Part shown: positions 1-45,672 of the stretch, in pieces
How the letters are laid out: each line of letters begins with the position of its first letter
How positions within the stretch are numbered: position 1 is the stretch's first letter
Virus record (IMG/VR): IMGVR_UViG_3300048592_000992
Coordinates: 1 to 45,672 of that record
From: a virus
DNA: 45,672 nucleotides
Strand: one strand, 5' to 3'
The notes under the pieces: model-generated
The model's database searches: none
Seen by the model: only the letters and a program-made list of their open reading frames with translations
Told to the model about the DNA's origin: nothing
Made by a program: the position numbers and the translations under genes

Positions 1-35
1 TTTTTGCAATCTATGCAGGTGATGTTTTTAAACAT
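1..35 (-). CDS. Partial small ORF running off the left edge
   Basis: An ATG on the minus strand at 33-35 opens a frame that stays open to the window edge (M-F-K-N-I-T-C-I-D-C-K). A purine-rich GGGGAGGAG stretch lies just before it, although the spacing to the ATG is short. A 14-bp palindrome, CGCACCATGGTGCG (45-58), sits directly upstream of that ribosome-binding site. A good promoter (132-160, minus) points at it with about a 90-nt leader. Only 11 codons are visible, so no function can be given. The promoter context is the main reason to believe it is a gene. Confidence 0.35.
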   Translation of the reverse strand, partial: MFKNITCIDCK

Positions 36-131
36 GCTCCTCCCCGCACCATGGTGCGAAAGGCGCTAGTAGCCTATGTGCCAGAGGCTATACTCTGCCA
101 CGCCCGAAGCAGTATTTCTGCTATGAAAAAG

Positions 132-160
132 AATCTACCGGACCATTGGCCCAAAGTCAA
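132..160 (-). promoter_or_regulatory. Promoter with operator in the spacer, leftward
   Basis: On the minus strand, TTGACT (155-160) and TAGATT (132-137) are separated by exactly 17 bp. The spacer holds the near-palindrome GGGCCAATGGTCC, which is also found in the spacers of the promoters at 1054-1082 and 1115-1143. This placement suggests a shared repressor that blocks RNA polymerase. Confidence 0.55.
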
Positions 161-171
161 AGGCTTTTCTC

Positions 172-202
172 TGAAAAAGCAGGGGCTGCAGCGAACCCCC
201 GC
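172..202 (-). terminator. Rho-independent terminator after ardA
   Basis: Read on the minus strand, a 7-bp stem (GCGGGGG with CCCCTGC, one G-U pair; 196-202 with 179-185) is followed by a run of five T. It begins 9 bp after the ardA stop codon. Confidence 0.65.
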
Positions 203-210
203 AAAAAAAT

Positions 211-711
211 TCAGTTCCTATACTCTACGATTTTATCTTTCCATTCCGTATAGAACCCGTCAAAGCTTAGGTCACGGCCAATAGCTTCGTAATCAATATA
301 ACCCGACAAATGACTGGGAATATTGCCGAACATACCGTCATCGACGAACTGCTCGGCCAGCTCCTCGAAAGTTCGGCAGCAATGAATGACTACATTATCC
401 AAGTTCTCCATTGCTTCGTCGAAGTCCATGTTTTCCTGGTCAACCAGAAACTCGAAAGACACGCGCTGCCAATCGTCCAGCTTTTCGTACTCCTCCAGCA
501 CTGTGTTAAGTTTGAAGATGTCTTCATACTCGCCAATATCAAAAGGTAATTCCCAATCGGCAATATAGAAATCGTGATCGCCGTTTGCGGTGTAAAGGTT
601 ATAGATGCGCCGCAGATGCTCCTCGTCCGTTGGAAGACTGATCCATTCACCACGAATGACGCCAGCATTATAGGCTGCCAGGGAACCAAACCAGATGCGA
701 AATTCAGACAT
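211..711 (-). CDS. ardA: ArdA-like antirestriction protein
   Basis: Predicted 166-aa acidic protein of the ArdA family. These are DNA-mimic proteins that inhibit type I restriction-modification enzymes when a plasmid or phage enters a new cell. Seen in the sequence: the N-terminal hallmark SLAAYNAGVIRGEWI, many Asp and Glu residues throughout, and the C-terminal YIDYEAIGRDL motif typical of the family. Length matches ArdA proteins (about 165-170 aa). The start at 711 is chosen over the longer frame (759) because AGGAG lies 6 bp upstream and the protein then begins with the family-like MSEFRIWFGS. It follows the small HTH gene at 789-1004 on the same strand, and both leaders carry the same hairpin next to the ribosome-binding site, so the two are probably one regulated unit. 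A terminator follows directly. Confidence 0.9.
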   Translation of the reverse strand: MSEFRIWFGSLAAYNAGVIRGEWISLPTDEEHLRRIYNLYTANGDHDFYIADWELPFDIGEYEDIFKLNTVLEEYEKLDDWQRVSFEFLVDQENMDFDEAMENLDNVVIHCCRTFEELAEQFVDDGMFGNIPSHLSGYIDYEAIGRDLSFDGFYTEWKDKIVEYRN

Positions 712-725
712 AAAGACTCCTGTTC

Positions 726-738
726 GGGCATTGTGCCC
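726..738 (-). promoter_or_regulatory. Leader palindrome GGGCA-N3-TGCCC before ardA
   Basis: Perfect 5-bp inverted repeat GGGCATTGTGCCC immediately upstream of the ardA ribosome-binding site. The same 20-bp block (CGGGCATTGTGCCCAGCTGT) recurs at 1018-1037 before the HTH gene. It could be a protein operator or an mRNA hairpin that affects translation. Confidence 0.5.
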
Positions 739-788
739 AGCTGTGTAGGGCCTTCCCAATTGCTGGGAAGGCTAGAAATTAGATTAGA

Positions 789-1004
789 TCAGTCATCAAA
801 ACGAAGAGGGAGCGGCTCAGCCTCTGCGGCATCTTCCAGCATGTAGATGACATCGGCGGGGATCGGTTCCAAATCGGCCTCCCAAGCCTTCCAGAGTTTC
901 ACGGAAGCTCCGTAAACCCTAGCAGCATCGCGCACACTGAGACGTGCTGCCATGCGAAGAACTTTGACTTGGACGCCAGTGTAGAACTCGAAAGAAAGAA
1001 CCAT
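789..1004 (-). CDS. Small HTH DNA-binding protein
   Basis: A 71-aa protein with a compact helix-turn-helix around residues 13-46 (LRMAARLSVRDAARVYGAS then VKLWKAWEADLEPIP). This resembles the HTH of XRE/YiaG-type regulators that pick out transcription start regions. AGGAG lies 7 bp before the ATG. The gene sits between its promoter (1054-1082) and ardA, like small repressors in plasmid leading regions. Inference: it may be the autorepressor acting on the operators in the promoter spacers at 138-154, 1060-1076 and 1121-1137. The C-terminus is acidic (PLPLRFDD). No dedicated oligomerisation domain is visible. Confidence 0.7.
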   Translation of the reverse strand: MVLSFEFYTGVQVKVLRMAARLSVRDAARVYGASVKLWKAWEADLEPIPADVIYMLEDAAEAEPLPLRFDD

Positions 1005-1018
1005 TTGAAACTCCTATC

Positions 1019-1031
1019 GGGCATTGTGCCC
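1019..1031 (-). promoter_or_regulatory. Leader palindrome before the HTH gene
   Basis: Second copy of GGGCATTGTGCCC, in the same position relative to the ribosome-binding site as the copy at 726-738. Confidence 0.5.
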
Positions 1032-1053
1032 AGCTGTATCTAACTTCTCTCTA

Positions 1054-1082
1054 GTTATACTGGGCCAATGGTCCGATGTAAA
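1054..1082 (-). promoter_or_regulatory. Promoter of the HTH-ardA operon
   Basis: On the minus strand TTTACA (1077-1082) and TATAAC (1054-1059) flank a 17-bp spacer that holds the operator TGGGCCAATGGTCC. Transcription would start near 1047, about 43 nt before the HTH gene start codon. Confidence 0.65.
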
Positions 1083-1114
1083 GATAATTATCTAATGATT
1101 GTAGTTTTTTACTG

Positions 1115-1143
1115 TTGATATTGGGCCAATGGTCCGATATATT
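1115..1143 (+). promoter_or_regulatory. Divergent rightward promoter with the same operator
   Basis: TTGATA (1115-1120), 17 bp, then TATATT (1138-1143). The spacer again contains TGGGCCAATGGTCC (1122-1135). It points toward the 1395 gene, leaving a leader of about 245 nt. The leader has a good AAGGAGG (1168-1174) with no start codon after it. Confidence 0.55.
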
Positions 1144-1302
1144 TTCTTTGAGCTTGGGAATAGCAGAAAGGAGGAAAGTTCATACTCAAGCGGCACTAGC
1201 GGGTAGCAAGTCCCGAGCAGTAGGTCCGCTTCGGTGGGGACTGTTCCTTAAAAATCGGCCCAAATTTGGCGTATAAAAGGCCTGGCTGAGACGCGAGATT
1301 TC

Positions 1303-1331
1303 TGGACTACTTTTTATGGCCAGACTATACT
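1303..1331 (+). promoter_or_regulatory. Possible promoter of the 1395 gene
   Basis: TGGACT (1303-1308), a 17-bp spacer and TATACT (1326-1331). A perfect 12-bp palindrome ACCTGATCAGGT lies at 1364-1375, downstream of the expected start site and 20 bp before the ATG, and could be an operator. Confidence 0.4.
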
Positions 1332-1394
1332 GCGATCGACAGCTGAAGGCTTTGACACCCTTGACCTGATCAGGTTTCGGCACGGAGATTCAAC

Positions 1395-1820
1395 ATGAGC
1401 AAAGTCGGGTTTGATGGCTATTCGATTGCTGAAGTTCTTGAGTTTACGCGTGGGCTTCGTTTGTTTCGTTTTATGGGTGCAGGCAAAGGATTCAATGGCA
1501 ATCCCCAGGAATTATCATTTCGTGCAAACTTCAAGAGCAAGGATGTCCGTGACAAAACGCTTGAAAACCTTCAGACGGTCTGGGAATCGCTTGCTGGATC
1601 TGAGCCGTATCGGTTGATTGCATTCCCCAATCCAGTCGATCATTTGCGCGCCGATATCAGCATTTGCATTCGGCACGGTGGATTTGAATTGGCTGACTTC
1701 GAGTTCGTTAAACTTCACGAGCCCGCTTTTATCGATGTGCTTAGCTCTGGAGATACGGAAATAAATGACCCGCCTGAGTTTCCGTCGCGGGGTTTTGACC
1801 GAAGTCGTTATGAGGGCTAA
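1395..1820 (+). CDS. Hypothetical protein, 141 aa
   Basis: Not recognised. A soluble protein with no signal peptide or membrane segment. Alternating hydrophobic and charged stretches (residues 14-28, 70-95 and 100-112) suggest a mixed alpha/beta fold. GGAG lies 7 bp before the ATG. It is transcribed away from the ardA operon and may share its regulation through the operator-containing promoter at 1115-1143. The C-terminal 20 residues are polar and probably disordered. Its position in a plasmid leading region makes an anti-host-defence role conceivable, but nothing in the sequence shows this. Confidence 0.6.
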   Translation: MSKVGFDGYSIAEVLEFTRGLRLFRFMGAGKGFNGNPQELSFRANFKSKDVRDKTLENLQTVWESLAGSEPYRLIAFPNPVDHLRADISICIRHGGFELADFEFVKLHEPAFIDVLSSGDTEINDPPEFPSRGFDRSRYEG

Positions 1821-2452
1821 GATTACACTGCGTTGACCACTGACTCGGTTCAATGTTAGCTTACCCAGGCTGAACCAAGCAAAAACGACTTGTCTCTGTT
1901 ATGTGCGCTTCTTAAGCAAAGATACCAAACCATTGATAGACAATCGTTTTGGACCTGTTTTGTTTGCAAACCATTGTGGTATGTGGGCGACATGCTTATG
2001 TTGTCTTGTATGCCTTGACTGACAAGGTTTTAGGTACCCTATTCCTTTGTGAAGCTTGTTTTGCATGGGTTTGATGGTTTTGGGTCCTCCCAGGCCCCAT
2101 TTCGCCAATGGTTGACGATCAACCGCCCTCTCTCGCCAAAATTTAAAAATTTTTTGCGTCAACAGCAACACTTCTGTGGAATGGCCACGCCACCCACAAA
2201 CCCATGCTGCATAGGTACTACGGCATCCAATTTTTTCGATTTTCCAGTGTTGCTTCTGTGATTTTTTAGCGCTCGCCGCGCGAATTGGTCAACACAGAAG
2301 TGTTTTCAGAACTCAGATTTTTCCAATCGTCAACCCCAGCGAACACCCAGCCCTGTCCGCAGTTTGCGGACATCGAGTCGCTTCCTATGGCTTAACACAA
2401 TCTGCTATTTCCATGATGCAGCCGAATGGTCGGCACGTTGGAGAAATGATTT
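1821..2452 (+). other. Non-coding region; candidate cos/packaging site at 2110-2371
   Basis: A gene-free stretch directly upstream of the terminase small subunit. It contains AACACTTCTGTG at 2167-2178, the related GCTTCTGTG at 2252-2260 and the inverted copy CACAGAAGTGTT at 2293-2304. GGTTGACGAT at 2110-2119 is matched by its exact inverted copy at 2326-2335. The palindrome GTCCGCA-N3-TGCGGAC lies at 2355-2371, and a GC-rich patch (2268-2282) interrupts T-rich DNA. In lambda the cos site, with repeated terminase-binding R sites, lies in just this position before Nu1, so a cos or pac function is inferred. Nothing in 1821-2100 was recognised. Confidence 0.45.
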
Positions 2453-3070
2453 TTGGAAAAGCAGACGGCAAGTATCCGCGAGTTTGCGCGGATCGTTGGC
2501 GTAAACCAGGCATCGGTAAGCCGCGCAGCGAAGAAGGGCGAGCGCCTTTCCGCTTCCGTGATCCGTGACGGCGGATCGCCTCGCATTATCATCTATGACG
2601 GCTGCCTTGAATGGCATCAGAACAAGGACCTGCGCAAGGATCGGAAGCTCGCGGATCAGCAGCCCGAAGAAGGCGACAACGCGGAGGAGATGACCCCTGC
2701 CGAGTCCAATCGTGTGCTCAGGCACTACGAAGCCCTCCAGGCGAAACTCAGCTTCGAGAAGGAAGCTGGCAACCTTATCAGCGTCGATAAATTCAAAGCC
2801 GAAGCCTTCACAGCGGCTCGCGCCACGCGCGACAGCCTTCTCTACCTGCCAAACGAAGCGGAGCGCGAGTTCAAGCGGCTCTTGACTGAATTCATCCGCA
2901 ATAATCTCGGCGAGGATCGCATCAAGGACTTCACGAAGGAGCTGAACGACCTTGGCCTCGCGTTCCGTGTCTATCAGAAATCCTCGATCACGAAAGCGTT
3001 GAGGGATATGGTAAGTGAGCGTTTTGGCACCGAGTCCCTCCTGAGGGAGGACGATGAAACGGCGTCCTGA
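2453..3070 (+). CDS. Terminase small subunit (Nu1-like)
   Basis: A 205-aa protein that should bind the packaging site and recruit the large terminase. The N-terminal winged-HTH is visible at residues 5-30 (ASIREFARIVGVNQASVSRA), as in lambda gpNu1 (181 aa). The middle and C-terminal part is helical and charged, for self-assembly and contact with the large subunit. The start is TTG with GGAG 10 bp upstream; an ATG seven bases earlier is in another frame. It overlaps the large-subunit start by 17 bp (3054), so the two are translationally coupled. The repeat-rich DNA upstream is the natural candidate for its binding site. Confidence 0.85.
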   Translation: MEKQTASIREFARIVGVNQASVSRAAKKGERLSASVIRDGGSPRIIIYDGCLEWHQNKDLRKDRKLADQQPEEGDNAEEMTPAESNRVLRHYEALQAKLSFEKEAGNLISVDKFKAEAFTAARATRDSLLYLPNEAEREFKRLLTEFIRNNLGEDRIKDFTKELNDLGLAFRVYQKSSITKALRDMVSERFGTESLLREDDETAS

Positions 3071-4913
3071 TTATCTTAGCCCCCGCCTTGGCACCACGTT
3101 CATTGACTACCACTTCGGAATCCGGCCCAACCCAGACACCACGATCGCCCAGTACGCAGAGAAAAACCTCTACCTCGTTTCCGGCAAAAACCCCTTCCCA
3201 GGTCTCGTCGAATTCTCCCGCACACCCTACCTATTTGAGATCATGGATGCGCTCATGCCCGACAACGGCATTGAGCGGGTTGTGTTGATGAAGGGCTGGC
3301 AGACGGGCGGTACGCTGACGATCCTTGCCTGGATGCTCTGGGTCATGGGCGCCGCGCCTGCACCGATGATGATCGTTCAGCCAGTGTCCGAGTTGCGTGA
3401 CAAATTCTCAAAGCAACGCATCAACCCGATCGTTGCCAACTGCCGGGACCTTCGGAACAAAGTCGAAGAGCATCAAAAGCACATCGCCGGCAGCAAGCGC
3501 GAGAAGGATACGCTGATATCCAAGCACTTCCCCGGCGGCCACATCACGCTCTCGACCAGTACATCGGAATCCTCGCTCCGATCCGAGAGCATCCAGTACC
3601 TGGCATTCGATGAAGTCTCAGCCTATGAGGAGGATTGCGAGGGACACGGCGACCCCTGCGGCATCGCGCTTGGCCGGACTTCGGCCTATGACGGCCGCAA
3701 AAAGATCTTTTACAACTCGACACCGACCATCAAAGAGCATTGCCGGATCGAGCGCGAATATCTCGCCACCGACAGGCGAAAATATTTCGTCCCGTGCCTC
3801 AGCTGCGGTGAAATGCAAGTCCTTGTCTGGGCGCAGATTGACCGCTCTACGGACAACCCTGCCTATCTTTGCATTCGCTGCAGCTATCGCCACTACGAGC
3901 AGGATAAATCGGAAATGCTGCGGCGCGGCGAATGGCGTGCAACCGCGGCATCCATCGACGGCGCCCGGGGCTACCACCTGCCCGCCCTCTATGCACCGCC
4001 TGGCATGTGGTCCTGGAGAAACTGCCTGGAGCAGTTCAGAAAGGGCATCGACAACCAAGTCGAGATGAAGGTCTTCGTCAACAACTGCCTTGGCGAACCC
4101 TACGAAGACGACACGATCATCACCCGCGATCCGGAATCGGTGATGAATCTTTGCGAGGACTACTGGCCCGCCGAACGCCTCCCGCATGGGATCGGCGTTA
4201 TCACGGCCGGCGTCGATACGCACCCGTCCCATGTCGATATCGTCACACGCGGCTGGGGGCGGGGCGGGGAAAGCTGGGTGCTCGACCGCTGGATCGAATA
4301 CGGCGACTCGAATGATGGCGAGCTCTGGGATCGGGTGTATGCGCGCCTCCAGACCACCTATCTCCATAGCAATGGCTCCGATGTTCTGCGCATCGCAGCC
4401 ACAGCCGTGGACACCGGGGGCCACAATACGGGCGCCGTCTATGAATTCTGTAGCCATCTTCTGCGGCAATTCATCGTGCCGATCAAGGGTGCCAAAGGCG
4501 TTGCGGCACCGATCGTCGACAGGCCCACGGAAAAATCTGAAGCCGGCGTCTACCTTTTTTCGGTCGGAAAGCTCGCCACGCACGGGCGTCTCTATTCGTC
4601 GATCGACAAGTCCATCGCCAAATTCAAGGAATTCCAGGAGCGAAAAAAGACCGACCAGGCCGCCACGTACCGGTCGGCTGAAATCATTCATTTCCACAAA
4701 GGCCTCGGCGATGCCTTCTTCAAGGAACTGACCGCGCCCAAAAGCATCTGGAAAAAATCAGACGGCAAATACCAGCTCACCTATGAAACCACAGCCGGCG
4801 TAGCCGACCACGCGCACGACTGTCTTCGCTATGCGGACGCCGCACGCGAAATCTTCAGCGTGAACATCGACCAGCGCTGCGACGAACTCGACGGCATCCT
4901 GCCCGCCGCGTAA
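3054..4913 (+). CDS. Terminase large subunit (lambda GpA family)
   Basis: A 619-aa DNA-packaging motor with ATPase and nuclease domains; lambda gpA is 641 aa. The ATPase P-loop is degenerate (K80-G-W-Q-T-G-G, residues 80-86), as is usual in this family. The Walker B motif with catalytic Glu is LAFDEVS (D186, E187). A CxxC...CxxC zinc-ribbon-like insertion sits near residues 247-277. The RNase-H-fold nuclease begins at AGVDTHPSHVD with D388, and a later acidic site is near DHAHDCLRYADA at the C-terminus. It overlaps the small subunit and is followed after 20 bp by gpW. All motifs are intact, so it should be functional. Confidence 0.93.
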   Translation: MKRRPDYLSPRLGTTFIDYHFGIRPNPDTTIAQYAEKNLYLVSGKNPFPGLVEFSRTPYLFEIMDALMPDNGIERVVLMKGWQTGGTLTILAWMLWVMGAAPAPMMIVQPVSELRDKFSKQRINPIVANCRDLRNKVEEHQKHIAGSKREKDTLISKHFPGGHITLSTSTSESSLRSESIQYLAFDEVSAYEEDCEGHGDPCGIALGRTSAYDGRKKIFYNSTPTIKEHCRIEREYLATDRRKYFVPCLSCGEMQVLVWAQIDRSTDNPAYLCIRCSYRHYEQDKSEMLRRGEWRATAASIDGARGYHLPALYAPPGMWSWRNCLEQFRKGIDNQVEMKVFVNNCLGEPYEDDTIITRDPESVMNLCEDYWPAERLPHGIGVITAGVDTHPSHVDIVTRGWGRGGESWVLDRWIEYGDSNDGELWDRVYARLQTTYLHSNGSDVLRIAATAVDTGGHNTGAVYEFCSHLLRQFIVPIKGAKGVAAPIVDRPTEKSEAGVYLFSVGKLATHGRLYSSIDKSIAKFKEFQERKKTDQAATYRSAEIIHFHKGLGDAFFKELTAPKSIWKKSDGKYQLTYETTAGVADHAHDCLRYADAAREIFSVNIDQRCDELDGILPAA

Positions 4914-4933
4914 CCCCACCACCGGAGCCCCAA

Positions 4934-5140
4934 ATGACCCCCGAAGAGGAACTCACGGCCGTGCAAAAGGCCATCACCGCCATTCTCGGTGGCGGCCAGG
5001 AGGTTGACATCGAGGTCAACCAGAACCGCCGCCGCATCACCCGCGCCAGCCTCAAGCTCCTTTATGAGCGCGAGAAAGAGCTGAAAGCCCTGATCCGTCG
5101 CCAGAGCGGTGGAGGTATTATTCATGCAATACCTCGTTAA
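4934..5140 (+). CDS. Head-tail joining protein gpW
   Basis: 68 aa, exactly the length of lambda gpW. GpW plugs the portal after packaging and prepares the head for tail or connector attachment. The sequence is basic with two helices (residues 3-18 and 39-58, LKLLYEREKELKALIRR) around a short beta-hairpin (EVDIEVNQNRRRI), as in the gpW fold. GGAG lies 7 bp before the ATG. The end overlaps the portal start at 5124 by 17 bp, the lambda W-B arrangement. Confidence 0.85.
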   Translation: MTPEEELTAVQKAITAILGGGQEVDIEVNQNRRRITRASLKLLYEREKELKALIRRQSGGGIIHAIPR

Positions 5141-6677
5141 CGCTCAAAGGCCATCCCTGTGGTCACGGATGCAGAGTGTCTTCATGCCCTCGGCATGGAA
5201 CAGGCTCCCGCCAGTGGACAACCCTTACCGCTCCACATCGCGCGAACCTGGACCCATGAGCGAGTGGAACCCTCCCTCGTCCAATGCCGACGAATCACTT
5301 CTGCCGGTCCTTACGACTCTTCGCGATCAATCCCGCGACCTCGACCGAAACGAAAGCATCGCCCGCGGCGGACTCGAAAACTACATCACCAACGTGGTCG
5401 GCGACGGACTGCGGCCCCAATGCCGCATCGATCACGAGCTGATCGGGATCACCGAGGAAAAGGCGCGAGAGTTCGAGCGGCGTGCCGAGAAAATCTTTGC
5501 CCTTCACATGAACAAAAATACAGCCGACTGGCACGGCACCGGAAACTTCGCCACCCTTCAGGCCCAGGCTCTGCGGGCCAGCATGCTCGACGGCGACTGC
5601 CTCGCGGTCCGGCGCTTTAGAAACCGCCCGGGCGCGATCATGGGAACTGCGATCCAAATCATCGAGGCCTCCCGCATCCGAAGCCCAATGGAGATCAAGA
5701 CTGATATCGACGTGCGGGAAGGGGTCGAACTCGACAAAACCGGGATGCCGATCGCCTATCATGTTGGAAAAACCGGAGCCGATCGATTCCTTGGCAGCGA
5801 GACGGTGCGCGTTCCCCGTTTTGACTCTGATGGTACGGCCGTCGCTCTTCACCTCTTCCACCAGCGCCTGCCAGGGCAGAGCCGGGGTGAGCCTTTCCTC
5901 GCTCCCGTCATCGGAAAGTTCAAGCAGATCTCACGCTACAGCGAAGCCGAGATTGATGCGGCCGTCATCAATGCTTTCTTCGCAGCGGCACTGACCAGCG
6001 ATGTCGGTGGCATATTCGGTGATCGCTCGAAAGCCCACCTTGCCAATCCCCAGACAAAGCCGCCCGAGCGCAAGTACCATAAGTTTGGCCCCGGCACGAT
6101 TCTGGAGCTTTTGCCTGGCGAGAAGCTCGAAGGCACAACTCCCGGCCGACCCAATATGAACTTCGATGCCTTTGTGCAGGCCGTCATAAAGCAGATCGGC
6201 ATCGGGCTCTCTATTCCCTATGAAGTTCTCACGCAGCATTTTTCGTCGAGCTACTCAGCAGCCCGGGCGGCGATCCTTGAAGCATGGAAGGTCTTCAAAG
6301 TCCGCCGGGCCTGGCTCGTGAGCGAATTCTGCCAGCCCGTCTGGGAATGGGTGATCGCCGACGCTATTGAAAGCGGACTGCTCGATGCGCCGGGGTTTGA
6401 CGATCTTTTGAAGCGTCACGCCTACCTCACAACCCAGTGGTGCGGCACGGAAATGGAAGCCATAGACCCACTCAAGGAAGCAAAGGCCAGCGAAACCGAG
6501 ATAGCGATTGGAGTAAAATCCAGGCGCTACATCGTTGAAAGCCAGGGACGTGACTTCGACAAACAGATTCAGGAGTATGAAGAGGAGAAGGATATCTTCG
6601 CTGATCCGGCAGCACAAAGCCAGGACATGGGCAAGACGAATTCCGGGCAGGACCGTCCGCAATCTGCGGACAGCTGA
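5124..6677 (+). CDS. Portal protein (lambda gpB family)
   Basis: A 517-aa portal, close to lambda gpB (533 aa). It forms the dodecameric ring at the head vertex through which DNA is packaged and ejected. Family features seen include the N-terminal RDQSRDLDRNESIARGGLEN block (residues 68-87), the central GEPFLAPVI segment and the C-terminal LSIPYEVLTQHFSSSYSAAR motif typical of lambda-type portals. The start at 5124 is preferred over 5109 because GGAGG lies 9 bp upstream of it. The last codons contain the palindrome GTCCGCAATCTGCGGAC, which is also present before the terminase. The C-terminal tail is Gln- and Ser-rich and probably disordered. Confidence 0.93.
   Translation: MQYLVNAQRPSLWSRMQSVFMPSAWNRLPPVDNPYRSTSREPGPMSEWNPPSSNADESLLPVLTTLRDQSRDLDRNESIARGGLENYITNVVGDGLRPQCRIDHELIGITEEKAREFERRAEKIFALHMNKNTADWHGTGNFATLQAQALRASMLDGDCLAVRRFRNRPGAIMGTAIQIIEASRIRSPMEIKTDIDVREGVELDKTGMPIAYHVGKTGADRFLGSETVRVPRFDSDGTAVALHLFHQRLPGQSRGEPFLAPVIGKFKQISRYSEAEIDAAVINAFFAAALTSDVGGIFGDRSKAHLANPQTKPPERKYHKFGPGTILELLPGEKLEGTTPGRPNMNFDAFVQAVIKQIGIGLSIPYEVLTQHFSSSYSAARAAILEAWKVFKVRRAWLVSEFCQPVWEWVIADAIESGLLDAPGFDDLLKRHAYLTTQWCGTEMEAIDPLKEAKASETEIAIGVKSRRYIVESQGRDFDKQIQEYEEEKDIFADPAAQSQDMGKTNSGQDRPQSADS
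6655..6671. repeat. Palindrome GTCCGCA-N3-TGCGGAC, second copy
   Basis: A 17-bp inverted repeat with 7-bp arms at the 3' end of the portal gene. The arms are identical to those at 2355-2371 upstream of the terminase. No T-run follows, so it is not a typical terminator. Confidence 0.5.
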
Positions 6678-6862
6678 AACCTTTACAGGGAAAGGCTGCT
6701 CCTGATATTCTTCGCCTTGCCTCTCTCTGCAGTCTTCCCTGACTGCACTTTGCCCACCCCCTCGAAATCACGCCCCCAAACACCCGGAGCCCCTCTCTGT
6801 CTTTTGCTCTCAGCTACATCACAAGCACCCCATGGGCCATCACTGAAGACTCGCTGCGGTCC

Positions 6863-8002
6863 ATGATTGCCATTGCGACTCAGCACGGATCAATCGAAGC
6901 ACTTGAAAAAGTGCGTGGAACAAGGGCCAAAAACACCGAGCGCGCGACAGTTCGCAGCGGGGTGGGCATCATCCCCATTCGCGGGCCACTATTCAAGCAC
7001 GCAAACCTGATGACCGATCACTGCGGCGCCACCTCCTATGAGACGGTGATGCGCGATTTTCATCAAATGCTTGCTTCCACTGATGTCCGCAGCATCATCT
7101 TCGATATCGATTCGCCTGGCGGCGAAGCCAACGGAACATCGGAACTTTCTGATGCGATCTTTGCAGCTCGGGGCCAAAAGCCTACGGCAGCCTACATCGG
7201 CGGCACTGGAGCCAGCGCTGCCTATTGGATTGCGAGCGCCTGCGACAAGGTCTTTGCAGCAGATTCAGCCATCATCGGCAGTATCGGCGTGCAGCTCGCT
7301 CTACACAATGAAAAAAGTGAAGGCGAAATCCGCTTCGTTTCCTCACAGAGCCCGCGGAAAAACCGCGACCCCGCGACCGAAGATGGCGCAAAAGATGTCC
7401 AGACCATCATCGATGGCCTCGCAGAAGTCTTCATCGGCAAAGTCGCCCGAAACCGCGGTGTCGATCGCGCAGCCGTCCTGGAAAAATTCGGACAGGGGGC
7501 TGTCTTCGTCGCATCCGATGCACAAAGTCGCGGCCTTATTGATCAACTTTCAACGCTCGAAAGCGTCATCTCAAATCTTGGAGAACACCAATTGGCATCC
7601 GATCAGCCAATCACAGCTGAATTTATCGCCCAAGCGCACCCGACCGTGGCGGAGCACTTCATGCAGCTCGGCGCGGAACGCGCATTGGCCAAAGTCCTCG
7701 CCGACCAGAAGCGCCTCGAATCAATCAAAGGCATGGCCGAGGGCCTCGTTTCAAACGAATTCTGCCAAAGCCTGATTTCAAGCGACATGACTGCAGCCGA
7801 TGCCGCCATGGCCATCATTCAGGAAGCAAAAAAGAACCCGCCAAAGCGAAAAACATCCCCAAAAGAGGCCCTTGAAAGCCAGCTTGAAGGGCTCGACGTA
7901 CCACCCAAAGACCAGCCTTCATCCGCATCACTTGCCGAGCAGCAGGACTCCATTCTTTCGCTCGCTCAAAAAGTCGATGGCTTGAAAATTAAAGGAATCT
8001 AA
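6863..8002 (+). CDS. Head maturation protease, S49 family (lambda gpC-like)
   Basis: A 379-aa ClpP-fold serine protease that processes the prohead; lambda gpC is 439 aa. The N-terminal half shows the S49 fold: IIPIRGPL, the FDIDSPGGEANG substrate-binding loop (about residues 80-91), the nucleophile S118 in GTGASAAYW and the probable general-base K166 in SPRKNRDP. The C-terminal third is helical and charged, as expected for the scaffold part that lambda encodes as the nested gene Nu3. The 185 bp before it (6678-6862) hold no other gene, and a more upstream non-ATG start cannot be excluded. The stop overlaps the next start (TAATG). Confidence 0.88.
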   Translation: MIAIATQHGSIEALEKVRGTRAKNTERATVRSGVGIIPIRGPLFKHANLMTDHCGATSYETVMRDFHQMLASTDVRSIIFDIDSPGGEANGTSELSDAIFAARGQKPTAAYIGGTGASAAYWIASACDKVFAADSAIIGSIGVQLALHNEKSEGEIRFVSSQSPRKNRDPATEDGAKDVQTIIDGLAEVFIGKVARNRGVDRAAVLEKFGQGAVFVASDAQSRGLIDQLSTLESVISNLGEHQLASDQPITAEFIAQAHPTVAEHFMQLGAERALAKVLADQKRLESIKGMAEGLVSNEFCQSLISSDMTAADAAMAIIQEAKKNPPKRKTSPKEALESQLEGLDVPPKDQPSSASLAEQQDSILSLAQKVDGLKIKGI

Positions 8003-8397
8003 TGGACTTCAACCCTTCCTATCGGGTCGTGGACTCCTACACGCCCCGCTTGATCCATCGCGGGAATTTCCCCACCTACCGCGGATCAGTAACGATTGAA
8101 CGAGGCCAGGTTTTGAAGCTGGGCTCTGTGCTCGGCCGAAAGACCGCCAGCGGCAAGTACGTCCTCTGCAGCAAAACCGCAGAGGATGGAACCACGGCGA
8201 TCGCTGATGGCAGCGAAAAGCCGGTCTGCATTCTGCAAGTCGATATCGATGCCACCGAGTCCGATAAGTTCGCGCCAGTGTTCCGAACAGGCTCATTTCT
8301 CGGCCTTGATCTTGTGCTGGGCAAGGGCCACACGCTGGAAACCGTCGACGATGATCTCAGCCTGCGCTCCATCTATATCGAAAAAGGGGAGGACTGA
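8002..8397 (+). CDS. Head decoration protein (lambda gpD-like)
   Basis: A 131-aa protein in the gpD position between protease and capsid; lambda gpD is 110 aa. It has the family layout: an N-terminal strand peptide (RLIHRGNFPTYRG), a beta-rich core starting near IERGQVLKLGSVLGR, an Ala-rich ADGSEKPVCILQVDIDA segment and a closing strand that describes the release of the hydrophobic core. Such proteins trimerise on the capsid surface and stabilise the DNA-filled head. It starts within the protease stop codon and ends 5 bp before the capsid ATG. Confidence 0.85.
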   Translation: MDFNPSYRVVDSYTPRLIHRGNFPTYRGSVTIERGQVLKLGSVLGRKTASGKYVLCSKTAEDGTTAIADGSEKPVCILQVDIDATESDKFAPVFRTGSFLGLDLVLGKGHTLETVDDDLSLRSIYIEKGED

Positions 8398-8402
8398 GAT
8401 AT

Positions 8403-9428
8403 ATGGCTCTTCCCATTTACGGCACCTACTACCTCAACCGCCTGATCACGCGCATCGTGCCAAAGCCAAAGTTCTTTCTCGATCGCTTCTTTCCGACTGA
8501 AGTGCAATCGACCAAAGAGGATGTCTATTTCGATGAAGCTCCTGGTGTTAAAGCCGGTATTGCTCCGTTCGTGCATCCACTTGTCGAGGCACCGATGTTC
8601 CGTGAGCAGGGCTACCGGACCAAATCCCTGCGGCCTGCCTACATCAAAGAAAAGACCGGACTCACTCCCGATCGCGGCAACGTCCGCATTGCCGGCGAGG
8701 CCTTCGGCGGTGAACTGACTCCGATGCAGCGTCTTGAACTCATGCTTGCACGCGATGTCGCCCGCCTTCAGGAACGCTGGCGCAACCGTCTCGAACTCAT
8801 GGCGGCCGAGGTTGTCAAAACCGGGCGACTCACCATCAAAGGCGATGGAATCGATGCTGTCCTTGACTTTGAGCGGTCGGCGAGTCTCACCAAACGCCTG
8901 ACTGGCGACAAGGCCTGGACGAACAAGGACCTTCCCATGCGCCAGCATTTTGAAGCTATTCAGCGGGAAGTCGCTTCGCTCAACCTGGGCCAGACCCGAC
9001 CCTATAACGTCATCATGGGACCTGAAGCCTATGATCTTTTTGCCGCAAACAATGAGATCAAAGGCCTTCTGAACGAGATGATCCGCGGAGCTGACCTGGA
9101 GCTTCAGATCACGCCAGGCCTCCAGTCCTTTGATAGCCTTGTTTATAAGGGCAAGTTCGGCAACGTCCGCCTTTGGGTTTATGAAGCGATGTCCGATGAC
9201 GGCAAGCTCTATATTGAACCGAAGCAGGCCCTCTTTTTCTGTGACAGCATCCAGGGTGTTCAGTTCTTCGGAGCGATCCAGGATCTCGACGCCAACCTGA
9301 TGGCACTGAGGACCTTCCTCAAAAGCTGGAAGATCGAGGACCCCAGCCAGCGCATTGTCCTTTTGCAATCGGCACCCGTCCTTGCCACCTTTGACCCGAA
9401 CACGGCATGCCTTCTCAATGTTGCCTGA
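8403..9428 (+). CDS. Major capsid protein (lambda gpE family)
   Basis: 341 aa, the same length as lambda gpE, with the HK97-type capsid fold expected for this family. Family-like segments include PKPKFFLDRFFP near the N-terminus, VKAGIAPFVHPLVEAPMFRE, and LRPAYIKEKTGLTP, a long helix (ELTPMQRLELMLARDVARLQ) and the later VIMGPEAYDLFAAN. GGGGAGG lies 10-16 bp upstream of the ATG. It should be the most abundant virion protein. It overlaps the next ORF by 11 bp. Confidence 0.93.
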   Translation: MALPIYGTYYLNRLITRIVPKPKFFLDRFFPTEVQSTKEDVYFDEAPGVKAGIAPFVHPLVEAPMFREQGYRTKSLRPAYIKEKTGLTPDRGNVRIAGEAFGGELTPMQRLELMLARDVARLQERWRNRLELMAAEVVKTGRLTIKGDGIDAVLDFERSASLTKRLTGDKAWTNKDLPMRQHFEAIQREVASLNLGQTRPYNVIMGPEAYDLFAANNEIKGLLNEMIRGADLELQITPGLQSFDSLVYKGKFGNVRLWVYEAMSDDGKLYIEPKQALFFCDSIQGVQFFGAIQDLDANLMALRTFLKSWKIEDPSQRIVLLQSAPVLATFDPNTACLLNVA

Positions 9429-9705
9429 GACGGACGAGGCATTTGAATCGGAAGGAAAGCCATTCGCCGGTACGCTGTCCTCGTTTGATCTCCTGTCCGA
9501 GGCTGGCACACCCGGCCTTCTGACCCGCGTTCATCGCCTTCTCGTATATGACGAGGTATCAGACGGACTCCTGGAAAAGGCCATCATCAGGCGCGTAGCA
9601 AGCGGCGAAGCTTTTGAAATCAAAAACAGGATGCGCTCCGGAGTCGGCATTACAGAGCTGGACCTCGCGCAAATCGAATCCTCACCTTTTGAGAGAAATT
9701 TTTGA
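9418..9705 (+). CDS. Small head-completion candidate, 95 aa
   Basis: Not recognised at family level. It occupies the place of lambda FI/FII, between capsid and the first tail genes, so a head-completion or connector role is inferred from position only. It has a beta-rich middle (RVHRLLVYDEV and KAIIRRVASGEAFEIKNR). The ATG at 9418 overlaps the capsid 3' end; a TTG at 9421 is an alternative. Its stop overlaps the TTG start of the next gene. Confidence 0.6.
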   Translation: MLPETDEAFESEGKPFAGTLSSFDLLSEAGTPGLLTRVHRLLVYDEVSDGLLEKAIIRRVASGEAFEIKNRMRSGVGITELDLAQIESSPFERNF

Positions 9706-10193
9706 CCGCTGACCTTCCGCTCATTCGCATAAGGACCGAAATCGAACGCTGCCTCGCCCTGGCACTGCCTGATTTCAAGCGGTTCAATGCCCGTGTGACA
9801 AAGCTCTCGGAAGCGGATCTGCCCTGCCTGAACCTTCACTTTCATAGGGATCGTCTGGTTAAGAACCAGAATCTTCACGATGACAGGGAGGTACGATTTG
9901 AAATCGAAGCGTGTTTCAAGGCTCACTCTGATGCGGAGAGAGAGCTGTCCGTGGCAAGAAAAAGGATCGAAGATGCCATCGAAGGAAACCAGGACCTGCG
10001 GAATATCGTAACAGATTGGTCCTTTCACATGGTGGACTTCGCTCACGAAATGGTCGGAAACTCCCGCATTGCCGCCCTGGCCATCACCTGCTGCGTCGAG
10101 TACATGAGGCCACGCCTTCCGCCGGCGGAGGAGTTCAAAGGCCCACTGCGGGAAGTCTGGATCAACAGGGAAAGGGCTCCATGGACGAGCTGA
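9702..10193 (+). CDS. Connector or tail-completion candidate, 163 aa
   Basis: Not assigned to a named family. It sits between the head module and the P2-like tail module, where a neck, tail-terminator or tail-completion protein is expected. The sequence is alpha/beta with a conserved-looking centre (LPCLNLHFHRDRL), an acidic-basic helical middle and the motif FAHEMVGNSRIAALAITCCV. It begins with TTG inside the preceding stop (TTGA) and overlaps the next gene by 13 bp, so it is part of the polycistronic tail message. Confidence 0.6.
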   Translation: MTADLPLIRIRTEIERCLALALPDFKRFNARVTKLSEADLPCLNLHFHRDRLVKNQNLHDDREVRFEIEACFKAHSDAERELSVARKRIEDAIEGNQDLRNIVTDWSFHMVDFAHEMVGNSRIAALAITCCVEYMRPRLPPAEEFKGPLREVWINRERAPWTS

Positions 10194-10837
10194 CGATGGA
10201 GCTTCTCGTTGTGGTCCAGGACCTTCAAAGACGGGTGAATAACCTTCTTCGGCCTGGGCGCATCATCGCCGTCGATCCCAAAGCTGAAACCGTTCGCGTT
10301 CGACTTTCCGATGGTGATGGCTCGGAAGGAAGTCTTCCGCTCGATACTCCCTGGATCAAGGTCATGCAGGAGCGTGCAGGCGAAACGTCGAGCTGGGAGT
10401 TTCCCGAGATTGGCGAGCAGGTCCTGGTGCTATCGCCTGGTGGCGAACTCAGTGGCGGCCTTGTTGGGCATGCGATTCATTACGCTGATCACCCATCGCC
10501 ATCCACTGATCCCAAGGTGAAGATCCATCGCTTTTCGGACGGATTCTCGTTCAGCTATGACCAGACCTCGCACACGCTTCTGATCTCCCGCCCTTCGGAA
10601 CTTAGCATCGTCATCGATGCCGAAAAGCTCCAGGTCAAAGCAAAAACTGTCGAGTTTCAGACTGAAAAAGCGGCCATTCGCAACGCAGCCGGCGACGAGT
10701 TTTTGGGACTGACTTCCGCAGCATTCAAGTCTGTGCAGAAATCGCAAACCGCAACCATGATGGGTCCGCAGCCCCTTCTCCCAGCTTCAAGCGAGCTGAA
10801 AGGGATGACTACCAAAATGGACTCTTTCGGAGGATAG
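10181..10837 (+). CDS. Baseplate assembly protein V (tail spike)
   Basis: A 218-aa homologue of P2 gpV (211 aa), the trimeric membrane-piercing spike at the tip of the contractile tail. The family signature is the N-terminal helix followed by an OB-fold (PGRIIAVDPKAETVRVRL) and then SWEFPEIGEQVLVLSPGGELSG with PDI/PEIG-type geometry. The C-terminal half has repeated short strands (SFSYDQTSHTLLIS, LSIVIDAEKLQVKAKTVEF), typical of the spike beta-helix. The start at 10181 is chosen because the protein then begins with MDELTMEL; the extra upstream frame lies inside the previous gene. Confidence 0.88.
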   Translation: MDELTMELLVVVQDLQRRVNNLLRPGRIIAVDPKAETVRVRLSDGDGSEGSLPLDTPWIKVMQERAGETSSWEFPEIGEQVLVLSPGGELSGGLVGHAIHYADHPSPSTDPKVKIHRFSDGFSFSYDQTSHTLLISRPSELSIVIDAEKLQVKAKTVEFQTEKAAIRNAAGDEFLGLTSAAFKSVQKSQTATMMGPQPLLPASSELKGMTTKMDSFGG

Positions 10838-10839
10838 CC

Positions 10840-11025
10840 TTGCCACTCATAGGCACTGAAAGCGCACTGGCCGATGCTCTCCATGCAGCCGCAACAGCCA
10901 CCAGCGGTGATGCAAAAGTCGCCTGGAAGAAAGTTGCGGAAATCATCATCAGCCATATCACGGCCAACGCCCTGGTCACAGGTACAACTCCGAATGGCCC
11001 TCTGACCAACGGAAAGGTCACATGA
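10840..11025 (+). CDS. Small protein in the baseplate operon, 61 aa
   Basis: Not recognised. It begins with TTG, with GGAGG 6 bp upstream, 2 bp after gene V. The sequence is Ala-rich and helical (ALADALHAAATATSGDAKVAW and KKVAEIIISHITANALV), ending in a Gly/Pro/Asn stretch. Its stop overlaps the next ATG (ATGA). P2 has no gene here, but many myoviruses encode a short PAAR-like or adaptor protein between V and W. Confidence 0.6.
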   Translation: MPLIGTESALADALHAAATATSGDAKVAWKKVAEIIISHITANALVTGTTPNGPLTNGKVT

Positions 11026-11333
11026 TCGGAATGGACGAAGTCACCGGCCAGCGCATCGAAGGCGACAGCTGGCTGAGGCAGGCCGTCCGACGCGCAATAC
11101 GAACACCAAAGGGAACAAGGCCGATGTTGAGGTGGTACGGAACAAACTATCTAAAATACATAGCCGCGCCGATCACGAACGCATCCCTTCTTGAACTGAC
11201 CGGCGATCTCGCCGACAGCATCGAAGCCACCATCCCCGGCAGCACGCTGCAAACCCTCACCGACCAGAAGAACGGTTCAGAAATTCTCATCTCGCTCACC
11301 ATCGGAAAAGAGCAAAAAATCATCGGAGTTTAA
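11022..11333 (+). CDS. Baseplate wedge protein W (gp25-like)
   Basis: A 103-aa member of the GPW/gp25 family; P2 gpW is 115 aa. It forms part of the baseplate wedge and starts sheath assembly. Visible signature: the RRAIRTPKGTRPMLRWYG block (residues about 24-41), equivalent to the conserved arginine/proline/glycine loop of gp25, and a final strand ISLTIGKEQ. Overlaps the preceding gene by ATGA and precedes gene J, the canonical V-W-J-I order. Confidence 0.88.
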   Translation: MIGMDEVTGQRIEGDSWLRQAVRRAIRTPKGTRPMLRWYGTNYLKYIAAPITNASLLELTGDLADSIEATIPGSTLQTLTDQKNGSEILISLTIGKEQKIIGV

Positions 11334-11337
11334 GCCC

Positions 11338-12180
11338 TTGGATCTTCCGCAGATTATCGAAACGCCAGACTTTCAGGCGCAATTCAAAGACGCCCTCAAA
11401 CGCTTTACTGAATCCTATCGCAAGATCGTTCCCGACTTTTTGGAACCGACCGCCGCTGACCCCATCTATCACATTCTTATTGAACTCACGCTCAACAAGG
11501 TGATCGGAACTGAGAAAATCAATAGCGCTGCATACGCGCAGCTCGTCAAACTCTCGAATGAAATTGACTTTATATTCAAAGGAAAAATCCGCCCTGGTGA
11601 AAGCTATGAGGCCTACCGCGACCGCATGCGTGGGACCAAGGACCAGGCTTCCACGGCCGGCACCCCGGCCATGTATAAGGCCCTGACCTTTCTTTACGGT
11701 GAGGCATCCCTTACGGCCGCGGGCTTGACCCGAACGGCCTCTGTCATGGACGCTTACGTGCAGGCTGCGAACGGTGAGCTTTTGATCTCGGTGCTAATCA
11801 ACTCGGACGCCGCTGATCTCAAAGCTGCCGTCGTAAACTCACTGACCGAAGCGTTTAAAAAGGAAACCGTCAAACCCGCTCTCGATTCTGTGACTTTTAT
11901 CGAAGCAAGGGCCGTTCCCTTCTCCATCAATGCTGTGATCTCACTCCAGCCGGGTTACACAAAGGCCTATCAGGCGCGCATCGAAGAGAACTTCCGAAAG
12001 TCATTTGAAGCTCAGAAAAAACTTGGCTGGGCGCCGACCATGAGCTGGATCGTGCGCGAACTCCATCAGCCCGGTGTCCGCTCGGTCATCCTGCAATCGC
12101 CCGCAACGAATATCCCGGTTCAAGCCGATCGCTACGCGACCATTACGCGGCTCGATCTCACGGTCGAGGAAAGCGCATGA
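11338..12180 (+). CDS. Baseplate assembly protein J
   Basis: A 280-aa baseplate J homologue; P2 gpJ is 302 aa. It forms the outer wedge that triggers sheath contraction. Family features are the N-terminal FLEPTAADPIYHILIELTLN segment, the GESYEAYRDRMRGTKDQAS region and a central beta-rich domain with GELLISVLINSDA. The start is TTG; no ATG lies nearby in frame. It overlaps gene I by four bases (ATGA). Confidence 0.88.
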   Translation: MDLPQIIETPDFQAQFKDALKRFTESYRKIVPDFLEPTAADPIYHILIELTLNKVIGTEKINSAAYAQLVKLSNEIDFIFKGKIRPGESYEAYRDRMRGTKDQASTAGTPAMYKALTFLYGEASLTAAGLTRTASVMDAYVQAANGELLISVLINSDAADLKAAVVNSLTEAFKKETVKPALDSVTFIEARAVPFSINAVISLQPGYTKAYQARIEENFRKSFEAQKKLGWAPTMSWIVRELHQPGVRSVILQSPATNIPVQADRYATITRLDLTVEESA

Positions 12181-12581
12181 TCGAGACTCATATCCGGCAA
12201 TACTACCCCGACTATGATACAGCGCCGATCGTTTCGATAAGGCTATCCCAGGACCCCGCCATCCGCGATGCAATCCTCTGGGAATACGGACTTGATCCTT
12301 TGCTCCCTTTCGCCATCGACCCGGCGCGCATCAACGACGAGATCACCGACTTCATTCGTCTCCGTGGCACTGTTGCCTCAATTCGCCTGGCACTGCGCTG
12401 GGTCGGTTTTCCCGATGCCCGCTTTGTCCGCCTCAGCTCTTCCACCTATGAAGTGGACGCCGGCCGAAAGCCAAACGAAAGGGAAATCCTGGCAATTCGC
12501 GCTGCACTTTCTGTCTCGGTGCAGGCTCGCGGAACTCTTAAACGCATCTTTAACAAGGACTTTGAAATCAAGTATGGCTGA
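12177..12581 (+). CDS. Tail protein I
   Basis: A 134-aa homologue of P2 gpI (176 aa), a baseplate component that links the wedge to the tail fibres. The diagnostic part is the Asp/Arg-rich LAWEWG-like block, seen here as DAILWEYGLDPLLPF, followed by IRLALRWVGFPDARFV. It is about 40 residues shorter than P2 gpI. The 3' end overlaps the sheath start by 8 bp. Confidence 0.8.
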   Translation: MIETHIRQYYPDYDTAPIVSIRLSQDPAIRDAILWEYGLDPLLPFAIDPARINDEITDFIRLRGTVASIRLALRWVGFPDARFVRLSSSTYEVDAGRKPNEREILAIRAALSVSVQARGTLKRIFNKDFEIKYG

Positions 12582-13053
12582 TGGATACGTACACGGAATT
12601 GTAATCAAGGAAGGCTCGGGTGAGATTCGCACCATAAGATCGCCAAGTCCTTCCGTCGTTGGACTCGTTGGAACTGCAGCGGCCGCTGGCACGACTCTTA
12701 AGGCTCTTGTCCCCGAGGTCTTCTTCAAAGAAAACACTGCTCTTGAAGCTGTTTATCCTTCCGGTTCAAGCGGACCAAAGGGAACTCTCTACCAGGCACT
12801 TCGCGGAGTCTATGAGCAAACCGATGCAACGGTCGTGGTGGTGCGTGCCCTATCCAGCTCCGACGCCGATATCATGGCAGCAATTGATAAACTCGAAGAC
12901 GCCGAGGCCTTGACTGGCTTTAAGCCAAAGATTCTGGCTGCACCTGGGTTTGGCTACACCCCACCTGCCGAAGTTCAATCCGTTTCCATACCTTTAACGG
13001 CACCATTGAATAACAAAAAGACAACTGCCACTGTGGAGGTAATCAATGGCTGA
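12574..13053 (+). CDS. Contractile tail sheath, N-terminal half
   Basis: A 159-aa protein matching the first domain of P2-type sheath (gpFI, 396 aa). It opens with GYVHGIVIKEGSGEIRTI, then SPSVVGLVGTA, the FFKENTALEAVYPSGSSG-type loop with GTLYQALRGVYEQ, and VVVVRAL. It stops after KILAAPGFGY plus a 24-residue polar tail (from TPPAEVQS). In usual sheath genes the protein continues directly into the segment that is found in the next ORF. The next ORF overlaps it by 8 bp in another frame and has its own ribosome-binding site, so sheath is made as two chains unless frameshifting joins them. Confidence 0.82.
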   Translation: MADGYVHGIVIKEGSGEIRTIRSPSPSVVGLVGTAAAAGTTLKALVPEVFFKENTALEAVYPSGSSGPKGTLYQALRGVYEQTDATVVVVRALSSSDADIMAAIDKLEDAEALTGFKPKILAAPGFGYTPPAEVQSVSIPLTAPLNNKKTTATVEVING

Positions 13054-13798
13054 TGAAGTGGCGAACCCCATCGCCGTAAAACTTAAATCCATGGGCAAAC
13101 GCCTGGGGGCCATCGTTTGCCTCGATGGACCGGATGACTATGCCGAAGCAGAGAAATTCCGAAAGCTTAACGGCGATGAACGCATTTATATTACATCGCC
13201 GCGCCTCAAGGTATCCGACGACAGTATGATCGTGAACGTTCCTTCCAGCGCGACCGCTGCCGGCATCTTCGCACTTATCGACTTCTGGCGCTCACCCTCC
13301 AATCAGGAAGTCCAAGGGGCACTCGGGACATCAGTTCCCATTTCCTTCGCGCTGGATGATCCACAATCCATGGGTCAGCGGCTCAATGCCATTCAAGTGG
13401 CAACCTTCGTTCGGCAGGATGGTCTGAGGCTTTGGGGCGCCCGCGGCACAGGTGATCAAACCAACCTTGCGACCAATCAGATCCAAAAGGTTCGCATCCG
13501 CGACGCCATACGGGAGGCGATCATCGCATCACACCGCTGGGCGGTGGCGGCCGGAATCACAAACAACCTTTTCTCTGCAGTCGCATCAAGCGTCAATGCT
13601 TACCTGGATGAACTCACACGTCTCGGCGCGATTGCCGGTGGCAAATGCATTCCTGACGGCGACTTTAACACACCGGGGAACCTCAACGACGGCAAGGCAT
13701 TCTGGACTTATGACGTCACCCCTACCCCTGTCGTTGAAACCATGACCTTCACCGAAGTCCTCACTCAAAAATATCTGGCTGGAATAGGAGCAGCCTAA
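13046..13798 (+). CDS. Contractile tail sheath, C-terminal half
   Basis: A 250-aa protein matching the remainder of P2-type sheath: AVKLKSMGKRLGAIVCLDGP, the YITSPRLKV strand, ALDDPQSMGQRLNA, the VRQDGLRLWGARG motif and the C-terminal handshake region with MTFTEVLTQKYL. GGAGG lies 6 bp before the ATG, an efficient independent start. Together with the 159-aa ORF it adds up to 409 aa, the size of a full sheath. The junction falls between the two sheath domains rather than inside one, which favours a functional split over a random frameshift. Confidence 0.85.
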   Translation: MADEVANPIAVKLKSMGKRLGAIVCLDGPDDYAEAEKFRKLNGDERIYITSPRLKVSDDSMIVNVPSSATAAGIFALIDFWRSPSNQEVQGALGTSVPISFALDDPQSMGQRLNAIQVATFVRQDGLRLWGARGTGDQTNLATNQIQKVRIRDAIREAIIASHRWAVAAGITNNLFSAVASSVNAYLDELTRLGAIAGGKCIPDGDFNTPGNLNDGKAFWTYDVTPTPVVETMTFTEVLTQKYLAGIGAA

Positions 13799-13802
13799 GC
13801 TG

Positions 13803-15071
13803 ATGACAAACTCGATCCGTCTGATTTTTCTTTCCGTAGCCCTGTTTCTCACTCTGGGCGTATTCGCACAGACCACCACCCCACCTTTCTCTGACAATGA
13901 ACAGCCGATTTTTTCCAACACCTACCTGATCGACAACGTGTCGAACAACTCGGTCAGCGGTGATCTCACGCTTCGCATCAATAAAAAAGCCCCTTTTGAT
14001 TGCAAGACCAAGGCGGACTGCCCTGCGTCGGTGATCATCTCCAACGCCAACGGCAGCGTGAACATGCCGGTCGATGTCAATGTCGGCTCACTTTATGTTG
14101 GCAAGGCTCTGACCATTGACTCGACTGGTCGCTGGGTTGGACCTAGCAGCGGTCTGCGCGGTGATAAGGGCGACACAGGCCCGCAAGGTCCCATGGGCCT
14201 TCAAGGCCCAAAGGGCGACGCCGGCCCCATCGGACCAGCGGGACCTCAGGGTTTGAAGGGCGATACCGGAGCAACCGGAGCAACCGGAGCAACCGGAGCA
14301 ACTGGTCCACAAGGCCCTCAAGGACTCAAAGGCGACACTGGTGCCACAGGGCCGGCTGGTCCTCAGGGTATCAAAGGCGATACAGGAGCTACCGGAGTGG
14401 CAGGACCGCAAGGTCCAAGAGGCGACATCGGCCCGGCAGGACCCCAAGGCATTCAGGGCTTCAAAGGAGACACGGGTGCGATGGGACCTCAAGGACCACA
14501 GGGCGTCAAAGGCGACACAGGCCTGACAGGAGCTCAAGGCATCAAAGGCGACAAAGGAGATCCGGGGGATGGTTGCTGGTATGACGATCAAACGCAAAGG
14601 ATCAACTGTGCTGGCGGAACATGGATTCCCCTTTCCTCGATCAAAGGACCGCAAGGCGATCGCGGAGCAAGCGGACCCACGGGACCCACGGGCGCAACCG
14701 GTCCTGCGGGACCGACCGGACCAACTGGGCCTTCGGGAGCGACTGGACCAACTGGACCTCAAGGACCTGCCGGCTTTCGTGAATGCCGCACCGTTACTGC
14801 AGACATAGGACCTGATTCGGCGGGTGGGACCAATCCACAGACGCTTTTTGTTTTCGCCGACTGCAACGGAACAGCGAAGCCATCCATTGTAACAGGCGGG
14901 AGCTGTTTTGCCTCAAGTGGAAGACCACTGCTTTTGAACGTTCCAACGATTGATTCCACGATCAACCCAAGCACAGGAAAACCCATATTCAACCGCTGGC
15001 AGTGTCGCGGCGAAAGTACCAACAACACCTCGGGAAGACTCACCGCCACAGCCATCTGCTGCAGTAACTGA
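13803..15071 (+). CDS. Secreted collagen-like protein within the tail operon
   Basis: A 422-aa protein with a clear Sec signal peptide ([18 protein letters not shown], cleavage after about residue 23) and a non-repetitive N-domain with two Cys (DCKTKADC). A long collagen-like Gly-X-Y region follows (about residues 117-323), interrupted near 256-282 by a Cys-containing insert ([14 protein letters not shown]), then a 100-residue C-terminal domain with Cys pairs. The GXY triplets carry GPQG, GATG and GDTG types. Trimeric collagen-like fibres are common in phage tails, but a signal peptide is not expected in a virion protein assembled in the cytoplasm. It lies between sheath and tube genes, which are adjacent in P2. 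It may be a fibre, a secreted cargo protein or an adhesin captured by the phage. Confidence 0.85.
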
Positions 15072-15092
15072 TCTCGACCCCTAATCCTCCGC

Positions 15093-15107
15093 GGCTGGCT
15101 CCCAGCC
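15093..15107 (+). other. Short hairpin after the collagen-like gene
   Basis: GGCTGG-CTC-CCAGCC, 22 bp after the stop codon. There is no T-run, so at most a weak attenuator or mRNA-stabilising hairpin inside the tail message. Confidence 0.3.
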
Positions 15108-15146
15108 CACCATGCCAGCCGCCTTCTCCTCTCCCTGGAATCAAAG

Positions 15147-15662
15147 ATGAAATATCCCAAGCATTTGAAAAACTTCAATGTGACATTCGGCGTGTCGGAA
15201 TTTTCTGGCGTCTGCGAAGAGATCACCCTTCCAAAGATCAAATACAAAACCGAGGAATGGCGCGGTGCGGGAATGGACGCGCCCATCGAAATCCCTGTTG
15301 GACTTGAAAAGCTTGAATGTACCATGAAATTCGGTGAGCAAACCATCGAAGGTTACGTGTCTGCAGGCGTTGTCCTTTCAGGATTTGTTACCGTAACCAT
15401 CTTTGGTCACATCGCAGCCATCGATGGAAAGACCGATAACCTCACCTGCATCCTGCGCGGCTGGATCAAAACGGTCGATCCTGGAACTTTCAAAGCTGGT
15501 GATCCCAAATCCGCAACCCAGACCCTTGAGATGTCCGTTATCAGCTGGATAATGACTCGCGGCGTCATTCCTCTTGTGACGATTGATGTCATGCGCGGCA
15601 TCACGATGCACGGACCACTCGATCAGCACGAAGCGGCGCGCAAAGGCCTCAAACTCACCTGA
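15147..15662 (+). CDS. Major tail tube protein (gpFII-like)
   Basis: 171 aa, almost identical in length to P2 gpFII (172 aa). It polymerises into the inner tube that the sheath drives through the envelope. Family features are the N-terminal YPKHLKNFNVTFG, the EEITLPKIKYKTEEWRGAGM block with the tube-specific GAGM motif, IEIPVGLEKLECTMKF and the later VIPLVTIDVMRGI. The ribosome-binding site is weak (TGGAA). The 75-bp gap to the collagen-like gene is unusual in this tightly packed operon, consistent with an insertion upstream. Confidence 0.9.
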   Translation: MKYPKHLKNFNVTFGVSEFSGVCEEITLPKIKYKTEEWRGAGMDAPIEIPVGLEKLECTMKFGEQTIEGYVSAGVVLSGFVTVTIFGHIAAIDGKTDNLTCILRGWIKTVDPGTFKAGDPKSATQTLEMSVISWIMTRGVIPLVTIDVMRGITMHGPLDQHEAARKGLKLT

Positions 15663-15686
15663 TCCCACCCACTCCAGGAGATAAGC

Positions 15687-16019
15687 ATGGACCTTCCTTT
15701 GATCGAACCCTTTCACTTCAAGGGCAAAAAATACGAGTCTGTCACGCTCTCCGACTACTTCAAAACCCGCCACAAGATGGCTCTTGCGAATAACGTCAGC
15801 AGAACCGAAAGCGAGCAGCACGAAGCACTTGTCATGTCTTTCTGCGAAAACCTGCCAGCCGAATCCTTTGGCGATATCTCTGCGGACGACATGGACCTGA
15901 TTGCAAATCACGTCAATGAAGTCATGGAAAAATACGCCGCGCGGCATGGCCTCATGGAGCAGGGCGGTGCTGGAAAAAAGCCAGGGAAGCCATCCAGCGG
16001 GAACCGGCAAAAACGCTGA
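15687..16019 (+). CDS. Tail assembly chaperone E (0-frame product)
   Basis: A 110-aa protein in the position of P2 gene E (91 aa), the tail assembly chaperone that keeps the tape measure protein soluble while the tube forms. The sequence is helical, with MDLPLIEPFHFKGKKYESVTL at the N-terminus and a Gly/Lys-rich C-terminus. Near the 3' end is a slippery heptamer (15974-15980) that allows a -1 shift into the longer E' form. CAGGAG lies upstream of the ATG. Confidence 0.85.
   Translation: MDLPLIEPFHFKGKKYESVTLSDYFKTRHKMALANNVSRTESEQHEALVMSFCENLPAESFGDISADDMDLIANHVNEVMEKYAARHGLMEQGGAGKKPGKPSSGNRQKR
15974..15980 (+). other. Slippery site A-AAA-AAG for -1 frameshift
   Basis: Heptamer AAAAAAG in the right phase for gene E (GGA AAA AAG). 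A -1 slip here opens a frame to the TGA at 16181-16183. P2 uses a comparable slippery T run in E/E'. Confidence 0.8.
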
Positions 16020-16183
16020 TGCGAAGCATCGCCATCATGCGCGAACGCTACGGATTCACAGCCACCGAATGCCTGGAGATGGCCTATGAGGAATTCGATC
16101 GCTGGCTTTGCGCACTGATAGACGAGGAGTCGAAAAGCGATGACGAGGATGGAGAGGAAACCTGGGAAGCCGTAAATGCCTGA
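15980..16183 (+). CDS. E' extension of the tail chaperone, made by -1 frameshift
   Basis: After a slip at 15974-15980, 67 further codons follow in the -1 frame, giving an E+E' product of about 165 aa (P2: 142 aa). The extension reads like gpE': REAIQREP, SIAIMRERYGFTATECLEM and YEEFDRWLCALID, ending in a very acidic tail. It has no start signal of its own near the slip. Its stop codon overlaps the tape measure ATG (16176) by 8 bp, as expected for this conserved gene set. Confidence 0.82.
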   Translation, partial: AREAIQREPAKTLMRSIAIMRERYGFTATECLEMAYEEFDRWLCALIDEESKSDDEDGEETWEAVNA

Positions 16184-19100
16184 TAGACATGTAAGCGTAA
16201 AGATAAGGGCTGCATTTGATACAGCCTTCAACGCAACCTTCATGACGGCCGATGAGCGGGTCAAGGGACTTGAAAAAAGCCTTAAAGGACTCAAGGCTAC
16301 GTCGGCCGATATCCAAAACTATAAGACCAGTCGGGAGTCGGTACAAAAGCTGACGGCGGATATTGCATCCCAGACTGCTGAGCTGGAAAGAGCCAAGGAC
16401 TCAAGAGTCAAGGCAGCAGGGGCTGCGAAGGTCTTTAACGATGCCGAACGAAAAGCTTCAGCAGCTGTGCAGCAGAGCCTCGCCGACTTTCGACTGCGAC
16501 GTGACGCCTATGCGAAGGAGAAGGAAGCCCAGGAGAAACTTCTCAATCCCTCCAAGGCCCAAAAGGAATACCTGCGCCAGTTGAAAAGAGAGCGCGATGA
16601 GGCGAAGAAGGTCCACGAGTCGGCTACTTCCGAATTGAAGAAAGCCACTGCCGCCGCCAATGATCATCGGAAAGCGGCACTTGCTGATGGAACCAGCGTT
16701 GAGCTTCTTACCAGGAACGAAAAGGCTCTGGCTTCCACACTGAAGGCAACTGAAGCCCAGCTTAAAAAGAGCGAGGAGAATTCAAAGAAGTATGCCGAGT
16801 CTTTGAGAAAGGCCGGGGTCAATGTCGATGAACTGGATGCAGCAGAAAAGAAGCTCAACCAGACCATGGCCCATCAGAATGCTGCCATTAAAAGCCATAG
16901 CCGGGCTCGAACCTTTTCTGATCGCGCTGACGAGTTGCGCTCGGATGCCACCCGGAATGCAGTTATGGCCGTCGGGCTTGGCTACCTTTTCACCAAACCT
17001 CTGGCCTCTGCCATTGCTTTTGAAAAGCAAATGTCCCGCGTCAAAGCCATGGCCGGAGCGACATCGGCTGAGTATAAGGTTCTGAAGGATGATGCAAGGC
17101 GACTTGGCGCTGAGACCGTGTACTCGGCCCTGCAGGTTGCGGAAGCCCAGAACGAACTGGCAACGGCCGGCTTTCGGACCAACGAAATCATTGAAACGAT
17201 GCCACACCTTTTGGCCCTTGCCAATAGCAGCATGACGAGCCTTGCGCGAACGGCGGAAATCACAGCATCGGTCCTTCGTGGCTTCAGCATCGATGTCAGT
17301 GAAATGGAGCGGGTCGGTGATGCACTGACGGCCGCCTACACTTCGTCCGCATCAAGCCTTGAATCTCTCGGTGAAATGCTGAAATACGTCGCGTCCATCG
17401 CCACAGTCACCGGATCAAGCCTTGAAGAAGTCCTCGGCGCTTCGTCGGTTCTCCACAACAATGGCATAACAGGCTCAATGGCCGGCACCACAATGCGGGC
17501 GTTCCTCCTTCGCCTCTCCGATCCCCCGCGAGCCACGAAGAAGGTTTTGGAGGACATGAACGTCAAGCTTCGTGATGGCGCAGGCAATATGCGCAACTGG
17601 CTTGATATCATCCACGATATGAATAAAGCCCTTCTCGGAACAGGCACCGCCCAGCAGGCAGCAGTCTGGAAAAAGGTTGCTGGCGAGGAAGCTGCGCCTG
17701 GCGTGGCGAAGATAGCGGAGGCCGAAAAGAGCGGAGCCCTTCAGCTTGAGATCAAAAAGTATCAGCTGGCTCCAGCTTTCAATAAGCTGGGCGAGAATCT
17801 TCTCAGCATGCCTGACACAAAGATCAAGGAACTGGCTGGTAGTATGGGCGTTCAGTTCAATCGCGCCATGTCGGGCGGCGGGATGATTCAAAGCCTTGCG
17901 GGATCACTCAAAGGCCTCAAAGGCGAAGCTTACAATCAGCAGCTGGCGAAGATTATCTCCGGCATCGGAATGGCTCCATCTCTCTCCGATATAAAGACGG
18001 CCGAGTTCGACGCTAAAGATCCTGCGGCCCAGAACGCTTTGAAAGCCCTTCGGATTAAACCTACAAAAGCCCTTGGTGGTCAAAAGTCCAATGAGGAGCT
18101 GACGCGCGAAGTCAAGACTGCACTTCAAACCCTGCCAATGGAAGAGCAGCTTAAATACATCGAGATTTTCTTCTCCAAAACCCGCCGTGGAATGCGCGAT
18201 CTCTTCAAGGAATTCTCGCGGAGCGGCAAGGATTCCGATCAGCTCGTTCAGGCTCTGGATGAAACCCAGAACATGAAGAAGACCCGCAAGGCACTGAGCG
18301 AGAATGCGGCCAACGATCTGGAGCAAATCACAGGCGACTTCGGCGACATGATGGTGTCGCTCGGCGACGCCTTTCTGCCGGTGCTCAAGGACATTACAAA
18401 TACCGTCAAACCACTAACTGAGTCGTTCTCAAAGTGGATCTCAAAGCACCGTGAAGTGGCCAAGTGGGTCATGATAACTGTTGGCGGGCTCGCCCTTCTC
18501 AATGGTGTCCTTGCCGTCAGCAGGTTCGCATTAGGTGGCGTTGTCGAAGCCGTCGGCAAAACCTACAAAGCTTTTGGCAAGAATAAGCTGCTTGGCCGCA
18601 TCTCGCGAGGGCTGTTCAAGGGAGCGAAACGTGGCGGATCAGGCATCCTGAGAGGAGCAAAGTTTCTATCCAAGGCTGGGCTGGGCGGACTTTCAAAGGT
18701 TGCCCGGGCTGGCGCAAAGATCGGAATGAAAGGCATCAGCATGGGCGGATCACTTTTGCTCCAGGGCGCGCAGAAGCTGATCTCTATGGGTCCAGCCATT
18801 TCCAGCGCAATTGGTGTCGTCATCACCGGCATTCGCGCGGTCGGTGCGGCGCTTCTTACGACGCCGATCGGTCTGACAATTACCGCCATCTCCGTCGCGC
18901 TCTTTCTCGTTTGGAAAAACTGGGGTGTGATCCAGCCCTGGCTCATCAAAAAATGGGAAATGCTGAAGGTTTACTTTTTCGATCTGCTCTCGCGCGTCAC
19001 GACGGCCGTCAGGTCCGCCTGGGGTTGGATCAAAGAGCACATGAGCTGGCATCCGGTCGTCTACATTGCGAAAAACTGGGAAAAGTTGATCGGCATGTTT

Positions 19101-19493
19101 AAGACGGTCTACGAGAAGATCAAGCCATACATAAGCAAAATATTTCCAACGGACGATACCGACATCTCGATTAGCGGCCCTGAGAAGCCAGGCTTTCTTT
19201 CCCGCATGGTGGACGCGGCCGATAAAGGCACGAACGATGCGAAGGATTTTTTTTCTGGGCTGTTCGAGTCGCCAGTCAAGGACATCAAATCCGACGTTCC
19301 AACTCTTCCCAGCGAAGCCCGTAGCGAAGCTGGCTATACCCAGCGCAATGTGATCACCGTCAATGCAAAGATTCATGTTGATGCAGGCCCCAAAGCGCCC
19401 ATCGAAGTTGCGCAAAAAATCAAAGCAGAGATTCAGTCGGCGTTTCGCATGACGCCATCATTTGATCTCTTTGATGAACCCATGGTGAGCTGA
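16176..19493 (+). CDS. Tail tape measure protein (gpT-like)
   Basis: 1105 aa; P2 gpT is 815 aa. It spans the tail tube lumen, sets tail length and leaves first during DNA injection. Residues 20-240 are Lys/Glu/Ala-rich coiled coil. Then comes the conserved TP901-type core (FEKQMSRVKAMAGATSAEY, LGAETVYSALQVAEAQNELA, LEEVLGASSVLHNNGITGSM). Around residues 760-920 are hydrophobic stretches (WVMITVGGLALLNGVLAV and LLTTPIGLTITAISVALFLV) and a Gly/Arg/Lys-rich part. At about 0.15 nm per residue, a rule of thumb for tape measures, the tail would be about 165 nm long. The start overlaps the E' stop. Confidence 0.92.
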   Translation: MPDRHVSVKIRAAFDTAFNATFMTADERVKGLEKSLKGLKATSADIQNYKTSRESVQKLTADIASQTAELERAKDSRVKAAGAAKVFNDAERKASAAVQQSLADFRLRRDAYAKEKEAQEKLLNPSKAQKEYLRQLKRERDEAKKVHESATSELKKATAAANDHRKAALADGTSVELLTRNEKALASTLKATEAQLKKSEENSKKYAESLRKAGVNVDELDAAEKKLNQTMAHQNAAIKSHSRARTFSDRADELRSDATRNAVMAVGLGYLFTKPLASAIAFEKQMSRVKAMAGATSAEYKVLKDDARRLGAETVYSALQVAEAQNELATAGFRTNEIIETMPHLLALANSSMTSLARTAEITASVLRGFSIDVSEMERVGDALTAAYTSSASSLESLGEMLKYVASIATVTGSSLEEVLGASSVLHNNGITGSMAGTTMRAFLLRLSDPPRATKKVLEDMNVKLRDGAGNMRNWLDIIHDMNKALLGTGTAQQAAVWKKVAGEEAAPGVAKIAEAEKSGALQLEIKKYQLAPAFNKLGENLLSMPDTKIKELAGSMGVQFNRAMSGGGMIQSLAGSLKGLKGEAYNQQLAKIISGIGMAPSLSDIKTAEFDAKDPAAQNALKALRIKPTKALGGQKSNEELTREVKTALQTLPMEEQLKYIEIFFSKTRRGMRDLFKEFSRSGKDSDQLVQALDETQNMKKTRKALSENAANDLEQITGDFGDMMVSLGDAFLPVLKDITNTVKPLTESFSKWISKHREVAKWVMITVGGLALLNGVLAVSRFALGGVVEAVGKTYKAFGKNKLLGRISRGLFKGAKRGGSGILRGAKFLSKAGLGGLSKVARAGAKIGMKGISMGGSLLLQGAQKLISMGPAISSAIGVVITGIRAVGAALLTTPIGLTITAISVALFLVWKNWGVIQPWLIKKWEMLKVYFFDLLSRVTTAVRSAWGWIKEHMSWHPVVYIAKNWEKLIGMFKTVYEKIKPYISKIFPTDDTDISISGPEKPGFLSRMVDAADKGTNDAKDFFSGLFESPVKDIKSDVPTLPSEARSEAGYTQRNVITVNAKIHVDAGPKAPIEVAQKIKAEIQSAFRMTPSFDLFDEPMVS

Positions 19494-19957
19494 TGGCCGT
19501 CGATCCCATCCCACTGACAAGAAAAGAGGTCCTGGCGCGGCTCGGTGATTTTTCGTTCGAGCTGCTCACCCTTGTGCCGGACAAGATGGATAGGGAGACG
19601 ACCTATCGCTGGGTTCGGCAGGAGCCGATCAATGCGCCGCCGGTCTTCCAATACCTCGGTGCCAATCCCCGCGATGAAACCGCCACCGCGCACCAGGATA
19701 TCTGGACAGTTGCAGGTGTTCTCTATCCCGAGGTGTCGGGCCGCATCGATCACCTTAAAAAGCTGCGGGAAATCGCACTCTCTGGAAAGCCGCAGCGCTT
19801 CGTCTATGCAGACACTGTGCTCGGCCAGAACCTTGGACTTTGCATTATTCACCGCATAAAGGAATCCCGGACTATCTTTTACGGTGACGGGATTCCCCGC
19901 AAGATTGAATTCACTCTTGAACTGGAAAAATTCAGTGCGCAATCGACCGCTCAATGA
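19493..19957 (+). CDS. Tail protein U
   Basis: A 154-aa homologue of P2 gpU (159 aa), a tail-completion or tip component. Typical features are RLGDFSFELLTLVPDKM near the N-terminus and the GVLYPEVSGRIDHLKKLREIA segment, followed by QRFVYADTVLGQNLGLCII and IPRKIEFTLELEKF. It starts within the tape measure stop codon. The U-X-D order downstream matches P2. Confidence 0.87.
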   Translation: MAVDPIPLTRKEVLARLGDFSFELLTLVPDKMDRETTYRWVRQEPINAPPVFQYLGANPRDETATAHQDIWTVAGVLYPEVSGRIDHLKKLREIALSGKPQRFVYADTVLGQNLGLCIIHRIKESRTIFYGDGIPRKIEFTLELEKFSAQSTAQ

Positions 19958-20162
19958 CGGCGAGGAGCTGGACCGTATCTGCTGGGATGAGTATGGCGAG
20001 CTGCCTGGTTCGGTGGAAGCCGTCCTGAGAGCAAACTGGGATCGGCTCGACCTTTTTGACAATCTCGGCCGCGTCACTCCATTGGCTCTTCCCACCACCA
20101 TTTTTCTTCCCGACCTCACCCGCCCTACCGACACAACACAAAGTGTGAGAATTTTTGATTGA
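19935..20162 (+). CDS. Tail protein X (LysM-like)
   Basis: A 75-aa homologue of P2 gpX (67 aa), a small LysM-like tail protein that may hold the tail tip or bind peptidoglycan. The motif DGEELDRICWDEYGELPGSV followed by EAVLRANWDRL fits the family. GTG at 19935 is preferred because the LysM repeat begins just after it; an in-frame ATG at 19884 would add 17 residues lying inside gene U. The stop overlaps the TTG start of gene D (TTGA). Confidence 0.78.
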   Translation: MRNRPLNDGEELDRICWDEYGELPGSVEAVLRANWDRLDLFDNLGRVTPLALPTTIFLPDLTRPTDTTQSVRIFD

Positions 20163-21157
20163 TCCCGAACTTCCGCATCATCTCCGATGGCAAGGATCTG
20201 ACCAACGCCATCAGAAGTCGCCTCCTTAGACTTACAATCCGCGACGAAAAGAAGCTGAAGTCAGACTCCCTCTCTATTGAGTTGGCCGATGACCCGCCGA
20301 TCACTTTGCCAAAGGACAACCAGGTCTTCGATGTCGCCATCGGCTACAAAGACCTTCTGGTCAATGTCGGCAGCTTCGCAACCAAGCATATCGCCGTATC
20401 CGGTCCACCGCGCATTTTGAAGATCGAAGCTTCGGCAATGAACCAGGCAGCGGCGATCAAGACGCGGCGCGAGCAGTCCTGGGAGTCCACGACGCTTGGC
20501 GATCTGGTCGCGGCCATCGCCCGCCGAAATGGACTTACGCCCGCGGTGATCCAGGACCTCAAATCCATTCCAATTTCTCATGAGAACCAGACGGAGTCGG
20601 ACGCCGCCTTCCTTCAGCGGCTCGGGCGCCGGTACGATTTTCTGTTCAAAGTCGCAAACGGACGATTGATTGCAACCCCTTTTGACAAGAGCCGCAAGGC
20701 TTCTGGCGGTGAGCTTCCAAAGATCGAAGTTTCAAACCCAATACGGTACGAGTTTTCAGGAGATCAGACTAGAAAGTATACGGGCGTAAGGGCCTACTGG
20801 TACGACTCCCAGGCTGCAGCGAAGCGTTATGTTTTTTTCGGGCAGCAGGGCGTTGTGCTGGAACTTGAATTCAATCAAGTGTCCGAAGCCCAGGCGCGCA
20901 AGGTTGCCGAGGCGAAGTTCCGTGAGGTATCCCGGAAAGGCAAGACGCTTAGCTTTACCGTGCCTGGCAACCTGGACTTGGCAGCGGAAAGGAAGTGTAT
21001 GGTGACAGGCATACGCCAGGGGATCGACGGAGAATGGATCATCAAGACCGTAGAGCACACCATTGATGCAAGCGGCTTTCTGAGCAGTGTTGAGTGCTCT
21101 GTGAGCGGTTATGCTCTCCAGAGCCCAGTTGATGAATCAAGCGAAGATGACTCGTGA
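20159..21157 (+). CDS. Tail tip/late control protein D
   Basis: A 332-aa homologue of P2 gpD (387 aa), the hub protein at the tail tip, with a phage late control D domain. Visible features are the N-terminal SRLLRLTIRDEKKLKSDSLS (typical D start), a middle ESDAAFLQRLGRRYDFLFKV motif, and the C-terminal strand-rich part with VTGIRQGIDGEWIIKTVEHT. TTG start. It is the last gene of the tail operon and is convergent with 21165, only 7 bp away. No intrinsic terminator is seen between them. Confidence 0.88.
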   Translation: MIPNFRIISDGKDLTNAIRSRLLRLTIRDEKKLKSDSLSIELADDPPITLPKDNQVFDVAIGYKDLLVNVGSFATKHIAVSGPPRILKIEASAMNQAAAIKTRREQSWESTTLGDLVAAIARRNGLTPAVIQDLKSIPISHENQTESDAAFLQRLGRRYDFLFKVANGRLIATPFDKSRKASGGELPKIEVSNPIRYEFSGDQTRKYTGVRAYWYDSQAAAKRYVFFGQQGVVLELEFNQVSEAQARKVAEAKFREVSRKGKTLSFTVPGNLDLAAERKCMVTGIRQGIDGEWIIKTVEHTIDASGFLSSVECSVSGYALQSPVDESSEDDS

Positions 21158-21164
21158 TGCGCTC

Positions 21165-22409
21165 TCAGGGCCATACTATGCGAAAGCTTTTTTTCTCAGC
21201 TGTCCGTTTAGGATGTGTCCTTTCAATGAACCCATATTTTTCCAAAGAAGTCATTGAAGTCGAAACGTGCGTAAAGTGACAGTTCGTTCCTTGCTCAATT
21301 TCTTGATTGGAATAGAGAAGCCACCCTCTTCCCTCTCTGATTGTTCGGCCAAGCAGATATAGAGCAATTCTAATCTCTCGCAGTCCAAACTCAGAAGATG
21401 CTAAGTAGCTAACCACCCGAGAAACAAATTCTCTTTCCGCTTCATTTGAATCGGTTAGTAGGCTTTGTATCAAAGTGTTTTCGCTAGTACTGTGCGCGCC
21501 CTTCTTGACTAGCGTCACCTCTTTTGCTTGCTCTACGATAGGTGATTCGACGCTTACCGATTCGGCTTTAGCTATATTAGCGTTTGCCGTTTTAGCGATT
21601 GCCTTTTGGGCATTTGCTGTTTCAGCGAACATACTATCTGATATCGCCAATTCAGTCTTGGCCTGATCTGACTTAGACGCATCAGGAATTGCCGATACAG
21701 CTATTGCCGTTCCAGCATTTTCTGAATTGGCTTTAGCTAATTGAGCGTTATCTGTTTCGGCTTTTGCTTTGATAGCATTTTCTGCTTCAGCTTTTCCTAT
21801 TTTAGCATTTTCTGTTTCGGCTTTTGCTGTCTCAGCTATTGCTGTACTAGCAAAATCCGACTCGGCTATATCCATTTTAGCTTTTGCTGTTTTAGCTATT
21901 GCCGAATCAGCAAATCCTATCTCGTCTACAGCTATTACAGCGTTCGCTGCTTCAGCAATTGCTAATTCGGAGTTTGCTGAATTAGCAATAGCCGCTTCGG
22001 CTAAATCGAATTCTGACTTAGCTGAAGAAGCATTTGCCAAATCAGATATAGATGTTTCAGCATTAGCTGACTTGGCGTCTGCTGAAATGACTTCACATGT
22101 TTCAAGTCCAGGTTCAGACACAGTTGCAGAAACGATATTCTCTTGCGTGGAGATCGTGTTCGAGTCTGAAAAACTGCTCGCTTCTGGATCAGTCCGCGGA
22201 GTAACTGCACTTTCACGCGCTTCCGATTCAACGGCAGCATCATGATTAACTAACGGTAATGACTCCAATTTATCTGAAATGTCATTAGCTGAATCAGCTA
22301 ATGCTGAATTAGCTAAGTCCCCTGCTGAAGTAGCTTGTTGCTTCTTCAACTTTTGAGGCGGTTTCGCGGTCTTTGAACGACCTTTGGCAAGGAGGCTTTC
22401 AATATCCAT
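21165..22409 (-). CDS. ParA-partner protein: pentapeptide-repeat linker plus winged helix
   Basis: A 414-aa protein whose start overlaps the parA stop by 11 bp (GCGGAGG ahead of the ATG), so it is co-expressed and probably the DNA-binding partner of ParA. Order of parts: a basic N-terminus (residues 8-25, KGRSKTAKPPQKLKKQQ) that could hold the ParA-contacting Lys/Arg; a short repeat block (about 28-47); an acidic Ser-rich stretch; a long Ala-rich region of 5-residue repeats (about 112-285, units like AIAET, AKAET, NANIA); then a C-terminal winged-helix domain (about 305-414) with LYSNQEIEQGTNCHFTHVS and EKYGFIERTHPKR. It is not similar to canonical ParB: no GERR box and no CTPase motif. The repeat-coding DNA uses the same 15-bp unit found in non-coding DNA upstream of parA. 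A partition adaptor role is inferred from context. Confidence 0.75.
   Translation of the reverse strand: MDIESLLAKGRSKTAKPPQKLKKQQATSAGDLANSALADSANDISDKLESLPLVNHDAAVESEARESAVTPRTDPEASSFSDSNTISTQENIVSATVSEPGLETCEVISADAKSANAETSISDLANASSAKSEFDLAEAAIANSANSELAIAEAANAVIAVDEIGFADSAIAKTAKAKMDIAESDFASTAIAETAKAETENAKIGKAEAENAIKAKAETDNAQLAKANSENAGTAIAVSAIPDASKSDQAKTELAISDSMFAETANAQKAIAKTANANIAKAESVSVESPIVEQAKEVTLVKKGAHSTSENTLIQSLLTDSNEAEREFVSRVVSYLASSEFGLREIRIALYLLGRTIREGRGWLLYSNQEIEQGTNCHFTHVSTSMTSLEKYGFIERTHPKRTAEKKSFRIVWP
21556..22335. repeat. 15-bp repeat array inside the parA-partner gene
   Basis: About 35 near-tandem degenerate units lie between 21556 and about 22085, plus several at 22275-22335. 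All are in one orientation, with plus-strand consensus close to TTCAGCTATTGCYGT; the invariant core is AGC followed 5 bp later by a GC. Because 15 bp is five codons, the gene frame is kept. Confidence 0.85.
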
Positions 22410-23433
22410 GGGTCACAGCCTCCGCGACGGTAGCAGCACCCTTCTTAGCTTTAGAACCTAACTGGGTTTTCCAAGAATCGATTTCGAACAACTCAACAAG
22501 CAGCTTATCGATGCTATCTAAAGCCGGTGCCTTAGTACGTGGTACGCTCCAAATGGAATCGCCACTGGTCAAAGCTTTTACAAGCGCGTTAGAGTTTGGA
22601 ATGACTTCTTTGCAGAGATGCTCTTTGCTGAATACCATGTTCAAGTCTGACAACATTTCAAACGATAGATTCGTCCTCTGGTCGAATTTATTGATCACGA
22701 CCTTATAGTCACCTTCTGACTCATATTCCTGTTTAACAAAATCAATATGCTTCTTCATGAGCTTCAAGCCCTTAACAGAAAAGCCTTCAGTATTGACTGG
22801 AATAAGTGCGCATCCGGTAAAAGCATGGGCAGCAAAAGAAACTCGATTGAACTCTCCAGCCAGATCGACAAAGATTGCGTCATACTCGTCTTTCGCACCA
22901 ATCAATAGACGCGAAAATATCTTGCCGACGTCTGCGCCAGAGTTCACAAGCGCCAAATCCAGTTCCGCTAATCCAAGGTTAGATGGAAGAACGTGAAGGT
23001 AAGGCGTAACTTCAAAGAGCGCATCATGCCAGTCATAGGTTTCGCCAGCGATACGCTTATCAAATAAATCCTTCATAGTTACGACGTCTTTATGATCGTC
23101 GTTAATGCCCAAACTATTTGTCGCATTCGCTTGCTTATCTAAGTCAATGACCAGCGTTCTATGAGCGTATGTGCTGGCTCTGGTGCTCAAGCCATGCGCT
23201 AAAAGTGTCTTACCGACGCCACCTTTAACGTTATGATGGCAAAATGCACGCTTCTTCTTCTTCAAACTGCCACGCAAAGAAATGATTCTATCTAGGGTCG
23301 CCGGATAGATTCTATGCTGTCGCTGCCCTTTTTGCTGAGTCTCAATCCCATTGTCTTTGCACAATTTGTGCAAACCTTGAACAGTAATGCCGAGGACATT
23401 CGCTACATCAACTGGTGTCAAGTACAATTCCAT
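22399..23433 (-). CDS. parA: ParA-family partition ATPase with N-terminal HTH
   Basis: 344 aa. Residues 1-45 form a HTH (TPVDVANVLGITVQGLHKLC) like the operator-binding domain of type Ia plasmid ParA. A deviant Walker A follows, K70-GGVGK-T76, with the signature first Lys. Then come Walker A' (LVIDLDKQANATNSLG, about residues 93-109) and Walker B (DAIFVDLAGEF). Such proteins move plasmids by binding the nucleoid and cycling ATP with a partner bound to a centromere. GGGGGAG precedes the ATG. The promoter at 23458-23499 is flanked by an inverted repeat, so autorepression by the HTH is likely. Confidence 0.9.
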   Translation of the reverse strand: MELYLTPVDVANVLGITVQGLHKLCKDNGIETQQKGQRQHRIYPATLDRIISLRGSLKKKKRAFCHHNVKGGVGKTLLAHGLSTRASTYAHRTLVIDLDKQANATNSLGINDDHKDVVTMKDLFDKRIAGETYDWHDALFEVTPYLHVLPSNLGLAELDLALVNSGADVGKIFSRLLIGAKDEYDAIFVDLAGEFNRVSFAAHAFTGCALIPVNTEGFSVKGLKLMKKHIDFVKQEYESEGDYKVVINKFDQRTNLSFEMLSDLNMVFSKEHLCKEVIPNSNALVKALTSGDSIWSVPRTKAPALDSIDKLLVELFEIDSWKTQLGSKAKKGAATVAEAVTHGY

Positions 23434-23457
23434 CGCCGCGAGACTCCCCCAAGAGTT

Positions 23458-23499
23458 TGGTTTAAAAAAATCATAGCATGCGGCTGTTGATTTAAACCA
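23458..23499 (-). promoter_or_regulatory. parA promoter within an inverted repeat
   Basis: An extended -10 (TG-C-TATGAT; hexamer at 23470-23475 on the minus strand) lies between the arms of a 9-bp perfect inverted repeat, TGGTTTAAA (23458-23466) and TTTAAACCA (23491-23499). This is a typical layout for an autorepressed partition operon. Confidence 0.6.
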
Positions 23500-23560
23500 T
23501 CAAAAATAAACTTTCTGAATAAAATACTGAGGTGTCCAAAGTGTCGGGCTGGTTGCACAC

Positions 23561-23669
23561 CTTAGCTATTTTAGCTTTTTCTTTTTCAGCGAAAGCTGTT
23601 TCAGCTAACTTGCATATTAGCCGTTTTAGCAATTGCGCTTCTAGCAAAAGCTGCATTGGCTAACTTGTA
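23561..23669. repeat. 15-bp repeat array, non-coding, cluster II
   Basis: About seven degenerate units of the family found in 21556-22335 (for example TTCAGCGAAAGCTGT and TTTAGCAATTGCGCT), same orientation, one unit shortened to 10 bp. It lies about 60 bp beyond the parA promoter. Confidence 0.8.
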
Positions 23670-23820
23670 CCGCCCCTTCGATTGTAGCGAACAGTCAGAT
23701 TTACGATTGTCTTACTGTCTGTCTCAGAGCTTGTCCTATTGGCTGTCTCAAAGCATGCAATATTGAAAAATTAGATTTTCTACGGTACACCGGGAGATCC
23801 GAGCAAATCTGTCGCTGCTA

Positions 23821-23955
23821 AACTGGCAATTGCTACAACAGCTGTCGCCAATACAGCTGTCGCCAATACAGCTGTCGCCAATACAGCTGTCGCCAATACA
23901 GCTGTCGCCAATACAGCTGTCGCCAATGCAGCTGCTGCTAGATCAGCGATTGCCG
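23821..23955. repeat. 15-bp tandem repeat array, non-coding, cluster III
   Basis: Nine head-to-tail 15-bp units. Five are identical (ATACAGCTGTCGCCA, 23851-23925) and the outer ones diverge toward the AGC-N-ATTGC form of the other clusters. It lies between parA and the replication gene, the usual place for iterons or a centromere. Between clusters II and III is a pair of CTGTCTCARAGC direct repeats (about 23720-23760). Confidence 0.88.
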
Positions 23956-24069
23956 ATTCGTACGATTATATTTTCAAATTTAACTCGTTAGACTTTTTAA
24001 AGTTAGAAGTGCGGACTGCGAAGTCAGCACGGAAGTTTACAACCTTGCATTTGGACCCGGCTGCCAAGG

Positions 24070-27000
24070 ATGACCAACCAGAATTTACTCATGGAGCACG
24101 CCAGTGAACTGGCCGACCTCGCTGCCGCATGCGGGATCGATTGGTATCAGATCAAGGATCTGACGGCCGGCACGCATCATGATCTCCCCACAATCCATAA
24201 GAAGTACAGCAAACGCTGTACCATGTGGGTCCGCGAGTTCACAGATAAGGGTGGCAGTCCGCAACTCAGCATCACTTTCCACACTCGCAAGCACGGCGGT
24301 GTCACACGCAATTGGTATTCGCGCTCACCCGGTGGCTACGGAGGACAGCTTCCGAAGCGAAACGTCAGCCGCGAGGAAGCCGAACGAAAGCGCCGCAAGG
24401 AACGGTTCCTTGCCTACCAGAAAGGCTGGGACTCCGCGCAAAAAAGCACCGGGTTTCCCTATCTCGATACAAAAGGCATCGCTGCCATCCTAGATCATTT
24501 TGAGCTGCGGCAGACCTCGGATCGCAAGGTCACAGGCAGCGGAAGCGTGACCCCATTCATTTGTTTTCCGCTTTTCAACCGCGACGGACACTACGTTGGA
24601 CTTCAGCGCATATACGCCGATGGAACCAAAAAGCTTACTGCTGCTGTGATGGAAGGGCAGTACGTAGGTGCTCATTCCGTCATCGGAGATCCGGAGGCGA
24701 GCAATGTTATCTACATTGCTGAAGGCTTCGCCACCTGCGCCAGCATTTTTCTGGCCACGGGTTCCGCGGTTGTTTTCGCCTATAGCGCGAGCAACCTTGA
24801 TCCGGTCTGTGCCTATTTCCGCTCAAAGTACCCCGAACGCGAAATCGTCATCGCGGCCGACAACGACTGGACACCAAAGGGCAACACCGGGGTGTTCAAG
24901 GCTCTGGAAGCTGCGCAGCAGAACCGGACCCGTGGCGAAGGTCTTAAGGTCATAGTCCCGCCCCTGATCGGTCAGCAAAAGACTGACTTCAATGATATTC
25001 ATACCTGCCTGGGACTCGGTGAGCTTCGGGAAACCCTGGCAAATCCTGCCAACACTCTACGGCCATCGAGGGAGCGCGATCAGTTTTTACTAACCCTTCT
25101 CAGCCATGCCTACGCGCAGCAGATGCCGGCGATTGTGAGAAGACTGGCCGTATTGCTCAAGGTTCCCCATCTCATATCAGAGGAAGCGCTCCGCGAGCGG
25201 ATCACCGAGGCCCTTGGCATTCGGGCTGATCAGCGCATGATCTTCAAGGCTATCCGCTCGGTCGTGATCGCAGGCAAGTACAAGGCCAAGGCCATTGCCG
25301 GGATTGATCCGAACAAGGTTCAGCATTATCGGCAGTATCAAACGGTGCGAAACGAGGGCGGGCACCTCGTCATCGGTGAGGACGCCGTCCAGGCTGTGAT
25401 GGAGGAGCTTCAAAAGGGAAGAACCGTTATCGTCAAGTCCCCGATGGGGAGCGGAAAGACAGAAATTCTGATCCGAAAGGCGATGCGGGGAGCAGGCCGT
25501 GCAGCCCATATCCTGCCGAGGGTGTCGGTCGTCAACGATGCCGCCGGTCGGCTTCAGCTTGACCACTACCGCGATATCGACAAATTCCGGGCCTACTTCA
25601 CCGATCAAATGGTCAGCTGTATCAACTCCATGGGAGCCAAGCGATTCATGGCAGACAATGGTCGCAACTGGTTTGAAAACCTCGACCTACTTTGCCTCGA
25701 CGAAGCCAGCCAGGTGCTCCCGCAGGTGGCCTCGCTGGGGAATCCCTTGCGCCGACGTGCCAACCACCTAGCCCTCGTCAACTCCATAAAGACTGCGGGT
25801 TCTATTCTGATTGCCGATGCCGACGCAAATGACTTTCTGGTGAATGAGTTGAAACGGATCGATCCTGATCGGAGCATAACGCTCATTGATATCGGCCATC
25901 CACCGGCCGAGCAGAAACGCTTGCGGGTAGGAGTTACAGACTCCGTTTCCTTTGTCAGAAAAGCCCTGCTTGATGCCGCCACTGATGGCGAGCGTTGTCT
26001 CCTGGCAACGGATAACCGGCAAAAGGCCATTGAGATCGAGCGGGCGATTCGCTATCTCCGGCCAGGGACAAGGGTTCTGAACATTCACAGGGAGCCCTCC
26101 AAGGCCAATCTTGAGAAGATCCGCCGCTTCTATGACAATCCAAACACCGAGTGCCTGGACTGCGATGTACTGATCTACTCGCCCGCCATTACTTCGGGTG
26201 TCTCGATTACAACTCCTCATTTCAGGAAGCACTTTGGAATCTTCACGGGCATCATCAAGGTGAACGACATGATGCAGATGCTCGGCCGCGATCGGACTGC
26301 AGAGGAATGGCTTCTGGCTCTGGCGCCGCGCAGCTGGGCTGAACAAAGACTTCGCGCTTCGATTGACCTTGAAAGCGTGGGGGAGTCACCGACGCTCTTT
26401 TCCGAACTGAAGTACGCAACTGATCGCTATGAAATCGAGGCACGAGAGAACCTTACTGTCCTGGCCATGAATATCCTGAAGATGAAGGGCCACAGGGTTT
26501 CCATGCTCGATATCACGTCCTGGGAAGGGGCGGGAGCCATCGATATGCTGACGATGAATATCGCCAAAGGCATGAAGCAGGAGCGTCTCCGGCGAATTCT
26601 GGGCCAGCCGGAAATCAGTGAGAGCGACTATCAAAGTCTTAAAAGACACTGGTTGCCAGACGAGAACGAGGCTGCAGCCATCTACGCTTATAAAATCCGC
26701 CATGTCCTTTGTGCTGATCTCACCGAAGAAAACGTCTCGTTCATGGATCAGGGTGGACTCAAAAAAGTCGCCCTCTTTGAAACACTGCTTGGAAGCGATG
26801 CCGACCTGAAGCGCTTTGATGCGGACGAGAAGCAAACCCTCGATCCATCGCTCCGCTACCACGCGGCCGCAAAAAAGGAATTTCTGACCGCGGTATTCGA
26901 ACGTCTTCAAATCTCACTTAAAACCTTTGTTGGTGAATTTACGCATAAGGAGTGCCAGGCTGTGGTTGCCCTCTTTATGGAGCAGGCGCAGAAAGCCAAT

Positions 27001-27237
27001 GCCGTGTTCGACGGAATCATCGATCCTGAGCACCCGCCCCGTTGCGCGACCACGTTTGTCCAAAAGATTTTCCGAAGACTCGGCCTCCGTATTGGGGGGA
27101 GAAAATCCAACGGGCGCATGATCCGCTTCGTTGAGACTTCCGATCTATCCCGCATGCTGACCCTCCGTGATCGCCGCCTGGCCAATGGAAAATCACTTTA
27201 CTCCACTGCAATAAAGACAGAATCCGAGGCTGCATAG
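24070..27237 (+). CDS. Large Toprim/helicase plasmid replication protein
   Basis: 1055 aa. Residues about 40-170 form an N-terminal domain with a Lys/Arg-rich segment (PKRNVSREEAERKRRKERF). A Toprim domain follows, with E218 (YIAEGFATCAS) and D264-N-D266 (IAADNDWTPKG), typical of TraC/DnaG-type primases. An SF2-type helicase comes next: P-loop G460-SGKT464 in SPMGSGKTEILI, DEAS box D544-E545, and a later motif with QMLGRDRTAEEW equivalent to helicase motif VI. The combination resembles plasmid replication/origin-binding proteins of the CyRepA1 or herpes-type ori-binding group. It lies next to repeat cluster III, which may be its origin. AAGG precedes the ATG. Probably the main replicase-loading protein of the element. 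Confidence 0.8.
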   Translation: MTNQNLLMEHASELADLAAACGIDWYQIKDLTAGTHHDLPTIHKKYSKRCTMWVREFTDKGGSPQLSITFHTRKHGGVTRNWYSRSPGGYGGQLPKRNVSREEAERKRRKERFLAYQKGWDSAQKSTGFPYLDTKGIAAILDHFELRQTSDRKVTGSGSVTPFICFPLFNRDGHYVGLQRIYADGTKKLTAAVMEGQYVGAHSVIGDPEASNVIYIAEGFATCASIFLATGSAVVFAYSASNLDPVCAYFRSKYPEREIVIAADNDWTPKGNTGVFKALEAAQQNRTRGEGLKVIVPPLIGQQKTDFNDIHTCLGLGELRETLANPANTLRPSRERDQFLLTLLSHAYAQQMPAIVRRLAVLLKVPHLISEEALRERITEALGIRADQRMIFKAIRSVVIAGKYKAKAIAGIDPNKVQHYRQYQTVRNEGGHLVIGEDAVQAVMEELQKGRTVIVKSPMGSGKTEILIRKAMRGAGRAAHILPRVSVVNDAAGRLQLDHYRDIDKFRAYFTDQMVSCINSMGAKRFMADNGRNWFENLDLLCLDEASQVLPQVASLGNPLRRRANHLALVNSIKTAGSILIADADANDFLVNELKRIDPDRSITLIDIGHPPAEQKRLRVGVTDSVSFVRKALLDAATDGERCLLATDNRQKAIEIERAIRYLRPGTRVLNIHREPSKANLEKIRRFYDNPNTECLDCDVLIYSPAITSGVSITTPHFRKHFGIFTGIIKVNDMMQMLGRDRTAEEWLLALAPRSWAEQRLRASIDLESVGESPTLFSELKYATDRYEIEARENLTVLAMNILKMKGHRVSMLDITSWEGAGAIDMLTMNIAKGMKQERLRRILGQPEISESDYQSLKRHWLPDENEAAAIYAYKIRHVLCADLTEENVSFMDQGGLKKVALFETLLGSDADLKRFDADEKQTLDPSLRYHAAAKKEFLTAVFERLQISLKTFVGEFTHKECQAVVALFMEQAQKANAVFDGIIDPEHPPRCATTFVQKIFRRLGLRIGGRKSNGRMIRFVETSDLSRMLTLRDRRLANGKSLYSTAIKTESEAA

Positions 27238-27259
27238 AACAGGCCCCAGCCACGGTTTT

Positions 27260-27284
27260 CCAGAATCCGGGGTCCGGGTTCTGG
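27260..27284 (+). other. Hairpin after the replication gene
   Basis: CCAGAATCCGG-GGT-CCGGGTTCTGG, an 11-bp stem with one mismatch, 22 bp after the stop. There is no T-run, so it may be an mRNA end stabiliser or a Rho-dependent region. Confidence 0.4.
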
Positions 27285-27532
27285 ATCTCTGCGTCCTCAG
27301 TCCGCGGAACTGGGCTCACCTCGGCCTCACGGAGACTGGATCTCACTGCTTGCACGCCATTGAGACTATGTGGATGAGCTTTTATGCATCGATCGTACAG
27401 AAAAAGTGAGTGTTTTTGAACTTTTGAACCTATATTTATAGATAAAAACAAGAAATCACGAGATACGTTGCCACCTCCAGCAAAGCTTATGCATCTATCT
27501 GCATAACTAGAACGGGCTCTATCTACTTAGTC

Positions 27533-27578
27533 AGGGAGACTTAACTATGCATCTTATCAAGACAGGCAAAGTCTCCCT
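27533..27578. repeat. 10-bp inverted repeat in a 390-bp gene-free gap
   Basis: AGGGAGACTT (27533-27542) and its exact complement AAGTCTCCCT (27569-27578). The gap 27238-27626 also has three TATGCATC motifs (about 27383, 27488 and 27547), one inside the loop. No gene was recognised in the gap. Confidence 0.45.
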
Positions 27579-27626
27579 TGGTATGTAGGCGTTAAAGCTA
27601 AAGCAATGGACAGAAATCCAGTAGGT

Positions 27627-28931
27627 CTACTTAATCAAAGGGCGAAAATCCGAAAAACGACTCCAGAGTTCCTGGTCTTTTTCAGACCAACGTATAAGTG
27701 GCAGCTTAAACTCATCCTCTAGAATAGGAATCACTCGTTGAACCAGCAGTATAGCTTCCTGCGGCGACGTTGCTTGACAGACCAATTGTCCAAAATAGTC
27801 TAGGTTGCTAGTGCAGGCTCTGACGTCGCCATCGACTTTTATCGTAACCTCGATTCTATCGTCGAAAAATCTGCGGGACGTCCATGGTGCTCGGAAGACC
27901 GTATCTACCTCTGAGGCTAGGAGCCGATTCAAAAGGTGTGCCTTCACCGGCAGATTTTGCAACTTAACAGGCAGGTTAACATGTGCATTTAGAACAGCAC
28001 GCGCAAGATCGATACCATAGGCTTTCTCGATGAGTTCGGGAATGCCAACTCCAGGTAACCTGGGATTGAAATCTAACAAGCGAAAACCTCTCTCGCCATA
28101 GATCATCTCGATATGACACATTCCCCAATTAAAACCGATTGCTTGACAGATAGCCTTTGCAAAACTCTCACAATTCGCCCACGCTTGTTTACTAAGATAA
28201 CCTGGTACTAAGGAACCGAGTTCTACGGATTCATTGTGCTGAGCCCTTTGCCTTTGGGAGAGAGTGACTAATTGAAACTCGTTCTTGGAAACCAGACATT
28301 CGGCTGAAAGGAGGATGCCTTCCAGATATTCTTCACAGATATAGTCTGGATTGGAACCGAGAACCTCGTTGGCTAGTGTCTTACTATTTTTGAAAAGTTG
28401 TAGCCATGATCGGAGATCTTCGCGGGTATGAACCTTTTGCACATTTAGGCTTGAAACTCCGCCTCGCGGCTTCAGTATTAGAGGGAAATCCGAATCTTCA
28501 ATCATATGCATCGAATCGGAATTGAAGTTCTTGTTGTAAGCAAGTCCATGATCTTTCAGGACGCGTTGGATCCCAAACTTGTCATGAGCTAGTTTGGATG
28601 CTTGGAGGCTTAGAAAGGGAACCACTATTTGGTCACAAATGATGGCTAGCTTTTCAATAATGAAGTGCTCCAAGCAGATTACTGCATCGATAGGTAATTC
28701 TCGATTGATGCGGTCAAGTTCACTTTTCATCAGCTCAAGATCGTTTGAATCTCGGATTACGACAAACTTTCGGCAGTATTGAGCAAAGAGACTTTCCTGA
28801 ATATCGAATTGGTAGAAGGTATGCTGAAATACGACGATCGATAATTTCGCTTCTTCAGCAATACATTTTAACATTTTGATGTAGAAAGTCGCGTTAGGAC
28901 AGGGTCCAAATAAGACTACATGTTTTGCCAT
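27627..28931 (-). CDS. ATP-grasp family ligase
   Basis: 434 aa. The N-terminal Rossmann-like domain (residues 1-110) starts KHVVLFGPCPNATFYIKML. The ATP-grasp fold follows, with the nucleotide-binding Lys K154 in LILKPRGGVSS, the EEYLEGILLSAE segment (residues 200-211), and the metal-binding E275 in CHIEMIYG with N289 and R291 in LLDFNPRLPG. These enzymes join a carboxylate to an amine or thiol through an acyl-phosphate; the substrate cannot be told from sequence, and amino-acid or peptide ligation is most common in this subgroup. GAAGGTGG lies upstream of the ATG. The gene is divergent from the 29325 gene and lies in DNA clearly richer in AT than the phage genes, consistent with acquired cargo. 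Confidence 0.82.
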   Translation of the reverse strand: MAKHVVLFGPCPNATFYIKMLKCIAEEAKLSIVVFQHTFYQFDIQESLFAQYCRKFVVIRDSNDLELMKSELDRINRELPIDAVICLEHFIIEKLAIICDQIVVPFLSLQASKLAHDKFGIQRVLKDHGLAYNKNFNSDSMHMIEDSDFPLILKPRGGVSSLNVQKVHTREDLRSWLQLFKNSKTLANEVLGSNPDYICEEYLEGILLSAECLVSKNEFQLVTLSQRQRAQHNESVELGSLVPGYLSKQAWANCESFAKAICQAIGFNWGMCHIEMIYGERGFRLLDFNPRLPGVGIPELIEKAYGIDLARAVLNAHVNLPVKLQNLPVKAHLLNRLLASEVDTVFRAPWTSRRFFDDRIEVTIKVDGDVRACTSNLDYFGQLVCQATSPQEAILLVQRVIPILEDEFKLPLIRWSEKDQELWSRFSDFRPLIK

Positions 28932-29170
28932 TGCATGCCACCTTCACCATAATAGGTGGTGATATCGGGCAAAAGTTCCCTCTACTTAAATCAATCATAT
29001 TGTCCAGCCAACTTCTCGAAGGCACTCTTCTAGTCTTCGAGGGACTCTCTGACTTCTTGCGACCACAAAACGATCAAGTCCTTCAGGGATGATCGGATGA
29101 TCAGGTAGGACTTGGATGAAGATTCATGACCAACGAGATGGCATTGACCATGATTACATTTTATTCACTT

Positions 29171-29186
29171 TTGTATAATTATACAA
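29171..29186. promoter_or_regulatory. 16-bp perfect palindrome TTGTATAATTATACAA
   Basis: Lies in the 393-bp gap between the divergent genes 28931 and 29325. It contains a TATAAT in either direction and may be an operator or overlapping promoters for both. Confidence 0.45.
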
Positions 29187-29234
29187 CAATATTAAGATGT
29201 TACGCGGCGAAATATTTTTATAACTAGCCACAAA

Positions 29235-29267
29235 CATGGCATTTATTCCAGCCATGCCTGGTACAAT
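29235..29267 (+). promoter_or_regulatory. Possible promoter/operator of the 29325 gene
   Basis: Extended -10 TG-G-TACAAT (hexamer 29262-29267), preceded by the inverted repeat CATGGC/GCCATG (29235-29240 and 29251-29256), which covers the -35 area. A small hairpin (GGACT-AGTCC, 29294-29309) lies in the leader before CAGGAG. Confidence 0.38.
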
Positions 29268-29324
29268 AGTTGTGGTACGTATGTTGCTCCAACGGACTCA
29301 AATAAGTCCAACCAGGAGTCAATC

Positions 29325-29909
29325 ATGAAATGTAGGGTCATCCGCACAGATGATGAATTGAAAAAATATGTCGAACGTTTTGCGGAATACTCTGGGATTA
29401 TTTATCCTTTTCAATACTTACGCCCAGCAAAAGTATTCGGAGTGTTCGACTCCGAAACGCTCGTAGGTGGGTTCATTCTCGCAGATGGCGACAATATTCG
29501 ATGGATGAAGCAGGTCCCTCTCGAAAATAATGAATTCTTCAAAACCGTCGATCCATCCATGCTTGTCGAACTCAACGGGGTTTGGCTTGATGCGTCGCTC
29601 CGAAAATCTAACAAAACCATCGATTTCTGGTCATTCGTTGCCAAGGAAATCGTTGCCTTTGGAAAGCCAATTCCCACTTTTGCATACCTTACAGAAAGAA
29701 AAGGGCTTGCTGAACTCTATATGCCTATAACTGTTGGGAAAATTTTTTCAGGCCAAATGATCACAACTGATAAACACCTGACAGTATGCTATTCAAATCT
29801 ATTTAGATTCCGATATTTTAAAGTATTATATGCGAGTCGATACGTAACTCGATACTTTAGAGATGGCGGAAAAAGTGAGCAGCATCTCCAAAAAGCAGCT
29901 CGAAGCTGA
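29325..29909 (+). CDS. Unknown 194-aa protein, possibly acyltransferase-like
   Basis: Not firmly recognised. CAGGAG lies 8 bp before the ATG. The strand arrangement (KVFGVFDSETLVGGFILAD, then VELNGVWLDASLR, then a helix IDFWSFVAKEIVAFG and PIPTFAYLT) looks like a GNAT-type N-acyltransferase core, with the acyl-CoA site not clearly visible. This is a weak structural impression, not an assignment. The C-terminal 40 residues are aromatic and basic (SNLFRFRYFKVLYASRYVTRYFR) and may touch the membrane. The 3' end overlaps the next gene by 47 bp, so both are on one transcript. Confidence 0.6.
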   Translation: MKCRVIRTDDELKKYVERFAEYSGIIYPFQYLRPAKVFGVFDSETLVGGFILADGDNIRWMKQVPLENNEFFKTVDPSMLVELNGVWLDASLRKSNKTIDFWSFVAKEIVAFGKPIPTFAYLTERKGLAELYMPITVGKIFSGQMITTDKHLTVCYSNLFRFRYFKVLYASRYVTRYFRDGGKSEQHLQKAARS

Positions 29910-31239
29910 AAAGCTATACCAACGCTTTTTGAACGCTCAGGCAACCAAAGTAATCGGAAGCCTCTGGGGACTGCTCCTCATCGCAGTGCTTCTTGCTCTT
30001 GTGACATATGATATATTCAATTTTAAAGACGATTTGGATCGCCTACTAGTCGGGGGGCGCTTCGCGCCTTGCATCCTTCTGATCCTGATTTCGATTTACA
30101 AACATAATAGTGTGAGTCCTTCCTGGGCAGAGAGAGCTCCTTATGTGTTCGATCTGATCTGTGTTTCATATGTGGGAGCCTCGGTACTCTTGACAATCAT
30201 ATCTCACAAAACAGAATTCCCGTTGGATTCTGCTCCGATTCAAATCTCGCTCTTTGCTGCTTGCATGCTCGGTTTTCACAGCCTTCGTTACATCTTGGTT
30301 CGGAATATACTCTTCGTGGGAATGGTTAGTCTGGCACTTGTGCTGTTCGATTCGACTACTCTTCTGATCGCGCAGGCAGCTCAACTTATCGTAGGTGGCG
30401 GGATAGGATCTGTGATCTTTTTGTTGATAACCAACAGTTTGTTTCGGACCCAGTACATTATCAGTACCCAGTTGAGCCAGCAGACGCTGGACTTTCGATC
30501 ACATCTGGAATCGACCAAATACGATCATCAGAAGACTATGATTTTCGACGGCTTCAAGGAAGAGGAAACCATGCCGTGCCATGCCGGGGAAGCTCTGGTG
30601 TTTAAGCTGGATGTCATTGATAGTTCAAAAATACGCGACACCAATTATCCGAAGCACTTTGAAGCTTTCTGCGAAGAAGTAGAGGCTGAATTATTGTCAC
30701 GTATGACAGTAGCCAGTATGGATCCTATATTTCTTAACGGTCGAGGATATTTCATAAAGAGCGTCGGTGACGCAGCCATTTTTTCAATAGGAAATCCGGT
30801 TTCCGTTGCGAAGCCCGATACCATGCAGGAAGCTACAGATTTCCTATTGAAAACGATCGACACAACCTTCAAAAAGCACATGTCAAATGTTTCATCCGAA
30901 ATACCAATACGTTATTGCATCGGGGTTGCATACGACAAATTGCAAGGTGGCTTCTCAGGAAAGCGAAAACTATATGACTTGAATGGCAGAGGCCAAATTC
31001 TTGCAGAGCGCTACGAGAACCTAAGGAAACGATTCCAATCACTGGCAATACAGACTCCCAATGGAAATTTTCTAATAGTTCAAGATAAGGCAAAGGCTTT
31101 CCTTAAGAATGAATTGCTTTATACGTTTGAAAAATTTCCTGTAGATGCGATACGTGATGACGAGACTGCAACATTCTTCTGGATTGCCCAACGTCGGAAA
31201 GATGAAACCCAGATGATATCGTTTGATCAAGTTTCATAG
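29863..31239 (+). CDS. Six-TM membrane class III nucleotidyl cyclase
   Basis: 458 aa. Six hydrophobic segments occupy about residues 30-194, followed by a linker and a class III cyclase domain (about 243-435). Visible catalytic positions: metal-binding D250 (VFKLDVID) and D303 (KSVGDAAIF), and the adenine-specifying pair K299 and D372 (YDLNGRG). R383 corresponds to the transition-state Arg. The transition-state Asn position is Ile (residue 379), with Gln next to it. The K/D pair predicts ATP rather than GTP or a pyrimidine nucleotide. It likely makes cAMP in response to a membrane signal, unless the Asn change makes it inactive. A GTG at 29875 is an alternative start. Confidence 0.8.
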   Translation: MAEKVSSISKKQLEAEKLYQRFLNAQATKVIGSLWGLLLIAVLLALVTYDIFNFKDDLDRLLVGGRFAPCILLILISIYKHNSVSPSWAERAPYVFDLICVSYVGASVLLTIISHKTEFPLDSAPIQISLFAACMLGFHSLRYILVRNILFVGMVSLALVLFDSTTLLIAQAAQLIVGGGIGSVIFLLITNSLFRTQYIISTQLSQQTLDFRSHLESTKYDHQKTMIFDGFKEEETMPCHAGEALVFKLDVIDSSKIRDTNYPKHFEAFCEEVEAELLSRMTVASMDPIFLNGRGYFIKSVGDAAIFSIGNPVSVAKPDTMQEATDFLLKTIDTTFKKHMSNVSSEIPIRYCIGVAYDKLQGGFSGKRKLYDLNGRGQILAERYENLRKRFQSLAIQTPNGNFLIVQDKAKAFLKNELLYTFEKFPVDAIRDDETATFFWIAQRRKDETQMISFDQVS

Positions 31240-31260
31240 CGATATACGGAGATAACAAGT

Positions 31261-31830
31261 TTGGAAAAGATGGTTGTTGCCCTCAAAATTTTGTTGATTG
31301 TGCAGCTGGTCGCCTTCAGAGTGATTTACCGCAGCCAGATTTTCTGGAAGGATAAAAAGTCAAAATCTGAGAAAGATGTCGGCTGGCTTAAAAATCTTCT
31401 GCTACCCATGCAGTTAGGAATTTTTGTTGTCGTTGCCTGGGCTATGAAAAGCGAAATATCTTTTGCACTCCTTGCAACTGGCAACTTTATTTCGTTTTGC
31501 GGGTTGTCGCTAATTTTTTGGGCCAAAAAAACGCTAGGAGAAAACTTCTCTGAGTGTGTAGATATGTATACTCCTCACTCGATTGTCACTGTGGGGCCGT
31601 ATAAAACTATCCGCCATCCGATCTACACTGGAAATATGGTTTTCCTATCAGGTCTTGCGATCGCCTGCTCGTCGATTGTGCTTATAGCCATTACTGTTTT
31701 CTTTGTAATTTTCTATGTAAAATCTGCGTCAATTGAAGAGCAGGAACTACAATTGAAGTATCCCGACTATCAGAAGCACATGGAAGTCACTGGACGATTC
31801 CTGCCAAAAATCCTCAAAGACAAAAAATGA
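31261..31830 (+). CDS. ICMT/PEMT-like membrane methyltransferase
   Basis: 189 aa with about five hydrophobic segments. The conserved C-terminal core of isoprenylcysteine carboxyl methyltransferase-like proteins is present: VTVGPYKTIRHPIYTGNMV (SAM-binding region) and IEEQELQLKYPDYQKHMEVT with the EEQEL and YPDY motifs. Bacterial members methylate lipids or small hydrophobic carboxylates; the substrate is unknown. TTG start with GGAG 9 bp upstream; an ATG three codons later (31270) is possible. It follows the cyclase after 21 bp, so it belongs to the same operon. Confidence 0.82.
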   Translation: MEKMVVALKILLIVQLVAFRVIYRSQIFWKDKKSKSEKDVGWLKNLLLPMQLGIFVVVAWAMKSEISFALLATGNFISFCGLSLIFWAKKTLGENFSECVDMYTPHSIVTVGPYKTIRHPIYTGNMVFLSGLAIACSSIVLIAITVFFVIFYVKSASIEEQELQLKYPDYQKHMEVTGRFLPKILKDKK

Positions 31831-31851
31831 CTGCATGATTTTTCCAGGATC

Positions 31852-33030
31852 TTAGCTGATAGTCTCACGACTACGGTGGACCTCCGCCGCTTCCAGGCCG
31901 GGAGGTTGATCAATGACGGCTTGAAGTGCATCAGTGTCAGACTTCAAATAAAGATAATACCAGTAGCCGGAGATGCGGTTCATCTTTTCTGCATAAGGAA
32001 TCATGGCAGCAATCTCTTTTTTCGTGAAACCTTTCTTTTTCAGCTCTGTAGAGGTGTAGCAGGGTTTCGGGTCTTTCAACCGGAGCGAATACTCGGCTTT
32101 GATCCGATCCAGCTCGGAAGCATGATAGAGCGGGTGTATCATTTTGCCATGAATGTAAGCTTCGCCGGATTCCTCCAGTTCATCACGAAACCACTGATAC
32201 TTTGGGAAGCGTCCAAGCGGCCAGAGGTGTTCTGGTACCTCGCTTTTGCGAACATATATTGTAGAGTACAAGTCCTCGGCTTCGAGCCAGGCGATGGAAT
32301 GACCAAAGAAGATTTGCGCAAACTCCTCTTCAATAGCTTCGGCTCGCACCCAGCCTCTTACCGTAGGAGCAGACCAATGGTCGGGTATAGACGGCCTGAT
32401 CCACCAGCGTTTCCAAAAATCTGACATGAAGCTTGCGTACCTGCTATCACGCGCCCATTCGTCGAACTCGCACGAGCGCAGGTAATCCATGGCTTCAATT
32501 TCAGCCTCTCTTTCAGCTCTTATTCTATTGACCCGTTCCCGCTCTTCAGGCTTTGTAAGGTAGAACCAGACGGCTCGGCACGCAAAGGTGTCAGCGAGTG
32601 CTCGATGATTTGGACTATCTCCAAAGTGGACATAGCGTGCCGCCGTTGCTAGCTTTTGCCAGCGATAGTTTCCATGATATTCGCTCCAGTCCCCATATTC
32701 TTCAGCGAATGCAAGCATACAACACTCAACACTGGCGGGTTCCAGACCTCGCAGAAATCCCATATCAAAACCAGCATTATAGATTATAAGGTCATTCCCA
32801 TTTACGATTTCTGCGATCCGGTCCATGAGTTCGTCGAGTGTGGGTGCATTTTCCACCATTGCTTGTGAGATACCGTGAATCTCCTCTGCCTCGGGCCAGG
32901 ACTGATTTTTTTGGGGACGGACCAGGGAATCAAGAAGCACCCGTCCAGCCTCATCGACAATTGCTATCTCCAGAATTTCGTCGTGATCCGAATCGAGTCC
33001 GGTAGTTTCAGTATCCAGAAATATCTGCAT
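31852..33030 (-). CDS. DnaQ-like 3'-5' exonuclease (DEDDh)
   Basis: 392 aa. An exonuclease domain fills residues 1-160 with all DEDDh catalytic residues: D6 and E8 (FLDTETTG), D89 (YNAGFDMGFL), and H142 and D147 (NHRALADTFACRA). Related domains proofread in DNA polymerase III epsilon or trim DNA/RNA ends in repair. The C-terminal 230 residues are unusual, Trp- and Tyr-rich and of unknown function. The start at 33030 is chosen because AGGAGG lies 5 bp upstream; a TTG 24 bp earlier is weaker. It is 16 bp after the ParB-like gene on the same strand, so the two form an operon. Confidence 0.85.
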   Translation of the reverse strand: MQIFLDTETTGLDSDHDEILEIAIVDEAGRVLLDSLVRPQKNQSWPEAEEIHGISQAMVENAPTLDELMDRIAEIVNGNDLIIYNAGFDMGFLRGLEPASVECCMLAFAEEYGDWSEYHGNYRWQKLATAARYVHFGDSPNHRALADTFACRAVWFYLTKPEERERVNRIRAEREAEIEAMDYLRSCEFDEWARDSRYASFMSDFWKRWWIRPSIPDHWSAPTVRGWVRAEAIEEEFAQIFFGHSIAWLEAEDLYSTIYVRKSEVPEHLWPLGRFPKYQWFRDELEESGEAYIHGKMIHPLYHASELDRIKAEYSLRLKDPKPCYTSTELKKKGFTKKEIAAMIPYAEKMNRISGYWYYLYLKSDTDALQAVIDQPPGLEAAEVHRSRETIS

Positions 33031-33046
33031 GGGTTCCTCCTGAAAC

Positions 33047-33922
33047 TTAGCCAATCATGCCCCGACAGCTGGAGCAGAGCGGACGGCCGTGTTTGAATCG
33101 GACCACGGAAAGCAGCTTGATCTTATCGCATACCCCGTCCAGCACATCGCCATTGCCCGCACTGATCATCATCAAGCCTTTGGACCAGTCAATGATATTG
33201 GCTTTGGCATTGCTTAGAGCCGCGGACACATCCTCTTCGGTACGCTTCATATTCTCGCTCTTGGGCGGCTGCACGGTTTCTGTGCCGGGGGCGTGGGCGA
33301 GACGCTGAACCTCGGCTTCCAGTTCCTTCACCCGTCTGAGAGCGGCCGAGAATTTATCCATGGAGAGCTCACCCTGAAGACTCCGGACTTCCGTCTCCAG
33401 CTGCTCGACTTTTCGCTGCTGCGCCTGACGGCTGCTGCGCTCTTCGTTGACCAGCTGCTCCAGCCTCTTCACTCGAATTTTAGCTGGCTCTGAAATCTGA
33501 AATGGGGATTTTCCTTCAATGACAAGATCGACAGCTGCGGCGAGTGTCTGGCGCGACTTCAGCACGCGCCGCCTGCCGTCGCTGGTCACTCGGCCCTGGT
33601 CTTTGAATGTGGTGCGCGCCAGCCGCATGAGCATGCGCAATGGAAAGCGATCTTCGTGAATTAGAATTTTCGCGCGGATCTGCGAAGGCCACGCCGCGGC
33701 CTTGATCATACGCGAGACGGTGGCCTGGCTGACGCCGAGTGCCTGACCCATCATGGGCTGCGCATGTCCGGCTTTGTCGAGCAATAGGAGCTGGTCGCCC
33801 AGATCAAACCACTCGTCGGCCGCAGCCGGCGGCTTCAGTCCTATCAGCTGGGAGGGCACCACGCGGAGTTTGAGCGGTCTTCCACGTCGTTTCTTTGTCT
33901 CCAGGGCGACAGAACTGGCCAT
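33047..33922 (-). CDS. ParB/KorB-like HTH protein with coiled coil
   Basis: 291 aa. An AT-hook-like KKRRGRPLKL at residues 10-19, then a ParB-type HTH (about 45-100): DKAGHAQPMMGQALGVSQAT and VSRMIKAAAWP. A coiled coil follows (about 150-215, RVKRLEQLVNEERSSRQAQQ onward), and the C-terminus ends with a CxxC (LCSSCRGMIG). The N-terminal CTP-binding/GERR box of true ParB is missing, so it is more likely a KorB-like transcriptional or replication regulator than a partition clamp. CAGGAG lies before the ATG. It lies 10 kb from parA and next to VapBC, from which it is transcribed divergently. Confidence 0.78.
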   Translation of the reverse strand: MASSVALETKKRRGRPLKLRVVPSQLIGLKPPAAADEWFDLGDQLLLLDKAGHAQPMMGQALGVSQATVSRMIKAAAWPSQIRAKILIHEDRFPLRMLMRLARTTFKDQGRVTSDGRRRVLKSRQTLAAAVDLVIEGKSPFQISEPAKIRVKRLEQLVNEERSSRQAQQRKVEQLETEVRSLQGELSMDKFSAALRRVKELEAEVQRLAHAPGTETVQPPKSENMKRTEEDVSAALSNAKANIIDWSKGLMMISAGNGDVLDGVCDKIKLLSVVRFKHGRPLCSSCRGMIG

Positions 33923-34245
33923 TTTTCCAACTCCTGTTTTTATTCCGGGAATGAAAAATCATATATCACCAATATAGAAAAGATATTCCTGGATTTGAAA
34001 TCCACATTTTTTCTCACCAGCCTTGAATATTCAAAATGAAATCAGGCCAGTATGGCCGAAAAAACGCCCATGGCGAGGGCCATCTCCTGGTTTTTTCAAT
34101 GATTTCTGATAGATAAAATCTATGGGCTGGAAGTGATCGAAATACATCTGTATTTAAATCGCTTATTTTTTGTGCAATCAGCGAAAATCGAAAAGACATT
34201 AAACACTATAATTTTGTATAATAAATAAAATACCTTATTTTGTCT

Positions 34246-34274
34246 TTGACTTTTAATGGCAATTGTCCGATAAG
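34246..34274 (+). promoter_or_regulatory. Possible vapBC promoter
   Basis: TTGACT (34246-34251), a 17-bp spacer, then GATAAG (34269-34274), 29 bp before the antitoxin ATG. Two AGACATTA motifs flank it (about 34194 and 34275), which could be operator half-sites. The rest of the gap 33923-34245 is AT-rich with no gene seen. Confidence 0.4.
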
Positions 34275-34302
34275 AGACATTAGCTATCAGGAGGTGCTGT
34301 TC

Positions 34303-34647
34303 ATGAGTGCTGAAGACATCGTGAAAAAACTGCTCGCCGGCATTGAGAACTCACCGAGCTGGACGGCATCGGACGCGCGGAATAAATTCGACCGGTTGCT
34401 TGACCAGGCCCTCGAAGGCCCCCAGGTCATCGCCCCGATGCGTGGCCACAAAGAAAAATTCGTCTGTATATCCCTGGCTCACCTCAACGAGCTGAGTGAT
34501 AAGCTTCAGCGCCTCGATGCCGAAGTTCGCAGAACCCGAGTCTCGAAAGTTCTTGAGAAGGTGAGACAGTTCTACGAAGAAAATCCTGAAGCAGAGTTGA
34601 CCATAGAGCGCGACCCGGAAAAACCAGCCATTGATTTTGAAAGCTGA
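34303..34647 (+). CDS. Phd/YefM-type antitoxin
   Basis: 114 aa. The N-terminal DNA-binding fold carries the Phd/YefM signature WTASDARNKFDRLLDQALEG (residues 20-39) and PQVIAPMRG. The C-terminal part (residues 60-114) is helical, then acidic and disordered, the usual toxin-neutralising tail. The start at 34303 has AGGAGG 9 bp upstream; a longer in-frame ATG/TTG extension has no ribosome-binding site. It precedes the PIN toxin by 4 bp. Such antitoxins repress their own promoter. Confidence 0.85.
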   Translation: MSAEDIVKKLLAGIENSPSWTASDARNKFDRLLDQALEGPQVIAPMRGHKEKFVCISLAHLNELSDKLQRLDAEVRRTRVSKVLEKVRQFYEENPEAELTIERDPEKPAIDFES

Positions 34648-34651
34648 ACGT

Positions 34652-35071
34652 ATGCCCAGAATCGTTGTTGTTGATACCTCCGTTCTCTCCCAGTTCTTCA
34701 GAAAGACAGGGCCATCGGCGAAACTTCAGGCGTGGTTCGAGCAGTCGCTGAATGACCGGCTCCTGATATCGACCATAACACGCTACGAAATGATGAGTGG
34801 CTTGGCCATGCTGCCATCAAGGTCGATCATTGATGACTTTTGCGAGTTCCTCACAGGTGGTGGATTTGGCGTAGTTCCCGTCAGCACGGAAATTGCTGAC
34901 ATTGCCGGATTGAAGAAGGCTGAGCTTCTTCGTCAGGGAAGGACGCTGCATATCGCTGATCTGCTAATAGGGTCCACAGCGGCATCGATGGAAAATTCTA
35001 ATATCAGCATCGCCACAGCAAACGAGAAAGACTTTGATTTCTGGGGAATTGACCTCATAAATCCAATCTGA
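34652..35071 (+). CDS. vapC: PIN-domain toxin (VapC family)
   Basis: A 139-aa ribonuclease toxin. The PIN active site is complete: D8 (VVVDTSVLSQFF), E46 (TRYEMMSGL), D103 (LHIADLLIG) and D127 with N124 (TANEKDFDFWG). VapC proteins cut tRNA or rRNA when the antitoxin decays, so the pair should stabilise the element by post-segregational killing. The ATG at 34652 is chosen because a TTG further upstream lies inside the antitoxin gene. The 389-aa gene follows after 17 bp and may be co-transcribed. Confidence 0.88.
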   Translation: MPRIVVVDTSVLSQFFRKTGPSAKLQAWFEQSLNDRLLISTITRYEMMSGLAMLPSRSIIDDFCEFLTGGGFGVVPVSTEIADIAGLKKAELLRQGRTLHIADLLIGSTAASMENSNISIATANEKDFDFWGIDLINPI

Positions 35072-35088
35072 ATTCTTCAGGATACTCC

Positions 35089-36258
35089 ATGACCGAGGAA
35101 GCAACCGACAATCCGCGTTTTGAAAAATTCGTCCACGAGATGATTGCGAGTTCAGATCACGGAGTGAACCTGAACTTTCTCCTCGGCGTGGAACCCTTGC
35201 TTCCCGCCATCCGGGAAAAGCGACGATATACATACGGAGATTGCCTACGTGTTGCCGAGAGGCATGAGGCGGCCATGGCAGATTTTCGTGGCATCAAGAG
35301 ATATCGAAAAGGTGATATAGCTGCCCAGGTGGCGAATGGCCTCATGATGTTCATGGAGTCGCCGGAAATGGGCGTGATCAACAGGAACATCAACTACTGC
35401 GCAGCCCGATGCATCGAAGGCGGCTTCGCTCCGGTCTACGTTCTTGGGAAAAATTTCTTCGATGATCTTTCGGATTCGGATGTTGGTGATGTGACCGTCT
35501 CGGTTCTCCCCGAATCATTTCGCGGTGTCCTGAAATTTCCAAAACCTCTATATGACCAGGATGGTTATCAATTCGATGAAGTGATGGTGGTCCTCGACAG
35601 GGCGGATCTGGTCGAGAAGGTCGTCGGCATTACCAAAGGAGCAGTCACACTGCGTGAACGGGTCCTTCGGGGTGATGATATTGACGACTATTATCTGGGC
35701 ATGTGCTGGCACGCGAAGGGGCCCGTCGGCCTTCAGCCAGGCGAGAGTAAGCCTCGGGCCAAGATCGATGCCGGATACTTCTCCACCTTTCTTCCGAAAG
35801 ATAAAAGCATTAAGATCGCTGAGCTTTTCGATCGCCACCAGTACCGGACGCTTGGTGCGCATAATATCGGTACGCTCGATATGATTTTTGAAGCCAGCAG
35901 ATCTGAGCTGAGTGATGGCTATACGAAGTCGATGAATTCTCTCTTCGCAGCCCTGGTGTACGTTCTTTCAGGCCAACCTGATCTGCGTTTTTACAAAAAT
36001 CCAGTACGGACGCAGTCACCACAGTCCAGGACTCCCATCAAAGCCGACAAGCATTTGTCCTCGGCCGTCGATATTCATCTGGTCAACTACAGCTGGAAGA
36101 AAGATCCGGTCTATAAGAAAGGCGTCTGGCGGGTGAGGTGGCATAAGCGCCTTCAGCCGTATGGCCCAGACAAAAAGCTGACTAAGCTGGTTTATATCCA
36201 ACAGCACTGGCGGGAGCGATCGGCGCTCAAGGGTTCCTTAAATCCACCAGCTGAGTAA
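35089..36258 (+). CDS. Unknown 389-aa protein downstream of VapBC
   Basis: Not recognised. A soluble, mixed alpha/beta protein. A noticeable C-terminal block is VRWHKRLQPYGPDKKLTKLV then YIQQHWRERS, a basic WxxxxQPYGP...HWR pattern that recurs in phage and plasmid proteins and may bind nucleic acid. The first 80 residues are rich in charged helices (YTYGDCLRVAERHEAAMADF). AGGA lies 9 bp upstream of the ATG. Position directly behind a toxin-antitoxin pair suggests a stability or defence role, but the sequence does not show it. Confidence 0.7.
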   Translation: MTEEATDNPRFEKFVHEMIASSDHGVNLNFLLGVEPLLPAIREKRRYTYGDCLRVAERHEAAMADFRGIKRYRKGDIAAQVANGLMMFMESPEMGVINRNINYCAARCIEGGFAPVYVLGKNFFDDLSDSDVGDVTVSVLPESFRGVLKFPKPLYDQDGYQFDEVMVVLDRADLVEKVVGITKGAVTLRERVLRGDDIDDYYLGMCWHAKGPVGLQPGESKPRAKIDAGYFSTFLPKDKSIKIAELFDRHQYRTLGAHNIGTLDMIFEASRSELSDGYTKSMNSLFAALVYVLSGQPDLRFYKNPVRTQSPQSRTPIKADKHLSSAVDIHLVNYSWKKDPVYKKGVWRVRWHKRLQPYGPDKKLTKLVYIQQHWRERSALKGSLNPPAE

Positions 36259-36290
36259 AGATTCTGCGGGGTTCTCAGTCCCAATGCGCA

Positions 36291-36459
36291 GGGACATATA
36301 CGCCGTGAAAGCATTGTCGAAAGGCAAGGGGAGCCGGGGGGATGCCGAGCTGTCTCGGGAACTTCCAACGTATGTCCGAACCTTGGTTTAATCGGTCAGC
36401 AATCCGATTGTCAGTTCATGTGGAGGTTTGTCACACAGCCCGGTAACGGGAGGAAACCT
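36291..36459 (+). ncRNA. Structured leader, candidate cis-regulatory RNA
   Basis: The 205-bp gap before the 36464 gene can fold extensively. A long-range stem 36292-36302 with 36369-36377 (GGACATA-CG with CGTATGTCC) encloses GGC-GCC (36323-36335) and the hairpin CCGAG-CTGT-CTCGG (36345-36358). Then come AATCGG-N8-CCGATT (36390-36409) and a last stem GGTTT/AAACC (36425-36429 with 36454-36458) holding CCCG-GTAA-CGGG. The ribosome-binding GGGAGGA (36448-36454) lies within that last element, so translation could be gated. It matches no riboswitch class I can name. Confidence 0.45.
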
Positions 36460-36463
36460 TCGC

Positions 36464-37109
36464 ATGGAAATCCGCTTTGAAAAGGTCGCCGAAAAGTTCA
36501 CGAGCCTATTTGCGATTGCTCTTGGGCTCGTCTTTTTCTACATACCCCTATTTGATTTCATCGAAAGTCAGTCACACCAACGAGAATTCTCTGAATCAGA
36601 GAAGGCTGATATTCAGTCAATCCGCGAAAGTCAGAGCCAGGCGGCGTTGGGCTGCTGTGCAGCGGCTCATGGCCAGACCCGATATCTCACGGGTCCACGT
36701 TCTGAAAGGCGAATACGAATACCCTGCTTTAGAAATAAAGCTTGGAAAGAACTCGCATCCAGGGGAGATCGAACGTCACGTAAATCAAAATGAAAAAGGC
36801 TTCTGGATCTATATTGGCTATAGCACAGTGCTCACGCCTGCCATCAGCCCAATGCATGAGGCAAAAGAAGTCATCAAAATACTGGGTTCAGCGACCGGTG
36901 GGCTTTGCCTTGTCGTCATAGGGGTCATGAGTCTTGTTGGTGTTTCTTCAAAATCGGAGCGCAAGCGCGATGAAAAAACACCATCAAGCTCCCATCCGTC
37001 GCCGCCTGAACTAAAGAAGGAAATGCCAGAGAAAGAAGTGTATGGGCCCATCAAATATGGCAAGCCAAGGCTTGTGAAGAGTGAGGATGATGAGGTCCGC
37101 CCTGCATGA
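36464..37109 (+). pseudogene. Frameshifted two-TM membrane protein
   Basis: The ATG at 36464 (GGGAGG upstream) opens a frame with a TM helix (FTSLFAIALGLVFFYIPLF) that loses sense near 36630-36660 and ends at 36793. The sensible continuation is in the +1 frame (WAAVQRLMARPDISRVHVLK, then LEIKLGKNSHPGEIERHV) with a second TM helix (ILGSATGGLCLVVIGVMSLV) and a Pro/Lys-rich tail, ending at 37109. Joined, they give about 214 aa with both ends in the membrane and a central soluble domain. It is either a pseudogene, a programmed frameshift or a sequencing error; no classical slippery heptamer is evident at the junction. Function unknown. Confidence 0.65.
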
Positions 37110-37297
37110 CGAGTATAGGATTTCTCCAACGCAGGTATGCCTCCACATACTGATGATTCTCGTAGTCTTGAAACTTCTCCAATAACTTTATGAAAGCCTC
37201 TTTCGAATGTTGATGTTGGATGCTTCTCTGCAGCATAAATATGGTTCACGGCCGCCCACACTATGATATGCTTCGGTATTAATATGGGGGTAATGCG

Positions 37298-37903
37298 ATG
37301 AAAGCAAAGATCCGGCTTTTTATTTTCGGCCTCGTTTCTGTTTTTTCGTTGAAGACGCATGCTCAGGGAATCGAGAAGTTCAACATCTCATGTGTAAGGA
37401 CCGAGTTCGTCAGTATTTCTCTATCAAATGGTGTAGAGCCGCTGCATCGTCTTTTCTCATCAGTGCCCTGCAAATTCATAAAGATTCTGCAAGACTCCTC
37501 GGATCTGAATGCTGTTGAACTTGAGAAAGATCCATTGCGCTGGGACGCGTTCAGATTCAGGTCTCCCGAAAAACCAGGTGCTCATGGATTTACAAAGTTT
37601 GAATATCTTGGGGAAGCTTTTGCCTATGGGCCAAGGCAGATTGGAATTGTACTCGATAAACAAATGAAAAGTGAATTTGAAAAAGGAAAGATCTATCTCG
37701 AAAATACGGCAGCATCTCTGAGACACGGAATAGCATTTCTTAAAAAGGATATGCCGTTTTCGAAAGTGGAGGAGATAGCAAAAGATCCGAAGCTTATTCA
37801 CCCTTACCTGGACAATCACCTTGTCCTGTACGCATTCCCAGAAAATACGGGGAAACCAATAATCAGTGGAGTCTCTGAATCGAGAGATGCCGAAAAACCA
37901 TAG
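37298..37903 (+). CDS. Secreted protein, unknown function
   Basis: 201 aa with a typical Sec signal peptide (RLFIFGLVSVFSLKTHAQ, cleavage near residue 23), so it is periplasmic or exported. The mature part has two Cys (residues about 29 and 53) that could form a disulfide, no repeats and no recognised motif. It may be an entry-exclusion or envelope protein of the mobile element. GGGGG-rich leader, with a weak ribosome-binding site 6 bp upstream. The 188 bp before it show no convincing gene. Confidence 0.65.
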   Translation: MKAKIRLFIFGLVSVFSLKTHAQGIEKFNISCVRTEFVSISLSNGVEPLHRLFSSVPCKFIKILQDSSDLNAVELEKDPLRWDAFRFRSPEKPGAHGFTKFEYLGEAFAYGPRQIGIVLDKQMKSEFEKGKIYLENTAASLRHGIAFLKKDMPFSKVEEIAKDPKLIHPYLDNHLVLYAFPENTGKPIISGVSESRDAEKP

Positions 37904-37981
37904 AGGCAAGCAAAGATTTCTTAACTTGACTAAATATAAATGCTCTGAGTCCTGCCACGGTTTGTAATTTGAAATGATTAT

Positions 37982-38004
37982 CAGGAGCCGAAGACCGGCT
38001 CCTG
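37982..38004 (+). terminator. Terminator-like hairpin after the secreted protein gene
   Basis: CAGGAGCCG-AAGAC-CGGCTCCTG, a perfect 9-bp stem followed by TCTTAC. The stem is strong, the T tract weak. Confidence 0.55.
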
Positions 38005-38125
38005 TCTTACATGTCTTCAAGCTTTCTTACGCTTTGCCAATAGCAGCCTATTCAATTCATTAACAACTGCGGTCTTATCTGGACCGAGTTATGCAACGGT
38101 CTGAAATTCGCTGGCCCAATTGATT

Positions 38126-38761
38126 CTAAGTCCGTGGTGGAAGAAGTTGGAATTTTCCTTCGATTTCCACGAATATGCCAGTGCCAAAGCTCGGAGATAG
38201 AATAATGGGGATCGTAGTTATTCCGCTCTTATTCGGATCTCCGGTCCAGAAAAACGGATCAACATTGAGCGCAGAGTATTCAATCAGATTGTTGGCTTTG
38301 GTAAGAGCAGAGACAGTTGCTTCAAATTGAACAATCAAAGTTGCTTTCTTGAATTCGCCCTTGGTATATAAATTTATCCATTCTGAAGGTGTTTGAAGAG
38401 TGCCGCCAGGGCCTTGATTCGTAGCTCCAGATCTATATTCTTCACCTCCAATCATTTCGCCAAACCACTGGACTTTGCATCTAAATCCGATTTGCTTCAC
38501 TTCTAATGGATCATTGTAAAACTTGATTCGTGCTCTTATCGTTTCATTAGGCGCGCAACGGAATTCTATAGGATTATTGGAGGCCGCCCGAACGAAATAG
38601 TTGTTCTTCTGGACTCGATAAAATTCAAGTAGATTTTCGTAGTATTCAGGGTTTTCGCTTCTCAAAAACTGATTGTTTTTTTCAAATTCAAGTAGAAATT
38701 GCTTTTTTTCTGATGATAGATCTGATTTACTCGACCGAGCTTTCTTTTTACGTGGCGCCAT
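38126..38761 (-). CDS. Unknown soluble protein, 211 aa
   Basis: Not recognised. The N-terminus is very basic (APRKKKARSSKSDLSSEKK), followed by a helical stretch (LEFEKNNQFLRSENPEYYEN) and a beta-rich remainder (RARIKFYNDPLEVKQIGFRC, ATLIVQFEATVSAL). No signal peptide. GGGAG is upstream of the ATG. It is divergent from the lipoprotein gene at 38790 with only 28 bp between starts, so the two promoters overlap. Confidence 0.6.
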   Translation of the reverse strand: MAPRKKKARSSKSDLSSEKKQFLLEFEKNNQFLRSENPEYYENLLEFYRVQKNNYFVRAASNNPIEFRCAPNETIRARIKFYNDPLEVKQIGFRCKVQWFGEMIGGEEYRSGATNQGPGGTLQTPSEWINLYTKGEFKKATLIVQFEATVSALTKANNLIEYSALNVDPFFWTGDPNKSGITTIPIILSPSFGTGIFVEIEGKFQLLPPRT

Positions 38762-38789
38762 TGAATAAACTCCCTTTTTCGAGGTCTAG

Positions 38790-39257
38790 ATGATGCGTCG
38801 ATTTTCTTCGATATTCGTATTGTACCTATGCTCAGGTTTTTTTGTAATGTCATGTGGCAAAAAGTCAGAAACGGCTCCAGTTGGCCAGGGAAGTCTGGAT
38901 GCTTCGCCTGCTACAATGGATGGATTCAAATCTGTAGCCATTGGCTTGGATAAAGATGTCTTAAGTCTCCATAGTAAACCGGTGTCTTACGTTTTTCTGT
39001 ACAAAGGGAACGACAAATCAAATGGTGTCAGAATCGGAATTCCTCCTGGCGAATTGGTAGATATTTCCGCTTTACCTCCTTTCTCATTAGAAGTCGCTTT
39101 TGCTTTTATGATTCCAAATGATGGTCACTACAGAACTTTCTCAACTTCGTATGGGAATTGTAAAGATATCGAGATAACAGAAAAGACGCAGACGCCATTT
39201 CTCGTAAGGCTAGATTCTTTCTGTGAAAATCCGGATCCAACGACGATTCCCAAATAG
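38790..39257 (+). CDS. Predicted lipoprotein, 155 aa
   Basis: The N-terminus is a lipoprotein signal: basic MMRR, hydrophobic core SIFVLYLCSGFFV, then a lipobox-like FVMSC with Cys22 followed by GKKSE. The mature 134 residues are Ser/Thr/Pro-rich, then beta-structured, with a Cys pair near the end (GNCKDIEI and DSFCENPD). Function is not known; small lipoproteins on phages and plasmids often block superinfection or mating, but there is no direct evidence here. A strong hairpin follows at 39295-39319. Confidence 0.7.
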   Translation: MMRRFSSIFVLYLCSGFFVMSCGKKSETAPVGQGSLDASPATMDGFKSVAIGLDKDVLSLHSKPVSYVFLYKGNDKSNGVRIGIPPGELVDISALPPFSLEVAFAFMIPNDGHYRTFSTSYGNCKDIEITEKTQTPFLVRLDSFCENPDPTTIPK

Positions 39258-39294
39258 AACATAAGAGCGATAAGGCGAATAAGTCTGAGACTTT

Positions 39295-39319
39295 GGCTCG
39301 TGATTATCCGTCACGAGCC
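39295..39319 (+). terminator. Terminator-like hairpin after the lipoprotein gene
   Basis: GGCTCGTG-N9-CACGAGCC, a perfect 8-bp stem 37 bp after the stop, followed by GCTTTACTTTA. Confidence 0.6.
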
Positions 39320-39712
39320 GCTTTACTTTACTGCTTGTTTTTAAGAATCATAGTTCAATTCCCTGTTAAAAACCGTTCATCTATCCCAACGACTGCAAGT
39401 TAACTTACGACCATCTGTTAAACCTAGGTCTTTGCCTCCATCCACCTTCGATCATTTTGTGCAGACAAATGGAACTCGCTGTATCCCGCTTTCTGACCTC
39501 TCACTTTTTTGGGCCGCCGATCTGCTAACCCTGATTTTCGGGGTGATGGTTGTCTGTCAAGATCGTGCGCTGGTAAGCGGATGACTCTACACAAGCCTCT
39601 AGAAGCTATTTCCAGGTTTAATGGAGTAATCGTGAGAAATTCAAGAGTGAACCCGTGATGGGGAACAAAATCCGTTTTCAGTCCTGCTGGACACCGAATC
39701 GGTTCACGCCAG

Positions 39713-39740
39713 TTTTATTGATAATCCATTATCAATAAAA
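39713..39740. repeat. 12-bp perfect AT-rich inverted repeat
   Basis: TTTTATTGATAA (39713-39724), TCCA, TTATCAATAAAA (39729-39740). A GC hairpin, TCGCC-CTCG-GGCGA (39753-39766), then a run of seven T (39774-39780) lie just after and look like a rightward intrinsic terminator. Confidence 0.65.
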
Positions 39741-39839
39741 AATGAAACTTCGTCGCCCTCGGGCGATGATTTCCTTTTTTTGGCACTGCTGCTGTTGGTC
39801 GAAATCAGTTGGCTGAGTAACCATAGTTACCCGCTGATG

Positions 39840-39878
39840 CTATAGAGATCCTATAGAGATCCTATAGAAATCCTATAG
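39840..39878. repeat. 11-bp tandem repeats, iteron-like
   Basis: CTATAGAGATC twice (39840-39850, 39851-39861), CTATAGAAATC (39862-39872) and CTATAG (39873-39878). Unit length equals about one DNA helical turn. Very AT-rich DNA follows at 40010-40105. It lies in the 898-bp gene-free gap 39258-40155; the remainder of that gap shows nothing recognisable. Confidence 0.65.
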
Positions 39879-40155
39879 TATTCGATCTTAAAATCCTGAA
39901 ACTCCTGCCATTCACCAGAATGCAAACGGCATCTTCATTTCATCGGGGAGTTCGTCCACTTGCTACCTGTAATCCTTCAGTCAGGTGTCATTTGCTTGGA
40001 AATGTATTTTGAAAAATACCAAAAAAAATAACAACATCCAGTCAAAGATGGACCAAATTAAAGACACAATAACTTAAATAATATTATATATTTATATCGT
40101 ATATACGTCGCCTGACATCGTGGTGTAATGCTCGCGCATCGCCGATGATGCAAAG

Positions 40156-40413
40156 ATGAAAAAGAAAACGTCGGCCCGCGAAGCAAAACGAACAAGCCTT
40201 AAGAATTTGAAGGAGCGTGTTGGACGCAACGTCCGACGTATGCGTCGAGCCATGGGTCTTACTCAGGAGCAGCTGGCTGATATGCACGGACTGAATCTCA
40301 GATCGCTCCAGTCGATCGAAGCAGGGGCGACAGACTTCAAGCTTTCATCACTTTGGAGACTGGCCCGAGCCTTTGGTGTTGACGTTGAAGAGCTTATCAA
40401 AGATTCGCGCTGA
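40156..40413 (+). CDS. XRE-family transcriptional regulator
   Basis: An 85-aa Cro/CI-type HTH protein. Residues 20-77 form the five-helix fold: VGRNVRRMRRAMGLTQEQLA then DMHGLNLRSLQSIEAGATDF, and the closing LARAFGVDVEELI. The N-terminus is strongly basic (KKKTSAREAKRTSLKN). It has no protease-sensitive or oligomerisation domain, so it is not a full CI repressor. There is no strong ribosome-binding site. Upstream AT-rich DNA with a TATATATTTATAT tract could be its promoter. It may control the lysis/replication choice or the neighbouring LexA-boxed gene. Confidence 0.85.
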   Translation: MKKKTSAREAKRTSLKNLKERVGRNVRRMRRAMGLTQEQLADMHGLNLRSLQSIEAGATDFKLSSLWRLARAFGVDVEELIKDSR

Positions 40414-40454
40414 AATAGGCGTTAGGATTGGCTTTTCCGGGAATGATACTTTGT

Positions 40455-40649
40455 TCAAACTGATCGTTTTCTCTCTCCACTTGTTACGTGTGACCACTCA
40501 TCAATAATTTTGTCAAACTCGATAATGGTCTGCATTGTGACCACCCATTGCCCATGCTGCCACAGCTTTCCGGGCTCAGGCTGATCAAGTTCATCGAGAT
40601 CTCTTGCGAATGATTGTCTTATGGCTATCAGATCTTTTAGCGTATGCAT
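40455..40649 (-). CDS. Small protein under a LexA-type operator, 64 aa
   Basis: Not recognised by family. Helical and acidic with the sequence DLIAIRQSFARDLDELDQPE, then GKLWQHGQWVV and IIEFDKIIDEWSH. AGAGG precedes the ATG closely. The promoter directly upstream (about 40670-40714) contains the palindrome CTGTATTATAATACAG over its -10 element, so expression should respond to DNA damage. Small SOS-induced proteins on phages often act as anti-repressors or DinI-like modulators. No such motif is clear here. Confidence 0.6.
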   Translation of the reverse strand: MHTLKDLIAIRQSFARDLDELDQPEPGKLWQHGQWVVTMQTIIEFDKIIDEWSHVTSGERKRSV

Positions 40650-40669
40650 CCTCTTACTCCCTTAACGCG

Positions 40670-40685
40670 CTGTATTATAATACAG
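40670..40685. promoter_or_regulatory. LexA box over the -10 of a leftward promoter
   Basis: CTGTATTATAATACAG is a perfect palindrome with the CTGT-N8-ACAG form of a LexA (SOS) operator. On the minus strand it includes TATAAT, and TACACA lies 17 bp upstream as a possible -35. The small gene at 40455-40649 begins 20 bp downstream. Confidence 0.65.
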
Positions 40686-40760
40686 TCGCCATCCTCTGTG
40701 TAAAAAAAGCTCCCTTTTATATTTACCAGTAAATAGATGATCGAAATTCCATGTTGTATT

Positions 40761-40824
40761 TCAGGATGTTAACAGCTTATATAAGTTCAGGTGAGCGATG
40801 TTTAACAAATGTTGAACATCCTGA
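40761..40824. repeat. Inverted repeat TCAGGATGTTAACA / TGTTGAACATCCTGA
   Basis: 14-nt arm at 40761-40774 and 15-nt arm at 40810-40824 with one extra base; the loop is 35 nt and AT-rich. It lies in a stretch (40686-41176) where short ORFs on both strands look spurious. It can form a long stem or a cruciform. Confidence 0.5.
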
Positions 40825-41176
40825 AGCGGACACCAGTCCTTGGGTTTGGAGTTGACGCGCAGAGACAACAAATCCATAATCCTTATTGCAGCCAGGCTGT
40901 AAAAAAAGTTTTCGACACGAACCACTGCCTTGCCAACCACGAATTTTTTTCCGCCAAACACCCCCGGAGTTCAATTTTTCATCTTCCACGGTCTAACACT
41001 TTTAGATAGTCTCTGCGGAATGTCTCCTGCTCAAGTCAGTCTATTGGCGGGAGCTAGGATGAGCGGAGGGCTACTGAATGGAATTTGGAATGGCTCTTGA
41101 TTATGGAAACGATCGTCCTGCGGTTTTGCTGCAGCTCATTTATAAGGAGCGGAAGTGAGGCCAAAAAGAAGGGGGC

Positions 41177-41273
41177 TTTGCGGCTGTTCCACCAGCCGCA
41201 AAACCTGTCTGGGACGGGTAATCCACAGAACTTAAGAAAGACTTACCAGTCTGCTGTTCTGTATGACCCGTCC
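41177..41273. other. Array of strong nested hairpins
   Basis: TTTGCGGCTG-TTCCAC-CAGCCGCAAA (41177-41202), then a three-part imperfect stem: GGACGGGT/ACCCGTCC (41212-41219 and 41266-41273), ACAGAAC/GTTCTGT (41225-41231 and 41256-41262) and AGACT-TACC-AGTCT (41239-41252). TAATCCACA at 41219-41227 is one mismatch from a DnaA box. It could be a single-strand origin, oriT-like structure, small RNA or terminator pair. No gene is convincing in 41334-41820. Confidence 0.5.
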
Positions 41274-41821
41274 TGGGCTTCTCTGGCAATTAAAAAAAAT
41301 CATTTAGATGAACATTTGTTTTCGGATGACTGAATTTTTATTCGTGACGAGTAAAAGGAGCCTTTTCCTGTACGGCCTTTGAACCGTGTCTATCCAGGGT
41401 TTCGTAGGTCAGACTATCTCGATCAGGGCTTCCTAAACTCAATCACGATGTCATCGAAACGCTGAACCACGCGGCACATCCCCAGCGCTTATACGGTCGT
41501 TAGCTATTCGGCCGATTGCGGCTGACTCGGGATGCCCGATTTTTCGCGGCGTTGTGAATACGCTGCTTTTCAGTTGATGGGCCTGACTGCAATAGATCCT
41601 TAAGCGATGGGGCTTGCAGTCTGACAGGGCTCTACAATTGAGCGGGCCAGAGGGATTGATTATCCTTTGAATACTGTAGGGTTACGAACTTTTACTCGCT
41701 CCATTGAGTGGCTTTTTGGTGGCCATTTTTCGGGGTGAGGTGCGATTTCAATCCAAAATATTTTTGAATTCCTGGGAGGTTACACCGAGGCCTTGATACG
41801 GCCAGATCCCGATTCTGGTTT

Positions 41822-41978
41822 TTGACATCAATATTTTTTCTGCACGTAAAAACGTGTGCCGAAATGGCTCTTTACCCATAGAGAGATATATGGAGAGGGA
41901 GGCATTTTCTTAAAACAGAGTTTTAAGACAAACCCTTCAAAATCTTGGCCCCGGAGGGAGGCGAAGCCAAGGCTTCGC
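41822..41978 (+). promoter_or_regulatory. Control region upstream of the primase-helicase gene
   Basis: A perfect TTGACA (41822-41827) with a poor TAAAAA 19 bp on (41847-41852) may be a promoter needing activation. Two perfect hairpins follow: CTTAAAAC-AGA-GTTTTAAG (41909-41927) and GCGAAGCC-AA-GGCTTCGC (41961-41978). The ATG of the primase gene is 40 bp further. Confidence 0.4.
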
Positions 41979-42018
41979 GGCCCATGAATGAAAAGCAGCC
42001 AATGGGAGAACGAACTGA

Positions 42019-44469
42019 ATGCGGATTCCGGAAGAAACCAAAAAGTCCATCAAGGCGCTGCTGCCACCAGAGAAGCTGGCCGCCATGCTCGGCATTAGCG
42101 TAAAAAATTCCATGCTCCTGTGCCCTTTCCACGAAGACACCAAGCCCAGCATGAGCTGCAAGCTTTCCAAGTTCCATTGCTTTTCCTGTGGCAAAAAAGC
42201 CGACGTGATCGAGTTTTACCAAAAGCACAGTGGGCTCAGCTTCGTCGAATCCGCCCGTGATCTCGCCGCCCAGGTCGGTGTCGACATCTCTGATCCTGAG
42301 CCGAAGAAGGCTGTCCGGAAAAAGGCCGAGTCGAAGGACGGTACCTTTTCGTTCGGTTCGATCGAAGAGGCTCGCCGCTATTTTTCAGCGCGCCCTGGCT
42401 ACCGGCTGATCGCAGACCATGGCTGGGCGAATGATGACGGCACTCCCAACAAGCACGTCTTCAGGCAGCATCCTCTTGATCCTTTTGAGCGCAAGCAGTT
42501 CCCGACGATCTTTTCGTCTGACGGCCGCTGGGTGAACAGGAAGCCGCAAGGTCACCCGCGTCCCCAGCCTTATCTCTGGAGCTCATGTCAGGATTCGGCC
42601 CAGGTGTTCATCTTTGAAGGCGAAGGTGACGTCGAAGCTGCACAGCGTGAGGGATTTCCCGGCACCACGACAGGCAACTGCCACAGCTGGCATCCGGACT
42701 ATTCCCGCTACTTTCGCGGAAAATACGTTGTGATTGTTCCAGACTGCGACGAACATGGGCAGCGATACGCCGATGCCATTGCGGAGTCGCTCCGTCCCGT
42801 TTGCCTTGGCCTCAAGATCATCGATCTTGGTGGCTCGGATGGATTCGACTTCAGGGACTGGCTAAAAGCCGGTGGGACGGCCGAAGCATTTCGGAAGCTC
42901 GTGGATGCAGCCCCAGACATTCTCCTCGCCTGGAACGCACCCAAGGCGTCCTGGGATGGATTTGAACGCATACCTCATTTCGATTCCGATGAGATGCTCC
43001 ACTGGTCGATCCGCTACTGGATCGAATACCTGGCGGCCGACCTTCAGGCTCCTGTTGACGCCATCGCAGCCGGGGTGATCACGGCTCTGTCGACTGTCAT
43101 CGGTGCGAAGGTCTTTCTTTACCCCAAGGTCCATAGCACGACGTGGCGCGCCTATGCCTGCATCTGGTATTTGCTGGTGGCGCCGGCCGGTGACAAGAAG
43201 ACGGCAATTCAAAAAGCGTCGCTCTCCATGGCCTTTTTGCTCGATAAGGAACTCACGCGCCTGAATGCGGAAGCGGCTGCTCTGCGGGATGCCGAGGAGT
43301 CGACCTTGAAAATCGAGCGGCGTCAGCTGGAGGCACAGTTGGCTGTGGCGATTGAAAAAGGTGGCGACATTTCATTTCTTCAGGAGCAGCTGACCCGGAA
43401 AGCGGCGCGGCTTCTGGCTGTTTCCAAGGAGGGCGATCGGAGCCTCATCGTTCAGGATGTGACACCGGAGAAGCTGAAGGAGCTTCTGGTTCAAAATCCA
43501 AATGGCCTTCTTCAGTATAACGATGAGTTCGGTGGCTTCTGGCGCAATCTTGCCAAGGGTGCTCATACGGATTCGCGCTCGGTTTACCTTGAAGCCTGGA
43601 ACGGCGGTGAAATCAAGGTCCAGCGCAAGAAGGGATCGTACTCCGGCTGGTCGATTCTCTCCTTTGTCAGTAGCACCCAGCCTGACTGGCTCAAAACCGT
43701 CATTGATGAAATCGTGGCCGGCACCGACCAGAACGATGGGCTAATTGCCCGCTTTGGTTTGATCGTCGCACACGACCGTCCCATCGGAACTTTCAAGTGG
43801 CACGATGCCCCCTTCAACCCAAAGGGCAAGGAGCTTTTCGAGGAGATCTTTCGCCGGCTCTGGGAACTCAAGGTTCCTGAGGACCATAGGGCCTTGCGCT
43901 TTGATCCCAAGGCCCAGGAATTTGTCGTCAAGTGGATGGAGGAGCACCACAACTTCTGGCGGGACAGCAAGGACCGCCCGGCCATGCGCAGCCACATGGA
44001 CAAGCAGACGAGCCTTTTTTGCTCTCTCTCGATTATCTTTCACATGCTCTTCTGCTTTGAGGCAGAGGAAATCACAGGTGAAAATAGCGAATTCAGCCGG
44101 GAGATTTCAATCCATTCCGCTCGCATGGCAGCCAGCTGGTGCCGCTACATAGGCTATCACGTGCGCAAGGTCTACGAGCCAAAGCAGGGCTACTGGGACC
44201 CTGCGGTTCGCTCATTCGCGGCTCAGGTGATTGCTGGCAGGATAGTCGACGGCATGTCGCGTTCGGACATTCTTGCGAAGAGGTTTCAGCATCTGAAGAC
44301 GGCGAAAGACCTTGATAGCGCGATCCAGGGTTTGCGTGAACTGAATCTCGTGCAGGAGACGGAGTCCTTTGTGGCCGGTGGCCTGCGCACGCAGAAAGTC
44401 ATTCGCATTAACCCGGCATCGCTGGAGCGCTCCGATCCAATTGCTGTCAAGGATAATGAAAATGCCTGA
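42019..44469 (+). CDS. Primase-helicase: CHC2 zinc finger, Toprim and DUF3987
   Basis: 816 aa. The N-terminal DnaG-type zinc ribbon uses C35, H38, C54 and C57 (CPFHEDTKPSMS and CFSCGKKADV). A Toprim domain follows with E200 (FIFEGEGDVEAA) and D242-C-D244 (VVIVPDCDEHG). The C-terminal two thirds is a DUF3987-type ATPase with a degenerate P-loop A388-PAGDKKT395, typical of phage and plasmid replicative helicase-like proteins. It should lay primers and unwind DNA during replication of the element. Hairpins upstream (41909-41978) may control it. The 3' end runs to a group of small genes on the same strand. Confidence 0.87.
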   Translation: MRIPEETKKSIKALLPPEKLAAMLGISVKNSMLLCPFHEDTKPSMSCKLSKFHCFSCGKKADVIEFYQKHSGLSFVESARDLAAQVGVDISDPEPKKAVRKKAESKDGTFSFGSIEEARRYFSARPGYRLIADHGWANDDGTPNKHVFRQHPLDPFERKQFPTIFSSDGRWVNRKPQGHPRPQPYLWSSCQDSAQVFIFEGEGDVEAAQREGFPGTTTGNCHSWHPDYSRYFRGKYVVIVPDCDEHGQRYADAIAESLRPVCLGLKIIDLGGSDGFDFRDWLKAGGTAEAFRKLVDAAPDILLAWNAPKASWDGFERIPHFDSDEMLHWSIRYWIEYLAADLQAPVDAIAAGVITALSTVIGAKVFLYPKVHSTTWRAYACIWYLLVAPAGDKKTAIQKASLSMAFLLDKELTRLNAEAAALRDAEESTLKIERRQLEAQLAVAIEKGGDISFLQEQLTRKAARLLAVSKEGDRSLIVQDVTPEKLKELLVQNPNGLLQYNDEFGGFWRNLAKGAHTDSRSVYLEAWNGGEIKVQRKKGSYSGWSILSFVSSTQPDWLKTVIDEIVAGTDQNDGLIARFGLIVAHDRPIGTFKWHDAPFNPKGKELFEEIFRRLWELKVPEDHRALRFDPKAQEFVVKWMEEHHNFWRDSKDRPAMRSHMDKQTSLFCSLSIIFHMLFCFEAEEITGENSEFSREISIHSARMAASWCRYIGYHVRKVYEPKQGYWDPAVRSFAAQVIAGRIVDGMSRSDILAKRFQHLKTAKDLDSAIQGLRELNLVQETESFVAGGLRTQKVIRINPASLERSDPIAVKDNENA

Positions 44470-44554
44470 ATTAAAGCCTTTTAGTGCAATATTTATATCA
44501 GTTTTTTGTCTGAAAAATTGGAACATCCCGTCCGATTAAAATGGAGATAGCGAA

Positions 44555-44662
44555 ATGTCTGACTTTGATATTCCCAAGGAAAAGCCGCTTTCTGATGAAC
44601 CATTTCAGGGATACCCTCCGCCCGGCGATCTGCCGATCATCAAAATTGGAGCCTTCTCATGA
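44555..44662 (+). CDS. Small protein, 35 aa
   Basis: GGAGAT lies 8 bp before the ATG. The sequence begins MSDFDIPKEKPLSDEPFQGY and continues PPPGDLPIIKIGAFS. It ends in TCATGATG, so its stop overlaps the next start (ATGATG). Unknown function; the Pro-rich short form suggests a peptide that binds a partner protein. Translational coupling makes it likely to be real. Confidence 0.5.
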   Translation: MSDFDIPKEKPLSDEPFQGYPPPGDLPIIKIGAFS

Positions 44663-44952
44663 TGTTTTGTCCCGTATGCAGGGAGGAGGTTCCAGGCTGG
44701 CTCCACGACTGCTATCTGGAACTCGATTGCCGCGAGCATGGGCTTCCAAAGTGGGAAGTTGTGCGTGGGTCATCTCCTGTTGAGGCAGCGATCACCTATG
44801 CAGAGCTGCTGGATGAGCGCGAGGGCTGCTGCCCGAAGACCCGGATTATCGATGCGGCATTTGTCGCTGATGTCGAAGACTTTTACGTTTACGAGATCCG
44901 ATTTGATGGCGAGGAATACTTGGCCATTCCAAAGTTTGAACCGGACACCTGA
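44659..44952 (+). CDS. Small Cys-rich protein, 97 aa
   Basis: Not recognised. The N-terminus has CPVC at residues 4-7, then CYLELDCREH, which together could bind a zinc ion. The rest is acidic with the pattern AAITYAELLDEREGCC and VEDFYVYEIRFDGEEYLAIP. It starts in the stop of the 35-aa gene and is part of the primase-helicase transcript group. Confidence 0.6.
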   Translation: MMFCPVCREEVPGWLHDCYLELDCREHGLPKWEVVRGSSPVEAAITYAELLDEREGCCPKTRIIDAAFVADVEDFYVYEIRFDGEEYLAIPKFEPDT

Positions 44953-44995
44953 GCCTACAGTTTCTTTTCCAATCCACCAGCAAGGGAGCCTTACC

Positions 44996-45256
44996 ATGTC
45001 CATGTTTGCCGAACTGATCAAAGAGTGGATGAGCGGACACCCATCACGCTCTCCCGCAGCGCTCCATCGCGTTACCGGGGTCTCGAAGCCTCAGATTGGG
45101 CGCATCCTGAAGGGGAAGACGCCTACCATCGACGAAGCTCTGCGGCTCGGGACAGTGCTTCCGGTTGGGAAGGTTCTAAAGTTCATGAACGAGCACTACC
45201 CCTCTTGGCAGATTTTTATTTCCAAGGTGATGTCAACCGGGAACATCGCTGCCTGA
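44996..45256 (+). CDS. Small HTH protein, 86 aa
   Basis: The HTH is visible around residues 16-55 (SRSPAALHRVTGVSKPQIGR then ILKGKTPTIDEALRLGTVL), an XRE-like fold. AGGGAG lies 6 bp upstream of the ATG; a longer frame from 44738 is rejected. It may regulate this replication cluster. The C-terminus has aromatic residues (EHYPSWQIF) of unknown role. Confidence 0.65.
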   Translation: MSMFAELIKEWMSGHPSRSPAALHRVTGVSKPQIGRILKGKTPTIDEALRLGTVLPVGKVLKFMNEHYPSWQIFISKVMSTGNIAA

Positions 45257-45384
45257 TATTTCGAGTAACTGACAGTTACTAAATCGACTTTCGCGGCAGC
45301 GATTTTCTTTGAATCCAAAAAACGGCAGCTGTATATTCCCGAATGTGGGCGACGCCGAAAACTTGAGCCGGCAGCGCTTCAAGG

Positions 45385-45411
45385 CCTCCCCTTTGAGTCT
45401 GTTTGGGGAGG
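45385..45411 (+). other. Hairpin in the 45.3-45.4 kb leader
   Basis: CCTCCCC-N13-GGGGAGG (45385-45391 with 45405-45411), 36 bp before the GTG start at 45447. A possible attenuator or translation control hairpin. Confidence 0.4.
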
Positions 45412-45446
45412 TCCATTCCGCAAGGTTGCTAATAAAGGAGAAACCA

Positions 45447-45551
45447 GTGAACAAGCCGACCGACAAAAAGCTGGAGCCCCGCGTGGGCACCTTTCTTAGC
45501 ACCTGGCGTCCCGGGGAGGTTCCCCGGGGTGCTTTTTATCCCGAGGACTGA
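45447..45551 (+). CDS. Short peptide gene, 34 aa, overlapping a terminator
   Basis: GTG start with AAAGGAG 6 bp upstream. The sequence begins VNKPTDKKLEPRVGTFLSTW and ends PRGAFYPED. A longer frame from a TTG at 45309 has no ribosome-binding site. The last third of the reading frame is formed by the terminator hairpin at 45498-45538. It may be a leader peptide that couples translation to termination, or a chance ORF. Confidence 0.4.
   Translation: MNKPTDKKLEPRVGTFLSTWRPGEVPRGAFYPED
45498..45538 (+). terminator. Strong intrinsic terminator
   Basis: Nested stems: AGCACC/GGTGCT (45498-45503 and 45528-45533) outside, CCCGGGGA-GGT-TCCCCGGG inside (45510-45528), followed by five T. Confidence 0.75.
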
Positions 45552-45609
45552 TGCGCCACTTCACTATCTCTTCTGAAAGCATCCCTGTCCCTCGGAGCAT
45601 GGACCATGG

Positions 45610-45672
45610 ATGCATCACTACCGCGTTACCATCCCCTACATTGATGCTGTCGATGAACCCATCGAAGCCGAA
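45610..45672 (+). CDS. Partial CDS at the right edge
   Basis: An ATG at 45610 opens a frame that stays open to the end (MHHYRVTIPYIDAVDEPIEA). The only possible ribosome-binding site is GGAG 12 bp upstream; other frames stop within 20 codons. It lies after the terminator at 45498-45538, so it has its own promoter or is reached by read-through. 21 codons are too few for a function. Confidence 0.5.
   Translation, partial: MHHYRVTIPYIDAVDEPIEAE

Follow-up and report, generated by a model that had tools for sequence, protein, structure and literature searches.

The window analysed here is the whole of a virus record of 45,672 bp, which encodes a GpA-type terminase, a portal and a ParA-like partition protein. 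Because of the virus record, the terminase and the ParA-like protein, we regard the source element as a phage, which may be a phage-plasmid, rather than as a conjugative leading region. The original prediction had spoken of leading-region genes, an assignment that we rejected, as the terminase and other phage structural genes are present and no transfer genes were found among the genes examined. Near the left end, the minus strand carries a gene for a 71-aa helix-turn-helix protein (789-1004) followed by ardA (211-711), encoding a 166-aa anti-restriction protein whose predicted identity is supported by the Pfam family PF07275 (E 1.8e-26; 94 bits against a cut-off of 27) and by phrog_2059. Both genes are driven by promoter P1 (1054-1082, minus strand; TTTACA-17-TATAAC, 10/12 consensus positions), the 71-aa gene coming first. 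P1 diverges from promoter PR (1115-1143, plus strand; TTGATA-17-TATATT, 10/12), which reads into a variable region. A terminator-like hairpin lies after ardA (179-202, minus strand), so that the third promoter, P3 (132-160, minus strand; TTGACT-17-TAGATT, 9/12), forms a separate transcription unit, whose gene starts just past the left end of the window.

These three sigma70-like promoters contain the same 13-mer, GGGCCAATGGTCC, in the middle of their 17-bp spacers, at 140-152 in P3 (minus strand), 1062-1074 in P1 (plus strand as read) and 1123-1135 in PR (plus strand). With 5 of 6 pairs matching around a central A, the sequence is an imperfect palindrome, and the identity common to the three sites extends to the 15 bp TGGGCCAATGGTCCG; at PR the palindrome is longer, reaching ATATTGGGCCAATGGTCCGATAT. 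About 0.0016 exact copies of the 13-mer would be expected by chance in the window. A search of the full record for additional copies, suggested with the original prediction, returned the three known ones and no further exact copy in the rest of the 45,672 bp; the next-best matches (at 4157 and 43881) have two mismatches each and are located within long reading frames. Since promoters with at least 9/12 matches and a 17-bp spacer start at only 3.4e-4 of the position-strands of the window, the centring of each of the three operators in such a promoter is not due to chance. The prediction of one operator placed in the spacer of three promoters is thus borne out, and that of a small regulon, with two promoters diverging beside the operon of the 71-aa gene and ardA, is supported.

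A scan of the whole collection with the 15-mer retrieved two relatives and 58 single copies, the latter having the appearance of chance matches. The two relatives, the phage contigs L006 and L007, contain the same block; a terminase-based search of genomes found no relatives. In both contigs, the three operators and two 21-nt repeats of the P1 operon (described below) show no change, and the promoters have 97-100% identity with those of the window, whereas the DNA between P1 and PR is 69% identical and the ardA coding region 86% identical. The conservation of operators and repeats amid diverged neighbouring DNA points to selection on these sites. The window (38126-38761) and L007 (3024-3653) also encode proteins of about 210 aa without known Pfam family, 26% identical to each other, which are located at differing places in these related phages. 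The L007 contig runs on (5690-6853) into apparent cation-efflux and RND-type transporter genes, suggesting that it corresponds to a plasmid-like or mosaic element.

About 100 nt past PR (1144-1240) are conserved between the three phages, with a potential long hairpin (AAGCGG...CCGCTT) and a structured leader at 1184-1235 (plus strand); divergence is complete thereafter. This conserved stretch could correspond to a leader or small RNA preceding a site of gene exchange. The gene downstream of PR in the window encodes a 141-aa protein without known family (1395-1820, plus strand); each relative has a different gene at this place, and the first long gene that follows PR in L007 is oriented against the promoter.

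The window stops 35 bp into the leader ORF of P3, and the gene behind this promoter was identified from the two relatives. In both of them, P3 is followed by a gene for a 207-aa protein with two KorC-like helix-turn-helix domains (5004-5627 in L006, 5003-5626 in L007). The P3 leader being 96% identical, we infer that the phage studied here likewise has a tandem KorC-like gene driven by P3, to the left of the window. The two domains of the 207-aa protein both match phrog_8351 (E 6.2e-14, in two stretches), as does an annotated IncP-1 KorC (E 4.2e-22), and in BLAST searches each of them aligns with KorC-type proteins adjoining klcA. Identity between the two halves amounts to 52%, indicating a tandem duplication, and the protein departs in this respect from the single-domain size (about 85-120 aa) that is typical of KorC-like repressors. 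Its structural model shows two helix-turn-helix units with modest confidence (mean pLDDT 65.6). Among solved structures, the best match was Aca1 both by sequence (E 0.045) and by fold (Foldseek probability 1.00, E 0.085), both matches being weak. The P3 leader itself (33-58, minus strand; 4945-5006 in L006) contains a perfect palindrome, CGCACCATGGTGCG (45-58), directly before the ribosome site (37-45), and a 12-codon leader ORF (ATG at 33-35) that overlaps the start of the KorC-like gene; this ATG is replaced by ATA in L007.

On IncP-1 plasmids, KorC is known to repress the anti-restriction gene klcA. In the IncP-1 plasmids from which we read its operators, all of them other than RK2 and RA3, the KorC sites (GG[GA]CA-N3-TG[TC]CC) are located in or against the promoter spacers of klcA and kle. 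The sites at P1, PR and P3 do not conform to this canonical sequence and have the core CCA-N-TGG instead; they do share with the KorC family a 13-bp palindromic operator placed in the promoter spacer. The CCA-N-TGG core is common to the phage operator and to the sites of longer KorC-like proteins, and the KorC-like loci of plasmids, chromosomes and phages present a recurrent design in which a 13-bp palindrome, nnnCCAWTGGnnn, lies within the promoter spacer. For example, a Paraburkholderia plasmid has four GGGCCAWTGGCCC spacer palindromes, one of them before an anti-restriction gene, although these operators cannot be assigned to one regulator because the plasmid has two KorC-like genes. A Methylomonas plasmid has three spacer palindromes of the GCCCCAWTGGGGC type and a Collimonas plasmid two sites of the GGCCCAWTGGGCC type, one of these again before an anti-restriction gene, with sites of the same type in Hahella. 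Searching genomes by protein alone revealed more such loci in Hahella, Marinomonas, Methylomonas, Thiodiazotropha and Methylobacter; a Chitinimonas locus (L121) was set aside as a degenerate fragment.

GC-rich perfect palindromes in promoters number 14 in 301 kb of KorC-like loci and 0 in 513 kb of control viral contigs. The plasmid loci do not provide an independent test of this association, because the motif was first noticed there; the independent set consists of 18 viral KorC-like loci (149 kb), fetched afterwards by protein search. These contain 13 sites, a density of 0.87 per 10 kb, whereas two controls gave 0.14 and 0.13. Sites with a CA-N-TG core number five, against none in control sequence. 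By the criterion used, the spacer palindrome is absent from 15 of the 22 chromosomal and 7 of the 18 viral loci. None of these KorC-like loci, viral ones included, encodes a recognisable relative of the 71-aa protein. We also considered that an asymmetric operator could be unique to the tandem repressor, an idea that was dropped since some viral loci with single-domain proteins (L132 and L134) have imperfect palindromes as well.

Two observations make the tandem KorC-like protein the best candidate for the repressor: this operator class recurs beside KorC-like genes where the 71-aa protein has no relative, and the gene behind P3 is KorC-like in both related contigs. From these comparisons, we estimate a probability of roughly 0.7 that the three promoters form a phage regulon resembling the KorC regulon of IncP-1 plasmids, with the tandem protein as its repressor. 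The operator could alternatively be bound by a host or phage master repressor, the regulon being part of ordinary lysogeny control. The phage does have other helix-turn-helix-like genes, but with no operator copies elsewhere in the record and an operator class that tracks KorC-like genes, we find this explanation very improbable.

The original prediction had named the 71-aa protein as the natural candidate for the repressor, and the layout of its operon gives some substance to this idea. Aca2 regulators are known to bind RNA stem-loops as well as DNA. Aca proteins are repressors that act at inverted repeats in core promoters (PMC9410906), and in the acrIF8-aca2 operon of phage ZF40 one inverted repeat (IR1) is located in the 17-bp promoter spacer and a second one (IR2) in the 5′ UTR (PMC8434428). 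The operon of the 71-aa gene is similar in that inverted repeats occur both in its promoter spacer and in its 5′ UTR, and it includes a small helix-turn-helix gene within an anti-defence operon. The 71-aa protein, modelled with helices at residues 5-19, 24-42 and 50-61, has Aca2 chains as its top four matches in the PDB (best E 0.0021), and Aca2_YdiL (PF08965) is one of its two Pfam matches, at 18.3 bits under the gathering cut-off of 23.8. This protein, encoded in an autoregulatory position behind P1, might therefore recognise DNA at the spacer operators and RNA at the 5′ UTR hairpins, with the KorC-like protein being merely a regulated cargo gene; operator and hairpin have GGGC/GG.C outer half-sites in common. 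However, the alignment with the Aca2 profile covers only positions 3-52 of 118, leaving an Aca2-like N-terminal domain without the C-terminal dimerisation domain. In addition, the phage collection yielded no relative of the 71-aa protein, and its plasmid matches are weak (best E 1e-4, Vibrio DUF1870). Together with the recurrence of the operator class in loci that lack such a relative, this makes the 71-aa protein an unlikely repressor, and the tandem KorC-like protein appears the more likely of the two. The operon also differs from Aca2 systems in its target, ardA and not a known anti-CRISPR, and from acrIF8-aca2 in having the helix-turn-helix gene in first position and a second regulator gene under the same operator.

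According to the preferred reading, the two-domain KorC-like repressor would be made from P3 and would bind the 13-15 bp operator between the -35 and -10 elements of P1, PR and its own promoter, blocking RNA polymerase. In a newly entered cell devoid of repressor, a burst of expression would produce ArdA from P1, the variable gene product from PR and the repressor from P3. The entering DNA would be shielded from type I restriction by ArdA, and all three promoters would then be shut as repressor accumulates. A comparable behaviour is documented for RP4, in which no gene is induced more strongly after transfer than klcA, which is under KorA and KorC repression (PMC7314908).

The P1 operon contains additional repeated elements, all on the minus strand. 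A 21-nt repeat, forming the mRNA hairpin GGGCACAAUGCCC, is present directly 5′ of the ribosome site of the 71-aa gene (1017-1037), and an identical copy with the same hairpin is present 5′ of the ardA ribosome site (724-744). A further hairpin, CCTTCCCAGCAATTGGGAAGG (751-771), is located between the two genes, where the intergenic RNA fold has a z of -2.77. The isolated 21-nt hairpins have unexceptional fold energies (z -1.6 and -0.8), whereas the whole ardA leader is exceptional (z -2.8). The occurrence of an identical repeat at both ribosome sites suggests, as a reasoned guess, a second control at the RNA level: the hairpins would act as a second brake, probably translational, and the Aca2-like 71-aa protein would be their natural ligand. 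The half-sites of the repeat (GGGCA/TGCCC) and their 3-nt spacing equal those of IncP-1-type KorC operators in two other loci (L124 and L095), so that the repeats could instead be KorC-type DNA operators GGGCA-N3-TGCCC that act as roadblocks from a position downstream of the start site, possibly via the second domain of the tandem repressor. Such a roadblock concerns the second layer of control and is compatible with the tandem protein as repressor, but no promoter match precedes the ardA copy, which is internal to the operon, and the two copies are placed alike with respect to their ribosome sites, an arrangement that speaks for RNA; we therefore regard the roadblock as rather doubtful. The repeats were also compared with R1, the leader RNA found downstream of KorC-type promoters, and this identification was rejected, the covariance model giving only a partial match on the antisense strand (12.2 bits, E 0.14). 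Tentatively, the locus could be a two-layer switch, in which a covalently fused KorC pair reads an operator of fixed asymmetry (half-sites GGGCCA and GGACCA) at the three promoters and an Aca2-like mini-protein binds the identical hairpins at the ribosome sites. The control of one anti-defence operon at the DNA and RNA levels would in that case be split between two proteins.

In its general organisation, the proposed regulon resembles the KorC regulon of IncP-1 plasmids (the klcA-klcB-korC and kle operons) in having a putative KorC-family repressor, a 13-bp palindromic operator in or against the promoter spacer, an anti-restriction gene as target and several promoters under one repressor. It differs in being carried by a phage and not by a plasmid, in its tandem two-domain candidate repressor, in the presence of ardA in place of klcA, in the operator core (CCA-N-TGG and not CA-N3-TG) and in lacking an IncP-type leader RNA. 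The phage setting, the fused candidate repressor, the ardA target and the repeated ribosome-site hairpins are new here. The locus had previously been likened to the repeated elements controlled by ArdK on IncN plasmids; in the ArdK/CUP regulon of these conjugative plasmids (R46, pKM101), several anti-restriction and leading-region genes are under one repressor. The accompanying remark that the sequences are unrelated holds for the regulators, homology with ArdK being rejected for both (no BLAST alignment better than E about 2); the closer precedent, however, is the KorC-klcA pair of IncP-1 plasmids. If our interpretation is correct, the KorC logic familiar from plasmids of the IncP-1 and IncU groups would apply to phages and to ardA as well, and the presence of nnnCCAWTGGnnn in a promoter spacer would provide a testable rule for finding regulated anti-defence or establishment genes in phages and plasmids. 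The genes behind such promoters, such as the variable gene behind PR, would be candidates for new anti-defence functions. Should the hairpins be functional, the anti-restriction operon would be under two-level control of the Aca2 type.

Another hairpin was observed in the KorC-type promoters of plasmids, chromosomes and phages. It is located in the 5′ UTR of numerous loci (L087, L094, L086, L108, L111, L114, L123, L124, L093, L095, L131, L143 and others) and has the form AGGCCGGGCA-N3-CGCCAAGGCC, before CCGGAG...CCGATG. No Rfam match was obtained in the seven loci searched. Five of its seven pairs show two-sided changes, 98.7% of cells pair, and many strong matches were detected in KorC-like loci against one in 380 kb of control sequence; this hairpin may represent an RNA motif, as yet undescribed, that is associated with anti-restriction and establishment genes.
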